A stretch of 64,000 nucleotides of DNA from Crambe crambe (lineage: Eukaryota; Porifera; Demospongiae; Poecilosclerida; Crambeidae): the NCBI GenBank assembly GCA_963924555.1, contig OZ004584.1, positions 1-64,000 of the forward strand, in the 5' to 3' direction. The notes under the pieces are model-generated. The model was not told the origin of the DNA, did not search any database, and was given only the letters and a program-made list of their open reading frames with translations. This document shows positions 1-64,000 of this stretch, in pieces (the first letter of the stretch is position 1; each line of letters starts with the position of its first letter). The position numbers were made by a program, and so were the translations under genes.

Positions 1-3000
1 CCCTAGCCCTATCCCTAGCCCTAGCCCTAGCCCTAGCCCTAGCCCTAGCCCTAGCCCTAGCCCTAGCCCTAGCCCTAGCCCTAGCCCTAGCCCTAGCCCT
101 AGCCCTAGCCCTAGCCCTAGCCCTAGCCCTAGCCCTAGCCCTAGCCCTAGCCCTAGCCCTAGCCCTAGCCCTAGCCCTAGCCCTAGCCCTAGCCCTAGCC
201 CTAGCCCTAGCCCTAGCCCTAGCCCTAGCCCTAGCCCTAGCCCTAGCCCTAGCCCTAGCCCTAGCCCTAGCCCTAGCCCTAGCCCTAGCCCTAGCCCTAG
301 CCCTAGCCCTAGCCCTAGCCCTAGCCCTAGCCCTAGCCCTAGCCCTAGCCCTAGCCCTAGCCCTAGCCCTAGCCCTAGCCCTAGCCCTAGCCCTAGCCCT
401 AGCCCTAGCCCTAGCCCTAGCCCTAGCCCTAGCCCTAGCCCTAGCCCTAGCCCTAGCCCTAGCCCTAGCCCTAGCCCTAGCCCTAGCCCTAGCCCTAGCC
501 CTAGCCCTAGCCCTAGCCCTAGCCCTAGCCCTAGCCCTAGCCCTAGCCCTAGCCCTAGCCCTAGCCCTAGCCCTAGCCCTAGCCCTAGCCCTAGCCCTAG
601 CCCTAGCCCTAGCCCTAGCCCTAGCCCTAGCCCTAGCCCTAGCCCTAGCCCTAGCCCTAGCCCTAGCCCTAGCCCTAGCCCTAGCCCTAGCCCTAGCCCT
701 AGCCCTAGCCCTAGCCCTAGCCCTAGCCCTAGCCCTAGCCCTAGCCCTAGCCCTAGCCCTAGCCCTAGCCCTAGCCCTAGCCCTAGCCCTAGCCCTAGCC
801 CTAGCCCTAGCCCTAGCCCTAGCCCTAGCCCTAGCCCTAGCCCTAGCCCTAGCCCTAGCCCTAGCCCTAGCCCTAGCCCTAGCCCTAGCCCTAGCCCTAG
901 CCCTAGCCCTAGCCCTAGCCCTAGCCCTAGCCCTAGCCCTAGCCCTAGCCCTAGCCCTAGCCCTAGCCCTAGCCCTAGCCCTAGCCCTAGCCCTAGCCCT
1001 AGCCCTAGCCCTAGCCCTAGCCCTAGCCCTAGCCCTAGCCCTAGCCCTAGCCCTAGCCCTAGCCCTAGCCCTAGCCCTAGCCCTAGCCCTAGCCCTAGCC
1101 CTAGCCCTAGCCCTAGCCCTAGCCCTAGCCCTAGCCCTAGCCCTAGCCCTAGCCCTAGCCCTAGCCCTAGCCCTAGCCCTAGCCCTAGCCCTAGCCCTAG
1201 CCCTAGCCCTAGCCCTAGCCCTAGCCCTAGCCCTAGCCCTAGCCCTAGCCCTAGCCCTAGCCCTAGCCCTAGCCCTAGCCCTAGCCCTAGCCCTAGCCCT
1301 AGCCCTAGCCCTAGCCCTAGCCCTAGCCCTAGCCCTAGCCCTAGCCCTAGCCCTAGCCCTAGCCCTAGCCCTAGCCCTAGCCCTAGCCCTAGCCCTAGCC
1401 CTAGCCCTAGCCCTAGCCCTAGCCCTAGCCCTAGCCCTAGCCCTAGCCCTAGCCCTAGCCCTAGCCCTAGCCCTAGCCCTAGCCCTAGCCCTAGCCCTAG
1501 CCCTAGCCCTAGCCCTAGCCCTAGCCCTAGCCCTAGCCCTAGCCCTAGCCCTAGCCCTAGCCCTAGCCCTAGCCCTAGCCCTAGCCCTAGCCCTAGCCCT
1601 AGCCCTAGCCCTAGCCCTAGCCCTAGCCCTAGCCCTAGCCCTAGCCCTAGCCCTAGCCCTAGCCCTAGCCCTAGCCCTAGCCCTAGCCCTAGCCCTAGCC
1701 CTAGCCCTAGCCCTAGCCCTAGCCCTAGCCCTAGCCCTAGCCCTAGCCCTAGCCCTAGCCCTAGCCCTAGCCCTAGCCCTAGCCCTAGCCCTAGCCCTAG
1801 CCCTAGCCCTAGCCCTAGCCCTAGCCCTAGCCCTAGCCCTAGCCCTAGCCCTAGCCCTAGCCCTAGCCCTAGCCCTAGCCCTAGCCCTAGCCCTAGCCCT
1901 AGCCCTAGCCCTAGCCCTAGCCCTAGCCCTAGCCCTAGCCCTAGCCCTAGCCCTAGCCCTAGCCCTAGCCCTAGCCCTAGCCCTAGCCCTAGCCCTAGCC
2001 CTAGCCCTAGCCCTAGCCCTAGCCCTAGCCCTAGCCCTAGCCCTAGCCCTAGCCCTAGCCCTAGCCCTAGCCCTAGCCCTAGCCCTAGCCCTAGCCCTAG
2101 CCCTAGCCCTAGCCCTAGCCCTAGCCCTAGCCCTAGCCCTAGCCCTAGCCCTAGCCCTAGCCCTAGCCCTAGCCCTAGCCCTAGCCCTAGCCCTAGCCCT
2201 AGCCCTAGCCCTAGCCCTAGCCCTAGCCCTAGCCCTAGCCCTAGCCCTAGCCCTAGCCCTAGCCCTAGCCCTAGCCCTAGCCCTAGCCCTAGCCCTAGCC
2301 CTAGCCCTAGCCCTAGCCCTAGCCCTAGCCCTAGCCCTAGCCCTAGCCCTAGCCCTAGCCCTAGCCCTAGCCCTAGCCCTAGCCCTAGCCCTAGCCCTAG
2401 CCCTAGCCCTAGCCCTAGCCCTAGCCCTAGCCCTAGCCCTAGCCCTAGCCCTAGCCCTAGCCCTAGCCCTAGCCCTAGCCCTAGCCCTAGCCCTAGCCCT
2501 AGCCCTAGCCCTAGCCCTAGCCCTAGCCCTAGCCCTAGCCCTAGCCCTAGCCCTAGCCCTAGCCCTAGCCCTAGCCCTAGCCCTAGCCCTAGCCCTAGCC
2601 CTAGCCCTAGCCCTAGCCCTAGCCCTAGCCCTAGCCCTAGCCCTAGCCCTAGCCCTAGCCCTAGCCCTAGCCCTAGCCCTAGCCCTAGCCCTAGCCCTAG
2701 CCCTAGCCCTAGCCCTAGCCCTAGCCCTAGCCCTAGCCCTAGCCCTAGCCCTAGCCCTAGCCCTAGCCCTAGCCCTAGCCCTAGCCCTAGCCCTAGCCCT
2801 AGCCCTAGCCCTAGCCCTAGCCCTAGCCCTAGCCCTAGCCCTAGCCCTAGCCCTAGCCCTAGCCCTAGCCCTAGCCCTAGCCCTAGCCCTAGCCCTAGCC
2901 CTAGCCCTAGCCCTAGCCCTAGCCCTAGCCCTAGCCCTAGCCCTAGCCCTAGCCCTAGCCCTAGCCCTAGCCCTAGCCCTAGCCCTAGCCCTAGCCCTAG

Positions 3001-5310
3001 CCCTAGCCCTAGCCCTAGCCCTAGCCCTAGCCCTAGCCCTAGCCCTAGCCCTAGCCCTAGCCCTAGCCCTAGCCCTAGCCCTAGCCCTAGCCCTAGCCCT
3101 AGCCCTAGCCCTAGCCCTAGCCCTAGCCCTAGCCCTAGCCCTAGCCCTAGCCCTAGCCCTAGCCCTAGCCCTAGCCCTAGCCCTAGCCCTAGCCCTAGCC
3201 CTAGCCCTAGCCCTAGCCCTAGCCCTAGCCCTAGCCCTAGCCCTAGCCCTAGCCCTAGCCCTAGCCCTAGCCCTAGCCCTAGCCCTAGCCCTAGCCCTAG
3301 CCCTAGCCCTAGCCCTAGCCCTAGCCCTAGCCCTAGCCCTAGCCCTAGCCCTAGCCCTAGCCCTAGCCCTAGCCCTAGCCCTAGCCCTAGCCCTAGCCCT
3401 AGCCCTAGCCCTAGCCCTAGCCCTAGCCCTAGCCCTAGCCCTAGCCCTAGCCCTAGCCCTAGCCCTAGCCCTAGCCCTAGCCCTAGCCCTAGCCCTAGCC
3501 CTAGCCCTAGCCCTAGCCCTAGCCCTAGCCCTAGCCCTAGCCCTAGCCCTAGCCCTAGCCCTAGCCCTAGCCCTAGCCCTAGCCCTAGCCCTAGCCCTAG
3601 CCCTAGCCCTAGCCCTAGCCCTAGCCCTAGCCCTAGCCCTAGCCCTAGCCCTAGCCCTAGCCCTAGCCCTAGCCCTAGCCCTAGCCCTAGCCCTAGCCCT
3701 AGCCCTAGCCCTAGCCCTAGCCCTAGCCCTAGCCCTAGCCCTAGCCCTAGCCCTAGCCCTAGCCCTAGCCCTAGCCCTAGCCCTAGCCCTAGCCCTAGCC
3801 CTAGCCCTAGCCCTAGCCCTAGCCCTAGCCCTAGCCCTAGCCCTAGCCCTAGCCCTAGCCCTAGCCCTAGCCCTAGCCCTAGCCCTAGCCCTAGCCCTAG
3901 CCCTAGCCCTAGCCCTAGCCCTAGCCCTAGCCCTAGCCCTAGCCCTAGCCCTAGCCCTAGCCCTAGCCCTAGCCCTAGCCCTAGCCCTAGCCCTAGCCCT
4001 AGCCCTAGCCCTAGCCCTAGCCCTAGCCCTAGCCCTAGCCCTAGCCCTAGCCCTAGCCCTAGCCCTAGCCCTAGCCCTAGCCCTAGCCCTAGCCCTAGCC
4101 CTAGCCCTAGCCCTAGCCCTAGCCCTAGCCCTAGCCCTAGCCCTAGCCCTAGCCCTAGCCCTAGCCCTAGCCCTAGCCCTAGCCCTAGCCCTAGCCCTAG
4201 CCCTAGCCCTAGCCCTAGCCCTAGCCCTAGCCCTAGCCCTAGCCCTAGCCCTAGCCCTAGCCCTAGCCCTAGCCCTAGCCCTAGCCCTAGCCCTAGCCCT
4301 AGCCCTAGCCCTAGCCCTAGCCCTAGCCCTAGCCCTAGCCCTAGCCCTAGCCCTAGCCCTAGCCCTAGCCCTAGCCCTAGCCCTAGCCCTAGCCCTAGCC
4401 CTAGCCCTAGCCCTAGCCCTAGCCCTAGCCCTAGCCCTAGCCCTAGCCCTAGCCCTAGCCCTAGCCCTAGCCCTAGCCCTAGCCCTAGCCCTAGCCCTAG
4501 CCCTAGCCCTAGCCCTAGCCCTAGCCCTAGCCCTAGCCCTAGCCCTAGCCCTAGCCCTAGCCCTAGCCCTAGCCCTAGCCCTAGCCCTAGCCCTAGCCCT
4601 AGCCCTAGCCCTAGCCCTAGCCCTAGCCCTAGCCCTAGCCCTAGCCCTAGCCCTAGCCCTAGCCCTAGCCCTAGCCCTAGCCCTAGCCCTAGCCCTAGCC
4701 CTAGCCCTAGCCCTAGCCCTAGCCCTAGCCCTAGCCCTAGCCCTAGCCCTAGCCCTAGCCCTAGCCCTAGCCCTAGCCCTAGCCCTAGCCCTAGCCCTAG
4801 CCCTAGCCCTAGCCCTAGCCCTAGCCCTAGCCCTAGCCCTAGCCCTAGCCCTAGCCCTAGCCCTAGCCCTAGCCCTAGCCCTAGCCCTAGCCCTAGCCCT
4901 AGCCCTAGCCCTAGCCCTAGCCCTAGCCCTAGCCCTAGCCCTAGCCCTAGCCCTAGCCCTAGCCCTAGCCCTAGCCCTAGCCCTAGCCCTAGCCCTAGCC
5001 CTAGCCCTAGCCCTAGCCCTAGCCCTAGCCCTAGCCCTAGCCCTAGCCCTAGCCCTAGCCCTAGCCCTAGCCCTAGCCCTAGCCCTAGCCCTAGCCCTAG
5101 CCCTAGCCCTAGCCCTAGCCCTAGCCCTAGCCCTAGCCCTAGCCCTAGCCCTAGCCCTAGCCCTAGCCCTAGCCCTAGCCCTAGCCCTAGCCCTAGCCCT
5201 AGCCCTAGCCCTAGCCCTAGCCCTAGCCCTAGCCCTAGCCCTAGCCCTAGCCCTAGCCCTAGCCCTAGCCCTAGCCCTAGCCCTAGCCCTAGCCCTAGCC
5301 CTAGCCCTAG
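1..5310. repeat. Telomere, (CCCTAG)n, 885 units
   Basis: The window begins with uninterrupted head-to-tail CCCTAG hexamers. The only deviation I see is the second unit (bases 7-12), which reads CCCTAT. With the C-rich strand running inward from base 1, the G-rich strand reads CTAGGG toward the chromosome end, which is the correct polarity for a left telomere. The array stops sharply at 5310 and unique sequence follows. The hexamer differs by one base from the usual animal repeat (CCCTAA/TTAGGG). Length and purity fit a telomerase-made array; an internal satellite is unlikely because the array starts at base 1. Confidence 0.95.
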
Positions 5311-5844
5311 CTATGGAGTGGGGGATGCCTGAGGTTTTGCCTCACCTAACCTAGAGAAACCTAGGTTCCCTTAGGGCTAAAAATCGCCCCCATGCCGAGA
5401 AACCTTGGCCCTTGAGGGCAAAATCGATCTCGAAAACTAGGGATTTAAAGAAAACTGAAGAAACCTCAGGTTTAACCTGAGGTTAGGTTTCGAGCCTGAG
5501 GGCAAACCTGATAAACATGGGGGCCAGGTTCGGTAGCATGAGGGAAATATCCCTAAAGCTACCTTAACCTTGCCCTCATGAGCACCCGGTTATCCCTCGT
5601 GGCAACATAACCTGGCCCTTAGGACTAAAAACTGGTCTTATTTTGAGTTGAGGGATGGTTTTGATGCCACAAGGGTCAGGTTACCAACCTTGGGGGATAA
5701 CCTACAGTTTTCTTTTGAGCAAGGCCCTCATGGCATCCCTCATGGATAATATCGAGCCCTAATGGCTAAAAAAACGTCCCTTAGGACTAAAAAAATGCCC
5801 TCACGGCTAAATTCGAGGCCCCCATGGTCGTTTTCGACCAATTA
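5311..5844. other. Telomere-adjacent subtelomeric sequence, no gene
   Basis: About 530 bp lie between the telomere and the first satellite. There is no usable reading frame. The sequence is rich in short words such as AACCT, CCTAACC, CCCTTAGG and CCTCATGG, which recur in the satellites further in. It looks like degenerate satellite, not a unique gene region. Confidence 0.7.
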
Positions 5845-8510
5845 TCAAACCTGATCAAACCTGATCAAACCTAGGGGGCCCCAAAAATAGCCATGAATGG
5901 GTAGAAAACAGTCAGGAGGGATAACCTGAGAAGCATGGGGGATAACCTCTGAATAAAATCCCCCCAGGACATTTAACCTTGCCCCCATGAGCACTACAGA
6001 TCCCCCAGGGGGTGTACATTTGCCCTTCGGGCCGATTTTGACCTCTAACCTCAACCTAACCTAACCTGAACCTAACCTGAAGAAACCTGAATGGGTGGAA
6101 AACAGTCAGGAGGGATAACCTGAGAAGCATGAGGGATAATTTCGTGGTAATCCAGATGAAAATGCCCCCAGGACAGCTAACCCTGCCCTCATGTACCATA
6201 GAGATCCCCTAGGGGGTGTACATATGCCCTTAGGGCTGATTTGGACCTCTAACCTCAACCTAACCTCAACCTAACCTAACCTGAAGAAACCTGAAGAAAC
6301 CTGAAGAAACCTGAATGGGTGGAAAACAGTCAGGAGGGATAACCTGAGAAGCATGAGGGATAATTTCGTGGTAATCCAGATGAAATTGCCCCCAGGACAG
6401 CTAACCCTGCCCCCATGTGCCTTAGAGATCCCCTAGGGGGTGTACATATGCCCTTAGGGCCGATTTGGACCTCTAACCTCAACCTAACCTCAACCTAACC
6501 TAACCTGAAGAAACCTGAAGAAACCTGAATGGGTGGAAAACAGTCAGGAGGGATAACCTGAGAAGCATGAGGGATAATTTCGTGGTAATCCAGATGAAAT
6601 TGCCCCCAGGACAGCTAACCCTGCCCCCATGTGCCATAGAGATCCCCTAGGGGGTGTACATATGCCCTTAGGGCCGATTTGGACCTCTAACCTCAACCTA
6701 ACCTCAACCTAACCTAACCTGAAGAAACCTGAAGAAACCTGAAGAAACCTGAATGGGTGGAAAACAGTCAGGAGGGATAACCTGAGAAGCATGAGGGATA
6801 ACCTCGTGGTAGTCCGGATGAAAATGCCCCCAGGACAGCTAACCCTGCCCTCATGTGCCATAGAGATCCCCTAGGGGGTGTACATATGCCCTTCAGGCCG
6901 ATTTGGACCTCTAACCTCAACCTAACCTCAACCTAACCTAACCTGAAGAAACCTGAAGAAACCTGAAGAAACCTGAATGGGTGGAAAACAGTCAGGAGGG
7001 ATAACCCGAGAGGCATGGGGGATAACCTCGTGGTAGTCCGGATGAAAATGCCCCCAGGACAGCTAACCCTGCCCTCATGTACCATAGAGATCCCCTAGGG
7101 GGTGTACATATGCCCTTAGGGCCGATTTGGACCTCTAACCTCAACCTAACCTCAACCTAACCTAACCTGAAGAAACCTGAAGAAACCTGAAGAAACCTGA
7201 ATGGGTGGAAAACAGTCAGGAGGGATAACCTGAGAAGCATGAGGGATAATTTCGTGGTAATCCAGATGAAATTGCCCCCAGGACAGCTAACCCTGCCCCC
7301 ATGTGCCATAGAGATCCCCTAGGGGGTGTACATATGCCCTTAGGGCCGATTTGGACCTCTAACCTCAACCTAACCTCAACCTAACCTAACCTGAAGAAAC
7401 CTGAAGAAACCTGAATGGGTGGAAAACAGTCAGGAGGGATAACCTGAGAAGCATGAGGGATAATTTCGTGGTAATCCAGATGAAATTGCCCCCAGGACAG
7501 CTAACCCTGCCCCCATGTGCCATAGAGATCCCCTAGGGGGTGTACATATGCCCTTAGGGCCGATTTGGACCTCTAACCTCAACCTAACCTCAACCTAACC
7601 TAACCTGAAGAAACCTGAAGAAACCTGAATGGGTGGAAAACAGTCAGGAGGGATAACCTGAGAAGCATGAGGGATAATTTCGTGGTAATCCAGATGAAAT
7701 TGCCCCCAGGACAGCTAACCCTGCCCCCATGTGCCATAGAGATCCCCTAGAGGGTGTACATATGCCCTTAGGGCCGATTTGGACCTCTAACCTCAACCTA
7801 ACCTCAACCTAACCTAACCTGAAGAAACCTGAAGAAACCTGAAGAAACCTGAATGGGTGGAAAACAGTCAGGAGGGATAACCTGAGAAGCATGAGGGATA
7901 ACTTCGTGGTAGTCCGGATGAAAATGCCCCCAGGACAGCTAACCCTGCCCTCATGTGCCATAGAGATCCCCTAGGGGGTGTACATATGCCCTTCAGGCCG
8001 ATTTGGACCTCTAACCTCAACCTAACCTCAACCTAACCTAACCTGAAGAAACCTGAAGAAACCTGAAGAAACCTGAATGGGTGGAAAACAGTCAGGAGGG
8101 ATAACCCGAGAGGCATGGGGGATAACCTCGTGGTAGTCCGGATGAAAATGCCCCCAGGACAGCTAACCCTGCCCTCATGTACCATAGAGATCCCCTAGGG
8201 GGTGTACATATGCCCTTAGGGCCGATTTGGACCTCTAACCTCAACCTAACCTCAACCTAACCTAACCTGAAGAAACCTGAAGAAACCTGAAGAAACCTGA
8301 ATGGGTGGAAAACAGTCAGGAGGGATAACCTGAGAAGCATGAGGGATAATTTCGTGGTAATCCAGATGAAATTGCCCCCAGGACAGCTAACCCTGCCCCC
8401 ATGTGCCATAGAGATCCCCTAGGGGGTGTACATATGCCCTTCGGGCCGATTTGGACCTCTAACCTCAACCTAACCTAACCTGAACCTAACCTGAAGAAAC
8501 CTGAAGAAAT
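5845..8510. repeat. Subtelomeric satellite, 214/224-bp units, about 12 copies
   Basis: The word ATGGGTGGAAAACAGTC recurs at 6091, 6315, 6529, 6753, 6977, 7201, 7415, 7629, 7853, 8077 and 8301, with a diverged copy near 5897. Spacing is 214 or 224 bp; the 10-bp difference is one more or fewer copy of an inner GAAGAAACCT repeat. Units fall into two types: one with TTTCGTGGTAATCCAGATG and one with CTCGTGGTAGTCCGGATG or close variants. The type order repeats along the array, so it also grew by block duplication. Each unit carries a stretch of AACCTCAACCTAACC words. No coding potential. Confidence 0.93.
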
Positions 8511-8525
8511 CTGAGGGCTTATCTC

Positions 8526-8845
8526 CTTAACCTGTAGGTTGAGGTCTTAACCCAGGGGCACCTAATTTAGCCATGTAGGTTTATAACCTCAACCTGTATT
8601 AACCCGGGGGCACCTAATTTAGCCATGTAGGTTTATAACCTCAACCTGTATTAACCCGGGGGCACCTAATTTAGCCATGTAGGTTTATAACCTCAACCTG
8701 TATTAACCCGGGGGCACCTAATTTAGCCATGTAGGTTTATAACCTCAACCTGTATTAACCCGGGGGCACCTAATTTAGCCATGTAGGTTTATAACCTCAA
8801 CCTGTATTAACCCGGGGCACCTAATTTAGCCATGTAGGTTATATA
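8526..8845. repeat. 52-bp satellite, six copies
   Basis: The word CACCTAATTTAGCCATGTAG recurs at 8559, 8611, 8663, 8715, 8767 and 8818, so the period is 52 bp with a last unit of 51 bp. Copies are nearly identical apart from the first. There are no spacers of independent sequence, so this is a plain tandem array. Confidence 0.92.
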
Positions 8846-8854
8846 CTTTGAAAT

Positions 8855-9108
8855 CTAGCCCTTCCGAGTTGCATCTTGCCCTAATCATCCCTTCCAAGTT
8901 GCATCTAGCCCTAGTCATCCCTTCCGAGTTGCATCTAGCCCTAGTCATCCCTTCCGAGTTGCATCTAGCCCTAGTCATCCCTTCTGAGTTGCATTTAGCC
9001 CTAGACATCCCTTCCAAGTTGCATCTAGCCCTAGACATCCCTTCCAAGTTGAATCTAGCTCTAGTCATCCTTTCCGAGTTGCATCTAGCCCTAGTCATCC
9101 CTTCTATG
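8855..9108. repeat. 30-bp minisatellite containing the telomeric hexamer
   Basis: Eight to nine units of about 30 bp share the core TTCCGAGTTGCATCTAGCCC followed by TAGTCATCCC. Most units contain TAGCCCTAG, that is one full CCCTAG hexamer. Open frames on both strands (8848-9117 plus, 8826-9164 minus) are only the repeat read as protein, because 30 is divisible by three. Confidence 0.88.
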
Positions 9109-10905
9109 AAACCATGAAGGATATTCACTGAGACGTGCAAGCCAGGAGGGAAAGGTAAGGTCATAGCTAGGAGGGATGATATATCTGGTCACCAATTGTC
9201 CTCTCAGAATCCATGGGGGCCACCAATTGTCCTCCTAGAAGTATCTGAAATTTCAAAGTCCCAGAATATCCAGGAAGGATCGAATACGAAACCATGAAGG
9301 ATATTCACTGAGATGTGCAAGCCAGGAGGGAAAGGTAAGGTCATAGCTAGGAGGGATGATATATCTGGCCCATGGGGGTCACCAATTGTCCTCCCAGAAT
9401 CCATGGGGGTCACCAATTGTCCTCTCAGGATCCATGGGGGCCACCAATTGTCCTCCAAGAATCCATGGGGGCCACCAATTGTCCTCCAAGAAGGAGCTGA
9501 AATTTCAAAGTCCCAGAATATCCAGGAAGGATCGAATACGAAACCATGAAGGATATTCACTGAGATATGCAAGCCAGGAGGGAAAGGTAAGGTCATAGCT
9601 AGGAGGGATGATATATCTGGTCACCAATTGTCCTCTCAGAATCCATGGGGGCCACCAATTGTCCTCCTAGAAGTATCTGAAATTTCAAAGTCCCAGAATA
9701 TCCAGGAAGGATCGAATACGAAACCATGAAGGATATTCACTGAGACGTGCAAGCCAGGAGGGAAAGGTAAGGTCATAGCTAGGAGGGATGATATATCTGG
9801 CCCATGGGGGATCACCAAGTGTCCTCCCAGAATCCATGGGGGTCACCAATTGTCCTCTCAGGATCCATGGGGGCCACCAATTGTCCTCCAAGAATCCATG
9901 GGGGCCACCAATTGTCCTCCAAGAAGGAGCTGAAATTTCAAAGTCCCAGAATATCCAGGAAGGATCGAATATGAAACCATGAAGGATATTCACTGAGATG
10001 TGCAAGCCAGGAGGGAAAGGTAAGGTCATAGCTAGGAGGGATGATGGGGGTCACCAATTGTCCTCTCAGGATCCATGGGGGCCACCAATTGTCCTCCAAG
10101 AATCCATGGGGGCCACCAATTGTCCTCCAAGAAGGAGCTGAAATTTCAAAGTCCCAGAATATCCAGGAAGGATCGAATACGAAACCATGAAGGATATTCA
10201 CTGAGATGTGCAAGCCAGGAGGGAAAGGTAAGGTCATAGCTAGGAGGGATGATATATCTGGCCCATGGGGGGTCACCAATTGTCCTCCCAGAATCCATGG
10301 GGGTCACCAATTGTCCTCTCAGGATCCATGGGGGCCACCAATTGTCCTCCAAGAATCCATGGGGGCCACCAATTGTCCTCCAAGAAGGAGCTGAAATTTC
10401 AAAGTCCCAGAATATCCAGGAAGGATCGAATACGAAACCATGAAGGATATTCACTGAGATGTGCAAGCCAGGAGGGAAAGGTAAGGTCATAGCTAGGAGG
10501 GATGATATATCTGGCCCATGGGGGTCACCAATTGTCCTCCCAGAATCCATGGGGGTCACCAATTGTCCTCTCAGGATCCATGGGGGCCACCAATTGTCCT
10601 CCAAGAATCCATGGGGGCCACCAATCGTCCTCCAAGAAGGAGCTGAAATTTCAAAGTCCCAGAATATCCAGGAAGGATCGAATACGAAACCATGAAGGAT
10701 ATCCACTGAGATGTGCAAGGTAAGGTCATAGCTAGGAGGGATGATATATCTGGCCCATGGGGGTCACCAATTGTCCTCTCAGAATCCATGGGGGCCACCA
10801 ATTGTCCTCCTAGAAGTATCTGAAATTTCAAGGTCCCATAATATCCAGGAAGGATCCATGAAGGATATTCACCGAGACGTGCAAGCCGGGAGGGAAAGAT
10901 AAAAA
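9109..10905. repeat. Composite satellite, 166-253-bp units
   Basis: The word CCATGAAGGATAT recurs at 9112, 9292, 9544, 9724, 9977, 10185, 10438, 10690 and 10856, giving units of 180, 252, 180, 253, 208, 253, 252 and 166 bp. Each unit has a constant part (about 100 bp around AAGCCAGGAGGGAAAGGTAA and a part with GAATATCCAGGAAGGAT) and a variable number of inner modules of about 31-36 bp built on CATGGGGGTCACCAATTG. Gain and loss of the inner module explains the size classes. Apparent proteins of 60-190 residues on both strands are repeat artefacts. Confidence 0.9.
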
Positions 10906-11125
10906 AGAGACGACTCTATTCCGAAGAAGAATACTCAATCCTAAAGAGATATTTCGACTAATCAATCATTCTCACAAAAAACAGTTCTAATGTAATCAAT
11001 CATTCTCACAATTTCTTTATATTTAAAATCAAGTCTCACAATTCAATTATAAAAAATTTTTCCTCTCGATTAGGACTAGAAATTTAGATACTTTTGGCTG
11101 GACATCCCTCCTAGCTATACACTTG
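10904..11125 (-). repeat. Inverted, deleted copy of the 12.4-12.8 kb segment
   Basis: Bases 10905-10960 are the reverse complement of about 12718-12772 (inside the 129-residue frame). The following part, with AATCAATCATTCTCAC and the motif near 11100-11120, is the reverse complement of about 12424-12545. About 170 bp present in the right-hand copy (roughly 12546-12717) are missing here. The result is an inverted repeat whose arms flank about 1.3 kb of satellite. Confidence 0.8.
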
Positions 11126-11390
11126 CTGGTGGTTGAGGGGTGGAGTTTGATGTGCTTTGGGAAGGCGTGGCCACAACTTCTTGTGCATTACCATGACTTG
11201 AGGGACTTTTGTAATCTCTATCAGGCCTTTAGGGACTTTGAATGGACTTGAGGGACTTAAGTGTACTTGGTAATACTTCCAAATGTAGGAATAGACTTGA
11301 GGGACATCTACTGTGCATTACCATGACTTGAGGGACTTCATAAATACTTAACTAACCTCATGGATACTTTACCTCAACCCCTGTTAACGA
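11126..11390. repeat. Direct copy of the 12.77-13.27 kb segment (GACTTGAGGGACTT repeats)
   Basis: The stretch around 11140-11180, with TTTGATGTGCTTTGGGAAGG, is a direct copy of 12785-12825. From 11186 it carries dispersed copies of GACTTGAGGGACTT and ends in the same lead-in to the second 52-bp satellite as is seen at 13250-13300. Compared with the right-hand copy, sequence that encodes the start of the 129-residue frame is missing here. Confidence 0.75.
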
Positions 11391-12090
11391 AACAAAACCT
11401 CATGGCTATTTTACCTCTGAAAACCTCAACCCAGGTTAACAAGACATAACCTCATGGCTATTTTACCTCTGGAAACCTCAACCCAGGTTAACGTTGGATA
11501 ACCTCATGGCTATTTTACCTCAACCCAGGTTAACAAGACATAACCTCATGGCTATTTTACCTCTGGAAACCTCAACCCAGGTTAACGTTGGATAACCTCA
11601 TGGCTATTTTACCTCTGGAAACCTCAACCCAGGTTAACAAGACATAACCTCATGGCTATTTTACCTCTGGAAACCTCAACCCAGGTTAACATTGGATAAC
11701 CTCATGGCTATTTTACCTCTGGAAACCTCAACCCAGATTAACAAGACATAACCTCATGGCTATTTTACCTCTGGAAACTTCAACCCAGGTTAACAAGACA
11801 TAACCTCATGGCTATTTTACCTCTGGAAACCTCAACCCAGATTAACAAGACATAACCTCATGGCTATTTTACCTCTGGAAACCTCAACCCAGGTTAACGT
11901 TGGATAACCTCATGGCTATTTTACCTCTGGAAACCTCAACCCAGGTTAACAAGACATAACCTCATGGCTATTTTACCTCTGGAAACCTCAACCCAAGTTA
12001 ACGATGGATAACTTCATGGCTATTTTACCTCTGGAAACCTCAACCCAGGTTAACAAGACATAACCTCATGGCTATTTTACCTCTGGATCC
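11391..12090. repeat. Second 52-bp satellite, first block
   Basis: Roughly thirteen units of 52 bp carry CTCATGGCTATTTTACCTCT and CTCAACCCAGGTTAAC. One unit near 11503-11545 is 42 bp because the 10-bp CTGGAAACCT is missing. The three bases after GTTAAC alternate between AAGACAT and GTTGGAT types. The block is unrelated to the 52-bp satellite at 8.5 kb despite the same period. Confidence 0.9.
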
Positions 12091-12423
12091 TCCAAGAAGG
12101 AGCTGAAATTTCAAAGTCCCAGAATATCCAGGAAGGATCGAATACGAAACCATGAAGGATATTCACTGAGATGTGCAAGCCAGGAGGGAAAGGTAAGGTC
12201 ATAGCTAGGAGGGATGATATATCTGGCCCATGGGGGTCACCAATTGTCCTCCCAGAATCCATGGGGGTCACCAATTGTCCTCTCAGAATCCATGGGGGCC
12301 ACCAATTGTCCTCCTAGAAGTATCTGAAATTTCAAAGTCCCAGAATATCCAGGAAGGATCCATGAAGGATATTCACCGAGACGTGCAAGCCGGGAGGGAA
12401 AGATAAGTGTATAGCTAGGAGGG
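12091..12423. repeat. Stray copy of the 9.1-10.9 kb composite satellite
   Basis: This segment repeats the composite unit, including AAGCCAGGAGGGAAAGGTAA, three CATGGGGG modules and the GAATATCCAGGAAGGAT end, in the same orientation as the main array. It sits between the 52-bp block and the right arm of the inverted repeat. Its right end (CGAGACGTGCAAGCCGGGAG) matches the right end of the main array at about 10872-10891, so both arrays end at the same boundary next to the inverted-repeat arms. Confidence 0.85.
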
Positions 12424-12547
12424 ATGTCCAGCAAAAAGTATCTAAATTTCTAGAGGAAAAATTTGAATTGTGAGACTTGATTAGAAATAGAAAGAAATTG
12501 TGAGAATGATTGATTACATTAGTACTGTTTTTTGTGAGAATGATTGA

Positions 12548-12937
12548 TTACATTTTAAATAAAAAGAACTGTTGGTTTGCTGTCACTTGCTCTGCTTTAT
12601 CATGTTTTTGATCTTGTCCTGTGTCCTTCCCCTCAAACTGCATATCTCTCTGGTACTCTCTAAGGAAATCTGCACACTCAGAAAGTTTTGCCACTTTAGA
12701 CCTCTCTCCGCCAATGTCGAAATATCTCTTTAGGATTGAGTATTCTTCTTCGGAATAGAGTCGTCTCTTTTTTGCTGGGGGTGGAGTTTGATGTGCTTTG
12801 GGAAGGCGTGGCCACAACTTCTTGTATCTGAATGGTACAACGTGAGTTGAACTAGTGTGTGTGCAGACTGTAAATGACTTACGTTTCGACAGTCTTTTCA
12901 GTGTTGCCGGCCTGTTGGTAGGTTGACTGGTGGACAT
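12548..12937 (-). CDS. Unrecognised 129-residue protein or captured gene fragment
   Basis: An open frame starts at 12937 (MSTSQPTNRPATLKRLSKRK) and stops at 12548. The middle is basic (PPAKKRRLYSEEEYSILKRY) and continues with a possible helix pair containing one Cys (AKLSECADFLREY). The EEE-Y-LKRYF pattern loosely resembles Myb/SANT-like DNA-binding segments of metazoan transposon-related or transcription proteins, but that is a weak guess. It lies inside subtelomeric repeats, and part of the same coding sequence is present inverted at 10905-10960. It is the only frame in the satellite region that is not simple repeat. It may be an exon of a decayed or captured gene. Expression cannot be judged from sequence. 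Confidence 0.4.
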   Translation of the reverse strand: MSTSQPTNRPATLKRLSKRKSFTVCTHTSSTHVVPFRYKKLWPRLPKAHQTPPPAKKRRLYSEEEYSILKRYFDIGGERSKVAKLSECADFLREYQRDMQFEGKDTGQDQKHDKAEQVTANQQFFLFKM

Positions 12938-13265
12938 CTACTGAGTGTGTCATATGGCTGGCTACGGCGTGCACTTCCCCTTCAGCCTGCGCTACGGATG
13001 CATGGACTTGAGGGACTTAAGTGTACTTCGTAATACTTCAAAGTGTAGGAATAGACTTGAGGGACATCTACTGTGCATTACCATGACTTGAGGGACTTCC
13101 GTAATCTCTATCTGGCCTTGAGGGACTTTGAATGTCTTTATCTATACTTGAGGGACTTAAGTGTACTTGGTAATACTTCAAAGTGTAGGAATAGACTTGA
13201 GGGACATCTACTGTGCATTACCGTGACTTGAGGGACTTCATAAATACTTAACTAACCTCATGGAT
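12938..13265. repeat. GACTTGAGGGACTT dispersed repeats
   Basis: The word ACTTGAGGGACTT and the longer AAGTGTAGGAATAGACTTGA recur several times here and match 11190-11390 in direct orientation. Units are irregular in length. There is no gene. Confidence 0.75.
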
Positions 13266-13680
13266 ACTTTACCTCAACCCCTGTTAACGAAACAAAACCT
13301 CATGGCTATTTTACCTCTGGAAACCTCAACCCAGGTTAACGTTGGAAAACCTCATGGCTATTTTACCTCTGGAAACCTCAACCCAGGTTAACAAGACATA
13401 ACCTCATGGCTATTTTACCTCTGGAAACCTCAACCCAGGTTAACAGGACATAACCTCATGGCTATTTTACCTCTGGAAACCTCAACCCAGGTTAACAAGA
13501 CATAACCTCATGGCTATTTTACCTCTGGAAACCTCAACCCAGGTTAACAGGACATAACCTCATGGCTATTTTACCTCTGGAAACCTCAACCCAGGTTAAC
13601 AATACATAACCTCATGGCTATTTTACCTCTGGAAACCTCAACCCAGGTTAAAGAAACCTAACCTCATGGATATTTTACCC
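13266..13680. repeat. Second 52-bp satellite, second block
   Basis: About seven units carry the same CTCATGGCTATTTTACCTCT core as the 11.4-12.1 kb block, ending near 13675 with a diverged unit. Together with the flanking GACTTGAGGGACTT region this makes a direct duplicate of 11.1-12.1 kb. Bases 13681-13863 hold only short AT-rich sequence and no gene. Confidence 0.88.
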
Positions 13681-13863
13681 CTAAATCGAGATAAGATTTA
13701 TCCATGAAGTTGAGGTTGACTTAAGGGTAAAATCCTCCAAGTATATGACCATAAGGGGAAAAAAGACTCAAATTTGCGAATTTGAGGGATAAAACACTCA
13801 AGTATATGAATATAAGGGATCATATTATATATATGAGGGATGGTGAGGGATCCTTCTCCATGC

Positions 13864-13923
13864 CCCTAGCCCTAGCCCTAGCCCTAGCCCTAGCCCTAGC
13901 CCTAGCTCTAGCCCTAGCCCTAG
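13864..13923. repeat. Interstitial telomeric tract, 10 CCCTAG units
   Basis: Nine CCCTAG units and one CTCTAG (13906-13911) lie in the same orientation as the terminal telomere. The tract repeats the unusual hexamer, not CCCTAA. Its last TAG is also the first three bases of the following 20-bp repeat, so the two arrays join without a gap. It could be a healed break, an old chromosome end, or a telomere-derived insertion. Confidence 0.93.
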
Positions 13924-14240
13924 ATATGGTGGGCATCAATTAGATATGGTGGGCATCAATTAGATATGGTGGGCATCAATTAGATATGGTGGGCATCAAT
14001 TAGATATGGTGGGCATCAATTAGATATGGTGGGCATCAATTAGATATGGTGGGCATCAATTAGATATGGTGGGCATCAATTAGATATGGTGGGCATCAAT
14101 TAGATATGGTGGGCATCAATTAGATATGGTGGGCATCAATTAGATATGGTGGGCATCAATTAGATATGGTGGGCATCAATTAGATATGGTGGGCATCAAT
14201 TAGATATGGTGGGCATCAATTAGATATGGTGGGCATCTAT
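13921..14240. repeat. 20-bp tandem repeat, 16 copies
   Basis: Sixteen copies of TAGATATGGTGGGCATCAAT follow each other exactly; only the last differs (CATCTAT). About 1.7 copies occur at 17059-17095 at the start of the second segmental duplicate. The identity of the units implies very recent expansion or strong homogenisation. Confidence 0.95.
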
Positions 14241-15912
14241 TGGAGAAATATGCGTAGTTGGTAATTGACATGCGCAATTGTCTTAAATATGTGTGTTAAG
14301 AAAAGTTGAACAAAATGTGGGTGAATATTTCAAAAGTTAATAGTGAAGAGACTATTCTGGATAGTTGAACTTTGTCGAAATGGACAAAATATGCATATTA
14401 GCAGAAAGCTTACACAGAGAGCAATATTATGATATCAAAATTATATGTATATACTTGATATTTCAAAAGTTATGATAGCCAGAATTCACCATCAGTTATG
14501 AACTTTGAAGAAACATTACCATATTTTTTAATTATCGGAATGGAGAAAGTAAGCATATGAACAGAAAGCATACATAAAGAGTAATGCTATGGTATTAAAA
14601 TTATATGTATATAAATATTTCAAAAGTTATGATAGCCAGAAGTCACCATAAGTTGAGTAGGTTGGAATTTTGACAACCCTTTACCATTGTTTTAAAAATT
14701 ATCGGAATGGAGAAAGTAAGCATATGAACAGAAAGCTTACGTAAAGAACAATGCTATGATATCGAAATTATCTGTATACACTTGATATTTCAAAAGTTGT
14801 TAATCGTCAGTTATTTTGAAGACCTTTTACAATATATATTCGAATTATCAGTATGGCTAAACTAAGCATATCGATAGAAAGCTTAAACAGAGGGCAATGC
14901 TATTATATTTCTTTATATTTCAAAAATTTTGATGGAATGAAAGTATTGTGGGTATCATATTTTACTGATATCCACATATTAAACATGTGATCAGAAAGTA
15001 CACACAGAGAGCAATGTACTGATATTAAAATTATCTGTATAGACCTAACAAAAACATTATGAGAGCGAAAAGAAAATTCTATATTATAGAGGTACCGTCT
15101 ATGTGTATTTTAAAGTTAGCTGAAATGGCACAACTGGCTCGGTTTGAGGTATGAAATTAATCGCTTGTAACCGGTTACGTGGGCTTCTGGGGTTACGACC
15201 GATGCAGACTGGGGCAGAGTACTTGCTATCATGAATTCTGATAATGCAGTGAAGTGTCTTTTTCCACCCTTGTAACCATCCAATCTGGAGGCAAGTTTCC
15301 AATGTTTTTGTATTTTATGATGTAGCAATGATACAGCACTTGTTATATAGAAATGTTGAATCTCGAGGCAAGTGTCTATTAACCGTCCAATCGTGAGACA
15401 AGTTTCTAATCACAAGTTTCCAATGTAGCCACACCCATTTAGGGGGTGTCTCCAAACTATTTTTGGAAAATGTAATGTCATTGACATTATATTCTGACCC
15501 CTCCCTCCCCCACCTTGTAATGTCCCATAGTCGTTAGGCTATTGGCATAGACTAAAATCATTATAGTATGACGTGTATGAGAAAAACTGATTTGTGCTAT
15601 TAGCTTTTCAAACAAACGGGGCAAACGAATCTGGATTGGTATACCGAAAGGGATATTTTTCTGGGAGACACCTAATGTGTGTCCAGTCGATGAAGCTTCC
15701 ACCCATGTGTCTCCTTCTTCGTCTTTCTTTCCAAAACCACAAGCAATGCACACTTCTTTATCAGTTGATGTAGCTAGGTTCGCCAACAGCTGTAGCAGAC
15801 GTGGGTTTTCCAGTTACTGGATCCACCGGTCGAAGTAAGTTCACCGACAGCCGTAGCAGACGTGGGTCTACTGGTTGTCGTGGATCCACCAGTTGCTGTA
15901 GCTAACGTGGAC
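14241..15912. repeat. Segmental duplicate A
   Basis: From TGGAGAAATATGCGTAGTTG this segment aligns by eye with 17091-18640 along its whole length, with many substitutions and small indels. It contains about five internal degenerate units of 150-180 bp marked by AGAAAGCTTACACAGAGAGC, against four in the other copy. The right part (15090-15780) has minus-strand open frames matched in the second copy, and 15780-15912 contains the GGATCCACCAGTTGCTGTAG minisatellite. It ends at the transposon insertion. Confidence 0.8.
15487..15786 (-). CDS. Possible exon or decayed gene in duplicate A
   Basis: A 99-residue frame runs from MANLATSTDKEVCIACGFG through a short acidic patch (KKDEEGDTW) to VSQKNIPFGI. 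The matching part of duplicate B (18237-18431, minus) keeps VSQKNIPFGI and SFxxTRHTI but has a frame shift before it. I do not recognise a family. Conservation of the central words between the duplicates could reflect past coding, or only recent duplication. Read as a hypothetical or pseudogenic fragment. Confidence 0.2.
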   Translation of the reverse strand: MANLATSTDKEVCIACGFGKKDEEGDTWVEASSTGHTLGVSQKNIPFGIPIQIRLPRLFEKLIAQISFSHTRHTIMILVYANSLTTMGHYKVGEGGVRI

Positions 15913-17021
15913 CATAGATATAAGAGGTTTTACGGGATTGGAAACGCCCAATGAACTGCACAACCGAGGCGCGTTGACAGATGCGCACGCGCATGCAGCA
16001 TTAATTGTATTAGTGGCCGTGAAAGGAGATCAATATTCACTCCTTTCAAGGCAGTTAAAGTGATGTTCTGCCCCTACAGCTCACAGAATAGTACAAGTAA
16101 GCTAAGGGGAAGGTATTGAAGAAGTGAAGAGTCAGAGAGTTGAAGTTGGAGAGTCTGAGGAAGGAAGTTATTAATTATTCATAACTTTTTTCCTTGTAAT
16201 TATAACTATGAGTACCTATCATTGCTCATTATACATTAATTTTATGTGATTGATTTGAAAGAAAGGCCAGAATGACTTTTGGTATTAAAATTAGACATAA
16301 ATTCATTATTATTATAGCTAGATAATTTTGCCCCAAAGTTATCCACCAGTTTCTGCTCAGTTCTCCCTCATCAACATTATTGCAATACTTCCAGCTTTTG
16401 GCTGTTGGGTTTTGACACCATCCACCTCAAGAATTCGGCTCAGTCAGCTGTCCTGTGGACCCTATGGATATTAGGGGGGAAATATAGTAAGCTTGCCATC
16501 TCCATAGGATGACTATTGTATAGAAAACGAATGCACCAATTCCATTTACTGTTCTATCCTTTCCCTGAAATAACTAATACAGTTTCAATATTGTTAATCT
16601 ATTTCTTGGGAGAGGGATTACAGTTTTAACACCACTTGCAAATGCTAGAGACAATATATGTCAGCTAATACAAAAACCGACATTACTATTCCATGTAGCT
16701 AAAGTTTACATGCCTTTTGATCAGAAAATGGGCAACAGCAATTGATTCTATCAAGTGTGAGAGGGATTATAGTCCCATTAACCACTACAGTAGTATTTGT
16801 AGGATTAAACTTGAAAATCTGAGCTAAAATTTATTTCATACAGTAAATCTATGCCCTAGTGTATTATAGTATCATTGGCATAAGTCTTACCTCATGGATC
16901 TTGTCAGAACAGCAACTTTGACAAAAGTGCTATGTCATTCAGCTGTCAACGCGCCTCGGTTGTTAGTTGCTAACGAGAGCACGTGATCCGTTTCCAATCC
17001 CGTAAACATCTTATATCTATG
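15913..17021. mobile_element. 1.1-kb non-autonomous DNA transposon with bipartite TIRs
   Basis: The ends are inverted repeats. Left CATAGATATAAGAGG (15913) and right, on the other strand, CATAGATATAAGATG (from 17021) continue into a shared TTTACGGGATTGGAAACG. After a non-matching gap comes a second perfect 20-bp inverted match: 15961-15980 against 16943-16962. The element is flanked by CGTGGAC on both sides (7 bp, or 8 bp if the shared C is counted). The empty site is visible in duplicate B near 18613-18630. There is no open frame inside, so it is a MITE-like element moved by a transposase elsewhere. TSD length fits hAT- or P-like superfamilies; assignment is open. Confidence 0.85.
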
Positions 17022-17058
17022 CGTGGACCCACCAGTTGCTACGTGCGCGCGAAATTAA

Positions 17059-18700
17059 TGGTGGGCGTCAATTAGATATGGTGGGCATCAATTGGAGAAA
17101 TATGCGTAGTTGGTAATTGACATGTGCAATTGTATTAAATATGTGTGTTAAGAAAAGTTTAATAAAATGTGGGTGAATATTTCGAAAGTTAATAGTGAAA
17201 GATTGTTCTGGATAGTTGAACTTTGTCAATATGGACAAAATATGCATATTAGCAGAAAGTTTACACAGAGAGCAATGCTATGATATCAAAATTATATGTA
17301 TATACTTGATATTTTAAAAGTTATGATAGCCAGAAGTAAATCGGTTATGAGTAGGTTAGAAATTTTGACGACCCTTTACCATGTATTTAAAATTTGCCGG
17401 AATGGACAAAGTAAGTATATGAACAGAACGTTTACATAAAGAGCAATGCTATGCTATCGAAATTATCTGTATACGCTTGATATTTCAAAAGTTATGATAG
17501 TATGAATTCGTCATCAGTTACTTTGAAGACATGATATATTTTCGAAATTATAGGTATGGCCAAACTAAGCATATCGATAGATAGCTTAAACAGAGGGCAA
17601 TGCTGTTATATAAAAATCTTTTGTATTTTCTTTATATTTCAAAAGTTTTGATCGAATGAAAGTATTGCGTTATAGGTGGGTACCGATATTCACAAATTAA
17701 ACGTGTGATCAAGTACACACAGAGAGGATATCGGAATTATCTGTATAAATTTATAATAAAAACATTACGAGCAAAAGGATAATTTCTTTTAAAGTTAGTA
17801 GAAATGGCACAACTGGCTCTGTTTGAGGTATGAAATTAATCGCTTGTAACTGGTTACGGGAGTTACGACTAATGCAGACTGGGGCAGAGTACCGTCCTTG
17901 CTAGCCTTGGCTCCAGGAACTCCGACAATGCAGTGAAGTATCTTTTTCACACATGTAACCATCCAATCGCGAGGCAAGTTTCCAATGTTTTTATATTTTA
18001 TGATGTAGCCAACGATGCAGCCCTTGTTATTATAGGAATGGTGTATCACAAGGCAAGTGTCTATTAACCGTCCAATTGTGAGGCAAGTTTCCAATTGCAA
18101 GTTTCCAATGTAGCCACACCACTTTAGCGGTGTCTCCAAACTATTTTTGGAAAACATGACGTCGTTGTGATGTTATGTTCTGGCCCCTCCTTCCCCACCT
18201 TGTAACGTCACATAGTCATTAGGCTGTTGGCATAGACTACAACCATATTATAGTATGACGTGTACAAGAAAAACTGATTTGTGCTATTAGCTTTTCAGAC
18301 GGGGCAAATGAAATCTGGGTCTCTATGCCAAAAGGGATATTTTTCTGGGAGACACCTAATGGTCCAGTCGATGAAGTATTGAATACGTTCCACCTACTTG
18401 TCTCCTTCTTCGTCTTCCTCTCCAAAACCACAAACCATACACACTTCTTTATCAGTCAAAGTAGCTAGGTTTGCCAACAGCTGTTGCAGATGTGGGTTTG
18501 CCAGTTACTGCAGCTATTGTGGATCCACCAGTTGAAGTAGGTTCACCAATAGATGCAGCAGATGTGGGTCCACCAGTTGTCGTGGCTGTTGTGGACCCAC
18601 CGATTGCTGTAGCTAATGTGGACCCACCAGTTGCTATAGCTGATGTGGATCCACCAGCTGCTGAAGTTGGACCCATCGATTGCTGTAGCTAACGTGGTTG
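17059..18700. repeat. Segmental duplicate B
   Basis: This copy begins with 1.7 units of the 20-bp repeat, then follows duplicate A from TGGAGAAATATGCGTAG onward. It contains four degenerate 150-180-bp units. Its minus-strand frame at 17795-18157 (120 residues, with LETCLTIGRLIDTCLVIHHS and SYKRLISYLKQSQLCHF) is broken into shorter pieces in duplicate A. It lacks the transposon, so it preserves the uninterrupted minisatellite sequence. Confidence 0.8.
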
Positions 18701-18730
18701 TTATAGCTGATGTGGATACACAGGTTGCTG
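18452..18730. repeat. GGATCCACCAGTTGCTGTAG-type minisatellite
   Basis: Units of about 30-39 bp around GTGGACCCACCAGTTGCTGT recur seven to eight times. Because unit lengths are multiples of three they stay open on both strands: Gly/Ser/Thr/Ala-rich on the minus strand and Val/Pro/Ala/Asp-rich on the plus strand. Neither strand shows a domain. I treat it as a repeat, not a gene. Confidence 0.7.
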
Positions 18731-18789
18731 TGTAACAATGCAGCCATCTGATATTAATTTAAAATACAATGGCTGCCTGTATTCACCCC

Positions 18790-18900
18790 TTTAATACAGG
18801 CAAACCTGCAGTAACCTCCTGTAACCTCAAATAACCTGTAACCTGCTATAACCTCCTGTAACCTCCTTTAATAACCTCCTGCAACCTCCTGTAACCTTCA
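18790..18900. repeat. AACCTCCTGT minisatellite
   Basis: Short 10-16-bp units of AACCTCCTGT / AACCTGTAACC type fill this stretch. They resemble the AACCT words of the telomere-proximal satellites but are more degenerate. Confidence 0.7.
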
Positions 18901-21900
18901 TTCGGGGCCGCCTAGGAAGATAGAAACGCCTGGAGAGCAGCCTCGAGTGGAGAAAACCTCCAAACTGTAGTTTTATATCCAGTTTGGTCTAAATAGAGGC
19001 TTGTTTCGATTTTTGATGGTCCAACCGCATGGTAGCTATAGCTGATAACTGATGTTTCCATTTCTGATGGTCCTACTATACCGTAGGTACCGAATGGCAG
19101 TCTAAATGGTATTTCCATGGCTGAGGCTATAGCCAGTTTGTTAATGGCTATAGCTAGATTGTTAAATGGTTATATCCAAATTAATGTCATGTTTCCATTT
19201 TTGATTGTCCGACCCTAGGTACATTGGTTTGTTAATGGATTATTAGCAATGGTTATAGCCTTTATGTTGAATGGCAGTCTGAATTGTTATGGCTGATGTT
19301 TCCATTTCTGATTTCCAACTTTAGGTTCGTGGTTATAGCATATAGCTAGTTTGTTAATCTGTGGCAGTCTAACTACCTGTAACTGTTGTGTTTCCATAGC
19401 CATTCCAACTGTAGGTACACCAGTCTTAGCAAAAATCACCCTATAATTAATTTTGGTTGCGTCTCGATCGTCGACTCAATCTTCTAGCTGGATATGAATC
19501 TTCTAACAGATGGCTCTATTATAGTTCTACCACAGCTTCCTATCCGAATATCTATTGTGCAGACCCTCGACTCCCACTGTTTTGGTCCAATTTGAATGCA
19601 GTAGGCCTACCTCAAAATCGGATTTGGAGATCATAGCCCTGCTACAGCTTTCCTATATCTATATCAATCGTCATCTGTGTAGTTATTTTGTTGTTAATTT
19701 GTATTCGGTATTATCATTATTTTATGCCTTTATCTGTATAGTATTTTAGTTAGCTACTTCAGAATAATTGTCACTGTGGAGCTGTTTTTGTAGCCCTATC
19801 ATTCTTAGCCACTAGCCACTCCCAGCTCGTTGGTTAGTTATGGAGCATCGACTGGCCACCGAGACCCAGGGAGATGGAGATCAGCCTCGAGAAAGCCTCT
19901 TCTTGAGGGCCCAGGAAGATGGAAGCACCATGATATAAATCCTCTTTCACCCCTTCGTGGCTATAGCCAGTTTGTTAAATGGCAGTCTAAATAGCTATAG
20001 CTGATGTTTCTATTTCTGACATAGGTGAGTTACATTGGCTATAGCCAGTTTGTTGAAAATGTCATAACCAGTTTGTTAAGTTATGCAGAAGGTGGACACG
20101 AGGTTGGAAATGGAATTTTTAGCTATAGCTACACACGCAATCTTACCATCGTAGCTGATTCGAGTTGCACACTTCAGTAGATGATGATAGCAAACCCAAC
20201 TCTTCTGATACGTAATCAGCCTTGCTGATTAGCCATCAGCAGAAATCGGGTGCATTGCATGTTGAACCTTGTCCATTCACACAGAATTCAATTTCTTGTC
20301 CATTCGTCGTGACAGTTTCCCACCCACTTTTGGTCGGTTATACAGTTTATCAATACACAGCAGTCAAAATAGCTGTAGCTGTTTCCATAGCCATTCCAAC
20401 TGTAGGTACACTGATGTTTCCAGTCTTAGCAAAAACCACATTTTCGTTGTGTGTACATTCCTTCTCCTATCATACTGGCCCTTATTCAATAGTCGACTCA
20501 ATTTTCTAGCTGGATATGAATCTTCTAACTGGATGGCTCTACCGTAGTTCTACAGCTTCCCTATCCGAATATCGATTGTGCAGACCCTCGACTCTCACTG
20601 TTTCGGTCCAATTTACATCTTATCTTTGGCCTATATGAGCTCCCTCGTGATTTGGAAAATCTATCTGAAGACCATAACCCTGTTTCCCATATCTAGCTAT
20701 ATCAATCATCATCTGTGTAGTTATTTTGTTGTTAACTTGTGATCATTTATCGTTTATTCATCTATGTACAACTAATGATCAGTAAGTGTTTTAGTTAGAC
20801 AATTGTCACTGTGGCAGGCTGGAGCTGTATTTATTCTTAGCCACTTGGTCTGGAGCCATCAATTCGACCAGGGAGAGGGAAGTGCCAGGAGATCAGCCTC
20901 AAATCAAACCACCGAGGAGAAAGAGGATGGAAGAACCGTGAGATAAGCCTCGTGTCAAGCTAAATCCTTTTTCCAACCGTAAGTTCATGGCTATAGCCAG
21001 TTTGTTAAATGCCAGTCTAAATAGCTATAGCCATTTCTGGTGTAGTAAGTTACATTGGCTATTGCCAGTTTGTTGAAATGTCGTAACCAGTTTGTTAAAG
21101 TTACGCAGAAGGTGGACGCGAGGTTGGAAATGGAATCTTTAGCTATAGCTACACTTACTTTCGTAGCTGATTCGAGTTGATTTACACACATCAGTAGATG
21201 ATTATAGCAAACCCAACTCTTCTGATACGTAATCAGCCTTGCTGATTAGCCATCAGCAGAAATTGGGCATGTTGAACCTTATTTGTTCACATATGATATT
21301 TTTAGAATTCAATTTCTTGTCCATTCATCTTGACAGTTTCCCACCCCATTTTGGTCGGTTATACAGTTTATCAATCCATGGCAGTCTAAATAGCTGTAGC
21401 TGCTTAACCATTCCAACTGTAGGTACACTGATGTTTCCAGTCTTAGCAAAAATCACCTTATATTGTTGTGTGTATATTCTAGCTTGAACCACAGATGGCC
21501 CTTATTCCTATCTGAATGTAAATCATCGACTTAATCTTCTAGCTGGATATGAATCTTCTAACGGATGGCTCTATTACAGTTCTACCACAGCTTCCTATCC
21601 GAATATCGATTGTGCAGACCCACTGTTTTGGTCCAATTTGCATCTTGTCTTTGAATGCAGTAGGCCTACCTCAAAATCAGATTTGGAGATCATAGCCCTG
21701 CTACAGCTTTCCTATATCTATATCAATCGTCATCTGTGTAGTTATTTTGTTGTTAATTTATATTTTATGACTTTATAAATTATGTCTGTTTAGTGTTTTA
21801 GTTAGCTACGTCAGAACAGTTGTCACTGTGGAGCTGTTTTCGTAGCCATATTATTCTTAGCCACCAGCTCGTTGGTTAGCTAGTTATGGAGCATCGACTG

Positions 21901-22120
21901 GCCAGGGAGCCAGGAGATCAGCCTCAAGAAAGCCTCTTCTCGAGGACCCAGGAAGATGGAAGCACCGTGACATAAATCCTCTTTCCAACTGGGTACCCCT
22001 ACGTAAGTTCGTGCAGTTTGTTAAATGCCAGTCTAAATAGCTATAGCCATTTCTGATGTAGTAAGTTACATTGGCTATTGCCAGTTTGTTGAAATGTCGT
22101 AACCAGTTTGTTAAGGTTAA
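18901..22120. repeat. About three 1-kb tandem units, degenerate
   Basis: Marker words recur at about 1-kb spacing: GCCTC...GGAAGATGGAAGCACC near 19875 and 21920 with a diverged form near 20900 and 18905; ATAGCAAACCCAACTCTTCT at about 20188 and 21205; GTAGTTATTTTGTTGTTAA at 19678, 20716 and 21738; CCAGTTTGTTAAATG at several places. A last partial unit ends near 22120. Open frames of 60-95 residues inside the units are not conserved between copies. A further diverged piece of the same family appears at 23590-23680 and near 26935. No gene is supported. Confidence 0.75.
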
Positions 22121-24811
22121 ATTAAATGAAATACTAAGACAATTTTCAGAATATTCTTCTATTGATCACACCGTTATGATTACTCTACAATGAAATCATA
22201 ATTATATGATATAATCTGTAAAATCATACAATTATTTCCTCAGTATGTAGCCAGTGTGTGACCAGTAGTCAGTTATTGTCAGAGAAATAGGTAATGGCAA
22301 GAAACCTGATCCCAATACAGAATGTGCAGTTATGTAAACTGTAGGACCCCAAACCTTTGAGGGCTTACTGCTGCATACACAACCAACCTGAAATATTGGG
22401 TCTCATGGTACAGTGCTTTGCTAGAGAGTTCATGCAGTTGTAATTTCAGTGAATATTGTAAAGCGCAAATTGACTGCAACTTGCATCTACCACATAAAGT
22501 TTACACAGCTCCTTTAGATTTGCATCTTGGTTGTGTAATACAGTGCTTTGCAGGTTGGTTGGCACTCTGCTGACTTCCCACTCACCAGTTGTAGCATTCT
22601 ATGACTTGGTAGCTAAAGTAATCGTATGTAGAGCTAAGTAGGGACTGGCCAGCATAGTTTTGGGAATAATAGGTCCATCAAAGCAAGAAGCATAAAAGAA
22701 TAATGACTTTATACAGCTGGAATTAAAGAATAGAATAATAGGGAAGTAAATAAAGCATAATGTGCCAGTCCCTAGAGCTACGTAGGTGATTATATAAGTA
22801 CAACTGGCAAGAGTGGAAAGTAGAGCAGAGTGCTGATACTGCTGAATAGCTAGAGAGTTTACATAACTACAACTGCACATGAACTCGACTTGCAAAGCAC
22901 TGTATAAAGTATACAGTGAGACTTCCGATCCCAATTAGAGGGAGTTTGCAAAATATTTATGCCAGCAGAGTTCATATAACTGACAAAGCACTACTATCTG
23001 CAACAACCTTAGATTTTCTTGATCAGTTGATACACTAATTGGCTTTGCCAATTGGGTACCAGAAGGGTCAGGTTTGCTCTCTCCACTAAAGTGGTCACTA
23101 CAAGAATAATATCAGTGATGATTCAAGGTAAACAACTCTAAAACTACTTGCAGTACAATTAAATTGCTTTTGTTATTTTTATTACCAAACAGTTGCAGAA
23201 GCGGACAAGGTGTGGAGAGACATAAAAGAGGTGGAGAGACGATCCCCCATTCATAATCATCTTAGAAGATCACATCTCTATTAATGATTTATTATGGTAA
23301 CCAGTACCACACAAATCTCACTGTTAAAATGGGCCCATCTCTGACAACATTCACAAAGCTTAGTGGCTATAATTATGTTTCAACAGTTTTATATAACCAC
23401 ATGTTCTTCCTATCTGATTATCAATCGTCATCACTGTGTGTAGCTAATCATACAACTATTTTTAGTATATAAACGTGTCCATCTCCTTGTTTTCTTTTCT
23501 CCTTTACATCAACATTTCTTCATCGAGATGAAAAATGTTCTCTGCTTGACACGCAATTTTACCTACGAAGCTTGTTCGAGTTGACCACACACTTTAGTAG
23601 AGGATGATAGCAAACCCAACTCTTTTGATACATAATCGGCAAGGCCAATTAGGCATCAGCAGCAGTCGGGTGCATTGCATATTGTATTTTCAGCTTCTGC
23701 ATTGGCTGATCCTTTGGTCTTTGACTGCCAGTCTTCTCTTGGTTATGACTGTCGTTCAATAAACTGGCTATGCTATGGTTCTAGTGAGTAGTTGTAGAAC
23801 TATTGTCTTGCATCAGGTGGCCTTTATGTAATAAAAATTAATGTTTTTTAAAGCCCTATTGTTCTTGGCCACTAGCTATTCCAGAGCCGCTGTCTATCTC
23901 TGCCTTATGTTTGACTGATCCTTCAGCTTCATGTCCACTCACACATAATGCCTGGCTAATGGCCTAGATTCACTTTTGACTTTAAAAAAAATCATTCAAA
24001 AAAAAATTTTTTCCAATTTTTTTTTTCGATAGCACTCAAATGTATCTAAACATAATTGTGGTAGCATGGTGATAACCCCTTAATAACTAATTATTATGTA
24101 TCTGTAATTTCATAGAAATCCCCCTGATGGTTTTCGAGATATGGTATTACGGTACTAACCCAATGGAATTTGAAGAATTTCAGATATGTGAAGAACCCCA
24201 GAGGTGGTTGGGCGTGTAAGCTTATCAAAGTGGATTGGGCTCTAGCTTGGCTTATCTAAGTGCTTGTGGTAAGCTTTCTGTATGGAGCTTCCCACCACTT
24301 ACATGACTCGGTCTCTCAGTAAAGATTTGAAGCACTTGCTCACTGTCAAATGTTTCACATTGCCTTAGTATCTTGTATGTCATGATGGTTTTTATATATA
24401 TTGTATCCCATGGTAATAACCCCTTAATTGCTAAACGGAATTCAAAGAATGTTGTAGGTATAGAAATCCCTCTGATGGTTTTCAAGATATATTACAGTAA
24501 TAACCCCTTAATGACTTAATGGAATTCAAAGAATTTTGTAGGGATATACTAGTATATTCATTAATTATTGCATACCGCTAATGGTTTTAGAGATATGGTA
24601 CGGTTAATAACCCTTGATGAATTTCAAATATGTTGTGAGTAGAAATGTAGTTCTTTACAGCACTCTACTGAAGTGTCTGTAAGCCTAGCCAAAACTCCTA
24701 TTTAATACTAGAGGTTATATCTAAATAGCATTAGGAACATCACATAATAGTCATGTTTGAAATTGTTATACGACAAATACAGTTCTTTAATTTTCTTTCC
24801 ATTACAGTTCT
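22121..24811. other. AT-rich intergenic region with dispersed repeats, no gene
   Basis: No frame here has recognisable protein content. An inverted match links about 22413-22452 (CAGTGCTTTGCTAGAGAGTT) with 22855-22905 on the other strand, possibly the ends of a small fold-back element of about 490 bp. From 24060 to 24660 three degenerate direct copies carry AACCCCTTAAT, ATAGAAATCCC and GATGGTTTT followed by AGATAT. A-rich and T-rich runs lie at 23980-24030. Minus-strand frames at 22599-22934 and 24252-24485 are probably chance. Confidence 0.6.
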
Positions 24812-25920
24812 TTAATTTTCTTTCCGTTTTTGGGGGGAAGGGAAGTCGTGTGACGATGTGGTTCTGCGTTTTACTATTTCTCTTGCAGTCAAAGCTTCAA
24901 AAGGCATAATGTTGGGGTCTCTGGAGGCATCCTCCGTACCTGGAGCTTCAGTACTGAGCCAAACCCCATCGTATATCATCTCACCATTTTTTGAGCCCTC
25001 CCACATGCTCTTGGTAATCTTTTCCAAATTCTGTTTCTTGAACGGGTGCCGATCGAATAAGAATAATAGTTCTAAAAATACCAATCCATGAATGTCGAAT
25101 GCTTTTTTATCTGTACGAACGTATGTGATAGGAGTTCGCGTAGTTAGTAAAACATCGCAATATTTGAAATATAGAAAGGGCCTGTATGTATGCCTGCTAG
25201 CATACCCCATTGTCTGCATATGTGCAGAGTTCTGATAGGGCACACAATTCCGTTATTGGTCGATAAATACTTTTTATATCTGCATCCTCTGGAGTTCTGG
25301 AGTCTTCTAAATGACCAGATAACCTCACCGTGATATCTTTTGCTTCACATATTGATCCCAAAAATATTTTTTCGTAGATGCTCCCATCAATAGAAACAGT
25401 GACACTTGGTTTCTTTCCATTTTCTCGTCTGCCAGCAACAACATCAATTACACCAAGTACCTTATGTTTACCACTTTCCCTTTTTTTCTCTCTGAAGTAT
25501 ACCTCTCTGAAAGATGCAATTGGTAGCTCCAAAAGAAACTTGAAAAAATACTGTAAAAAAAATTGCATCAAGTCTTTCCGACTTACCGTCAAACGTATAT
25601 GATTCCAAAAATGCTGTGATTGGTCCTAAGAGCATTTTCAACTCAGTTTCCAAAGTGGTAATATCGAGTACACTAAGCTCAATCAGATCTTGCAAGCAAT
25701 TCGCAGGTGCTAGAGTTGGTTTGTCAGTAAAATTCTTTGGAGCATCACTAAAAGAAAAACTCTTCTTAAATAAATCCCTTTCATACCCTTCCAGCTTAAC
25801 GGAATACAAATTTAAACGAAGCACCTCCATAATCACTGCATTAATCTCTCGAGTAGCTTCATTAAGATGTACTCTTGATTGTCCTGACCCCACAACTTCA
25901 GCAAGCTTTACTTCACTCAT
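24812..25920 (-). CDS. Unrecognised multi-exon protein gene
   Basis: Three minus-strand frames follow each other: 25920-25608 (starts MSEVKLAEVVGSGQSRVHLN), about 25590-25330 (contains KVLGVIDVVAGRRENGKKPS), and about 25240-24812 (contains DKKAFDIHGLVFLELLFLFD and ends PSPQKRKEN). The second and third join well by an intron with GTGAGG donor after KDIT and a CAG acceptor before NSAHMQ, both phase 0. After the first frame there is a perfect GTAAGT donor (after YTFDG), but no ordinary acceptor restores the second frame. That junction may be an unusual splice, a homopolymer error (T8 or A7 runs lie there), or a real break. I recognise no domain. The protein would be about 330-350 residues. Confidence 0.5.
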
Positions 25921-26039
25921 TGTCTATTAGTGAAAACACGATTCAGTGAATCAGTGATCTTGCAACGAGACACCAAGTCCTTTGAAAGGAATTTCATGTT
26001 GCAAGACTACTGCAATACAAAGGCAGTGAGAACCCTAGC

Positions 26040-26720
26040 CCTACCCTCTCCACCCCTTAATTTAGCAGGTTTTGCCTGTTAGTTGTGGTGTAGCTTGTTT
26101 ATCTAGCTACGGTTGAACACTTACAGGTCAGGAGACTGACAACAGGAATCCACAAAAAGACGAGAACAGTCCCACAGCAGAATAGGAGCAGCAGCAGGCA
26201 AATAGGAGCAACAGCAGGCAGGAGCAGGAAGGAGACTCAGTGACAGCTATTACACAATGAAATATTTCAATTCAAGAGTATCTAGCAATTGTGACAGGTT
26301 TCGCCTGTTAGTTATGGTGTAGCTTGTTCTATCTAGCCATGGTTCAACACTTACGGGTCAGGAGACTGACAACAGGATGAGGGAACAGTCCCACGCAGGC
26401 GAATAGGAGCCACAGCAGGCAGAAATGGGAAGGAGACTCCGTGACAGCTATTACACAATGAAACAAGAGTATTTAGCAACTGCGACAGGTTTCGCCTGTT
26501 GGTTATGGTGTAGCTTGTTCTATCTAGCTATGATTGAATACTTACGGGTCAGGAGACCGACAACAGGAACAAGTCGACAAGGAACGGCCCCAGAGCAGCT
26601 CAGGTAGCAAACGGGAGTGAGAGGAAGACTGACAGCTATTGCACAATAAAATAATTCAAGAGTAGCAATCTCGAGTATGACCGTTAGTTGTGGTGTAGCT
26701 TGTTCTATCTAGCTACGGTT
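26040..26720. repeat. About 200-bp tandem repeat, four copies
   Basis: The word GGTGTAGCTTGTT with TATCTAGC and GGTCAGGAGAC recurs near 26085, 26318, 26508 and 26693. Units are about 190-230 bp and differ in a CAGCAGGCA-rich inner part. There is no gene: the plus-strand frame 26425-26607 lies wholly inside the repeat. Confidence 0.85.
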
Positions 26721-27232
26721 GAACACTTGACAACCCTATACCCTTCCTATCTGAATATCAATCATATCATCATCACTGTGTGTAGCTAACTTATTATTCA
26801 TCATTATAATATAAATGTGTTCGATTCCTCGTCTTCTTTGATCTCAGTTTCTCTCTTCATCAAGATCTGTTCTCTGGTAAAGATGCAGCTTTGCATATTT
26901 CATCCTGCATAATGGTCGCTGGTTCAAGATGATGATACACTTCAGTGGATTATGATAGCAAACACTATAGCTACATCTGTCTGTACCATCATCCAATTGG
27001 ACCAGGTCCCATCAACTTTGGACCAATGGAACCGGGTCCCATCAACTTGGGATGGGACCAGAGCACTCGAATGTGAATCTAAACATGCTGTTAAAACAAA
27101 CTGGACCAACCAGATTTGAGCCAGCTACACTCTCAGATAGGTTGGTTTACAAATGGCACTTCACTCGAGAAAACAATTGATATAACACATTATGGCACTT
27201 TCATTTGCTAAGGTCAAATATGAAAAAAAAAG
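26721..27232. other. Intergenic, no gene seen
   Basis: AT-rich sequence containing a diverged piece of the 19-23 kb repeat family (near 26935-26965) and a short direct repeat of GGACCAGGTCCCATCAACTT / GGAACCGGGTCCCATCAACTT type at 27000-27055. No coding frame is visible. The 3' flank of the TPR gene lies at the right end. Confidence 0.6.
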
Positions 27233-28873
27233 TTACTTAGAACATGTCTTGGTGGCACACAAACAAGATGCTCCAATCTTGACATCAGCACGATAGCTTG
27301 CTGCCATAAAGGAGCTGTACACTAACTCGGCTTCTTTTAACTTTTGCTGCTTTGTCAGAGCTTTGTGGAGCCCCAACAATGACCACATATTATTTTTGTA
27401 CTGCATAAGATCATCTCGGTAGACTTTTTCTGCTGCCAAGGCTTCTCCTTGCTCCAGCAGGAGTGCTCCAAGCGCATGTCGAGCGGGCATCATCCATCCC
27501 CAAGGCTCATCGTAGATTAACTTCCTATCACGTTCCACAGCCAGGCGAAGGTGCTTGAATCCTTCCTGGACATTTCCCTTGTGGTATTCCACTTCACCGT
27601 CCAGTAATGCAGCTGCCACATCTAGAACGCCATTGTGATGTTCCGGATGGTGCATGATGTTGTTCATTAGGTAACGACCTTCAAGTGCTTTGTTCTTCAG
27701 AGCATCACAGAAATTTTGCCGCTCCGTATCTGCCTCTTCCAATCTTCCCAGAGCAGCAAAAGCTACTCCACGAGCATAGTGTGCAGTAGCAACAGTGCAA
27801 GCATAAACACCTTTGTCTTCCTTCACAGGTCTATTGATAATGGTGTCCCACTTCCCAAAGCGAACGAGCACGTGCCATGGAATAGTTGCAAATGCCTCCA
27901 GGTACATAGACCCAATAGGCATGTCTCCCAGCATGAATGTGACAGCATCCAATCCCAGTTGCCTTTCAGTAGCTTCTGCATACTCCAAGGCAGTGGCATA
28001 CTGACCATCAAACATTGCTGCCCACACTAAGAAATGGTAGTTATGCATGCGATATACCTTGTAGAACTCGTTGTCCTGTCCAGTTTTCTTCACATACATT
28101 TTATCTGCAACTATGGCCAGTTTATTAATATCGATGGCTTCTTTGTAGTGTCCCACACGCATGTAAATATGGCTGGGCATGTGAAGAAGGTGGCCTTGTT
28201 CAGGAACACGAGAACACAGTACATCTGCAGCAGGCAGAGCCTTTTCCGGGTTAGCTGACAATTCCATTGTGTGGATATAGTAGTGGCAGAGACCAGGGTG
28301 CAAAGGATCAGTTTTCAAACCGTCCTCTAATACCAATAAGAGTTCTTCTGTCTCTTGGATTGCTGGCTCCACATTGGGAGGTTCAGTCCATAATTTCCAA
28401 GGTGCTAGATTCATCAAGGACTCGGCAAAGAAGGCAGCAATGTCCACATCATCTCTCCCAAACGTTTGATACACTGGCCTCATTGCATTGGCATAATTCT
28501 TGTGCAGTTCTTCCAAGGGTTTTGAACCCACAGGCCAACAGAAACGATGCGTTTGTGCTTCTATCAGAGCTCTTTCCCAATCGGAGAGAGGTATTTTCTT
28601 CGCCATGTCCAAGGCCTTTTGGCTCTCCTTAAAGCCGGTGCAGTAGTCGAGTCCATCTGGATTATTATAATCAGAGGCATGGTTATAAGCAATAAAGTAG
28701 TGGGCCATGGCACAACTGCAATCGAAGCCAAGTGCTCTCTCGAAACAGCGAATCGCTTCCTCTCGGTTAAAACCAAACATGTTTCCAACACCTCGATTGA
28801 CCCACAGCTGGCAATCAGCAGAAGAGGTGGTGACCTTCTTGCTTATGCCTCCCAAATCCAAGTATGCAGACAT
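27233..28873 (-). CDS. Intronless TPR protein, bacterial-type family
   Basis: One uninterrupted 546-residue frame. I start it at ATG 28873 (MSAYLDLGGISKKVTTSSAD); the frame stays open ten residues further, but only to a GTG. Helical TPR-like pairs run through the protein, for example GNMFGFNREEAIRCFERALG near the N terminus, HMPSHIYMRVGHYKEAIDIN near residue 235, HYARGVAFAALGRLEEADTE, and GALLLEQGEALAAEKVYRDD near the C terminus. No signal peptide or membrane segment is evident. The HMPSHIYxRxGxY block is typical, from family knowledge, of soluble TPR proteins common in bacteria. It is the only long gene here without introns. Role unknown; TPRs usually bind partner proteins. It is head-to-head with OGG1. 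Confidence 0.85.
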   Translation of the reverse strand: MSAYLDLGGISKKVTTSSADCQLWVNRGVGNMFGFNREEAIRCFERALGFDCSCAMAHYFIAYNHASDYNNPDGLDYCTGFKESQKALDMAKKIPLSDWERALIEAQTHRFCWPVGSKPLEELHKNYANAMRPVYQTFGRDDVDIAAFFAESLMNLAPWKLWTEPPNVEPAIQETEELLLVLEDGLKTDPLHPGLCHYYIHTMELSANPEKALPAADVLCSRVPEQGHLLHMPSHIYMRVGHYKEAIDINKLAIVADKMYVKKTGQDNEFYKVYRMHNYHFLVWAAMFDGQYATALEYAEATERQLGLDAVTFMLGDMPIGSMYLEAFATIPWHVLVRFGKWDTIINRPVKEDKGVYACTVATAHYARGVAFAALGRLEEADTERQNFCDALKNKALEGRYLMNNIMHHPEHHNGVLDVAAALLDGEVEYHKGNVQEGFKHLRLAVERDRKLIYDEPWGWMMPARHALGALLLEQGEALAAEKVYRDDLMQYKNNMWSLLGLHKALTKQQKLKEAELVYSSFMAASYRADVKIGASCLCATKTCSK

Positions 28874-28915
28874 TATTATTATACTTGCTTGAGCCACGCC
28901 CACTCGATTATTGTT
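28874..28915. promoter_or_regulatory. 42-bp head-to-head gap, TPR gene / OGG1
   Basis: Only 42 bp separate the two start codons. The gap contains CCACGCCC, similar to a GC-box, and no TATA element. 5' UTRs and core promoters must overlap the neighbouring coding sequence or each other. A shared bidirectional promoter is inferred from geometry alone. Confidence 0.5.
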
Positions 28916-30179
28916 ATGGAACTGGAAGCAGTCACCGAGCCAGAGTGGTATAGGGTACGAGTGCCCAAAGGTGAGCTTGATCTAGATATAACTCTATCAT
29001 CTGGTCAAGTGTTCAGTTGGTCATCTTGTGATGGTCCTGAGTGGTCAGATGGACGTGAATGGAATGGCATCATTGGGGAAAGGTTGGCTTCTTCTTCTTC
29101 TGATTGTCACATCAAACTATCATGTGATCAATTCATTGTATTAGACTTTACAGTGTTTGTCGACGTAATACTGATGAAATTGCTTATCAAGTTCACCTGC
29201 CAGAGTGCAAGAACAATTCCTGCTTCAATCATCGGCATCATTTCACCACCTATTTCCGTCTACATGATGTATGTGAATTAACTCGTTTACTTGACGAGTG
29301 GTCTAAGCGGGACAACCTATTCAAAAAGAAGGCCCCTGTAGGTGCTGGTATTCGTGTATTGAGACTAGAACCCATGGAAGCTTTAATATCCTTCATCTGC
29401 TCTGCTAACAATAATATTGCTCGGATTACTCTCATGATACGACGACTTTATTCTGCACTAGGCCAGTTTGTTGGTTCAAAGGATGGCCAAGATTACCACA
29501 ATTTTCCGACTGTGGACTCACTTTGTAGAGACGACTGTGAGTCACTGCTGTACTCCCTCGGCTTTGGCTATAGGGCTAGGTACATCCATAAATGTGCTCA
29601 GCAGGTCCAGGCACATGGTGGTGAGGCCTGGCTGCAATCACTCTCAGAGCTGGCTTATGAAGGTATACTTCATTACATACCATACATACCTAATAGTATT
29701 CCATTGGTAGATGCGTGGAAACAGTTGAAGGAGTTGAGTGGTGTTGGACCCAAGGTTGCTGATTGTGTCTGTTTGATTGGACTTGGAAAATTACAAGCTG
29801 TTCCTGTTGATACTCATATCATGCAAGTTGCGGCCAGAGATTATGGGCTAGCTATTCCAAAGACTCTCACTGACAAAGCATACACTCTGATAGGTACCGA
29901 ATACATGGTCACTAGTTCACTCTCCCGTCCTATGCTCCACTATGATTACAATTGCTGCAGGTAATCACTTTCGTGATTTATTTGGTGACAAGGCTGGCTG
30001 GGCACAAGCAGTAAGTCGTGTGTCGTGATAACCCAAAAAAATTGTAGATAACACCCATCTTATTGTCTGGACAGGTTTTATTTGTTTCAGAGATCCAGAC
30101 TAAGAAGTCTCAAAAACGTAAAGCACCTCCAAGTGAACGGTCCTGTTCAAAACGAATGAGAACTAGAGTTTCAAAGTGA
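28916..30179 (+). CDS. OGG1: 8-oxoguanine DNA glycosylase OGG1
   Basis: Removes 8-oxoguanine from DNA and nicks the strand, in base-excision repair. The N-terminal domain includes LDLDITLSSGQVFSWSS. The HhH-GPD core includes SFICSANNNIARITLMIRRL and, later, ELSGVGPKVADCVCL, whose Lys corresponds to the catalytic lysine (human K249), followed by AVPVDTHI with the catalytic Asp (human D268). Last exons give NHFRDLFGDKAGWAQA then VLFVSEIQTKK, ending with a basic tail (KRMRTRVSK) that may act in nuclear import. Introns near 29912-29961 and 30011-30075 have clean GT-AG ends. The first junction (about 29090-29165) is unclear: IHCIRLYSVCRRNTDE, which matches the family, is one frame off the upstream exon with no good splice pair. 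Confidence 0.93.
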
Positions 30180-30249
30180 AAAAAAAAAAACTCAAAATTA
30201 ATTTCAGCTTATTAATAATTTCACTATAATAAAAAGTTTTCCTATGACA

Positions 30250-32435
30250 CTACAACTCGTCCGTGTTTCGTAGAGTTTGTTTATCTCCGAGCGAGTGCAG
30301 AGCATGTTCTTCCAAGAAATTGCTAAAGTCCTCGACTTCTCTTCCTCCTTCATACTTTATGACTTGGTTGAGTTCTCCCGCAGGCACAAAGAATATCGTG
30401 GGAAATCCCTTGAATTCAAACTCCGGAGGTGCATCGTTTGAAGTTGCATCAAACTTGGCAATTACAAGATCTTTATACTTTTTATACTTTTTTGCCAGTT
30501 GCTTGTACTTGGGCTCCAAATTTTTGCAATGTCCACACCAAGGAGCATAGAATTCTATTAGGACATCTTTGGATGAATCAAATACGACTTCTTCGAATGT
30601 TGATCCGACCACCACTTTCACTGGCCCTTTCTGTTGAGGTTTGCGTTGTGAACGCAGCACTGGACGCAATCTTCCTTCAAAGTACAGCTGGAGAGTGAAG
30701 TAAAATAATAGCCCAAGGCACATAATTATTTTATCGTCTCACTTCAATGAATTCAATCAAGGAGTCTTCATCAAATTCCTCTTTCATGACATATTTTTCT
30801 TTTTCCCCAGCCCACAATGCCACCACTACATCGTCTCCACGATCCTTTAGTCCCAGCTCCCCCAATTCATCCACATATTCCACTTCATCGCTCATCACAA
30901 CCCCCACTTTCCCAGCAAACTGGTTCGCCACTGGAAGCAGGCGCCTGCGCCAGTATATGAAGTCTGGCAGCCAATGCAAGATGATACATCACATTCATTC
31001 ATTGAGAGTAGGACTCACCTCGTCTTCCCTCCAAAGATGTGTCAATGGATAAGTACACCACCACTATTGGATAAGACCACCAATCTTGACTCTCCTTTGA
31101 CCTCAGGCCCACAGCAGGACGAGCTAGTCTTTCTATTTCCATCAGTGCTCCGGTGATATTTCCTTCTGTTAGTGAACCCTCAAAAACTGTCAGTGCTGGC
31201 TCTGAGTCTGACTGGAACCTGATAAACTTTCCATAATGAAATCAAGTGGCTAGCTAGCTAGTTAGTGATCTACCTTGGAGGTCTTGCAATCACAATACCA
31301 CCTTCCTCAGTTGTCAATCCCAGACCCTTGGCCAGAGATGCCACATTGGAATGCCAGAAATGGAGTGGTGTTCTTCTGCCAGTGTTTGCTAACTCTAGAT
31401 GACCTTCCCACAAGTCTCCCTTCTCGCCATCTGGCAATACTGTCACCACAACAGGCGCAAGTGCATTACCCAAAAACAAATCCAACTCCTTTCGACTGTT
31501 AAAATGTCGAGTAGCTGGGCTACTTTGGTTAACCATATACCCAACTATTCCTACACAAAAAGAAGTGGATCATTACAGAGTATTGTTATATTTTTTTATC
31601 TTGCCTTTTCTGTCTCTCGGTCCACTGTACTCGTAATCCTTTCCATAACGAAATACTTTGAGCGTTGGGTATCCATCTACTCCAAATTGTTTTGACAATG
31701 ACGTCTCTTCAGTTGCATCCACTTTGGCAAGGGGGATGTCATGCTTTGTGTTGAGTTCTTTTGCAGCTCGAGCATAGTCGGGAGCCAGTCTTTTGCAGTG
31801 ACCACACCAAGGAGCATAAAACTCCACTAACATCAGCTCTGTTGATGACACTGACTCAGTGAAATTCTCTGAAGTCAATACCAGCACATGATCCTCGGGA
31901 GGTTTCCAATCAGGCTTAGCTTCCTCTTTCATGAACTCTACAATTGCTGAAAGAATGGGGTGAATGGAAATCTGTTTTGGTTCAGTGAATAGTAGGTAAG
32001 CCTACCATCAGTTCTCCGCAAGCCTTCGTACTCAAACGATCGTCCGTTATGATATACAAATATAGTGGGATAGCCATTCAATCCCATTCTGTTGTACAGT
32101 GTTTTTTCTTCGTCACCATTGATCTTGGCCAATGGGAGAGGTGGGTCATGACGAGATAACTCTTCTGCTGCTGCTTCATATTTGGGCTCCAAAATTTGAC
32201 AATATTCACACCTTAAAAATGATATTATCATTAGAACGAGCTAATAATAAATTGCTTACCAGGGGGCGTAAAACTCCACCAAGATAAGGGGTGTGTTGTT
32301 AATGACTTCGTCGTAATTTTCCTCAGTTAAAACAAGCACCTTACTTCCATTAGTTCCAGTTCCATCCTCAGCAATACTCCTCGCCAGTAACAATGCTAAA
32401 AACATAAATCTTAAACAGGCTTGGTAGCTGTTCAT
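30250..32435 (-). CDS. PDIA4: ERp72-like protein disulfide isomerase
   Basis: An ER-luminal thiol oxidoreductase that forms and shuffles disulfides in secreted proteins. Start at 32435 gives a signal peptide ([20 protein letters not shown]). Domain order follows ERp72: a thioredoxin domain whose site is split by an intron and reads APW-CEYC; a second with [20 protein letters not shown]; two non-catalytic b-type domains (around 31536-31270 and 30979-30731); a third with [20 protein letters not shown]. The C terminus NTDEL is a KDEL-type retention signal. The b'-to-a' junction joins IEFIE to [11 protein letters not shown], as in ERp72. At least seven short introns. The CEYC site in the first domain is unusual, since CGHC is normal. 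Stop is 70 bp from the OGG1 stop. Confidence 0.9.
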
Positions 32436-32589
32436 CGTCGTCTCTCCCTACAAGATCGAGCATGGGCGGAGCTCATAATTATAACGCCCCCAATACTAAT
32501 ACGCATGCGCAAGTTACTACGCTAATTTCATTTAAAGCCCACCAATCAGATGTTACAGGTACCAAGCCTAGCAGTGATCGCCCAGAGAA
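32436..32589. promoter_or_regulatory. Bidirectional gap PDIA4/SENP with NRF1-like site
   Basis: 154 bp between two start codons facing away from each other. The palindromic ACGCATGCGCA at 32511-32521 matches the NRF1 consensus core (GCGCATGCGC) except at the edges. NRF1-like sites are common in bidirectional animal promoters. Function here is inferred. Confidence 0.45.
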
Positions 32590-35060
32590 ATGCATAGAAT
32601 AGGAGAAAAGAGAAAAAACTTTAGGCGTTATGATTCTCACGGTGGTATAAACTCTTTTTCTGAGCCGGTAAGTATGAGATCCTCACTAGACGTCGTAAAT
32701 TTGTAGTCACTCCCAGCACACTTATGACACCACCCATGACCCACAAGTTCTTTCAGCCCCCACAGAAACGAGTGTGCGTGAGAAGAGAAGCTTCTAGTCT
32801 TACCCTTGGTGACAAAATTTGGGTGTTTATGCGGTACTGTTCTCAAAAATTGAGAGACTTCTTTTGGTTTTCTCAACCTGAAACCAAGTTTGCTCACTCG
32901 ACAATAACTTCCTCTAATCCTGAAAGAATGTCTTCTTCCTCACATGTGGTTTCTGATGGAATGTCCTCTGAATATCTCTCTAAATTCAGCACCACAACAC
33001 CATCAACAGTGAGTAGCTAAAAATGTTAGTGTAACGTGTCATATCACATCATCTGTGCACAGGTTGCAGTCACCAGCACCCCTCGTGCCAATGATTCTCC
33101 GTTCCATCCTCTGCTGGATTTTCCTTCACCTTCCCCTCGCCTAGAAGAAGAGAGCTCCAACAATCCAAGTAAGAAGTAGGCATGACACCCAATCGTTCTA
33201 TGAAAACTACTTTTCATTGATTTAAAGAAAAAAGACCGCCAGAGATTCAAGTATTAAGAAATAAACATGCTGTGGAGGAAGAGCTTGTCTATACCCGCCT
33301 TCTAGGACCACACATGGCACCTCGTGTCTCGGCTGAGCAGCGTGGTACTGTATCATCCAAGTCTCTTTTCACCCCTTTACTTGAAAATATTGGACCGTCT
33401 CAGTCTAGGTACACTTATGCCTGGATTCTTATAAGTGCTCCATATAAAAATGATGCCTTGCATAGATGCTCAACAGCTGCAGCTCATCCTTCATCTACGG
33501 TATCAGTGACTTGTTCCCATGTGGCATCCCCAAATGACAAAAGAAATAACCACAGCTTATTTTCTTACAAGCCTTCGACTCACTCAGTAGTTTCGTCAAC
33601 TTCTCCTCCAATTATGCACAAGCACGAGTGCAGTACGAGACTCTTCTCTCTTCCCCAGGTAAAGAGACCACCTGCATCGAGATGTAATGATATCAGAACT
33701 AAGCAAGCTCCAGTGTCCAAACCTGCTGCTGTACCTGACATCAAGCCTTCTTACTGGACACAATGGATGGAGGAATTCAAGCAAGAGTACAAAGTAAGTT
33801 GCATTTGGCAGTCATTACTGCAAGTTATATAGCACTACAGCATTTGCAGGCTGAGCGTCAGGTGGTAGAGGAGGTAGCTAGATCAAAACTACAGCTCCAT
33901 CGGAAGCAGAGAGCAGCAATGGAAGATATGCGAGTGACCAGGCTGAGAGATGCACTAGCTGAGACCCATTTGGAGGCTGATAATGCAGCAACCACGCAAA
34001 CATGGCTACTTACTACACAGCAAATGGAGAGAGTTACCTCGGCCATCAGCAGAGGAAGTGAACAGGAATGCTTATCCGAAAGATTCAGGATTCAGGTCAC
34101 CAGAGGAGACCTTCGTACTCTGACTGGATTGACATGGTTGAATGATGAGGTGGGAGTTAATTTTTATTTAGCATGACTGATTATATTTATGCTGAAAGCA
34201 TTATGGAAATTTTGCAAGGCGAGTAATTATGTGAATCTAAGTAACTAGCTCCTAGAGAGGCTCACATTTCTATTTATTTACTTATTTATTTATTTTGGTT
34301 ACAGGTAATTAATTTCTATTTTAATTTGATCAGCGAGTGCTGTAAGAAAGAGGAAGGTCTCAAAGTGCACATCTTTAACTCCTTCTTTTATTCCAAGTTG
34401 TCCATGTCTGGTTACAGTGGTGTGCGCAGGTGGACAAAGAAAGTGAGAAACCCTACATACACATGTGCAAAGAATTACTTCTTTTCCCTGAACATATTCA
34501 GGTGAATCTCTTTGAGCACGATCTTATACTGTTGCCTGTTCATCTTGGCATGCACTGGTGCTTAGCTGCCATCGACTTCAATGCCAAACAATTTATATAC
34601 TATGACTCCTTGCTGGGCACTAACCGGGTCTGCTTAGAGAGGCTGAGGTGACTTTACAGTAGTGTCTGATTCCCTCCTGATCAACATCAGTTCAAGCTCT
34701 TTTATCTCTCAGGGATTACTTAAAGAGCGAATCCCTGGACAAAAGAAAAGGTGTGATGGACTTGGAGGGTTGGACTGATCACACTCCTAGGAACATCCCT
34801 CAACAAAGCAACAGTTCAGACTGTGGAGTCTTCACATGTATGGTATGTGATCGTAAACCATATTGTACTTGAGGATTCACCTTGTAGTCTCTCATTTAGT
34901 ATGCTCGCCACAAAGCAAAGAAACTTCCCTTCAACTTCTCTCAGGTTAGTTGGGGTAAAGCAAACTAGCCCATGCTGAGTTACCATTCATCATGCAGGAA
35001 AACATGCCAGAAATCAGAAAACACATGATATATGAAATATTGGAACAAGAACTGCTATAA
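32590..35060 (+). CDS. SUMO-specific protease, SENP/Ulp1 family
   Basis: Cysteine protease that matures SUMO or removes it from targets, usually nuclear. The C-terminal half is a C48 peptidase: [20 protein letters not shown], then [20 protein letters not shown]; catalytic His in [13 protein letters not shown], Asp in YYDSLLG, Gln and Cys in [13 protein letters not shown]. The last exon ends [20 protein letters not shown]. The N-terminal half is Ser/Thr/Pro-rich and disordered, with a basic coiled segment ([20 protein letters not shown]). I start at 32590 ([19 protein letters not shown]), because that exon ends at a GTAAGT donor (32668) and joins in phase to [12 protein letters not shown]. About nine short introns. 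Closest to SENP1/2 by catalytic domain; the exact paralogue is not decided. Confidence 0.9.
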
Positions 35061-35088
35061 TAGTGTTGTTAATATTCTATCACAAACA

Positions 35089-36346
35089 CTATGTGACTTG
35101 GTTTCTCATAAGTGTAGGGCTTATAGTTGGTGGGTGCACTACCCTCCTAGCATGTTCACAAACCACTCGTTTGCCTTTTTCTCCTACTGAGACGGAGGTT
35201 TGGCTCAGGTAGGAGTACTGTGCTAGTGCACTGCAAAACACATACAGTTTCAGAATGTGCACACAAGATCAGTACATATCATGTTACTTTGCTTTGAGGT
35301 ATATATTTTGAGACCATCCTTGACTCTCCAAGCAAACAGAACTGTTATAACAATCATGTCATGTCATGTCATAGTGACCTCTACAGATACCATACCACTT
35401 ACTTTACTCTTTTTGATAACGCATTTAAAAAAGTGGCATTTAGCAGCACACTGACCTGCTCATGTCAACATATCACCACTGTCCAAATTAAAAATATTAT
35501 ACTCACTGTTTTTGAAGCTCTGGGGGCAACAGTGAATTCAGAACCACTGATTGAACCAACCTCATTCTCGCTATACATCAATGTCACATTTAGTACTAAC
35601 ACATTGACAGGAAAGAAGTTGGCACTTTTTACATTCACAATTACCTACAAGTTTCAAAGAATTGGTGTTTGTTTTGTTTTTTTTTTGGTGTTTTTTTTTT
35701 TGTTTTTTTTTTGGTTTGTTTGATTTTGTTTCTTACCTCTACTTCAAGTTTAACTTCAAAAGAGTGGTTGTCCGCAATGTCCCAGAAATGAGTGTCGGTG
35801 TCGTTATTTGTATGAGTAGAATTTATGGACAGGAGATCGATTACAACTGATCGAGGGTAGAAAAAAGCAGTCAGTACTCCTCCGATAACAATCAGCACCA
35901 GTGCCATACACAATACATACAAATACCTGCAGTACCAACTGGATGATCAGGATCACAAGAAGATAATCCATATCACTTACGTTCTTCGTGGCTTTAATCT
36001 TTTATCACTATATGGTATCAGTGCTACTAGTTCGTCTTCCTGACCTGTACATTAAAATTATGGCCCTGCTGAAGCTAGCTAGTTACATATCCAGAATGGT
36101 TGTACCTTTAGGAATCCGGCCTGATCCTTTGCAAGTCGGACAAGCAGAACCACGCTTTTCTGATTTAAAATCGAAGACCGAGGGTTTCCAACTGGCCTTA
36201 GCTCCATGGACTTTGGGACCTGGCGTTCTGACAGTGTGTTCATCATGCCGATGAGTGTTGATAGGTAAACTGCTCATGGAGTTCATAGAACTATGAGGAG
36301 ACTCTCTGGCAGAATTCCTAGCTGAATCGACACCTATTTGCGACAT
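35089..36346 (-). CDS. TMEM106-family lysosomal membrane protein
   Basis: Type II membrane protein of late endosomes and lysosomes in animals. Exon 1 (from 36346, MSQIGVDSARNSARESPHSS) holds the cytosolic part and the conserved ACPTCKGSGRIPKG zinc-binding-like motif; next ELVALIPYSDKRLKPRR; then one membrane segment (LYVLCMALVLIVIGGVLTAF) followed by FYPRSVVIDLL; then the luminal LEA-like domain (VNVKSANFFPVNVLVLNVTL). Two small exons and a last exon (YSYLSQTSVSVGEKGKR then VVCEH) match the family C terminus and end at 35089. The lysine-rich read-through after the third exon (T-rich stretch 35670-35720) is intron. Stop codons of this gene and SENP are 28 bp apart. Confidence 0.85.
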
Positions 36347-36377
36347 GTATGTGGGGAGCTGAAAGAGCCACTAGCCA

Positions 36378-36391
36378 AGGTCACAAGGTCA
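36378..36391 (+). promoter_or_regulatory. Direct repeat of nuclear-receptor half-sites
   Basis: AGGTCA-CA-AGGTCA, two perfect half-sites in direct repeat with a 2-bp spacer, lies 48 bp upstream of the ACAD8 start, in the 92-bp gap shared with TMEM106. HNF4/RXR-type receptors bind such repeats and regulate fatty-acid and branched-chain oxidation genes in animals. That it works here is inference. Confidence 0.4.
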
Positions 36392-36438
36392 GGTGTCCGG
36401 GGGTGTGGCACACAGGTCATAGTACAGCAGAATCTAGG

Positions 36439-38244
36439 ATGGCAGTCGCAGTATGTAGGCTCTTTAGAAGGCTTGGCTCTCCCTGGCCGCGAAGGATTCT
36501 CTGCAAATCATCAACACTCCAATCAATGAATGGTAGGCCTGTGCCTGTGCCATTAAGAATAATTGTTGTGAAACTCATCTGTGCCTAGATGGACTAACTG
36601 GAGAACAACAACAGTTACAAGATGAAGCTTTGAAATTTGCCAGAAATGAATTGGCTCCTGGTATGAGACATTGGGACAAAGAGGTGTGTATCCACAGTAA
36701 CTCCTGAGACCACTGTTTTATAGGTATGTCCTAACTCAATAATTGTTTAGGAGGAGTTTCCGGTGGAGGTTTTGAGGAAAGCCGCTTCTCTGGGGTTTGG
36801 TGGTATTTATGTAAGAGAGGATGCTGGAGGCAGTGGACTCGGTCGTCTAGATACATCCATCATCTTTGAAGCAATGGCCACGGGTTGTGTCAGCACAACT
36901 GCCTACCTCAGCATACACAAGTAGTTTTCCTATAATATTGTTAAAGACCTAGTGTTACCGACTGGTTTCCACATTGCTGATAGCATGTGTGCATGGATGA
37001 TAGATGATTTTGGGAATGAAGTTCAACGACACACCTACGTTCCACGCTTGTGTTCAATGGAGCAGCTTGCTTCGTATTGCCTTACAGAACCTGGTGCTGG
37101 AAGTGATGCAGGAAATATCCAGACAACTGCTGTCAAGGAAGGGGACTACTACTTCCTCTCTGGCACTAAGGTCAGTCATCATTTCAATGGCACCCAAATT
37201 AAGTTGTTCAATGTGTAGGCATTTATCAGTGGAGCAGGTGATACTGACCTCTACTTGATCATGGCTCGCACTGGCTCTCAAGGTGGATAACAACAATTGT
37301 ATGCCATTATTCTATGCTGCTACACTTTCATCCGTAGGAGCAAATGGGATTTCTTGTTTCATAGTTGAGAAGGAGAGTGAAGGATTAAGCTTTGGAAACA
37401 AAGAAGAAAAGGTAATTTATGACAATGTCTCAAAAAAAAAAAAAATATTAAGAAATAGTAAATTATTTTCAGGTGGGTTGGAACTGTCAACCAACACGCA
37501 TGGTCATTCTAGAGAACTGTCGTGTCCCCAAAGAGAATCTACTTGGTGAGGAGGGACAGGTGAGTGGTCCTTAGTCCGGAGCATGCACAGTATGATGGTA
37601 CACTAATACAAGTGATGGTACACTAATACAAGTGATGGTACACTAAGTTCCAAATATGATGGTACACTAATGTAGGGGTTTCAAATAGCCATGAGTGGCT
37701 TAAATGGTGGTCGTATCAACATCGCATCATGCAGTTTAGGAGGTGCCACTCAAGCACTGCTTCTCACTACCCAACACCTCAAGGATAGAGAAGCTTTCCA
37801 ACAAAAACTCATCGACTTTCAGGTTTTTTAAAACGAATTGAATTGCTCTAGACTTGACTCCTTAAGCATTGATGCAGTACCTTCAGTTCAAACTGGCAGA
37901 CATGGCTACTTCAGTGGTTGCCTCCAGGCTAATGGTGCGCAATGCTGCTACTTCTCTTGATGCAAGAGCAAACAATGCAGTCCACTTGTGTGCCATGGCC
38001 AAGTTATTTGCCACTGATCAGTGTTTTGCTGTTTGTAATGAGGCTCTGCAGTTGCATGGAGGGTATGGGTATCTCAAGGACTATCCTGTTCAGCAGTTTA
38101 TGAGAGACACACGGGTTCACCAGATATTAGAAGGTTTGCAAATGTCACATGATTCACTATTATACTATAAATGTTATCATCTTCCCTTTAGGTACTAATG
38201 AAATTATGAGACTAATAATAGCCAGAGACTTGATTGGGAAATAA
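36439..38244 (+). CDS. ACAD8: Isobutyryl-CoA dehydrogenase (acyl-CoA dehydrogenase)
   Basis: Mitochondrial FAD enzyme of valine breakdown, oxidising isobutyryl-CoA to methacrylyl-CoA. The first exon encodes an Arg-rich presequence ([20 protein letters not shown]). Next come [20 protein letters not shown] and [20 protein letters not shown]; the FAD-site block [69 protein letters not shown]; and [18 protein letters not shown]. The C-terminal HQILEGTNEIMR carries the catalytic Glu position. [14 protein letters not shown] and NMCAWMID blocks fit ACAD8 better than SBCAD or MCAD. About ten short introns; one holds a 22-bp minisatellite. Stop lies 43 bp from the stop of the convergent cysteinyl-tRNA synthetase gene. 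Confidence 0.92.
37589..37675. repeat. Intronic GATGGTACACTAATACAAGT minisatellite
   Basis: Four copies of a 22-25-bp unit with GATGGTACACTAA lie in an ACAD8 intron between the LLGEEGQ exon and the [12 protein letters not shown] exon. The last two are separated by a TTCCAAATAT insert. Confidence 0.85.
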
Positions 38245-38287
38245 TCTTTTCGTTCTCACAAAATACACGATTCATTACAGTTTTCAA

Positions 38288-41200
38288 TTATTTCTTTTTT
38301 TCCAAGTGTTCTCTGTACTTCTTTTCTTGCATTTGTAATTGTTTGCGCAACTTTTTCTTCTGACTGTCAGTGATGGGCACACCTTGAGCATCGTGAGTGG
38401 GGAGTCCCTGATCATCAAACTTGCTGTACTTGTCAGTCTGGCTTTTAAACAAGTCTTCAGGTGCCACAGCAGCTGCTGCTTCACGTGCTTGCTACAATGA
38501 AGCATTATAATCTCATCATCTGCCACTACAAATATAACCAACCTTAGCCTCTTCCTGCTTCTTTTTCTTTTCTTCTTTCAGCCTTTTCTTCTCTTCTGCT
38601 GCTTGCACCAGCCTTTCCCTTTCTTTGCTAGCTTCTTCCTTTCCTACATACTTGATAACTGCACGTCCATCCTGGTCATCCAACAAGACCCCCAAACTTG
38701 GCAGTTGATTGTCACGCAGTTCATCACAAAACTTCAGCAAGGGCTGGCCTGTAATACAAAGAAGAAGAAAAATTTTAATGATAATGACCCATTTTTGCAG
38801 AAAACTAACATTTTTCTTCAAGTGCAACTTGACGGACTTGTTCCCTGAAATCAGCCAAGAGCGAGGCAAAAGGTGTGACAGTAGCTTCCACGTTGACCTG
38901 CTCGACACCTTCCACCGGGAAACCAAGCCCAACGTCTGACTGTATCACTCCGAATACCCTGAACATTTGGGTACAATACGAAGCTATGCTCTCCAACAGA
39001 CGACTATTGGGTGCAGCATCATCCATGTACACATTACACAGATTGACTAGGTCTTTCAGACACTTCATCACTCCTGGTGTATCTATTGAATCTGCAGTGA
39101 AAGATGCAAATAAAAATGAATACTTCGACTGAAACTGCAAGAAATGCTCACCACACAAGGCACTATGCACTGAACATCGAGTATCATAAAATTTTGCGTT
39201 CAATTTTTTTTCCTTTTCTTGAAATTTGAAGTAACTTTCTGTCAAAGTAGCAGATTTGCTGTACCTGATAAAATCCTTTACCTTCAAAAAAAATTCCTAT
39301 ATTTGGATATTAAAATAAGTCTTTAAAAGTACATACTTCCTCCACTAAGAACTTGCATTGAATGTCTTTTCACAGTGAATGGCTTGACGCATCGTTTGCT
39401 CACCGTAATCGAGAGTAGATCCCCATGGATGCAACAAGAAAGCTAAACGGAGCTGACGCCAGCTGTACTGCTCCAGTGCTGTCTTGATGGTCACAAAATT
39501 CTTCAGACTTTTGGACATCTTGCAGCCTTCAATGGTCAAGTGGCCAGAATGTAAAAAATAAGTCATCCACTGATCATGCCCAAAGCAAGCCTACATACAT
39601 ACATACATACATACATACATACATACATACATACATACATACATACATACATACATACAAAGGTGAGAATTTTACTAGTCAGGTGACTGAAAATGTGGCC
39701 CACCTCTGCTTGAGCTATCTCATTGTCATGGTGGGGGAATTTGAGGTCGACCCCTCCAGTGTGTATGTCTGCCTTTTCTCCAAGGATGTCGCTGCAGACA
39801 TCATCACTAGATTACTCGCCAGGCAAAGCCAGAGCTCAACACCTAGGCTTCTACTCACCAGGCCATCACTGAACATTCAATGTGCCAACCTGGTCTGCCA
39901 CGTCCCCATGGACTCGACCACGATGGTTCCCCTGGCTTACTGGCCTTCCACAGGACAAAGTCATTACGAGATTTCTTCTCTTTTAACCACTCTGCAGACA
40001 CACTCAAGACACCTACGTAGATGACATCACACATACACACGACTTCTGTTGTACAGTTGGAGGTCATCCTTAAACCCAAATACTCAGGGGAGGGGGGCAC
40101 TTATATGGCTCCATCCACCTTGCCATTACCTTCTCCTTCTGCCATTGCAAGACTGTCCCCAACTGCTTCAGGGACCAGTTTAGCATAACGATGATCTGGT
40201 GAACTACTGAACTTCTGTACATCGAAATAAACTGAGCCATTAGCCTCATACCTAAAGCATAGAATCACAAAATTATTCCACTAGCTCCTTCATGAACAAA
40301 AAATAAACAAACCCATAGCCATTGTCTACAATCTTCTGGACATACTGCACTACTTCAGGAACATACTCGCTGACTCGAGTCAACACATCAGGTGGCATAA
40401 CCTTACCGAATGACATTTAGATCTTGTAACCTGATACATACAACGTAGTCGTCTTACATTAAGTGCTGCCATGTCTTTGTGATACTCTTCTTCCCAGTGC
40501 TGACTTAAGGCCGAGAAAATGCTATGGTCGGTTACTGACATTCCAAACTGCAAGATTAAACTTGGGTAAATTCCTTACGTATCCGACAGATTTAGGTTTT
40601 GTGAATCTAGGCAATGTTTAGCGGTCTCGTTAAAAAAAGTCTACTAGCCTTGGTAATTCCGGAAGTAAATCTATGAATCATGCTGAACTCAGTACCTTGT
40701 CATCAAGCCAAGCCGATAGCGGATCGTGAACCATTCCTAGCAGACACTCTCGTCTCTCTGGAGTCAAAGCAGTCTCCTTTTGCAGGTCACTCGATGACTT
40801 CTCAGCAACTGTCTGTAATTCAAATGATAATGGAGAACATGTAGTGAAGTCCAATCTAACCAAAGTGTTGAGCATCATGGCTTTCTTGTCAGGATCCTCC
40901 TCAACCTCTGTTTTCTTCCTGAAGACCTACTGAGTCAACCACGCAATCACCAGACTATCAACAATGCCAATGGCCAGCTTGTCACCTCAATTGCAGCAGA
41001 GACATTGTCGGTGAGGTCAGAATGACTCCTGCTCTCACCAACATACTCACTGTAGAGATACTGGCGTCGTGCACGTCTGATGATCTTATCATCTATGTCA
41101 GTAATGTTCATTGCATACAGGACCTCATAGTTGAAATAGTCCTTGAAGACACGTCTCAGAATATCAAATGTAATGTAAGACCTATTAACCACAGCTGAAT

Positions 41201-41472
41201 ATTAATTTTATGTGCTGTACAGATGCTGACCTGGCATGACCCATATGAGAGGCATCATACACTGTAGGGCCACAGCTGTACCACAACACTTTACGTCCAT
41301 TCAGAGGAATAAATTCTTCCTATAATGAATCAATATTAGTTTTCATTTGCCGTCCTCATTCCAGCTAACACACCTTTGATCGTGTCAGGCTGTTGAACAC
41401 CTTCAGTTTGGTAGGTGGGGATCCAACTGGTTTAGTCCAGCCACACTTTTCTTCCTGTGATGAACTCGTCAT
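38288..41472 (-). CDS. CARS1: Cysteinyl-tRNA synthetase, cytosolic type
   Basis: Charges tRNA-Cys. Start at 41472 gives [20 protein letters not shown], then LKVFNSLTR. The class I HIGH motif is in [15 protein letters not shown]; next [16 protein letters not shown] and [15 protein letters not shown]. The Zn/active-site region has [20 protein letters not shown] then [15 protein letters not shown] is in [19 protein letters not shown]. The anticodon-binding part includes [16 protein letters not shown], and the eukaryote-specific C-terminal extension is Lys/Glu-rich, ending [14 protein letters not shown] then [11 protein letters not shown]. About a dozen short introns; one holds a CATA microsatellite. 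Possible extra 5' exons lie between 41640 and 41811. It is divergent from RUVBL2. Confidence 0.93.
39594..39660. repeat. (CATA)n microsatellite in a CARS1 intron
   Basis: About 16 pure tetranucleotide CATA units lie between the exon carrying KMSKS and the preceding one. Confidence 0.95.
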
Positions 41473-41820
41473 GACCTGGAAAGTCCTGCCCGATCCTAAA
41501 AGACTTCTTCCTGCCTTGAAGAACCACCATACATGCAACTTCTTACACAGCACTGATGAGCTTCCACTCATTCATTCACTCTGATCACTAGAAACACCTG
41601 TTCTTTACATCTCATACACTAGCTACTGAATTCTCACCTTCAGTGAAGCCAGTCCAAACTTCAGTCCCTGAAGCTTTGCGGATATCCCAATCTGATAGAA
41701 CGACCACGTGGTAACTCTCAGCTGCTATATATTATTTCTCGCACCTGTACGTACCAGCACATTTGAAAGAACTGAGAACAAGAAACACTTGTTTAGCAGC
41801 TGCAGAACCGTAAGTACAGC
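41473..41820. promoter_or_regulatory. Bidirectional gap CARS1/RUVBL2 with E-box
   Basis: 348 bp between two start codons. CCACGTGG (CACGTG core at 41705-41710) is a canonical Myc/Max/USF E-box. Minus-strand sequence here also reads like spliced coding exons (near 41718-41640: DWDIRKASGTEVWTGFTE, with a GTGAG donor after it), so part of this gap may be a 5' extension of CARS1. Confidence 0.4.
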
Positions 41821-44039
<2,219 letters not shown>

Positions 44040-44290
44040 ACTCTTCATAACTTCTGCTACCCCACATGATACCCAATGTCATCTTTTAAAAAGAATGAGT
44101 GAAAAAAATTTTTAATGAGTGGGTGACCTGTGAAGAGCACATACATGTTGATGAGACAGACCTGAGGGAAATAATGCTAATGAGATTGAAGCTATGTACA
44201 TAGTGATGAGCAGGTTGTGTTATTGGATCACACTAATCCGTAATTTCATTTCACTCCACTCCAATGATGCTGGCATAGCGAGCTGTAAAA
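44040..44290. other. Convergent 3' flank RUVBL2/SUFU
   Basis: 251 bp between two stop codons. AT-rich 3' UTR-type sequence with an AAAAAGAATGAG stretch; no frame. Both transcripts probably end or overlap here. Confidence 0.6.
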
Positions 44291-45734
44291 TTACATTCCC
44301 ACGTTATATGTAGTGGATGTCACAGAGTTCACATGTACACTCACAGGAATTTTTTGAGCAAGAAGCTGATCCACATCCGAGAGAATCCTGCTGCTCTCTT
44401 TGTGACCCAGGTAGACCTGTAACCAAGGCCCGTGGGCTACAAGTGGACATGACTCTGATGCAAAACCACCTTCTACACCTCCACTAAGAAGTGTTATGGC
44501 CATCTCTCCATGCAAGCTCTTGAAGGTGAAGTGGCGTCCATGGTTCAACCGGCCTCTACACAGAGCAATTTGTATTGGATTCCAGCACCATTCATCCACG
44601 CTTACCCTCTCACCTTAGAGCCAGAGGCAACAACCGCAAAGCTTCTATATTGAACTTGAGGTGAACTTCTTCCAGTTTTGTAATCTGCAAAAGTTCTGGT
44701 TCTATGAGAGAGTTGGGTGAGGTAGTGGAAGGTTGTGCCCCCAGTCCATCCTCCCACAGACAGAGAGCACTGACACCACTCAACAATGAGCCTTCTGCTT
44801 CAACCCCCTCGTCGACCAAGACACGCGCCTCAGGTACTAAGTCAAAGAGAGACTCGTCTCGCCTCATATCAGTGACCAACAGCTCACCACCACACCTAGT
44901 AAATAAAGGGACATTCTTTAGGCTCGGGTCTCCCGGCGTGAACTCAACCTACTGGGGATTGGCTTTCATGAGTTTCAGGATCCCCATTCCATTCCATGCT
45001 TGAGCTGCAGTAAGTTCTTCTGAGGTGATCCCTACTACTTGGATGAACTGAACAGTGCCCAGAGAGGATTGAATGGGTGGGAGTTGTGGGTCTGAAGCCA
45101 ATAGCATGTGCTGCAATCTGGACTCCTGCTGATCTAAGGCTGCATGCCATGAAATGTGGTCTCCTATGCAGAGCATGTTGCCACTGGAAAAGACATAACG
45201 AGCCAGACTCTGTAGCAACTCCGCTGGCCATGTGGGAGGAGAACACATATCACTACACAGGCGGAAGGACAGCTCAAACCCAAATCCACTGGGGTTATCA
45301 AGACCAGGGGCACGCCTACAAGAATAAAACTTCAGAGGCTGTGTGAGTGACATACTTATGAGTGACATACTTATGAACACGATTGTCACCATGGAGATCA
45401 GAGAAACCACAAGATACATAGTGCCAGTGAGGGGGTGTGGCAGGAGCAGCGTGTGCCTCTGTCACTGAAGTACTATTGGTGGAGGCCTCTCCAGTATTAT
45501 AATACATGGTGATGTAATCCAGTGGATCAGGACCACCTAACCTACAGAAAAAAACAATCGTGATTCCCTACCATCTACTATAAAGTACACTCTACTCGTG
45601 CTAATGTATTACCAATACTTCACCAATGCTGTGACTTGTAGAGGATTAGGTTGGTTTGGATACAGCTTTGAGCATGCCCTGTTGATGGCCTCTAAACCAT
45701 CGGGCCTTTCTCCGGAAGCAGCATCCTTCGACAT
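44291..45734 (-). CDS. SUFU: Suppressor of fused
   Basis: Cytoplasmic/nuclear negative regulator that binds Gli factors in Hedgehog signalling. Start at 45734 gives MSKDAASGERPDGLEAINRA, then CSKLYPNQPNPLQVTALVKYW. Next exons give LGGPDPLDYITMYYN, an inserted Ser/Thr/Ala segment, PPHWHYVSCGFSDLHGDNR, and NPSGFGFELSFRLC, then PPTWPAELLQSLARYVFSSG, GDHISWHAALDQQESRLQHM, VVGITSEELTAAQAWNG, and TDMRRDESLFDLVPEARVLV with SLLSGVSA. The C-terminal domain has EEVHLKFNIEALRLLPLALR, GRLNHGRHFTFKSLHGEMAI and AHGPWLQVYLG. The variable loop between SLLSGVSA and EEVHLKF is shorter than in human SUFU. About six to seven short introns. Confidence 0.95.
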
Positions 45735-45974
45735 CAATAAACCTCTACCTGCATGCCATCTACACTTGCTGGTAGACGTAGGTACGTGGTCGACAGCAGT
45801 TCAAAATCCAGCCACTAAGAGGTTATTCGCGCGAATAAAGGAAGGGAGGAGTCAGGGTTATTGATCACACGTACGTACAAGGAAACTCCCCGGAGACGAC
45901 ATTCACACCATAGTTCACACATACTGGAGATATAACAAGTTTATAGTGAATTTGAAGAGCTCATCGACTTGGGA

Positions 45975-47454
45975 ATGGCTGCTGAAAATTCAAGGGATTG
46001 CAACTGCTGCAACTTGGTGATAAAATATCTCCTGTTTCTTATCAACATCATCATATGGGTGAGATTTCCTTGGTGTTGGCCACATAGCTATTGGTAGTAG
46101 TGTGTGTTTACTAGAGACTTATGGTCTCAATGTATGTTACAGTGGCAGAGAGCCCAGTGGCAGCCAGCCATTAAATTTTATTGATTTGCTTCAACTTTCT
46201 CATTGTTAATGAACACCTTTGACAAGTTTTCAAACCAAAACACCAACTATAGGATGTTCGTGGTAACATGCCATCGGCCCCCACTTTTAGCGTGGTATTT
46301 CTGCCTAGTCAGTAGGGGTGTTGCTACAGTAGTTTGACTGTTTGAGTGAAGCTAGAGTGTTGTTTATTAGATAATCATTTTTTATTGCAGCTGTTGGGGT
46401 GTGCTCTTCTAGCCATAGGCATATATGTACGAGTAGAAACACAAACAATCGAGATGTTGGGGCTGAGTGATTTCCTGACTAATCCCTCCATTATCATTAT
46501 CGTTCTGGGCTCTTTCCTCTTTATTATCGGATTTTGTGGCTGTTTGGGAGCTCTGCTGGAAATCTTTTTCCTTCTGGTCATTGTGAGTAACTTAATCTGA
46601 TGATCTTCAGTGAATATGCTATTCATTATTATGTGCAGTATGCCGTACTATTGTCCATCGTTTTGTTGGGACAGATAGGTTTGGTTATCTATGTCTTTGT
46701 TCAGCAAGATCAGGTAAGCCATTTCTTCCTTCCCTCTCTTCCTTGATTATTATTCGTTTTGGTGATTTAAGGCCTTTGGTGCCTTTGAGTCGCTTGTGCG
46801 AAATGCAATAGCTCGATATTTTGATGATGCTAACTTGCGAAACATCATCGATTTGATCCAAGCACAGGTAATTTATCCGACCTCCCACAATATGTATCAT
46901 AGTGTGATCGTTCTTTCTCTGAAGCTTTTAAACTGCTGTGGAATTAATGGGCCAAATGACTGGCAAAGTAATCCTTACTTCAACTGTTCCAGTAGAGCAT
47001 TTCAGCGTTGCAGTGTTCCGTTTTCCTGTTGTGTCATGGTGAGTTCATGTTCAGTGGTTATATATATATATATGCTCTTTTTTTTTTTCTTTTTTTTTTT
47101 CGTTTTAGGAGGAAGGAGCTGTGATCAATCAACAGTGTGGTTATCGTGCTCTAGATAATGCTACAGTAAGTGACTTCAGTAATGACTGATGTGCGTTAAC
47201 TTTGTGTGTCTGCACAGACCACCACAACAATGATCCACCAAACAGGCTGTTTTCTAGCTGTGCGAAGCTTCATTCAGAGCAACCTGTATGTTGTGGGTGG
47301 TGTTGGCATAGGTCTACTGGTCTTTCAACTGATCAACGTCATGTTGGCATCAGGCCTAGCTGTTGATGTCTACAGAGAGAAGAAAATCATCAATGCACAA
47401 AAAAAGCTCAAGAAAGAGCAGAAACAGATGGAAGAGCATGTTGCTAATTTGTAA
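45975..47454 (+). CDS. Tetraspanin
   Basis: Four-pass membrane organiser. Start at 45975 (MAAENSRDCNCCNLVIKYLL). TM1 spans the first intron (FLINIIIW / LLGCALLAIGIYV); TM2 is IIIIVLGSFLFIIGFCGCLG; TM3 is YAVLLSIVLLGQIGLVIYVF. The large extracellular loop includes RYFDDANLRNIIDLIQAQ and the family CCG motif in LLNCCGINGPNDWQ, further Cys in FNCSSRAFQRC and PFSCC, and TGC before TM4 (YVVGGVGIGLLVFQLINVML). The cytoplasmic tail is a charged helix (KIINAQKKLKKEQKQMEEHV). About six short introns plus a longer first intron of 330 bp. The paralogue group is not clear. Confidence 0.93.
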
Positions 47455-47594
47455 TCGGCTCTCTGATTCCATGATGACTAACAACATAACATAATACTGA
47501 TTTTTTATAGCAATCATAATACATGATCGATAATTATAGGAAATACGTGTGTACTGATTAGATTTACGATCCTTACCGACTTTATATAAAAGAG

Positions 47595-48090
47595 ATGACG
47601 AGCCTTAGCGTGACTTATGAAGGTGGAGATTCGTATGATGGGGAGTGGAGTGGTGAAGGAAAGAGGCAGGGTCTTGGAGTTCTAAAGTTAAAAGATGGAG
47701 CTGTATATAGTGGACAATTTGAGAATGGCTTCTTTCATGGCAGTGGGGTCATAAAGTTCCCGGATGGCAGTTCCTACGAGGGAAGCTTTGAGTTGGGCAA
47801 ATTTCATGGATATGGAGTATATGTAAACCAAGATGGAATGAAATTTGAGGTATGTTATTAAATGATCTAGCACTATCCATCACCAATGACAGTATTATGT
47901 TGCATAGGGTCAATTTCAAGAAGGCAATGCCCGTGGTTTGGGTGTAGTTACTTTTCCTGATGGCAGTCATGGGCAACCATCTTGTGAAGGTCGTTTCGAA
48001 GGCAATGTGTGTATGGAACGCAAACCCTCGGGAGAAGCCCCCAAGCGTGCTCGACAAGCTGCTGCCAAAGCGAGAGCTATAATTCACTGA
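47595..48090 (+). CDS. MORN4: MORN repeat protein, MORN4-like
   Basis: Two exons (47595-47849 and about 47909-48090) give about 145 residues, the size of animal MORN4 (retinophilin), which binds class III myosin. MORN repeats are visible: YDGEWSGEGKRQGLGVLKLK, YSGQFENGFFHGSGVIKFPD, YEGSFELGKFHGYGVYVNQD and EGQFQEGNARGLGVVTFPDG. The family-specific SHGxPxxEGxFE block follows (SHGQPSCEGRFEGN), then a basic C-terminal helix. The gene starts 141 bp after the tetraspanin stop in the same direction. A TATATAAA lies at 47582-47589, just before the ATG, which is too close for a normal core promoter unless the UTR is minimal. Confidence 0.88.
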
Positions 48091-48163
48091 CCATTCAAAT
48101 CAAGTTCATTTTTATTCACATTCTAACATGTATATAGTGTTTTAAATTGTTCATGCCCAGCAC

Positions 48164-49242
48164 CTAGTCCTGGGCAATGTAGATGACTTTATGTCGCTCA
48201 ATCAGTTCAATGTCTTTCTCCAATTGCTTCATGTCTGCCTCCATCCTTTCCTTGCGTGCCTTTTTGGCTACGGTATCTGTCACTACGCTCAGTCCCTGGT
48301 ACTGTCGGTGTAGCTCCTCCCAGTTCTTTTTTAGTCCTTCCAGGAGTTTGTTGCGTTGCATTTCAGCCACTTGTTCCATCTGTCCCTGTCGTAGACTCTC
48401 TGTCACATACTGATCATACTCCTCTTGTGCTTGTGTCATCTCCTTCTTGTGTTGTACCAAGTAGCTAGGAGTCTTCCCATAGTCCTGAGAATCACCGCCA
48501 ATAATACTCGTTGAAAGTCAAATAGCTACCATCACTCACCTTTTTCTTACAATATTTTGGGATCAACCCAGAATTCTGCAAAGAATAAAGCACAGTATGT
48601 GTCTAGCCACTAAACAATGGAGACATTTACCTCCAAAGCGTGACGAGTACCCACTTCCTTATCGACATGCACAGGTTTTGATTTTCTAGCTACAGACATG
48701 ATGGTGCTGACAGCATTGGTGGAGATGAAGTCACGTGTGCTCTTGGCCCCCATCTGAGGACAGTCTGTGTGGGCAGGGACACGAGGACGTCGAGTAGCTT
48801 CATCCGGATACTTAAAGTTTGTCTCTTCAATGTAATTAACCCTTTGAAGTCATTAAATATTTCATTGAGAGCTTACTTTCAGGTAATTTAGGTTCTTTGG
48901 AGTGCTTCTGGAGGTAATTTTTAGGTGAGTTGACCACAACACTAGCGGAACCCTGGAATTTAATTTGTTTACAAGTAACAGTACAGCAGTAGGAAATGAG
49001 TCAGATACAAGTGTTCAACAAGTTTCCTCCCAATAATTTACCATTGTTTTTTTACTTGATTTGCTTTGTTGAGTTTCTGTCTTCACCATACTCCGAAACT
49101 GGGATTTATACCTATACCATAAAACAGTACTTCTAAAGCCATCGTGTTCTGAGCTTCAAATTTACCTAGGAACCTTTCCCTGTGATGGAGGGACCCTGGG
49201 GATCAAATGGTAGACACTTTCTTCGGTATCCACGGACATCAT
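48164..49242 (-). CDS. ENKUR: Enkurin, ciliary/flagellar calmodulin-binding adaptor
   Basis: Axonemal microtubule inner protein and TRPC adaptor of cilia and sperm. Start at 49242 (MMSVDTEESVYHLIPRVPPS). Then FRSMVKTETQQSKSSKKTM, KNYLQKHSKEPKLPE, a block with PQMGAKSTRDFISTNAV and SVARKSKPVHVDKEVGTRHA, and the enkurin domain: YGKTPSYLVQHKKEMTQAQE, then LLEGLKKNWEELHRQYQGLS, VVTDTVAKKARKERMEADMK, ending QLEKDIELIERHKVIYIAQD. The last 60 residues are the diagnostic part. About six short introns. The upstream gap contains an RFX-type X-box, which fits a ciliary gene. Stop is 73 bp from the MORN4 stop. Confidence 0.92.
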
Positions 49243-49268
49243 TCAAGCATAGGCTTCTAATTGTTTCA

Positions 49269-49282
49269 GTTACCATGGAAAC
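49269..49282. promoter_or_regulatory. RFX X-box in the ENKUR/DPY19L gap
   Basis: GTTACCATGGAAAC is a near-perfect X-box (consensus GTTRCCATGGYAAC; one mismatch). It lies 27-40 bp upstream of the enkurin start codon and 55-69 bp upstream of DPY19L. RFX factors drive ciliary genes across animals and their close relatives. Confidence 0.7.
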
Positions 49283-49337
49283 AATTCGATCACTGTTTTT
49301 GTCTTTGACGACCTTTTCCCTTTAATCATTAGCTGCA

Positions 49338-52209
49338 ATGAAACAAAGCAGAAAAAAACGTGGTTCCCTCAAAGTAACTGAATCGCATAGTAATCAGTCT
49401 CGAGGGAAAAAGCAAAATAAAAAATCAGAAACTGAAGAATGGCATTATATAGGTTGGATTGTTGCTGCAGGTAAGTTCTCATAGATATTTAATAGTTAAT
49501 TACAGTGTCCTTATTAATATTTCCAGCGTTAGGTATAGCCGTGGTACACAGGTAATTTTTTTTCTCAGTGAATGAATTAACCGTGATGTAAAACTCATCA
49601 ACAGTGCCCATCTTCATATATTGTTTGAAAATGATCGTTACTTTTCCCATTTATCTACTCTGGAACGAGAACTTTCATTCAGGACTGAGATGGTAACTAT
49701 CCTCTCTTCTCTACTATCAGCTATTGATTAGTGTGTGTCTTCCCTCAGGGATTGTACTTTTCGTACTATAAGACACTAGCAAGTGCTCCTTCCTTTGTCC
49801 GAGGGCTAGACCTCATCATCCATGATAACCTCACAGAATATCCCTCGACAATTAACACACTGCAACGTTTCAACCTCTACCCTGAGGTGACTAAAACAGT
49901 TCCACTTCTTATGATGTCCATTCTGGCTAGTTAGGTCATTGTTGGTGGGCTCTACAGGACTTGGCGTTCCACGCTAAACTTATTTGGAAGATCAGGTGTC
50001 GAATGCTTTGAGATTGCAAGGGGACTTGGCCAGCCACCAGTGTCTGCTTGCAATGGTGAGATTCTTATCATTCATCTCCATAAGGAGATTCATATTATCA
50101 TAGTGAGTGGATTTGACCTTTTTAGGCCTGGGGGACCCTGCTTCCTTTTATATCTGGTGTGTGTTTGCTCTCAATGGTTTCCTGGCCAGCTTCATCTTCC
50201 TTTTGGGAACATACCTCAGGTATGTGTCCACCTCGTCTGGCTTCATGAATTATGTGTCTGATGTATGATTTCAGTGAATCCTTTCTAGGTGGGCTCCTTT
50301 CACTGGCTTTCTTCTTCTTCAACCATGGGGAGGTTAGTCTCCATCCTTCACACTTTGCAGTCTGGCTCAAGAATAGATCACGTACATAGGCCACTCGAGT
50401 GATGTGGACGCCTCCTCTGAGAGAGAGTTTTGCCATGCCTTTCCTACTCCTCCAGATGCTCTGTGTCGTCCACTGCATTAGGTGCCACACCCACTAATGT
50501 AATTGATTGACCGTGCACCCATCCCTTTCTCTCCCCACAGACAACACAACCCCACCCTCTTTCACTACTTTCTGGTTTCAGTGACTTCTTTGGCATTCCT
50601 CCTGCCATGGCAGTTCTCACAGTTTACTCTTGTCACACAGAGCTTTTCATTGCTGCTGCTGCACAGCTGTCGACTCCTTCCTTCGAGCCACCTGCGTCCC
50701 CTCTTCTTCTCTCTAGGGTTAGCACTGCTCTCCAATGTCCTCCTCCAATTTGCTAACAGCCTCCTGCTCACTTCACTCCTGCCTTCCTGCATTTTGGCAT
50801 GCCTGGTAAGAGGTTCTCTACCCCGTTATCTTGTTCACCTCTCGTCACCTTTAGCTGGTGATTTCACTACAGTCAATTTTTGACTATATTCCTCTGAGGG
50901 GCTTTAGAATGGTGAGTTTTTCAAGGGTGAAGCGTGATGATATCTCTGTTTGCATGTGTAGTGTTGCGAGGTATTATCTGCTCTCCTGATCATGTTGGGT
51001 ATAAAGTTACTGCTGAACGTTCTGCTAGGAGGAGTAGATGATGTGAGTGGTTCTTGTGTGTGGTTAATCTCACTACATTGTGCAATGTCATTAGGCCCAC
51101 ATTGTTGCCATCTTTCTCTCCAAATTCACCTGGTACCATGACTTCCACACACTCCTCTACACCTGCTCTCCAGAGTTTGACTTTCTTCCCCTTGACTATG
51201 TGTTCCAGCTGAGTGCCACACTGCTGCTGCCTGCTGCCTTTGTCGTCACTCTGGCTGTTGCATTTTCTCTGTTCCGTCATCTCTCCCAGGCATCAGACAG
51301 CACGTGGTCACATTCGCTGGCAGAGCAGACTTTGAGTGTGGTGCAGTGTGGAGCTTTTCTGTTGCTAGCAATTCTCCTCATGCGATTGAAGCTATTCCTC
51401 ACTCCTCAGCTCTGTGTCTTAGTGGCCTTCCTTGCAAGGTCAAAGGTCAGGCTTAAGACAAGAAGCTGCTTGTGTGCCAAAATTGACAGTGAATGTGTGT
51501 ATAGTTCCTGCCACATGTATCGTCACGTTTGGTGATTGGTCTACTCCTTCTTGGAGGATCCTTCAGAGGAGTTTATAACTTATGGCAGCAGTGGGTAAGA
51601 AGACCTGGCCGTAGTCCAACTAATCTCTTCTTAATCATAACGTATTATCTATAATAGAGTGTGGTTGGTGAGTTTAATAACCCTGAAATGGAAAAGCTGG
51701 TAAGCGATGATTATTGAGTATTAATTATTGCTGTAATGTCTGCATGCAGGTCCAGTGGGCCAATGGTTCCTCTCTACCAGATACTGCAGTATTTGCAGGT
51801 GCCATGCCAACTATGGCTGCTCTAAGGCTCAGTACTTCACATGCTATAGTGAACCATCCACATTACGAGCACGCTGGCCTCCGGTGAGTCTTCAACTCTG
51901 TGATACAATTATGCCAAGCTCTATTTACTTAGTGAGCGAACCAGGCTGGTCTACACGGTGTACAGTCGCAAGCCACCTACAGAGATCCATAGAGTTCTGA
52001 GCATGCTCCATGTGACACATGTTGTGGTTGAGGAACCGTGGTGCAACAAGCGCTACAAACCTGGCTGCTCATTTGCTGACGTCTGGGATGAGGAAGACCC
52101 TGCTAATCAAGAGCGCCCCCAATTTTGCCAGTTGATTCATCAAACTATTCCTGATCATTTTCAGTTAGTCTTTTCAAATTCAATTTATAAAGTACTTCAA
52201 CTTGTATGA
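49338..52209 (+). CDS. DPY19-like C-mannosyltransferase
   Basis: ER multi-pass enzyme that C-mannosylates tryptophans of thrombospondin-type and similar repeats, using dolichol-phosphate-mannose. The N terminus is basic ([20 protein letters not shown]), then HYIGWIVAA starts TM1. The conserved luminal loop has [20 protein letters not shown] and [12 protein letters not shown]; then [40 protein letters not shown]; further hydrophobic segments (LLFHALPWQF-type, [20 protein letters not shown]); the C-terminal luminal domain with [31 protein letters not shown] and [20 protein letters not shown]; ending [12 protein letters not shown] at 52209. About fifteen short introns. The family has several animal paralogues; which one this is cannot be told. 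Confidence 0.9.
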
Positions 52210-52318
52210 TTTTTCTATAAATAGCTATTGGGTGTTTTGTAGTATATACACTGCTATGAAAAATGATGATATAATATGTACTGACACACAGTATTAATGA
52301 AAGTATTTCTACCATGTT

Positions 52319-54423
52319 TCATTTAGTGTTCTTTTCTTCATCTTCAGATTCACTACCACTTTCACTTTCACTTTCTGTTGTTTTTTGTTGTTGAGGACTA
52401 GCTGGAGTGATGGGGACGGTGACTCCTCCTCCACCCCTAACTGGGGCAGGGATGGAAGGTTTTGCAGACACTGTCACACCACCTCCAAATGACACAGGAA
52501 GACTCTGAAAATACTTTGAATGACTGTACACATTGCTACCATACTAGCATGTCCAACAGACCTGTCTGCCAGGGCGTGGGGGAAGACTCCCAAAGAAGAA
52601 TGGTGCAGTAGAAGTGAGAGATGTTTGTCTGCTGAAGGGTGTGGTCTGAGAAGGACGCTGCATAACAAGAGGTGGAGGGTTATTTTCAGTGGGTGTGGTG
52701 GGGCCACCACCCAATTGCAGCATTCTGTTCTCTGTAGTAGTGGGGGAAAACTTGCTGCCACTGGAGAGAGGCTGTTTAATGGTGGGGAGGACTCCTCCTC
52801 TACCATCTGGAACTCCACTCAGTTCACGTTCTCCAGCTGAAAATGTCATATAACCACTAGCTAGTACATGACCAATAAGTCTATAGCTGGATGGTTAGAT
52901 TCACATTAGAGTGTTTGTTATTTTCAGAAATTTGGCCTTGGTAAATTGCTAAAAAAATTTTTTACACGATCAATTTAGCTTTAAAATCAATCTAGGCATC
53001 ATGCTGAATGGTTAGATTCATTAGAGTGTTATTGGCCTCGTGTCAGGAGTCTATAGCCTTGGTAAATTATTACTGAAAAAAAATTAAATAGCCATGCTGA
53101 ATGGTTAGATTCACATTAGAGTATTATTGGCCTCATGAAAAATTTGGCCATTAATTTTTTACGTGACGGATTTAAATCTTAACACTCAAAAGTCAATCTT
53201 GGCATCATACTGAATGGTTAGATTCACATTAGAGAGTTATTGGTCTCATGAAAAATTTGTGGAATTTTCCCAAGTCTAGTATTTTTGAAAAATGCGTCTT
53301 AACACTCAAAAGTCAATCTAGGCATCATGCTGAATGGTTGGAGTCACATTATAAAGTGCTATTGGTCTCACAACTTTTTTTCAACGTCATTGCTAGTTCA
53401 CTACTACACCAACTCACTCAACTGGCCTGACTGAAAACGACCACTTAGAGAAACTTTATGTTGTGAGAGTTCATGTCGAAGTCTTTGATTTTCCTGCTGA
53501 ATACTGTGAATGGCAGACTTGGAGCCTGCCAACAGGCAACAGCAACAGTAGCGTCTAAAAGCATCATTACTGAACTTCCACATGCAGAGCAGGACAACTA
53601 CAACAACTTGAAATCAAAAATTACTTTCTGAATGAATCACACTTGTAGGTGAATATGGTAGTCTCACCTATTAGCACCAGTACTACTGCAACGATGATGA
53701 TGGGCACAACTATAGCCACAACATTCACTGAAGTACTGGCAACAGTTGGTTCAGATCCAATGCAATACTGGCCGTCCAAAGACCGACAGCCTGAAATAAG
53801 AATTAATTCATTAATCAATAAAGATGAAGTCAAATGATCTCTCACTTTTCATTTTGCAGACATATGGCAAGTTAGAAGTGGTGCAGTAACCAGTGTGCAC
53901 CCTCCACCCATCATTAGTAAACTTGGCACAGTCTAATGGTCCCCTGTTATCGACAGGAAAGCCTCCAGACCAGTTCAAGTAACCAGGCATGCTGTCCACA
54001 CTACTGTTCAGCCACCTACATAATACAACATGTCATCATATACACTAACAAGTTTTCAGCTAACTGACCTGAATACACCTTCCCTCTCGATATCATTCAA
54101 ACCTATCCAAAATTCTCTCCGTCCATTTATTGTAAATATTTGTTGGATATATTCATTTTCAGCTGCATCATCTATGGAAACCAAGATCCCTCCATCTCTC
54201 ACACACGAGCGATTGGCTGCAGAGTAGTCATTTGGGGTCTGATAGTACAAATAGCAAAGACTGTTGGCTGGAGGCCTGAAGCTATAGCGAGGATCAGGGC
54301 ATATGGCTGGGAAAGAAGAATAACACTGCAATCAGCTAGCATGGCATTGCAGCATTCATGCTTACTGGTTTGAGCTGAGCAATGAAGTATGATCACAGCT
54401 AGAGATAACAACAATAGCTTCAT
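52319..54423 (-). CDS. Single-pass C-type lectin-domain receptor
   Basis: Start at 54423 gives a signal peptide (MKLLLLSLAVIILHCSAQT). One C-type lectin-like domain follows: ICPDPRYSFRPPANSLCYLY, SCVRDGGILVSIDDAAENEY, the WIGL motif in FWIGLNDIEREGVFRW, NWSGGFP, DCAKFTNDGWRVHTGYC and LPYVCK. The EPN/WND calcium residues are not clearly kept, so ligand binding may be non-canonical. After a short stalk (CRSLDGQYCIGSEP) is one TM (NVVAIVVPIIIVAVVLVLIG plus VVVVVLLCMW). The cytoplasmic tail is Pro/Ser/Thr-rich (GGVLPTIKQPLSSGSK) and ends in an acidic Ser/Glu stretch (SESESGSESEDEEKNTK). About eight introns; the intron at 52850-53420 is filled with a degenerate repeat. Confidence 0.82.
52870..53375. 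repeat. Five degenerate 90-120-bp tandem units in a lectin-gene intron
   Basis: The word GAATGGTTAGATTCACATTA (or one- to four-base variants) recurs near 52888, 53000, 53100, 53213 and 53332, each followed by TTATTGGYCTC and preceded by a GGCATCATGCT-type stretch. The spacing is irregular. The gene here is otherwise built of short introns, so the repeat accounts for its largest one. Confidence 0.8.
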
Positions 54424-54525
54424 CTTGCATCAGAAGGGGGATGGGCTCGTTTATATTATGTTGTTGCTAAGTTACGCAGGTGTTCCCCGCCCTGGCCCCC
54501 GGCTGGCCCTGGCCCCGGGGTCACA

Positions 54526-54533
54526 CATGCGCA
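54526..54533. promoter_or_regulatory. NRF1-like half-site in the lectin/PY-protein gap
   Basis: CATGCGCA, the core of an NRF1 site, lies in the 172-bp gap between two divergent starts. The gap is also locally GC-rich (54490-54520), unlike its surroundings. Confidence 0.3.
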
Positions 54534-54595
54534 GTAAGCAATTAAGCTTATTTCCCAACAAGCAGAAAACTGTACTCGAGCGAGAATGGAGTCCC

Positions 54596-55244
54596 TGTCG
54601 GTCTATTTGGTAGTCGCCGCTTCGGTAATAAGTGTGGTAAGTAAACTTCTATTGTTCAGTTACCGAGGCAATGCAAAACATGCTTCAACAGGCGTATGGA
54701 GCATCTACTTGTACTCTCAATGGGTTTTCGTGGACGTGAGTTCAAGAGTTAATATATAATTATAGTAGTTATTTAATATAACTTAATGCTTTCTATAGAT
54801 GTACTTATGATTGCTGCTTTTCTTACTTCAACTGCTGTAGTGTACCCGTAAACATAGGTAGTGCTTACTGGTATGCTTGGTAAGTACTGATGTAAAATAA
54901 CTAGCCAGCCAACTTCATTGATTGTGACCTAACACAGGGTCCTTATAGCCATTTTCTTCTTGATTTTGCTGTGTGCCTGTGCTGGGTGTGGTACTTATGG
55001 CTATCGTAGGTACTATGTAGTGAGGCAGGTTCATCATCCACCTCCTGTGGTCGTCACCTCACAAACTACTGGTGGTGAGTCACCATGCTAGGGAAATGAC
55101 ATCATACTGCACTGAAATTTTGTGTTTTTAGGCTACCAGCAGTTCGGCAACCAGCAGTTCGGCAACCAGTACTCTGGCTATTCAGCCCCCAAGGATGCCC
55201 CTCCTCCCTACAACCCTGCTGGTGGTTACAAACCTGCAAATTAA
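54596..55244 (+). CDS. Small Cys-rich membrane protein with PY motif
   Basis: About 145 residues in five exons. Signal peptide MESLSVYLVVAASVISVAYG; short Cys-rich ectodomain (STCTLNGFSW, TCTYDCCFSYFNCCSVPVNI); one TM with Cys (VLIAIFFLILLCACAGCGTY); basic-Tyr juxtamembrane GYRRYYVVRQ; and a Pro/Tyr/Gln tail with a QQFGN repeat and a PPPY motif (DAPPPYNPAGGYKPAN). PPxY motifs bind WW domains of NEDD4-family ubiquitin ligases. The plan (signal peptide, few Cys, TM, PY tail) is that of the CYYR1/VOPP1/WBP1/shisa-like adaptor group, but I cannot name an orthologue. It is divergent from the lectin gene. Confidence 0.75.
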
Positions 55245-55415
55245 CAAACTGTGTGTGACATGAACCTTTTTTATATACATGTACGTATACAGTAGATAGC
55301 TACTTTTTATACATGTAGCTGCGCATGTTTGTGTCTGAAAGTTACTGAGGTGAAAATGTAGAGCAGCTGCTGAAGATGAAACAGAATCATGGCCTGAAGG
55401 CAGTCTTTGGGAACA

Positions 55416-56253
55416 TTACTTGAGGGAAGTTAGAAAGTTGGTTAGGAGTGGAGAAGCCCCTAATTCATCATTGGCTGTTCGTCTCTGCTCAAGCTTGAAA
55501 CTTGCACTTAATGCTGCTTTCAATCCATGCCCACTATTGACACACACACACACAGTTGTGCATACATAGTAGTCTGATTCCTGGGGAAACCCCACCTCTT
55601 TCTTTTTTGAGTGGAGGGAGTATTCGTCGAATTAGCTGCCATTGTAGCAAGTGAACGAGGGGTAGTGATGTTGGTAGTGCCAGAAGGACTGTTACTAGGG
55701 ATGAAGTGACTGCGGGTGCTGGCAAATCCTGAAGGACAATTGCCTCCCAATACTGTGCTTGTCCCACAAACCTTGCAGTGAACCACCTCCAATGGATAAC
55801 CAACACCTACAATTCATACAGTACGTGAAATATAAATATACACTCACCACATATGTCCTGCAATGATGATTCACCAAGCTTGAAAGACTTTGACCTCTAA
55901 TATGTGCCCTTCTTCTCCTACGCTTCAGTTGGCGAGGGGTCAGAGTTCGAGTACATGAATTAGTTGGAGAGAAGGGGACGGAACAAGAAGAACACAGCAT
56001 TTGAGACTGTAGTTGATTCTCTAGAGACGATATAACATACATCACACGTGCTGTGGCTTACACCTGTAGAACATACTCTTTAAGTTCAGAGCCAGTCTTA
56101 ACCTAGTGACATGATCATCATGCTTATAACAAGCTCATTGTATATTGTCGCTTACCCTAAGTGAGCTGCTAACTGGGGACATCTCTCATGGTAGGTTTGG
56201 GCTGCTTTCTGGAGGAACAGAATCCTCACTCTTTCAGCAGAGAAGTCCATCAT
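55416..56253 (-). CDS. C18orf21/Rpp21-like zinc-ribbon protein (RNase MRP/P subunit type)
   Basis: Start at 56253 (MMDFSAERVRILFLQKAAQT, YHERCPQLAAHLG); next exon LRLALNLKSMFYR; then QSQMLCSSCSVPFSPTNSCT with RTLTPRQLKRRRRRAHIRG; then VVHCKVCGTSTVLGGNCPSG. Two CxxC pairs would bind one zinc, as in Rpr2/Rpp21 proteins. A Ser/Thr/Pro-rich linker follows, then, after an intron (GTGGGG donor, CAATAG acceptor), GHGLKAALSASFKLEQRRTA and the end ELGASPLLTNFLTSLK. The NFLxSLK end and spacing fit vertebrate C18orf21 better than Rpp21. Likely an RNA-processing subunit in the nucleolus; this is inferred from family. Confidence 0.65.
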
Positions 56254-56574
56254 TAACATCGTATAGACGACCTTTACCCATTATATTGATATCAAATAGA
56301 CATACATCAATGTAGACACAAAAAAAGGATATTAAACAATGATTGAATAGCAAATGTGGAATGTCTGATTGATCACATGCATATTAGTGGTACGGCTTGT
56401 TTTGGCTTGGCCTGAGTCAGTGAGTTTGCTATGACGGTGGGGTGAGTAGGTGATCCAGCAAAAATAACACACGACAAACAAAAATGTGGAGTGGAAGTGA
56501 ATAGGTGAATGGACAAGGTGAGCGGACGTAATGGGTGAGTATTATTAGGTATGGGTAGGTGATGTTAGTCTGCA
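56254..56574. other. Intergenic between the C18orf21-like gene and INSIG
   Basis: About 320 bp with no clear coding sequence. It should hold the promoter of the C18orf21-like gene and the INSIG 3' UTR. A minus-strand frame at 56429-56692 is the INSIG last exon read in the wrong frame plus UTR. Confidence 0.6.
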
Positions 56575-57516
56575 GCAGCCAGACGCCGACCAATGGTGCC
56601 AAATGTGATGCAGCCTGAGAAATAGATGCACCACAGTCTGGAATACAAGAAGCCAGTGTCCACTGACCTGCAATCCATAGCATAGCCATCATACAATAAT
56701 AAAGTCGACAGTGACCCCTCTTCAGAAGAGTGTTCAGTGCTTATTGATATTGACCAGACAGGATGTATAGTATTGCATCAGTGTGCCAAACAAATAATGA
56801 CCAGACATATGCCAATATTGGCCGGAAGATGTGCTGTTATCATAAACTCTGCTTCACTGCACAAGTGATTATGATCAAAGGTTCTGAACACTTTTAGAAG
56901 AGTATCCAAACTGTTATTAGTTAGCAACTAACGTGAGAGCAGAGAAGTTGAGGAGGAGATGAGTGAGTCCTGTGGTCAAGAGAGTGAGGGTCACGCTCAA
57001 CCCAAGACCTCCTCTAGATCGGTCAAATAGCCACCACATGCCGACTGCAAGAGCTCCCATGGTTACCACAAGCTCTATGTAACTGGAAAAATCTATCTTC
57101 TAAAATAGTCAGTTAAAGAAATGGATGAGATTGGGAAGAGGTTAGCCTCTCGTACTGCACTGCTAAATGCTTGCACGACTAAAACATGCTGCCAAGGATA
57201 CAGTACTTGCTTGGTAAATGCCAACAAACACAGCAACACATCTCATGACTTTGGAAATGTCAGGGGCTTCCCCTGGGGCCTCCTGAATGATGTAAGGATA
57301 AAGCATTCCTATGATGGTGGCAACACAGGCCAGCAGTGGCACCATAGGCCAGGATGGAAACTCGAAACGCCACACCTGCATCAGGTTCAAGATCAGACCA
57401 AGTGCAGATCCTAAGCACAGCACCATATATCATGCTCAACATGAATGAGAGAATACTGGTAAGCTTTCACCTATTGAGAAGAGAATCACTGCACGAGAAA
57501 TGAGTCTCCAATCCAT
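56575..57516 (-). CDS. INSIG1: INSIG, ER sterol-sensing regulator
   Basis: Polytopic ER protein that, with sterol, retains SCAP-SREBP and promotes HMG-CoA reductase turnover in animals. Start at 57516 (MDWRLISRAVILFSIG) joins to SALGLILNLMQVWRFEF. Then WPMVPLLACVATIIGMLYPY and the signature MRCVAVFVGIYQAST; the next exon KIDFSSYIELVVTMGALAVG, then MWWLFDRSRGGLGLSVTLTL. The last exon gives SVDTGFLYSRLWCIYFSGCI, TFGTIGRRLAAAD, stop at 56575. The IDF and WWxFDRSRxGxGL blocks are diagnostic. Length about 220, typical of INSIG2-like proteins without a long N-terminal extension. INSIG1 or INSIG2 orthology cannot be assigned, since the split is vertebrate. It is divergent from EIPR1 (157 bp). Confidence 0.9.
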
Positions 57517-57673
57517 GTCACCAAAGACAACTGTGACATTGCTAGGTAGAGGCTCCGCTAGTGAGGTAATACATGAATACTATTGCAAACTTCATCAGGC
57601 ACTGAGATCAGGAGATAATCCGATTGGTATTCCAAATAATGCACACCATACTGATTTTAAAATTGGAGCACAG

Positions 57674-59305
57674 ATGTCGGAAAGGGCTCCAATAATCTAT
57701 GGACTGGAGTCTCAAGGCAGAGCATTGACTGCTCGAACATTGGCTGCTAGAGCGGGGGAAACTGAAAAAATCCACTTTTTCTGTGGGACGCAGTCGCTTC
57801 AACATGAGAACCAAGTCCATATGCTGGAGTATGATGAGGAGAAAGGCATTTTAGACAAGACACTTTACCTGCATTCAGTAGGAGAGATATGGTGAAGCTA
57901 TAATGACAGTCACACGGTTCTGAACTGATAAAGTGTCTTTTCTAGGCATTTGAGCTCTGCTCCTTTTGATAAGGACGTGTTGTGTACTTGTTATGGGAAT
58001 ATGGTGGATGGGCACAATCAAGTGAAGTGTGGCTTATGGAGAATAGGAAGAGAGGATGGGCCTTTGGTGAATCTATCTACTCTGCAGCAGAATGGAAACT
58101 TCCGCTGGTGTGTTGTGTGTTGTCCTCCCCCATTTAGTGCAGCCATCTTGTTGGTTGACTTGTAGCCAGTCATATAGATGATATATATTAATACGTGTGG
58201 GCATATTGAATGCAGTGTGGTGTGGCACCCAACTTCAGCCCCTCAACTTGCATCTGTCAGTGAGTCGCACTTGACACTATGGAAAGTGACTGGGGATGAT
58301 GTCAAGGTGTGTATTTTTGTACCAGACATGCTATATGCACAATCGATCATTTATTGATTGCTGAATGGAAGCTGTCTGTAATGGTTACTTTATACAGCAG
58401 TTGTCAGTCTCTAAAAGGTCCCTTGTAATGTCTCATAATTCCCTTTACACCTATGAAAGGTAGCATGCCATACAATGCCTCGGGTGATAGTTTCATATGA
58501 CCTGTCCAGGTACATAACAGCATAGCATTGGAGAGCAAGACAAGATCAAGTTGGTCACAGCTGGCATGGAATCCTCACCACAGTTGTGCACAAATCCTCT
58601 GCTCTGTTGATGCAGGACTGAAAGCCTGGGACCTCAGAACCAATAAGTAATTCTTTCCACCACTAAAAGAAAGTATAGGGATCTCTTTAACGGTGTCTTT
58701 CTCATAAAGAACATCATTTTCCCTGGATCAAATCCACGGTCCTTGTGTGCGAGGACTGGACTACAATCCTAACAAGCCTCATCACTTTGCTTCCTGTGGA
58801 GATGACTGTACCGTCAAATTCTGGGACTCGCGCAAACTTCAGTCTCCCTTGCTCACTCTGCATGATCACTCCCACTGGTGAGAGAAACCCGTTCTTCTCT
58901 TGATCACAATATAAGTCCTCCTCTGAATTCAGGGTTTGGTCAGTTCAGTTCAACCTTTTCCATGACCAGTTGGTCCTGTCGGCAAGCTCTGACAGCCAAG
59001 TGATCCTGTCTCGTGTGGCATCCATTGCATCAGAACCACTGCAGCATTTAGAAGAGGAGGATGACAGGTGAGGGAAAGAAAGACAATATAGATAAACACG
59101 TACTCACTGTTACTGTCTGCATAGCCCACAGTCACCACCTCCTGGGGATGAAGTGATAGCCAGGTTTGAGGAACACGAGGACTCTGTGTATAGTGCAGTG
59201 TGGAGTACGGCAGATGCTTGGGTGTTTGCCTCCCTTAGCTATGATGGAAGGCTGGTCATTAATCATGTCCCACCACAAGAAAAATTCTCCATATTAACTT
59301 CTTAA
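57674..59305 (+). CDS. EIPR1: EARP/GARP-interacting WD-repeat protein
   Basis: WD40 protein (formerly TSSC1) that works with EARP/GARP tethering complexes in endosomal recycling and dense-core vesicle traffic. Start at 57674 ([20 protein letters not shown]), then [20 protein letters not shown] and [40 protein letters not shown], a [20 protein letters not shown] blade, [20 protein letters not shown] with [53 protein letters not shown], then [20 protein letters not shown] and [20 protein letters not shown]. Human EIPR1 shares APVIYGLE, GTQSL and the final blade. About eight short introns. The frame upstream of 57674 is not needed. Confidence 0.93.
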
Positions 59306-59481
59306 CTCACTTCACTGTTATTATTGTTTCCTGGTTGGATTTCCTGCATGGTACGCACAAATTAAAAAAAGAATGCGGCTTTAAAAGGATTCCTCGCCCA
59401 ATTATGAGTAAATTATTGTTATGGAGGCTTTGAAAAAGATGAGTTGTAGTATTTTGACTAGGAGTTAGAATATATAGGGCA

Positions 59482-62400
59482 ATGAACCCACCTTATATCA
59501 CTGTCAGCTACAAAAGTAGCGAGAAGAAGGTGCCCCTGGCCCTCAGGCCTAGCCTGGAGCTATCGGACTTCCAAGTGGACAGTGCCCATGGTGACCTGCA
59601 CAGGCTGCTCAGAGAGCTGTTCAGTATTGAGGAAGGCACTAATTTCTACCTGTACGAGGTGGAGAGTGGACGTGCCATGAGTAAAGAGAGCTTTAGGGAG
59701 CCTTCCTATTGTCAGTCTTTTCCCAGTCACTGGTTCATGGTGATGGACACCAACCAAGACCAATCTCAACAGGTAAAACAAGGCATAATGGCCTGCCTTT
59801 AATCTTATTATTACTAAGTTAGCACTGTTGCTAGCTAGAGATGTGAAGCAGTGATGGGCAGCGTAGTAGAACTTGCATGTTGAGTGGAGAAGCTGTAAAC
59901 AGCTTTAGTGTGATGTATACAGTGTTACTTGGGTGAAATCTGATAGTTTGGGGCGACTCGATATGACTCCTCGTATCACGTTAACTCCTTCCCCCTCCCC
60001 CACACATACATGTATGTGATCGACGGACCCTCCCTTTTCTTAAAGAAAAAAGAAAAGAAAAGACTGGTTGGTTGGATGCAATATGTACATGGCTGGTGTA
60101 GTCCCACTATCACTTCAAAGAGAGACACGACAGGATAGTAAAGCTAATTGAAAAACATTGGCAAAACTGCTTTGATAAACAAGTGGTACCATCTTATCTC
60201 TCCAATCCATTATGTGTCTGTGTTTACTGCTTGGGCTTGGCTCCAACTAGTGATCTGTTGGCAGATACCATAGCTATAACACTTTCAGCGTGTTGCAATG
60301 GAATTGTCAAGTGTTAGTAAAAGGCACACACATGCCTCTCAAATGAAGACATAGTTACTATACTCTTGCATCATTAATATCAGTCTTGACTCCTTTCGAT
60401 AAGCATAATGCAAATGAATTGATGAATTACAAAAAGCAACAGTATTATGTTCAGGATCACCTTAGGGTCTTTGTCCAGAAGCACGAAGAGCACGAGTGAT
60501 AATGTATTATGTATTGGTCGATGCCTAGACACAGACTTCTATTCTACCTATGCCCGACCTTTCTATTTCCCCTTTCCTAAGTCTTTTGTAGGAACATGTC
60601 CCCAGCTTGTGTAAAACATGTCTGGTTTCTGTGTGGACAACCCAGCTAGCTCTTTACTTATCTGTCGTGATCTTGCTTCCAAACATGATTCATGCTGTGC
60701 TGATAAGTGTCCTTCCATTAGTTATACCAATACTGCTAATGCCGCTACAACTTCACACTCTAATATTCACTAGAATTCTTTTGTCCCTAACTCTTGCCAG
60801 AAGTTTCAATTTTCTCTGACATGCACTTGAATATTTTGAATCATCTCTGACCATAATAGTCAAAGTATAAAAGACATCCTCTGCGCTTCCGTGAGGCCAG
60901 GGGGAGGGGCATTCCTTGCATATTCTCCCCTCTAGACGTACTTATATTGTGTGACATAATAATATTATATGCAGCACTGCCGTTACTCCCACATACCAAG
61001 TGGAATGCCTGATAACCTCACACAGGATATATTTTTCAGACATTCTTGTTCTGTTTAGTACAGATACTTGGAAATCTATGCATGGTTATTTAGCAGTGGT
61101 GTTGTTATAGGGTCCAGTGCCCACACACCAAGCAGTACTTTAATAGCTTCCCTGCTGCCTTGTGCTAGACATGTACTCTCCTCTAAGAAACCATTCTAAG
61201 CTACAAGTTATTCCATTCATGCCCCATGTGGACTAAACTAATATCAAGATATCTTTAAGCATTTTTAGCTACAGTCATTTTTTCCCCTTTAGATCACCAA
61301 TGGTCCCTCAGAGAGCTTGAACACGCCTCCCTTCTCTCCTTATGATTTGGAAGACATAGATGTCTCTAGGTCAGGTGATGCCAAGTACCAGAGTTTCACG
61401 CTGAGAGGCAGTGGAGATGCAGGCTGCTGTCTACGTTACTTTTGTGTCCATCCCAACACCTCACACCAGGTACGCGTGATTACACTGTATCCAGTGTTAA
61501 TGTTGTCACACTGTGTCAAAACACTTTAAATGCTCCCCACACAAGCAGTGGTGTGTAATATGAGAGTGAAGCTACCGTTACCTATGCTACGTGTCACTAT
61601 GGCCACATAACGTATTATTTGCCACTCAATTAGTGCCTTTCCATGCTCTATGACTATGAGCCAATCTTATTGCAGTATTTGCTGAGTGAGAGGGCCACTG
61701 CCATGTGTGTCCTACCTGCTATTAGAGGAGCTTCACTCTATTAAGTTTTGTAATATGAGCATGTTTGACTTTGCCAGCTATCACTTCCTTATATGTCCAG
61801 ACTGGCCACCTCCCTACACCTCTGACCTATGTAATCATATCACTGTATATATTCCAATGTATGTTGGTCTGCAACATGGCATGTTCCTTATTCCCTTAGC
61901 GTTCAGACACACCTCTGGAGCAGAGCACGGGACGCACTCACTCTGGTAGTGACTCGTATGTGAGCACAGTCAGTGGAGACTCCCTAGAAGCACTCAAGCT
62001 CTCCACCATCTTCATCGGCCATGTGCAGACAGGCAGTCTGGCGGAGGAGGTGGGGCTGAAGGAGGGGTTTGTGGTCCATATGATGAATAAGGCTAGCATC
62101 CTTCGGAGCAGTGTGGAAGAAATACGACATATAGCACAGCATTGGTGAGTATTATCTGATAAATGAGTCCAAATAGCTTTTTATCTTAAACATGCAGTGG
62201 AGAGGAGGTTACTCTACTCGGCCTCCCACAAGAAAGTGATGACCTCCAATTTGTGAGTTATCCTTACATTTTAACCTTTGACCCCCTTTTGATGCTGATT
62301 TCAATGTGCAGCTATACCCAGAGTACACCATGGGAGAAACAGGAGACTTCAGCAATGAAGAGGGCCTAATCTCAGTGGTGGACATACCTTTCATTTTGGG

Positions 62401-64000
62401 GAACAAGACAACAGGGGGACCCTTGGCAGCAACCAGTCTCTCTCCTCCCATTGGAATGGTCCCCTTTGATGATCATTCTGCTTCCCAGGAGAATTCTTTA
62501 TCATGTGACTTAAAGCAGAGTGATGAGGACCTTCTTATATCAGGCACCTTGAATCAAATCAGTAGCCGGAAAGGGAATGGATGCGAGGACATTGTGGGCA
62601 GCCATCATGACAATGCATCTTCCAATGGCTCGCTCCAACAGCTCCAGAACGATTCCTCTCTCCCCAGCCACAGTGAGGGTGCCCTAAACCAGTTTGCTTC
62701 AACAGAACCTGATGGGGTTGACAAGGAGTGGTATCGACGTGGTAGTGAAGATGGTTACCTTGACTTCTCTCTGGGGCAGGGGAAACGGGCAAGAGGCATT
62801 CGTCCTACCAATTCCTCCTCTGTGGAGGAGGAGGGGACCTTCGTTTCTCCGGATGACAGCACTACTGCAGGCCCCATTAAAAAGAAGGGCTTGAAGTCGC
62901 TAGAGATGTTGACAAAAATTGGCTCCGATAAAGACTCGGTAATTCCTTCCCCAATTCATAGTGGGGGAATCTTGCTAGTAGCTATATTAGGACCCTCAAA
63001 CTGTTTCATAGAATTATCACACATAATGTATTTCGTTCATTATAGGGGGAGCATCATGTCCAGGGTGCACCTTTCAAACGTTATGGGTCAGCTGAGACTG
63101 GCACTCCTCTCTCTATTGGACAAAGTGGCGAGGACTGGACTGCACAGTCCTTCAACTCTTCTCATGGAGCTGGCAGTTCAGATACCTCTGGAAGTAGAGG
63201 TCACTTATCAGGAAACTTGATGAGACAGTCATCAGGACCGTCTTTAGAGGATCAGCAGATGTCCGGAGAAGATATCGTGGGATCTGGCCACGAAAGAATG
63301 CCTCAACTTCATCCACCATCCACTACTTCACAACAGACCACTGCTACTTCATCTTCCAAGCGCCCTCCACCCAAAAGTTACCGAACACAGAGAGCTCGTT
63401 TGCATGGTGCACGTTCAAAAACAACTATTTCAGAACCAGAAAATGACAAATTCAGTACAGAGACTGAGGCACCGAGATTTAAAGTTGAAGAGACAAATGT
63501 TGCGGGTGGTGGTAATTCGTCCTACTCCTCGACACCTATGGAACCTTTAGTTAATGGCACTAGAGCAGCAGCTGCTGAGTCAGCAAGAGGTAATACCATT
63601 CCCATCATTAGAACTGCATCAGTGAAAGAGAAATTAGAGCAACCTTCCAAGGACAGGGAGAAATCACGTCCACGTAGTGCATATGAACCCCCTTTTTCAT
63701 CATACCCCTTACCCACATTCCCATCAGCAAACTCGCCCCTCCCTGCCCCCATGGGTGAGGACGCACCTCTCTTCACTACCATCGTAACTGGGGAGGAATC
63801 GTATCGAGAGGTGGATATTGGTGAGGCCATAGAACGCTCCCAAGCTGACCACATTTCAAACGAGACTACAAAACAAATATCAAGAAATGTGAGTCACTCC
63901 ACTACATTACATATCTATGATTTGCTTCATTATCTGTGGTATCATTGACACACACGTACATACAGAGGAGTCTGGATCCAATGTCTCTTGCATCGGTACG
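59482..64000 (+). CDS. PDZ-domain protein, 3' end beyond window
   Basis: Start at 59482 (MNPPYITVSYKSSEKKVPLA). The first exon has a compact segment (RPSLELSDFQVDSAHGDLHR, LLRELFSIEEGTNFYLYE) that could be a ubiquitin-like or RA-like fold. After a 1.5-kb intron (59773-61293) come ITNGPSESLNTPPFSPYDLE, a Ser/Thr linker, and a PDZ-type domain (LSTIFIGHVQTGSLAEEVGL, KEGFVVHMMNKASILRSSVE, EEVTLLGLPQES), with FIGHV in the GLGF position. A long Ser/Gly/Pro-rich disordered region follows with acidic and basic patches (LISGTLNQISSRKGNG, SKRPPPKSYRTQRARLHGAR). Exon end near 63888 has a GTGAGT donor and another exon begins near 63966. The gene is cut by the window edge. Family not recognised; a scaffold role is inferred. 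Confidence 0.7.
59773..61293. other. Large first intron of the PDZ gene
   Basis: By far the longest intron in the gene block (about 1.5 kb, GTAAAA donor to TTTAG acceptor). I see no exon, RNA gene or strong repeat in it; one 70-residue plus-strand frame at 60607-60819 has no support. It could hold enhancers or an alternative promoter. Confidence 0.5.

Follow-up and report, generated by a model that had tools for sequence, protein, structure and literature searches.

The window analysed here, a stretch of 64 kb, lies at the left end of chromosome 4 of the marine demosponge Crambe crambe, where it opens contig C6, which is of chromosome size (9,083,326 bases). It begins with an array of 885 hexameric units (positions 1–5310, minus strand), which reads CCCTAG on the plus strand and CTAGGG, toward the chromosome end, on the minus strand. 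Tandem Repeats Finder delimits the array at 1–5311 (period 6, 885.2 copies, match 99%), and in a base-by-base comparison the sole base within 1–5310 deviating from a pure CCCTAG repeat is at position 12 (CCCTAT). The array is followed by a subtelomere (5311–8514) that includes approximately 11 copies of a 224-bp repeat (6074–8514). Further inside are an interstitial tract of CTAGGG units (13864–13923, minus strand; 10 copies, match 96%, Tandem Repeats Finder) and a 20-bp satellite TAGATATGGTGGGCATCAAT (13921–14241, 16 copies). Neither a tRNA nor an Rfam match at gathering score was found within the 64-kb window. Both the 885 units at the chromosome start and the recurrence of the same variant in an interstitial tract had been claimed in an earlier, sequence-only reading and are confirmed by these data.

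Arrays of CTAGGG in telomeric orientation close 28 of the 36 ends of the 18 chromosome contigs: the array starts from base 1 in 15 contigs, and in 13 the final 400 bases consist of it. Contigs start with CCCTAG (the C-strand) and end with CTAGGG (the G-strand), so that the G-rich strand points, 5′ to 3′, toward the chromosome end. The 143-Mb assembly contains 40,889 exact four-unit matches of CCCTAG and none of the pattern read backwards, whereas by letter count only about a millionth of one exact 24-base match would be expected; the arrays are thus not a product of chance. Exact four-unit matches of TTAGGG, by contrast, number only two in the whole assembly, both internal, and a TTAGGG array was present at no chromosome end read. 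The proposal that CTAGGG has taken the place of the animal repeat TTAGGG, for which an inspection of the other chromosome ends had been recommended, therefore holds genome-wide. A single TTAGGG hexamer is found within the last 400 bases of contig C10.

An alternative reading takes the array for a satellite, either subtelomeric or interstitial, with the true telomere, of TTAGGG or of another motif, distal to it and unassembled. The contigs do break off within the array, and CTAGGG also occurs in interstitial tracts; eight of the 36 ends are without a terminal array in the assembly, and at the right end of C6 the last ~40 bases are degenerate. We nevertheless consider this very unlikely, because the two TTAGGG matches are internal, because, as far as the sequence was read, no other repeat takes over at the outer end of any of the 28 arrays, and because a scan of the eight array-less ends for tandem repeats with lags of 5 to 24 (last 400 or first 760 to 2,000 bases) revealed none except the 20-bp satellite at the start of C12.

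The arrays are also exceptionally uniform. Taken together, the 15 start arrays comprise 15,327 exact units and are interrupted 49 times in all, four of the interruptions being single-substitution units, all CCCTAT; units of the type CCCTAA occur twice, both at one place, and indels are few. This makes a base-calling artefact, in which C would have been written for T in a TTAGGG telomere by sequencing or assembly, very improbable. Miscalling of telomere repeats by nanopore sequencing is indeed known (PMC9414165, consulted in part), but the assembly is PacBio Revio HiFi with a QV of 58.1 according to the genome note, and the miscalls described in the consulted part of that source are other motifs (TTAAAA, CTTCTT, and CCCTGG) that were not seen in HiFi there. 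Moreover, start and end arrays, which are written on opposite strands, give one and the same unit, in which all 15,327 units of the start arrays agree. The probability of such an artefact, against which the sequence-only reading had advised a check, can be regarded as negligible.

As to the enzyme expected to synthesize the repeat, the RNA-binding domain of telomerase reverse transcriptase (TERT; PF12009) is encoded at C6:7555175-7555665 (E = 1e-13 and 1.9e-6 in the part of the gene read). TERT pieces joined by hand match telomerase reverse transcriptases in the PDB, the best being 4o26_A (4.9e-16), followed by 7qxa_A (1.3e-15), which we take to be the structure of the human enzyme. The longer match crosses one in-frame TAG, which is read, without proof, as part of an intron. 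A fixed pattern for the template of the telomerase RNA, blind to templates shorter than 11 bases or flanked by C, occurs at 74 places genome-wide as compared to 12 for the reversed control. Of these places 28 were read, in 27 fetched regions (20 long ones with 21 places, C8:2608520-2609010 holding two, and seven short ones with seven), and among the 28 no candidate for the telomerase RNA was recognised. They include two or more pairs of repeat copies, and some others are TAGC-rich simple sequence. A human-type pseudoknot was found in none of the 20 long regions with a finder of our own, whose sensitivity was not calibrated on a known RNA; the seven short regions were read by eye. Since the RNA was not found among these 28 of 74 places, the altered template, which the sequence-only reading took to be of the CUAGCC type, is something that we infer.

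The junctions between array and subtelomere bear on how the repeat is added. Sequence resembling the C6 subtelomere follows the arrays of C8 (94%) and C9 (98%), and relatives of the 20-bp satellite directly adjoin the terminal CTAGGG array on several other chromosomes. A 16-nt spacer of the interstitial tract, GGATCCTTCTCCATGC, recurs at the inner border of the array on C17, where it is again next to a short run of CCCTAG and the satellite; the interstitial tract may represent a former chromosome end. Similar subtelomeres are capped at differing points: the first base of the C9 subtelomere corresponds to base 2,004 in the C6 subtelomere (a position inside a tandem repeat, which leaves the register uncertain), and the C3 subtelomere sets in at base 1,642 of the C13 one. 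In five of the seven readable junctions the preceding repeat runs on through CTA and then continues as telomere unit, which is what template-guided addition predicts; the five involve three satellite variants, are not independent and may go back to a small number of events.

The shared CTA could also be recombination microhomology. In a rival view the repeat is real and terminal, but what maintains it is not telomerase but recombination or break-induced copying from one end to another. Subtelomeres common to several chromosomes, head-to-head arrays close to where C1 and C12 begin, and the outcome of the search for the telomerase RNA would all fit. On the other hand, the genome has a conserved RNA-binding domain of TERT, and the arrays are nearly without variant units, in contrast to human telomeres maintained by recombination, which carry mixed repeats. 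We therefore judge maintenance without telomerase to be unlikely.

There are two genes for POT1, at C20:502097-502486 (E = 7.4e-25) and C21:151856-152215 (E = 4.4e-11), the first of which matches POT1 chains in the PDB (E = 1.3e-32). The expectation that POT1 would show changes compensating for the altered repeat was not confirmed: (CTAGGG)n is stated in the consulted part of PMC8492063 to bind POT1 efficiently in vitro, and the most visible differences from the human protein are general among 36 homologues. At human position 31 there is E in 29 of the 36 homologues and at position 36 Y in none of them. The H at position 89 of the Crambe protein, which is common to only three of the 36, is a lead.

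Thus, the repeat is terminal, in telomeric orientation and of near-perfect purity, it closes 28 of 36 ends, TTAGGG is nearly absent, and the genome has genes for TERT and for two POT1 proteins. The start of the window is very probably the left telomere of chromosome 4, and CTAGGG the main telomere repeat of Crambe crambe, presumably made by an ordinary telomerase on a changed template. The template copied by such a telomerase would be of the type CUAGCCCUAG, off by one base per repeat from the TTAGGG-type template; priming on 3′ ends like ...CTA, the enzyme would add GGGCTAGGG. The template within the telomerase RNA would be CUAGCCCUA(GC), and POT1 would cover the single-stranded overhang.

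Compensating changes had likewise been expected in the double-strand-binding protein TRF. A profile search with PF08558 gave no match, and the controls gave none either. A telobox-like pattern, KDxWR, occurs at 39 places versus 15 for the reversed control; a gene whose motif is split by an intron would escape this search. Eight of the 39 places were translated. Four copies on C18 and a place on C6 lie in frames that by eye are helicase-like, presumably of the NFX1/ZNFX1 type; C8:3925885 and C3:4468330 are without a coherent frame, and one further translated place belongs to the dominant repeat family. Among the 31 untranslated places 24 have the same 22-mer as this family, three are one base and two are two bases off, and the remaining two (C17:6330005 and C19:6315939) are unrelated to it.

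The telomere of Crambe resembles the TTAGGG telomere of vertebrates and most animals in being built of a hexamer with the G-rich strand endward, in having terminal arrays of several kb and in the presence of TERT and POT1; it differs in that the first base is C rather than T in essentially every unit, which thereby holds the palindrome CTAG. Other animal lineages have also switched their telomere unit, albeit to other units, such as nematodes to TTAGGC. Further examples are TTAGG in arthropods and, among Hymenoptera, units of 8 and 9 bp (PMC8977481, consulted in part). No animal with CTAGGG as main telomere repeat was found in the literature listings searched, in agreement with the sequence-only reading, to which none was known. 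For sponges the consulted part of a review reports only TTAGGG, by FISH in three species (Sakai, 2007, cited in PMC5793068); Crambe provides a clean case of a one-base switch in this group.

In humans the identical hexamer is a minority variant among TTAGGG units, whereas in Crambe it is the whole telomere. According to the parts consulted of PMC3867476, PMC8492063, and PMC3919612, human (CTAGGG)n is unstable and binds TRF1 and TRF2 poorly (Mendez-Bermudez, 2009; Lim, 2009; both cited therein), and it adopts a G-quadruplex of unusual form that contains a G-C-G-C tetrad. An organism living with CTAGGG makes it testable whether the instability resides in the DNA itself or in a mismatch with the human proteins. 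More tentatively, and with considerable doubt, one may imagine that a single template base change in Crambe, perhaps more widely in Poecilosclerida, converted the whole genome to this repeat, that the double-strand-binding half of shelterin was replaced or lost, and that the two POT1 paralogues carry the capping.

The palindrome had been thought to set the repeat apart by self-complementarity. The unit does contain CTAG, and (CTAGGG)8 can pair with itself (−5.2 kcal/mol versus 0 for (TTAGGG)8), but each of 200 shuffled sequences folds equally well or better, and the self-pairing is therefore an effect of composition. Runs of at least five CTAGGG units were found in 38 stretches of a prokaryote collection and in two of a viral collection; they are 5 to 15 units long and are mostly in bacterial DNA. 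When the subtelomere was compared with the phage collection by megablast, there was no match. One of the stretches with a CTAGGG run (L121) reads as host DNA, although its bin bears the name of a symbiont of Poecilosclerida sp. M.

The window is the start of chromosome 4 of Crambe crambe (OZ004584.1, contig C6) and opens with a terminal telomere array of 885 CCCTAG units (window 1-5310) in which the sole deviating base is at position 12. It is followed inward by subtelomeric sequence of about 3 kb that includes a 224-bp tandem repeat, then by more tandem repeats up to 14 kb, and by an interstitial (CCCTAG)10 tract (window 13864-13923) joined to 16 copies of a 20-bp satellite (unit TGGTGGGCATCAATTAGA..; window 13921-14241). 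Both the terminal array and the interstitial tract had been claimed in the sequence-only reading, and both are confirmed.

The assembly analysed comprises 143,139,886 bases in 119 contigs, 18 of them chromosome-size, the published genome (143.20 Mb, 124 scaffolds, 18 chromosomes) being slightly larger; it is a PacBio Revio HiFi assembly with a QV of 58.1, and the text of the genome note contains no word that starts with "telomer" (PMC12166358). The exact four-unit CCCTAG has 21,790 forward and 19,099 reverse matches in the whole assembly, tiling about 245 kb, and the exact four-unit TTAGGG has one match per strand, both internal. That CTAGGG stands in place of TTAGGG at other chromosome ends too, on which the sequence-only reading depended, holds for most of them. 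An array is present at base 1 in 15 of the 18 chromosome-contig starts (first 9 kb of 17 contigs, with the window as the 18th) and in the last 400 bases of 13 of the 18 ends (C3, C5, C6, C8, C9, C11, C12, C14, C15, C16, C18, C19, C20), with the final ~40 bases degenerate at the C6 end. The ends of C1, C10, C13, C17, and C21 have no terminal array, that of C1 breaking off within a stretch whose counterpart on C5 (95%) is subtelomeric. As to the remaining starts, C15 has only three units, at 4367, within its first 9 kb; on C1, 10 units stand in tandem at 1247, and (CTAGGG)n-(CCCTAG)n arrays meet head-to-head at 17284-20307; and C12 opens with the 20-bp satellite for 760 bases, after which CTAGGG and CCCTAG arrays meet head-to-head (760-9000), their turning point consisting of degenerate CTAGGCCTAGG sequence. 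These head-to-head arrays are either telomere fusions or assembly joins. When the eight starts and ends without a terminal array were scanned at lags of 5 to 24, the satellite at the C12 start was the sole tandem repeat. Farther inside C12 (247631-247980, minus strand), 13 copies of ACTAGCCCTAGCT at ~28-base spacing form an internal satellite whose core resembles the telomere unit.

The arrays are very pure: the 15 at contig starts contain 15,327 exact units versus 49 interruptions. The latter are units with a single substitution (four, each of them CCCTAT), short indels, incomplete units at the distal edge, and, at one place, two CCCTAA units. Their length in the assembly, 4.8 to 9.0 kb with a median of 5.7 kb, is a lower bound, because assemblies truncate arrays, and the C21 array extends beyond the 9 kb examined.

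Behind the arrays, C6, C8, and C9 have the subtelomere with the 224-bp repeat, C3 and C13 a common one, C16 another, and C5, C10, C11, C14, C17, C18, C19, and C20 the 20-bp satellite. The satellite touches the array directly on C5, C11, C14, C18, C19, and C20; on C10 a few bases separate the two, and on C17 a short tract does. Its unit variants differ from chromosome to chromosome. Alike subtelomeres are capped at unlike points: the subtelomere of C9 sets in where the C6 one has its base 2,004, although this point lies inside a tandem repeat, and the subtelomere of C3 where the C13 one has its base 1,642. On C17 the inner array edge is followed by a 16-nt spacer, a short CCCTAG tract, and then the satellite, an order that recurs at 13.85 kb in the window with 8 kb of other subtelomere outside it. 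Among 14 inner edges examined, the continuation could be predicted from an earlier repeat copy in seven; telomere and preceding repeat have CTA in common before they depart in five of these (C5, C11, C14, C19, C20), which are not independent since only three satellite variants are involved, two bases in common on C9, and one on C18. From the internal tracts and unlike capping points we infer former chromosome ends and broken ends that were re-capped, and recombination between ends could produce the same junction and tract patterns.

Two pieces matching the RNA-binding domain of telomerase reverse transcriptase (TERT) are present on C6, and a single in-frame TAG within the longer one is taken for an intron; translated and joined by hand, the pieces match telomerase reverse transcriptases in the PDB over ~116 residues. 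No telomerase RNA candidate was recognised among the 28 examined of 74 genome places with the template pattern, and the TRF profile PF08558 had no match in the genome, with the controls silent as well. There are two diverged POT1 genes (C20:502097-502486 and C21:150700-152600); in both, a long reading frame stays open across the matched domain. The C20 protein matches PDB chain 7qxb_P, which we take to be human POT1, best over residues 5-298 (E 1.3e-32, whole sequence). In a comparison with 36 homologues besides the Crambe protein itself, human position 31 is E in Crambe and in 29 of the 36; positions 36 and 89 are presumably DNA contacts. At position 36, Y occurs in none of the 36, which vary, and Crambe has V; at position 89, Crambe and only three homologues (P0126, P0129, P0139) have H, which is a lead only.

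CTAGGG differs from TTAGGG in one base per unit. Most likely, a telomerase with a template of the form CUAGCCCUAG primes on CTA and adds GGGCTA. A change in POT1 would probably not be needed, because (CTAGGG)n is reported to be bound efficiently by POT1 in vitro (PMC8492063, in part), whereas its binding by TRF1 and TRF2 is reported as diminished (PMC3919612, in part); adaptation is therefore expected in the double-strand binder. That the same repeat misbehaves in humans makes a telomere built of it the more interesting.

Telomere units change in many lineages. Among the matches listed in the open literature on telomeres, rotations of CTAGGG, sponges, and Crambe, judged from titles, abstract starts, and counts, there is no animal with CTAGGG as main repeat, in agreement with the sequence-only reading, which knew of none. 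CTAGGG is absent from the text of the TeloBase paper, from two telomere reviews (PMC9498494, PMC6410037), and from the parts examined of a paper on animal telomerase RNA that includes three sponges (PMC8480181).

A contig filed as a Cycloclasticus symbiont of Poecilosclerida sp. M (L121, from a prokaryote collection) contains (CTAGGG)5 at 5750-5779, in surroundings that read as animal DNA. These surroundings include a putative Helitron-type helicase and a putative CDC5-like exon. Another sponge of the same order as Crambe may therefore share the unit, of which there are five copies only. The sponge Oopsacas minuta is named among 120 listed relatives of one protein of the window. Elsewhere in the Crambe genome, four near-identical copies of a helicase-like gene lie within 200 kb (C18:2780500-2978350), one of which (L075) has, in the frame examined, stop codons ahead of the part that the copies share.
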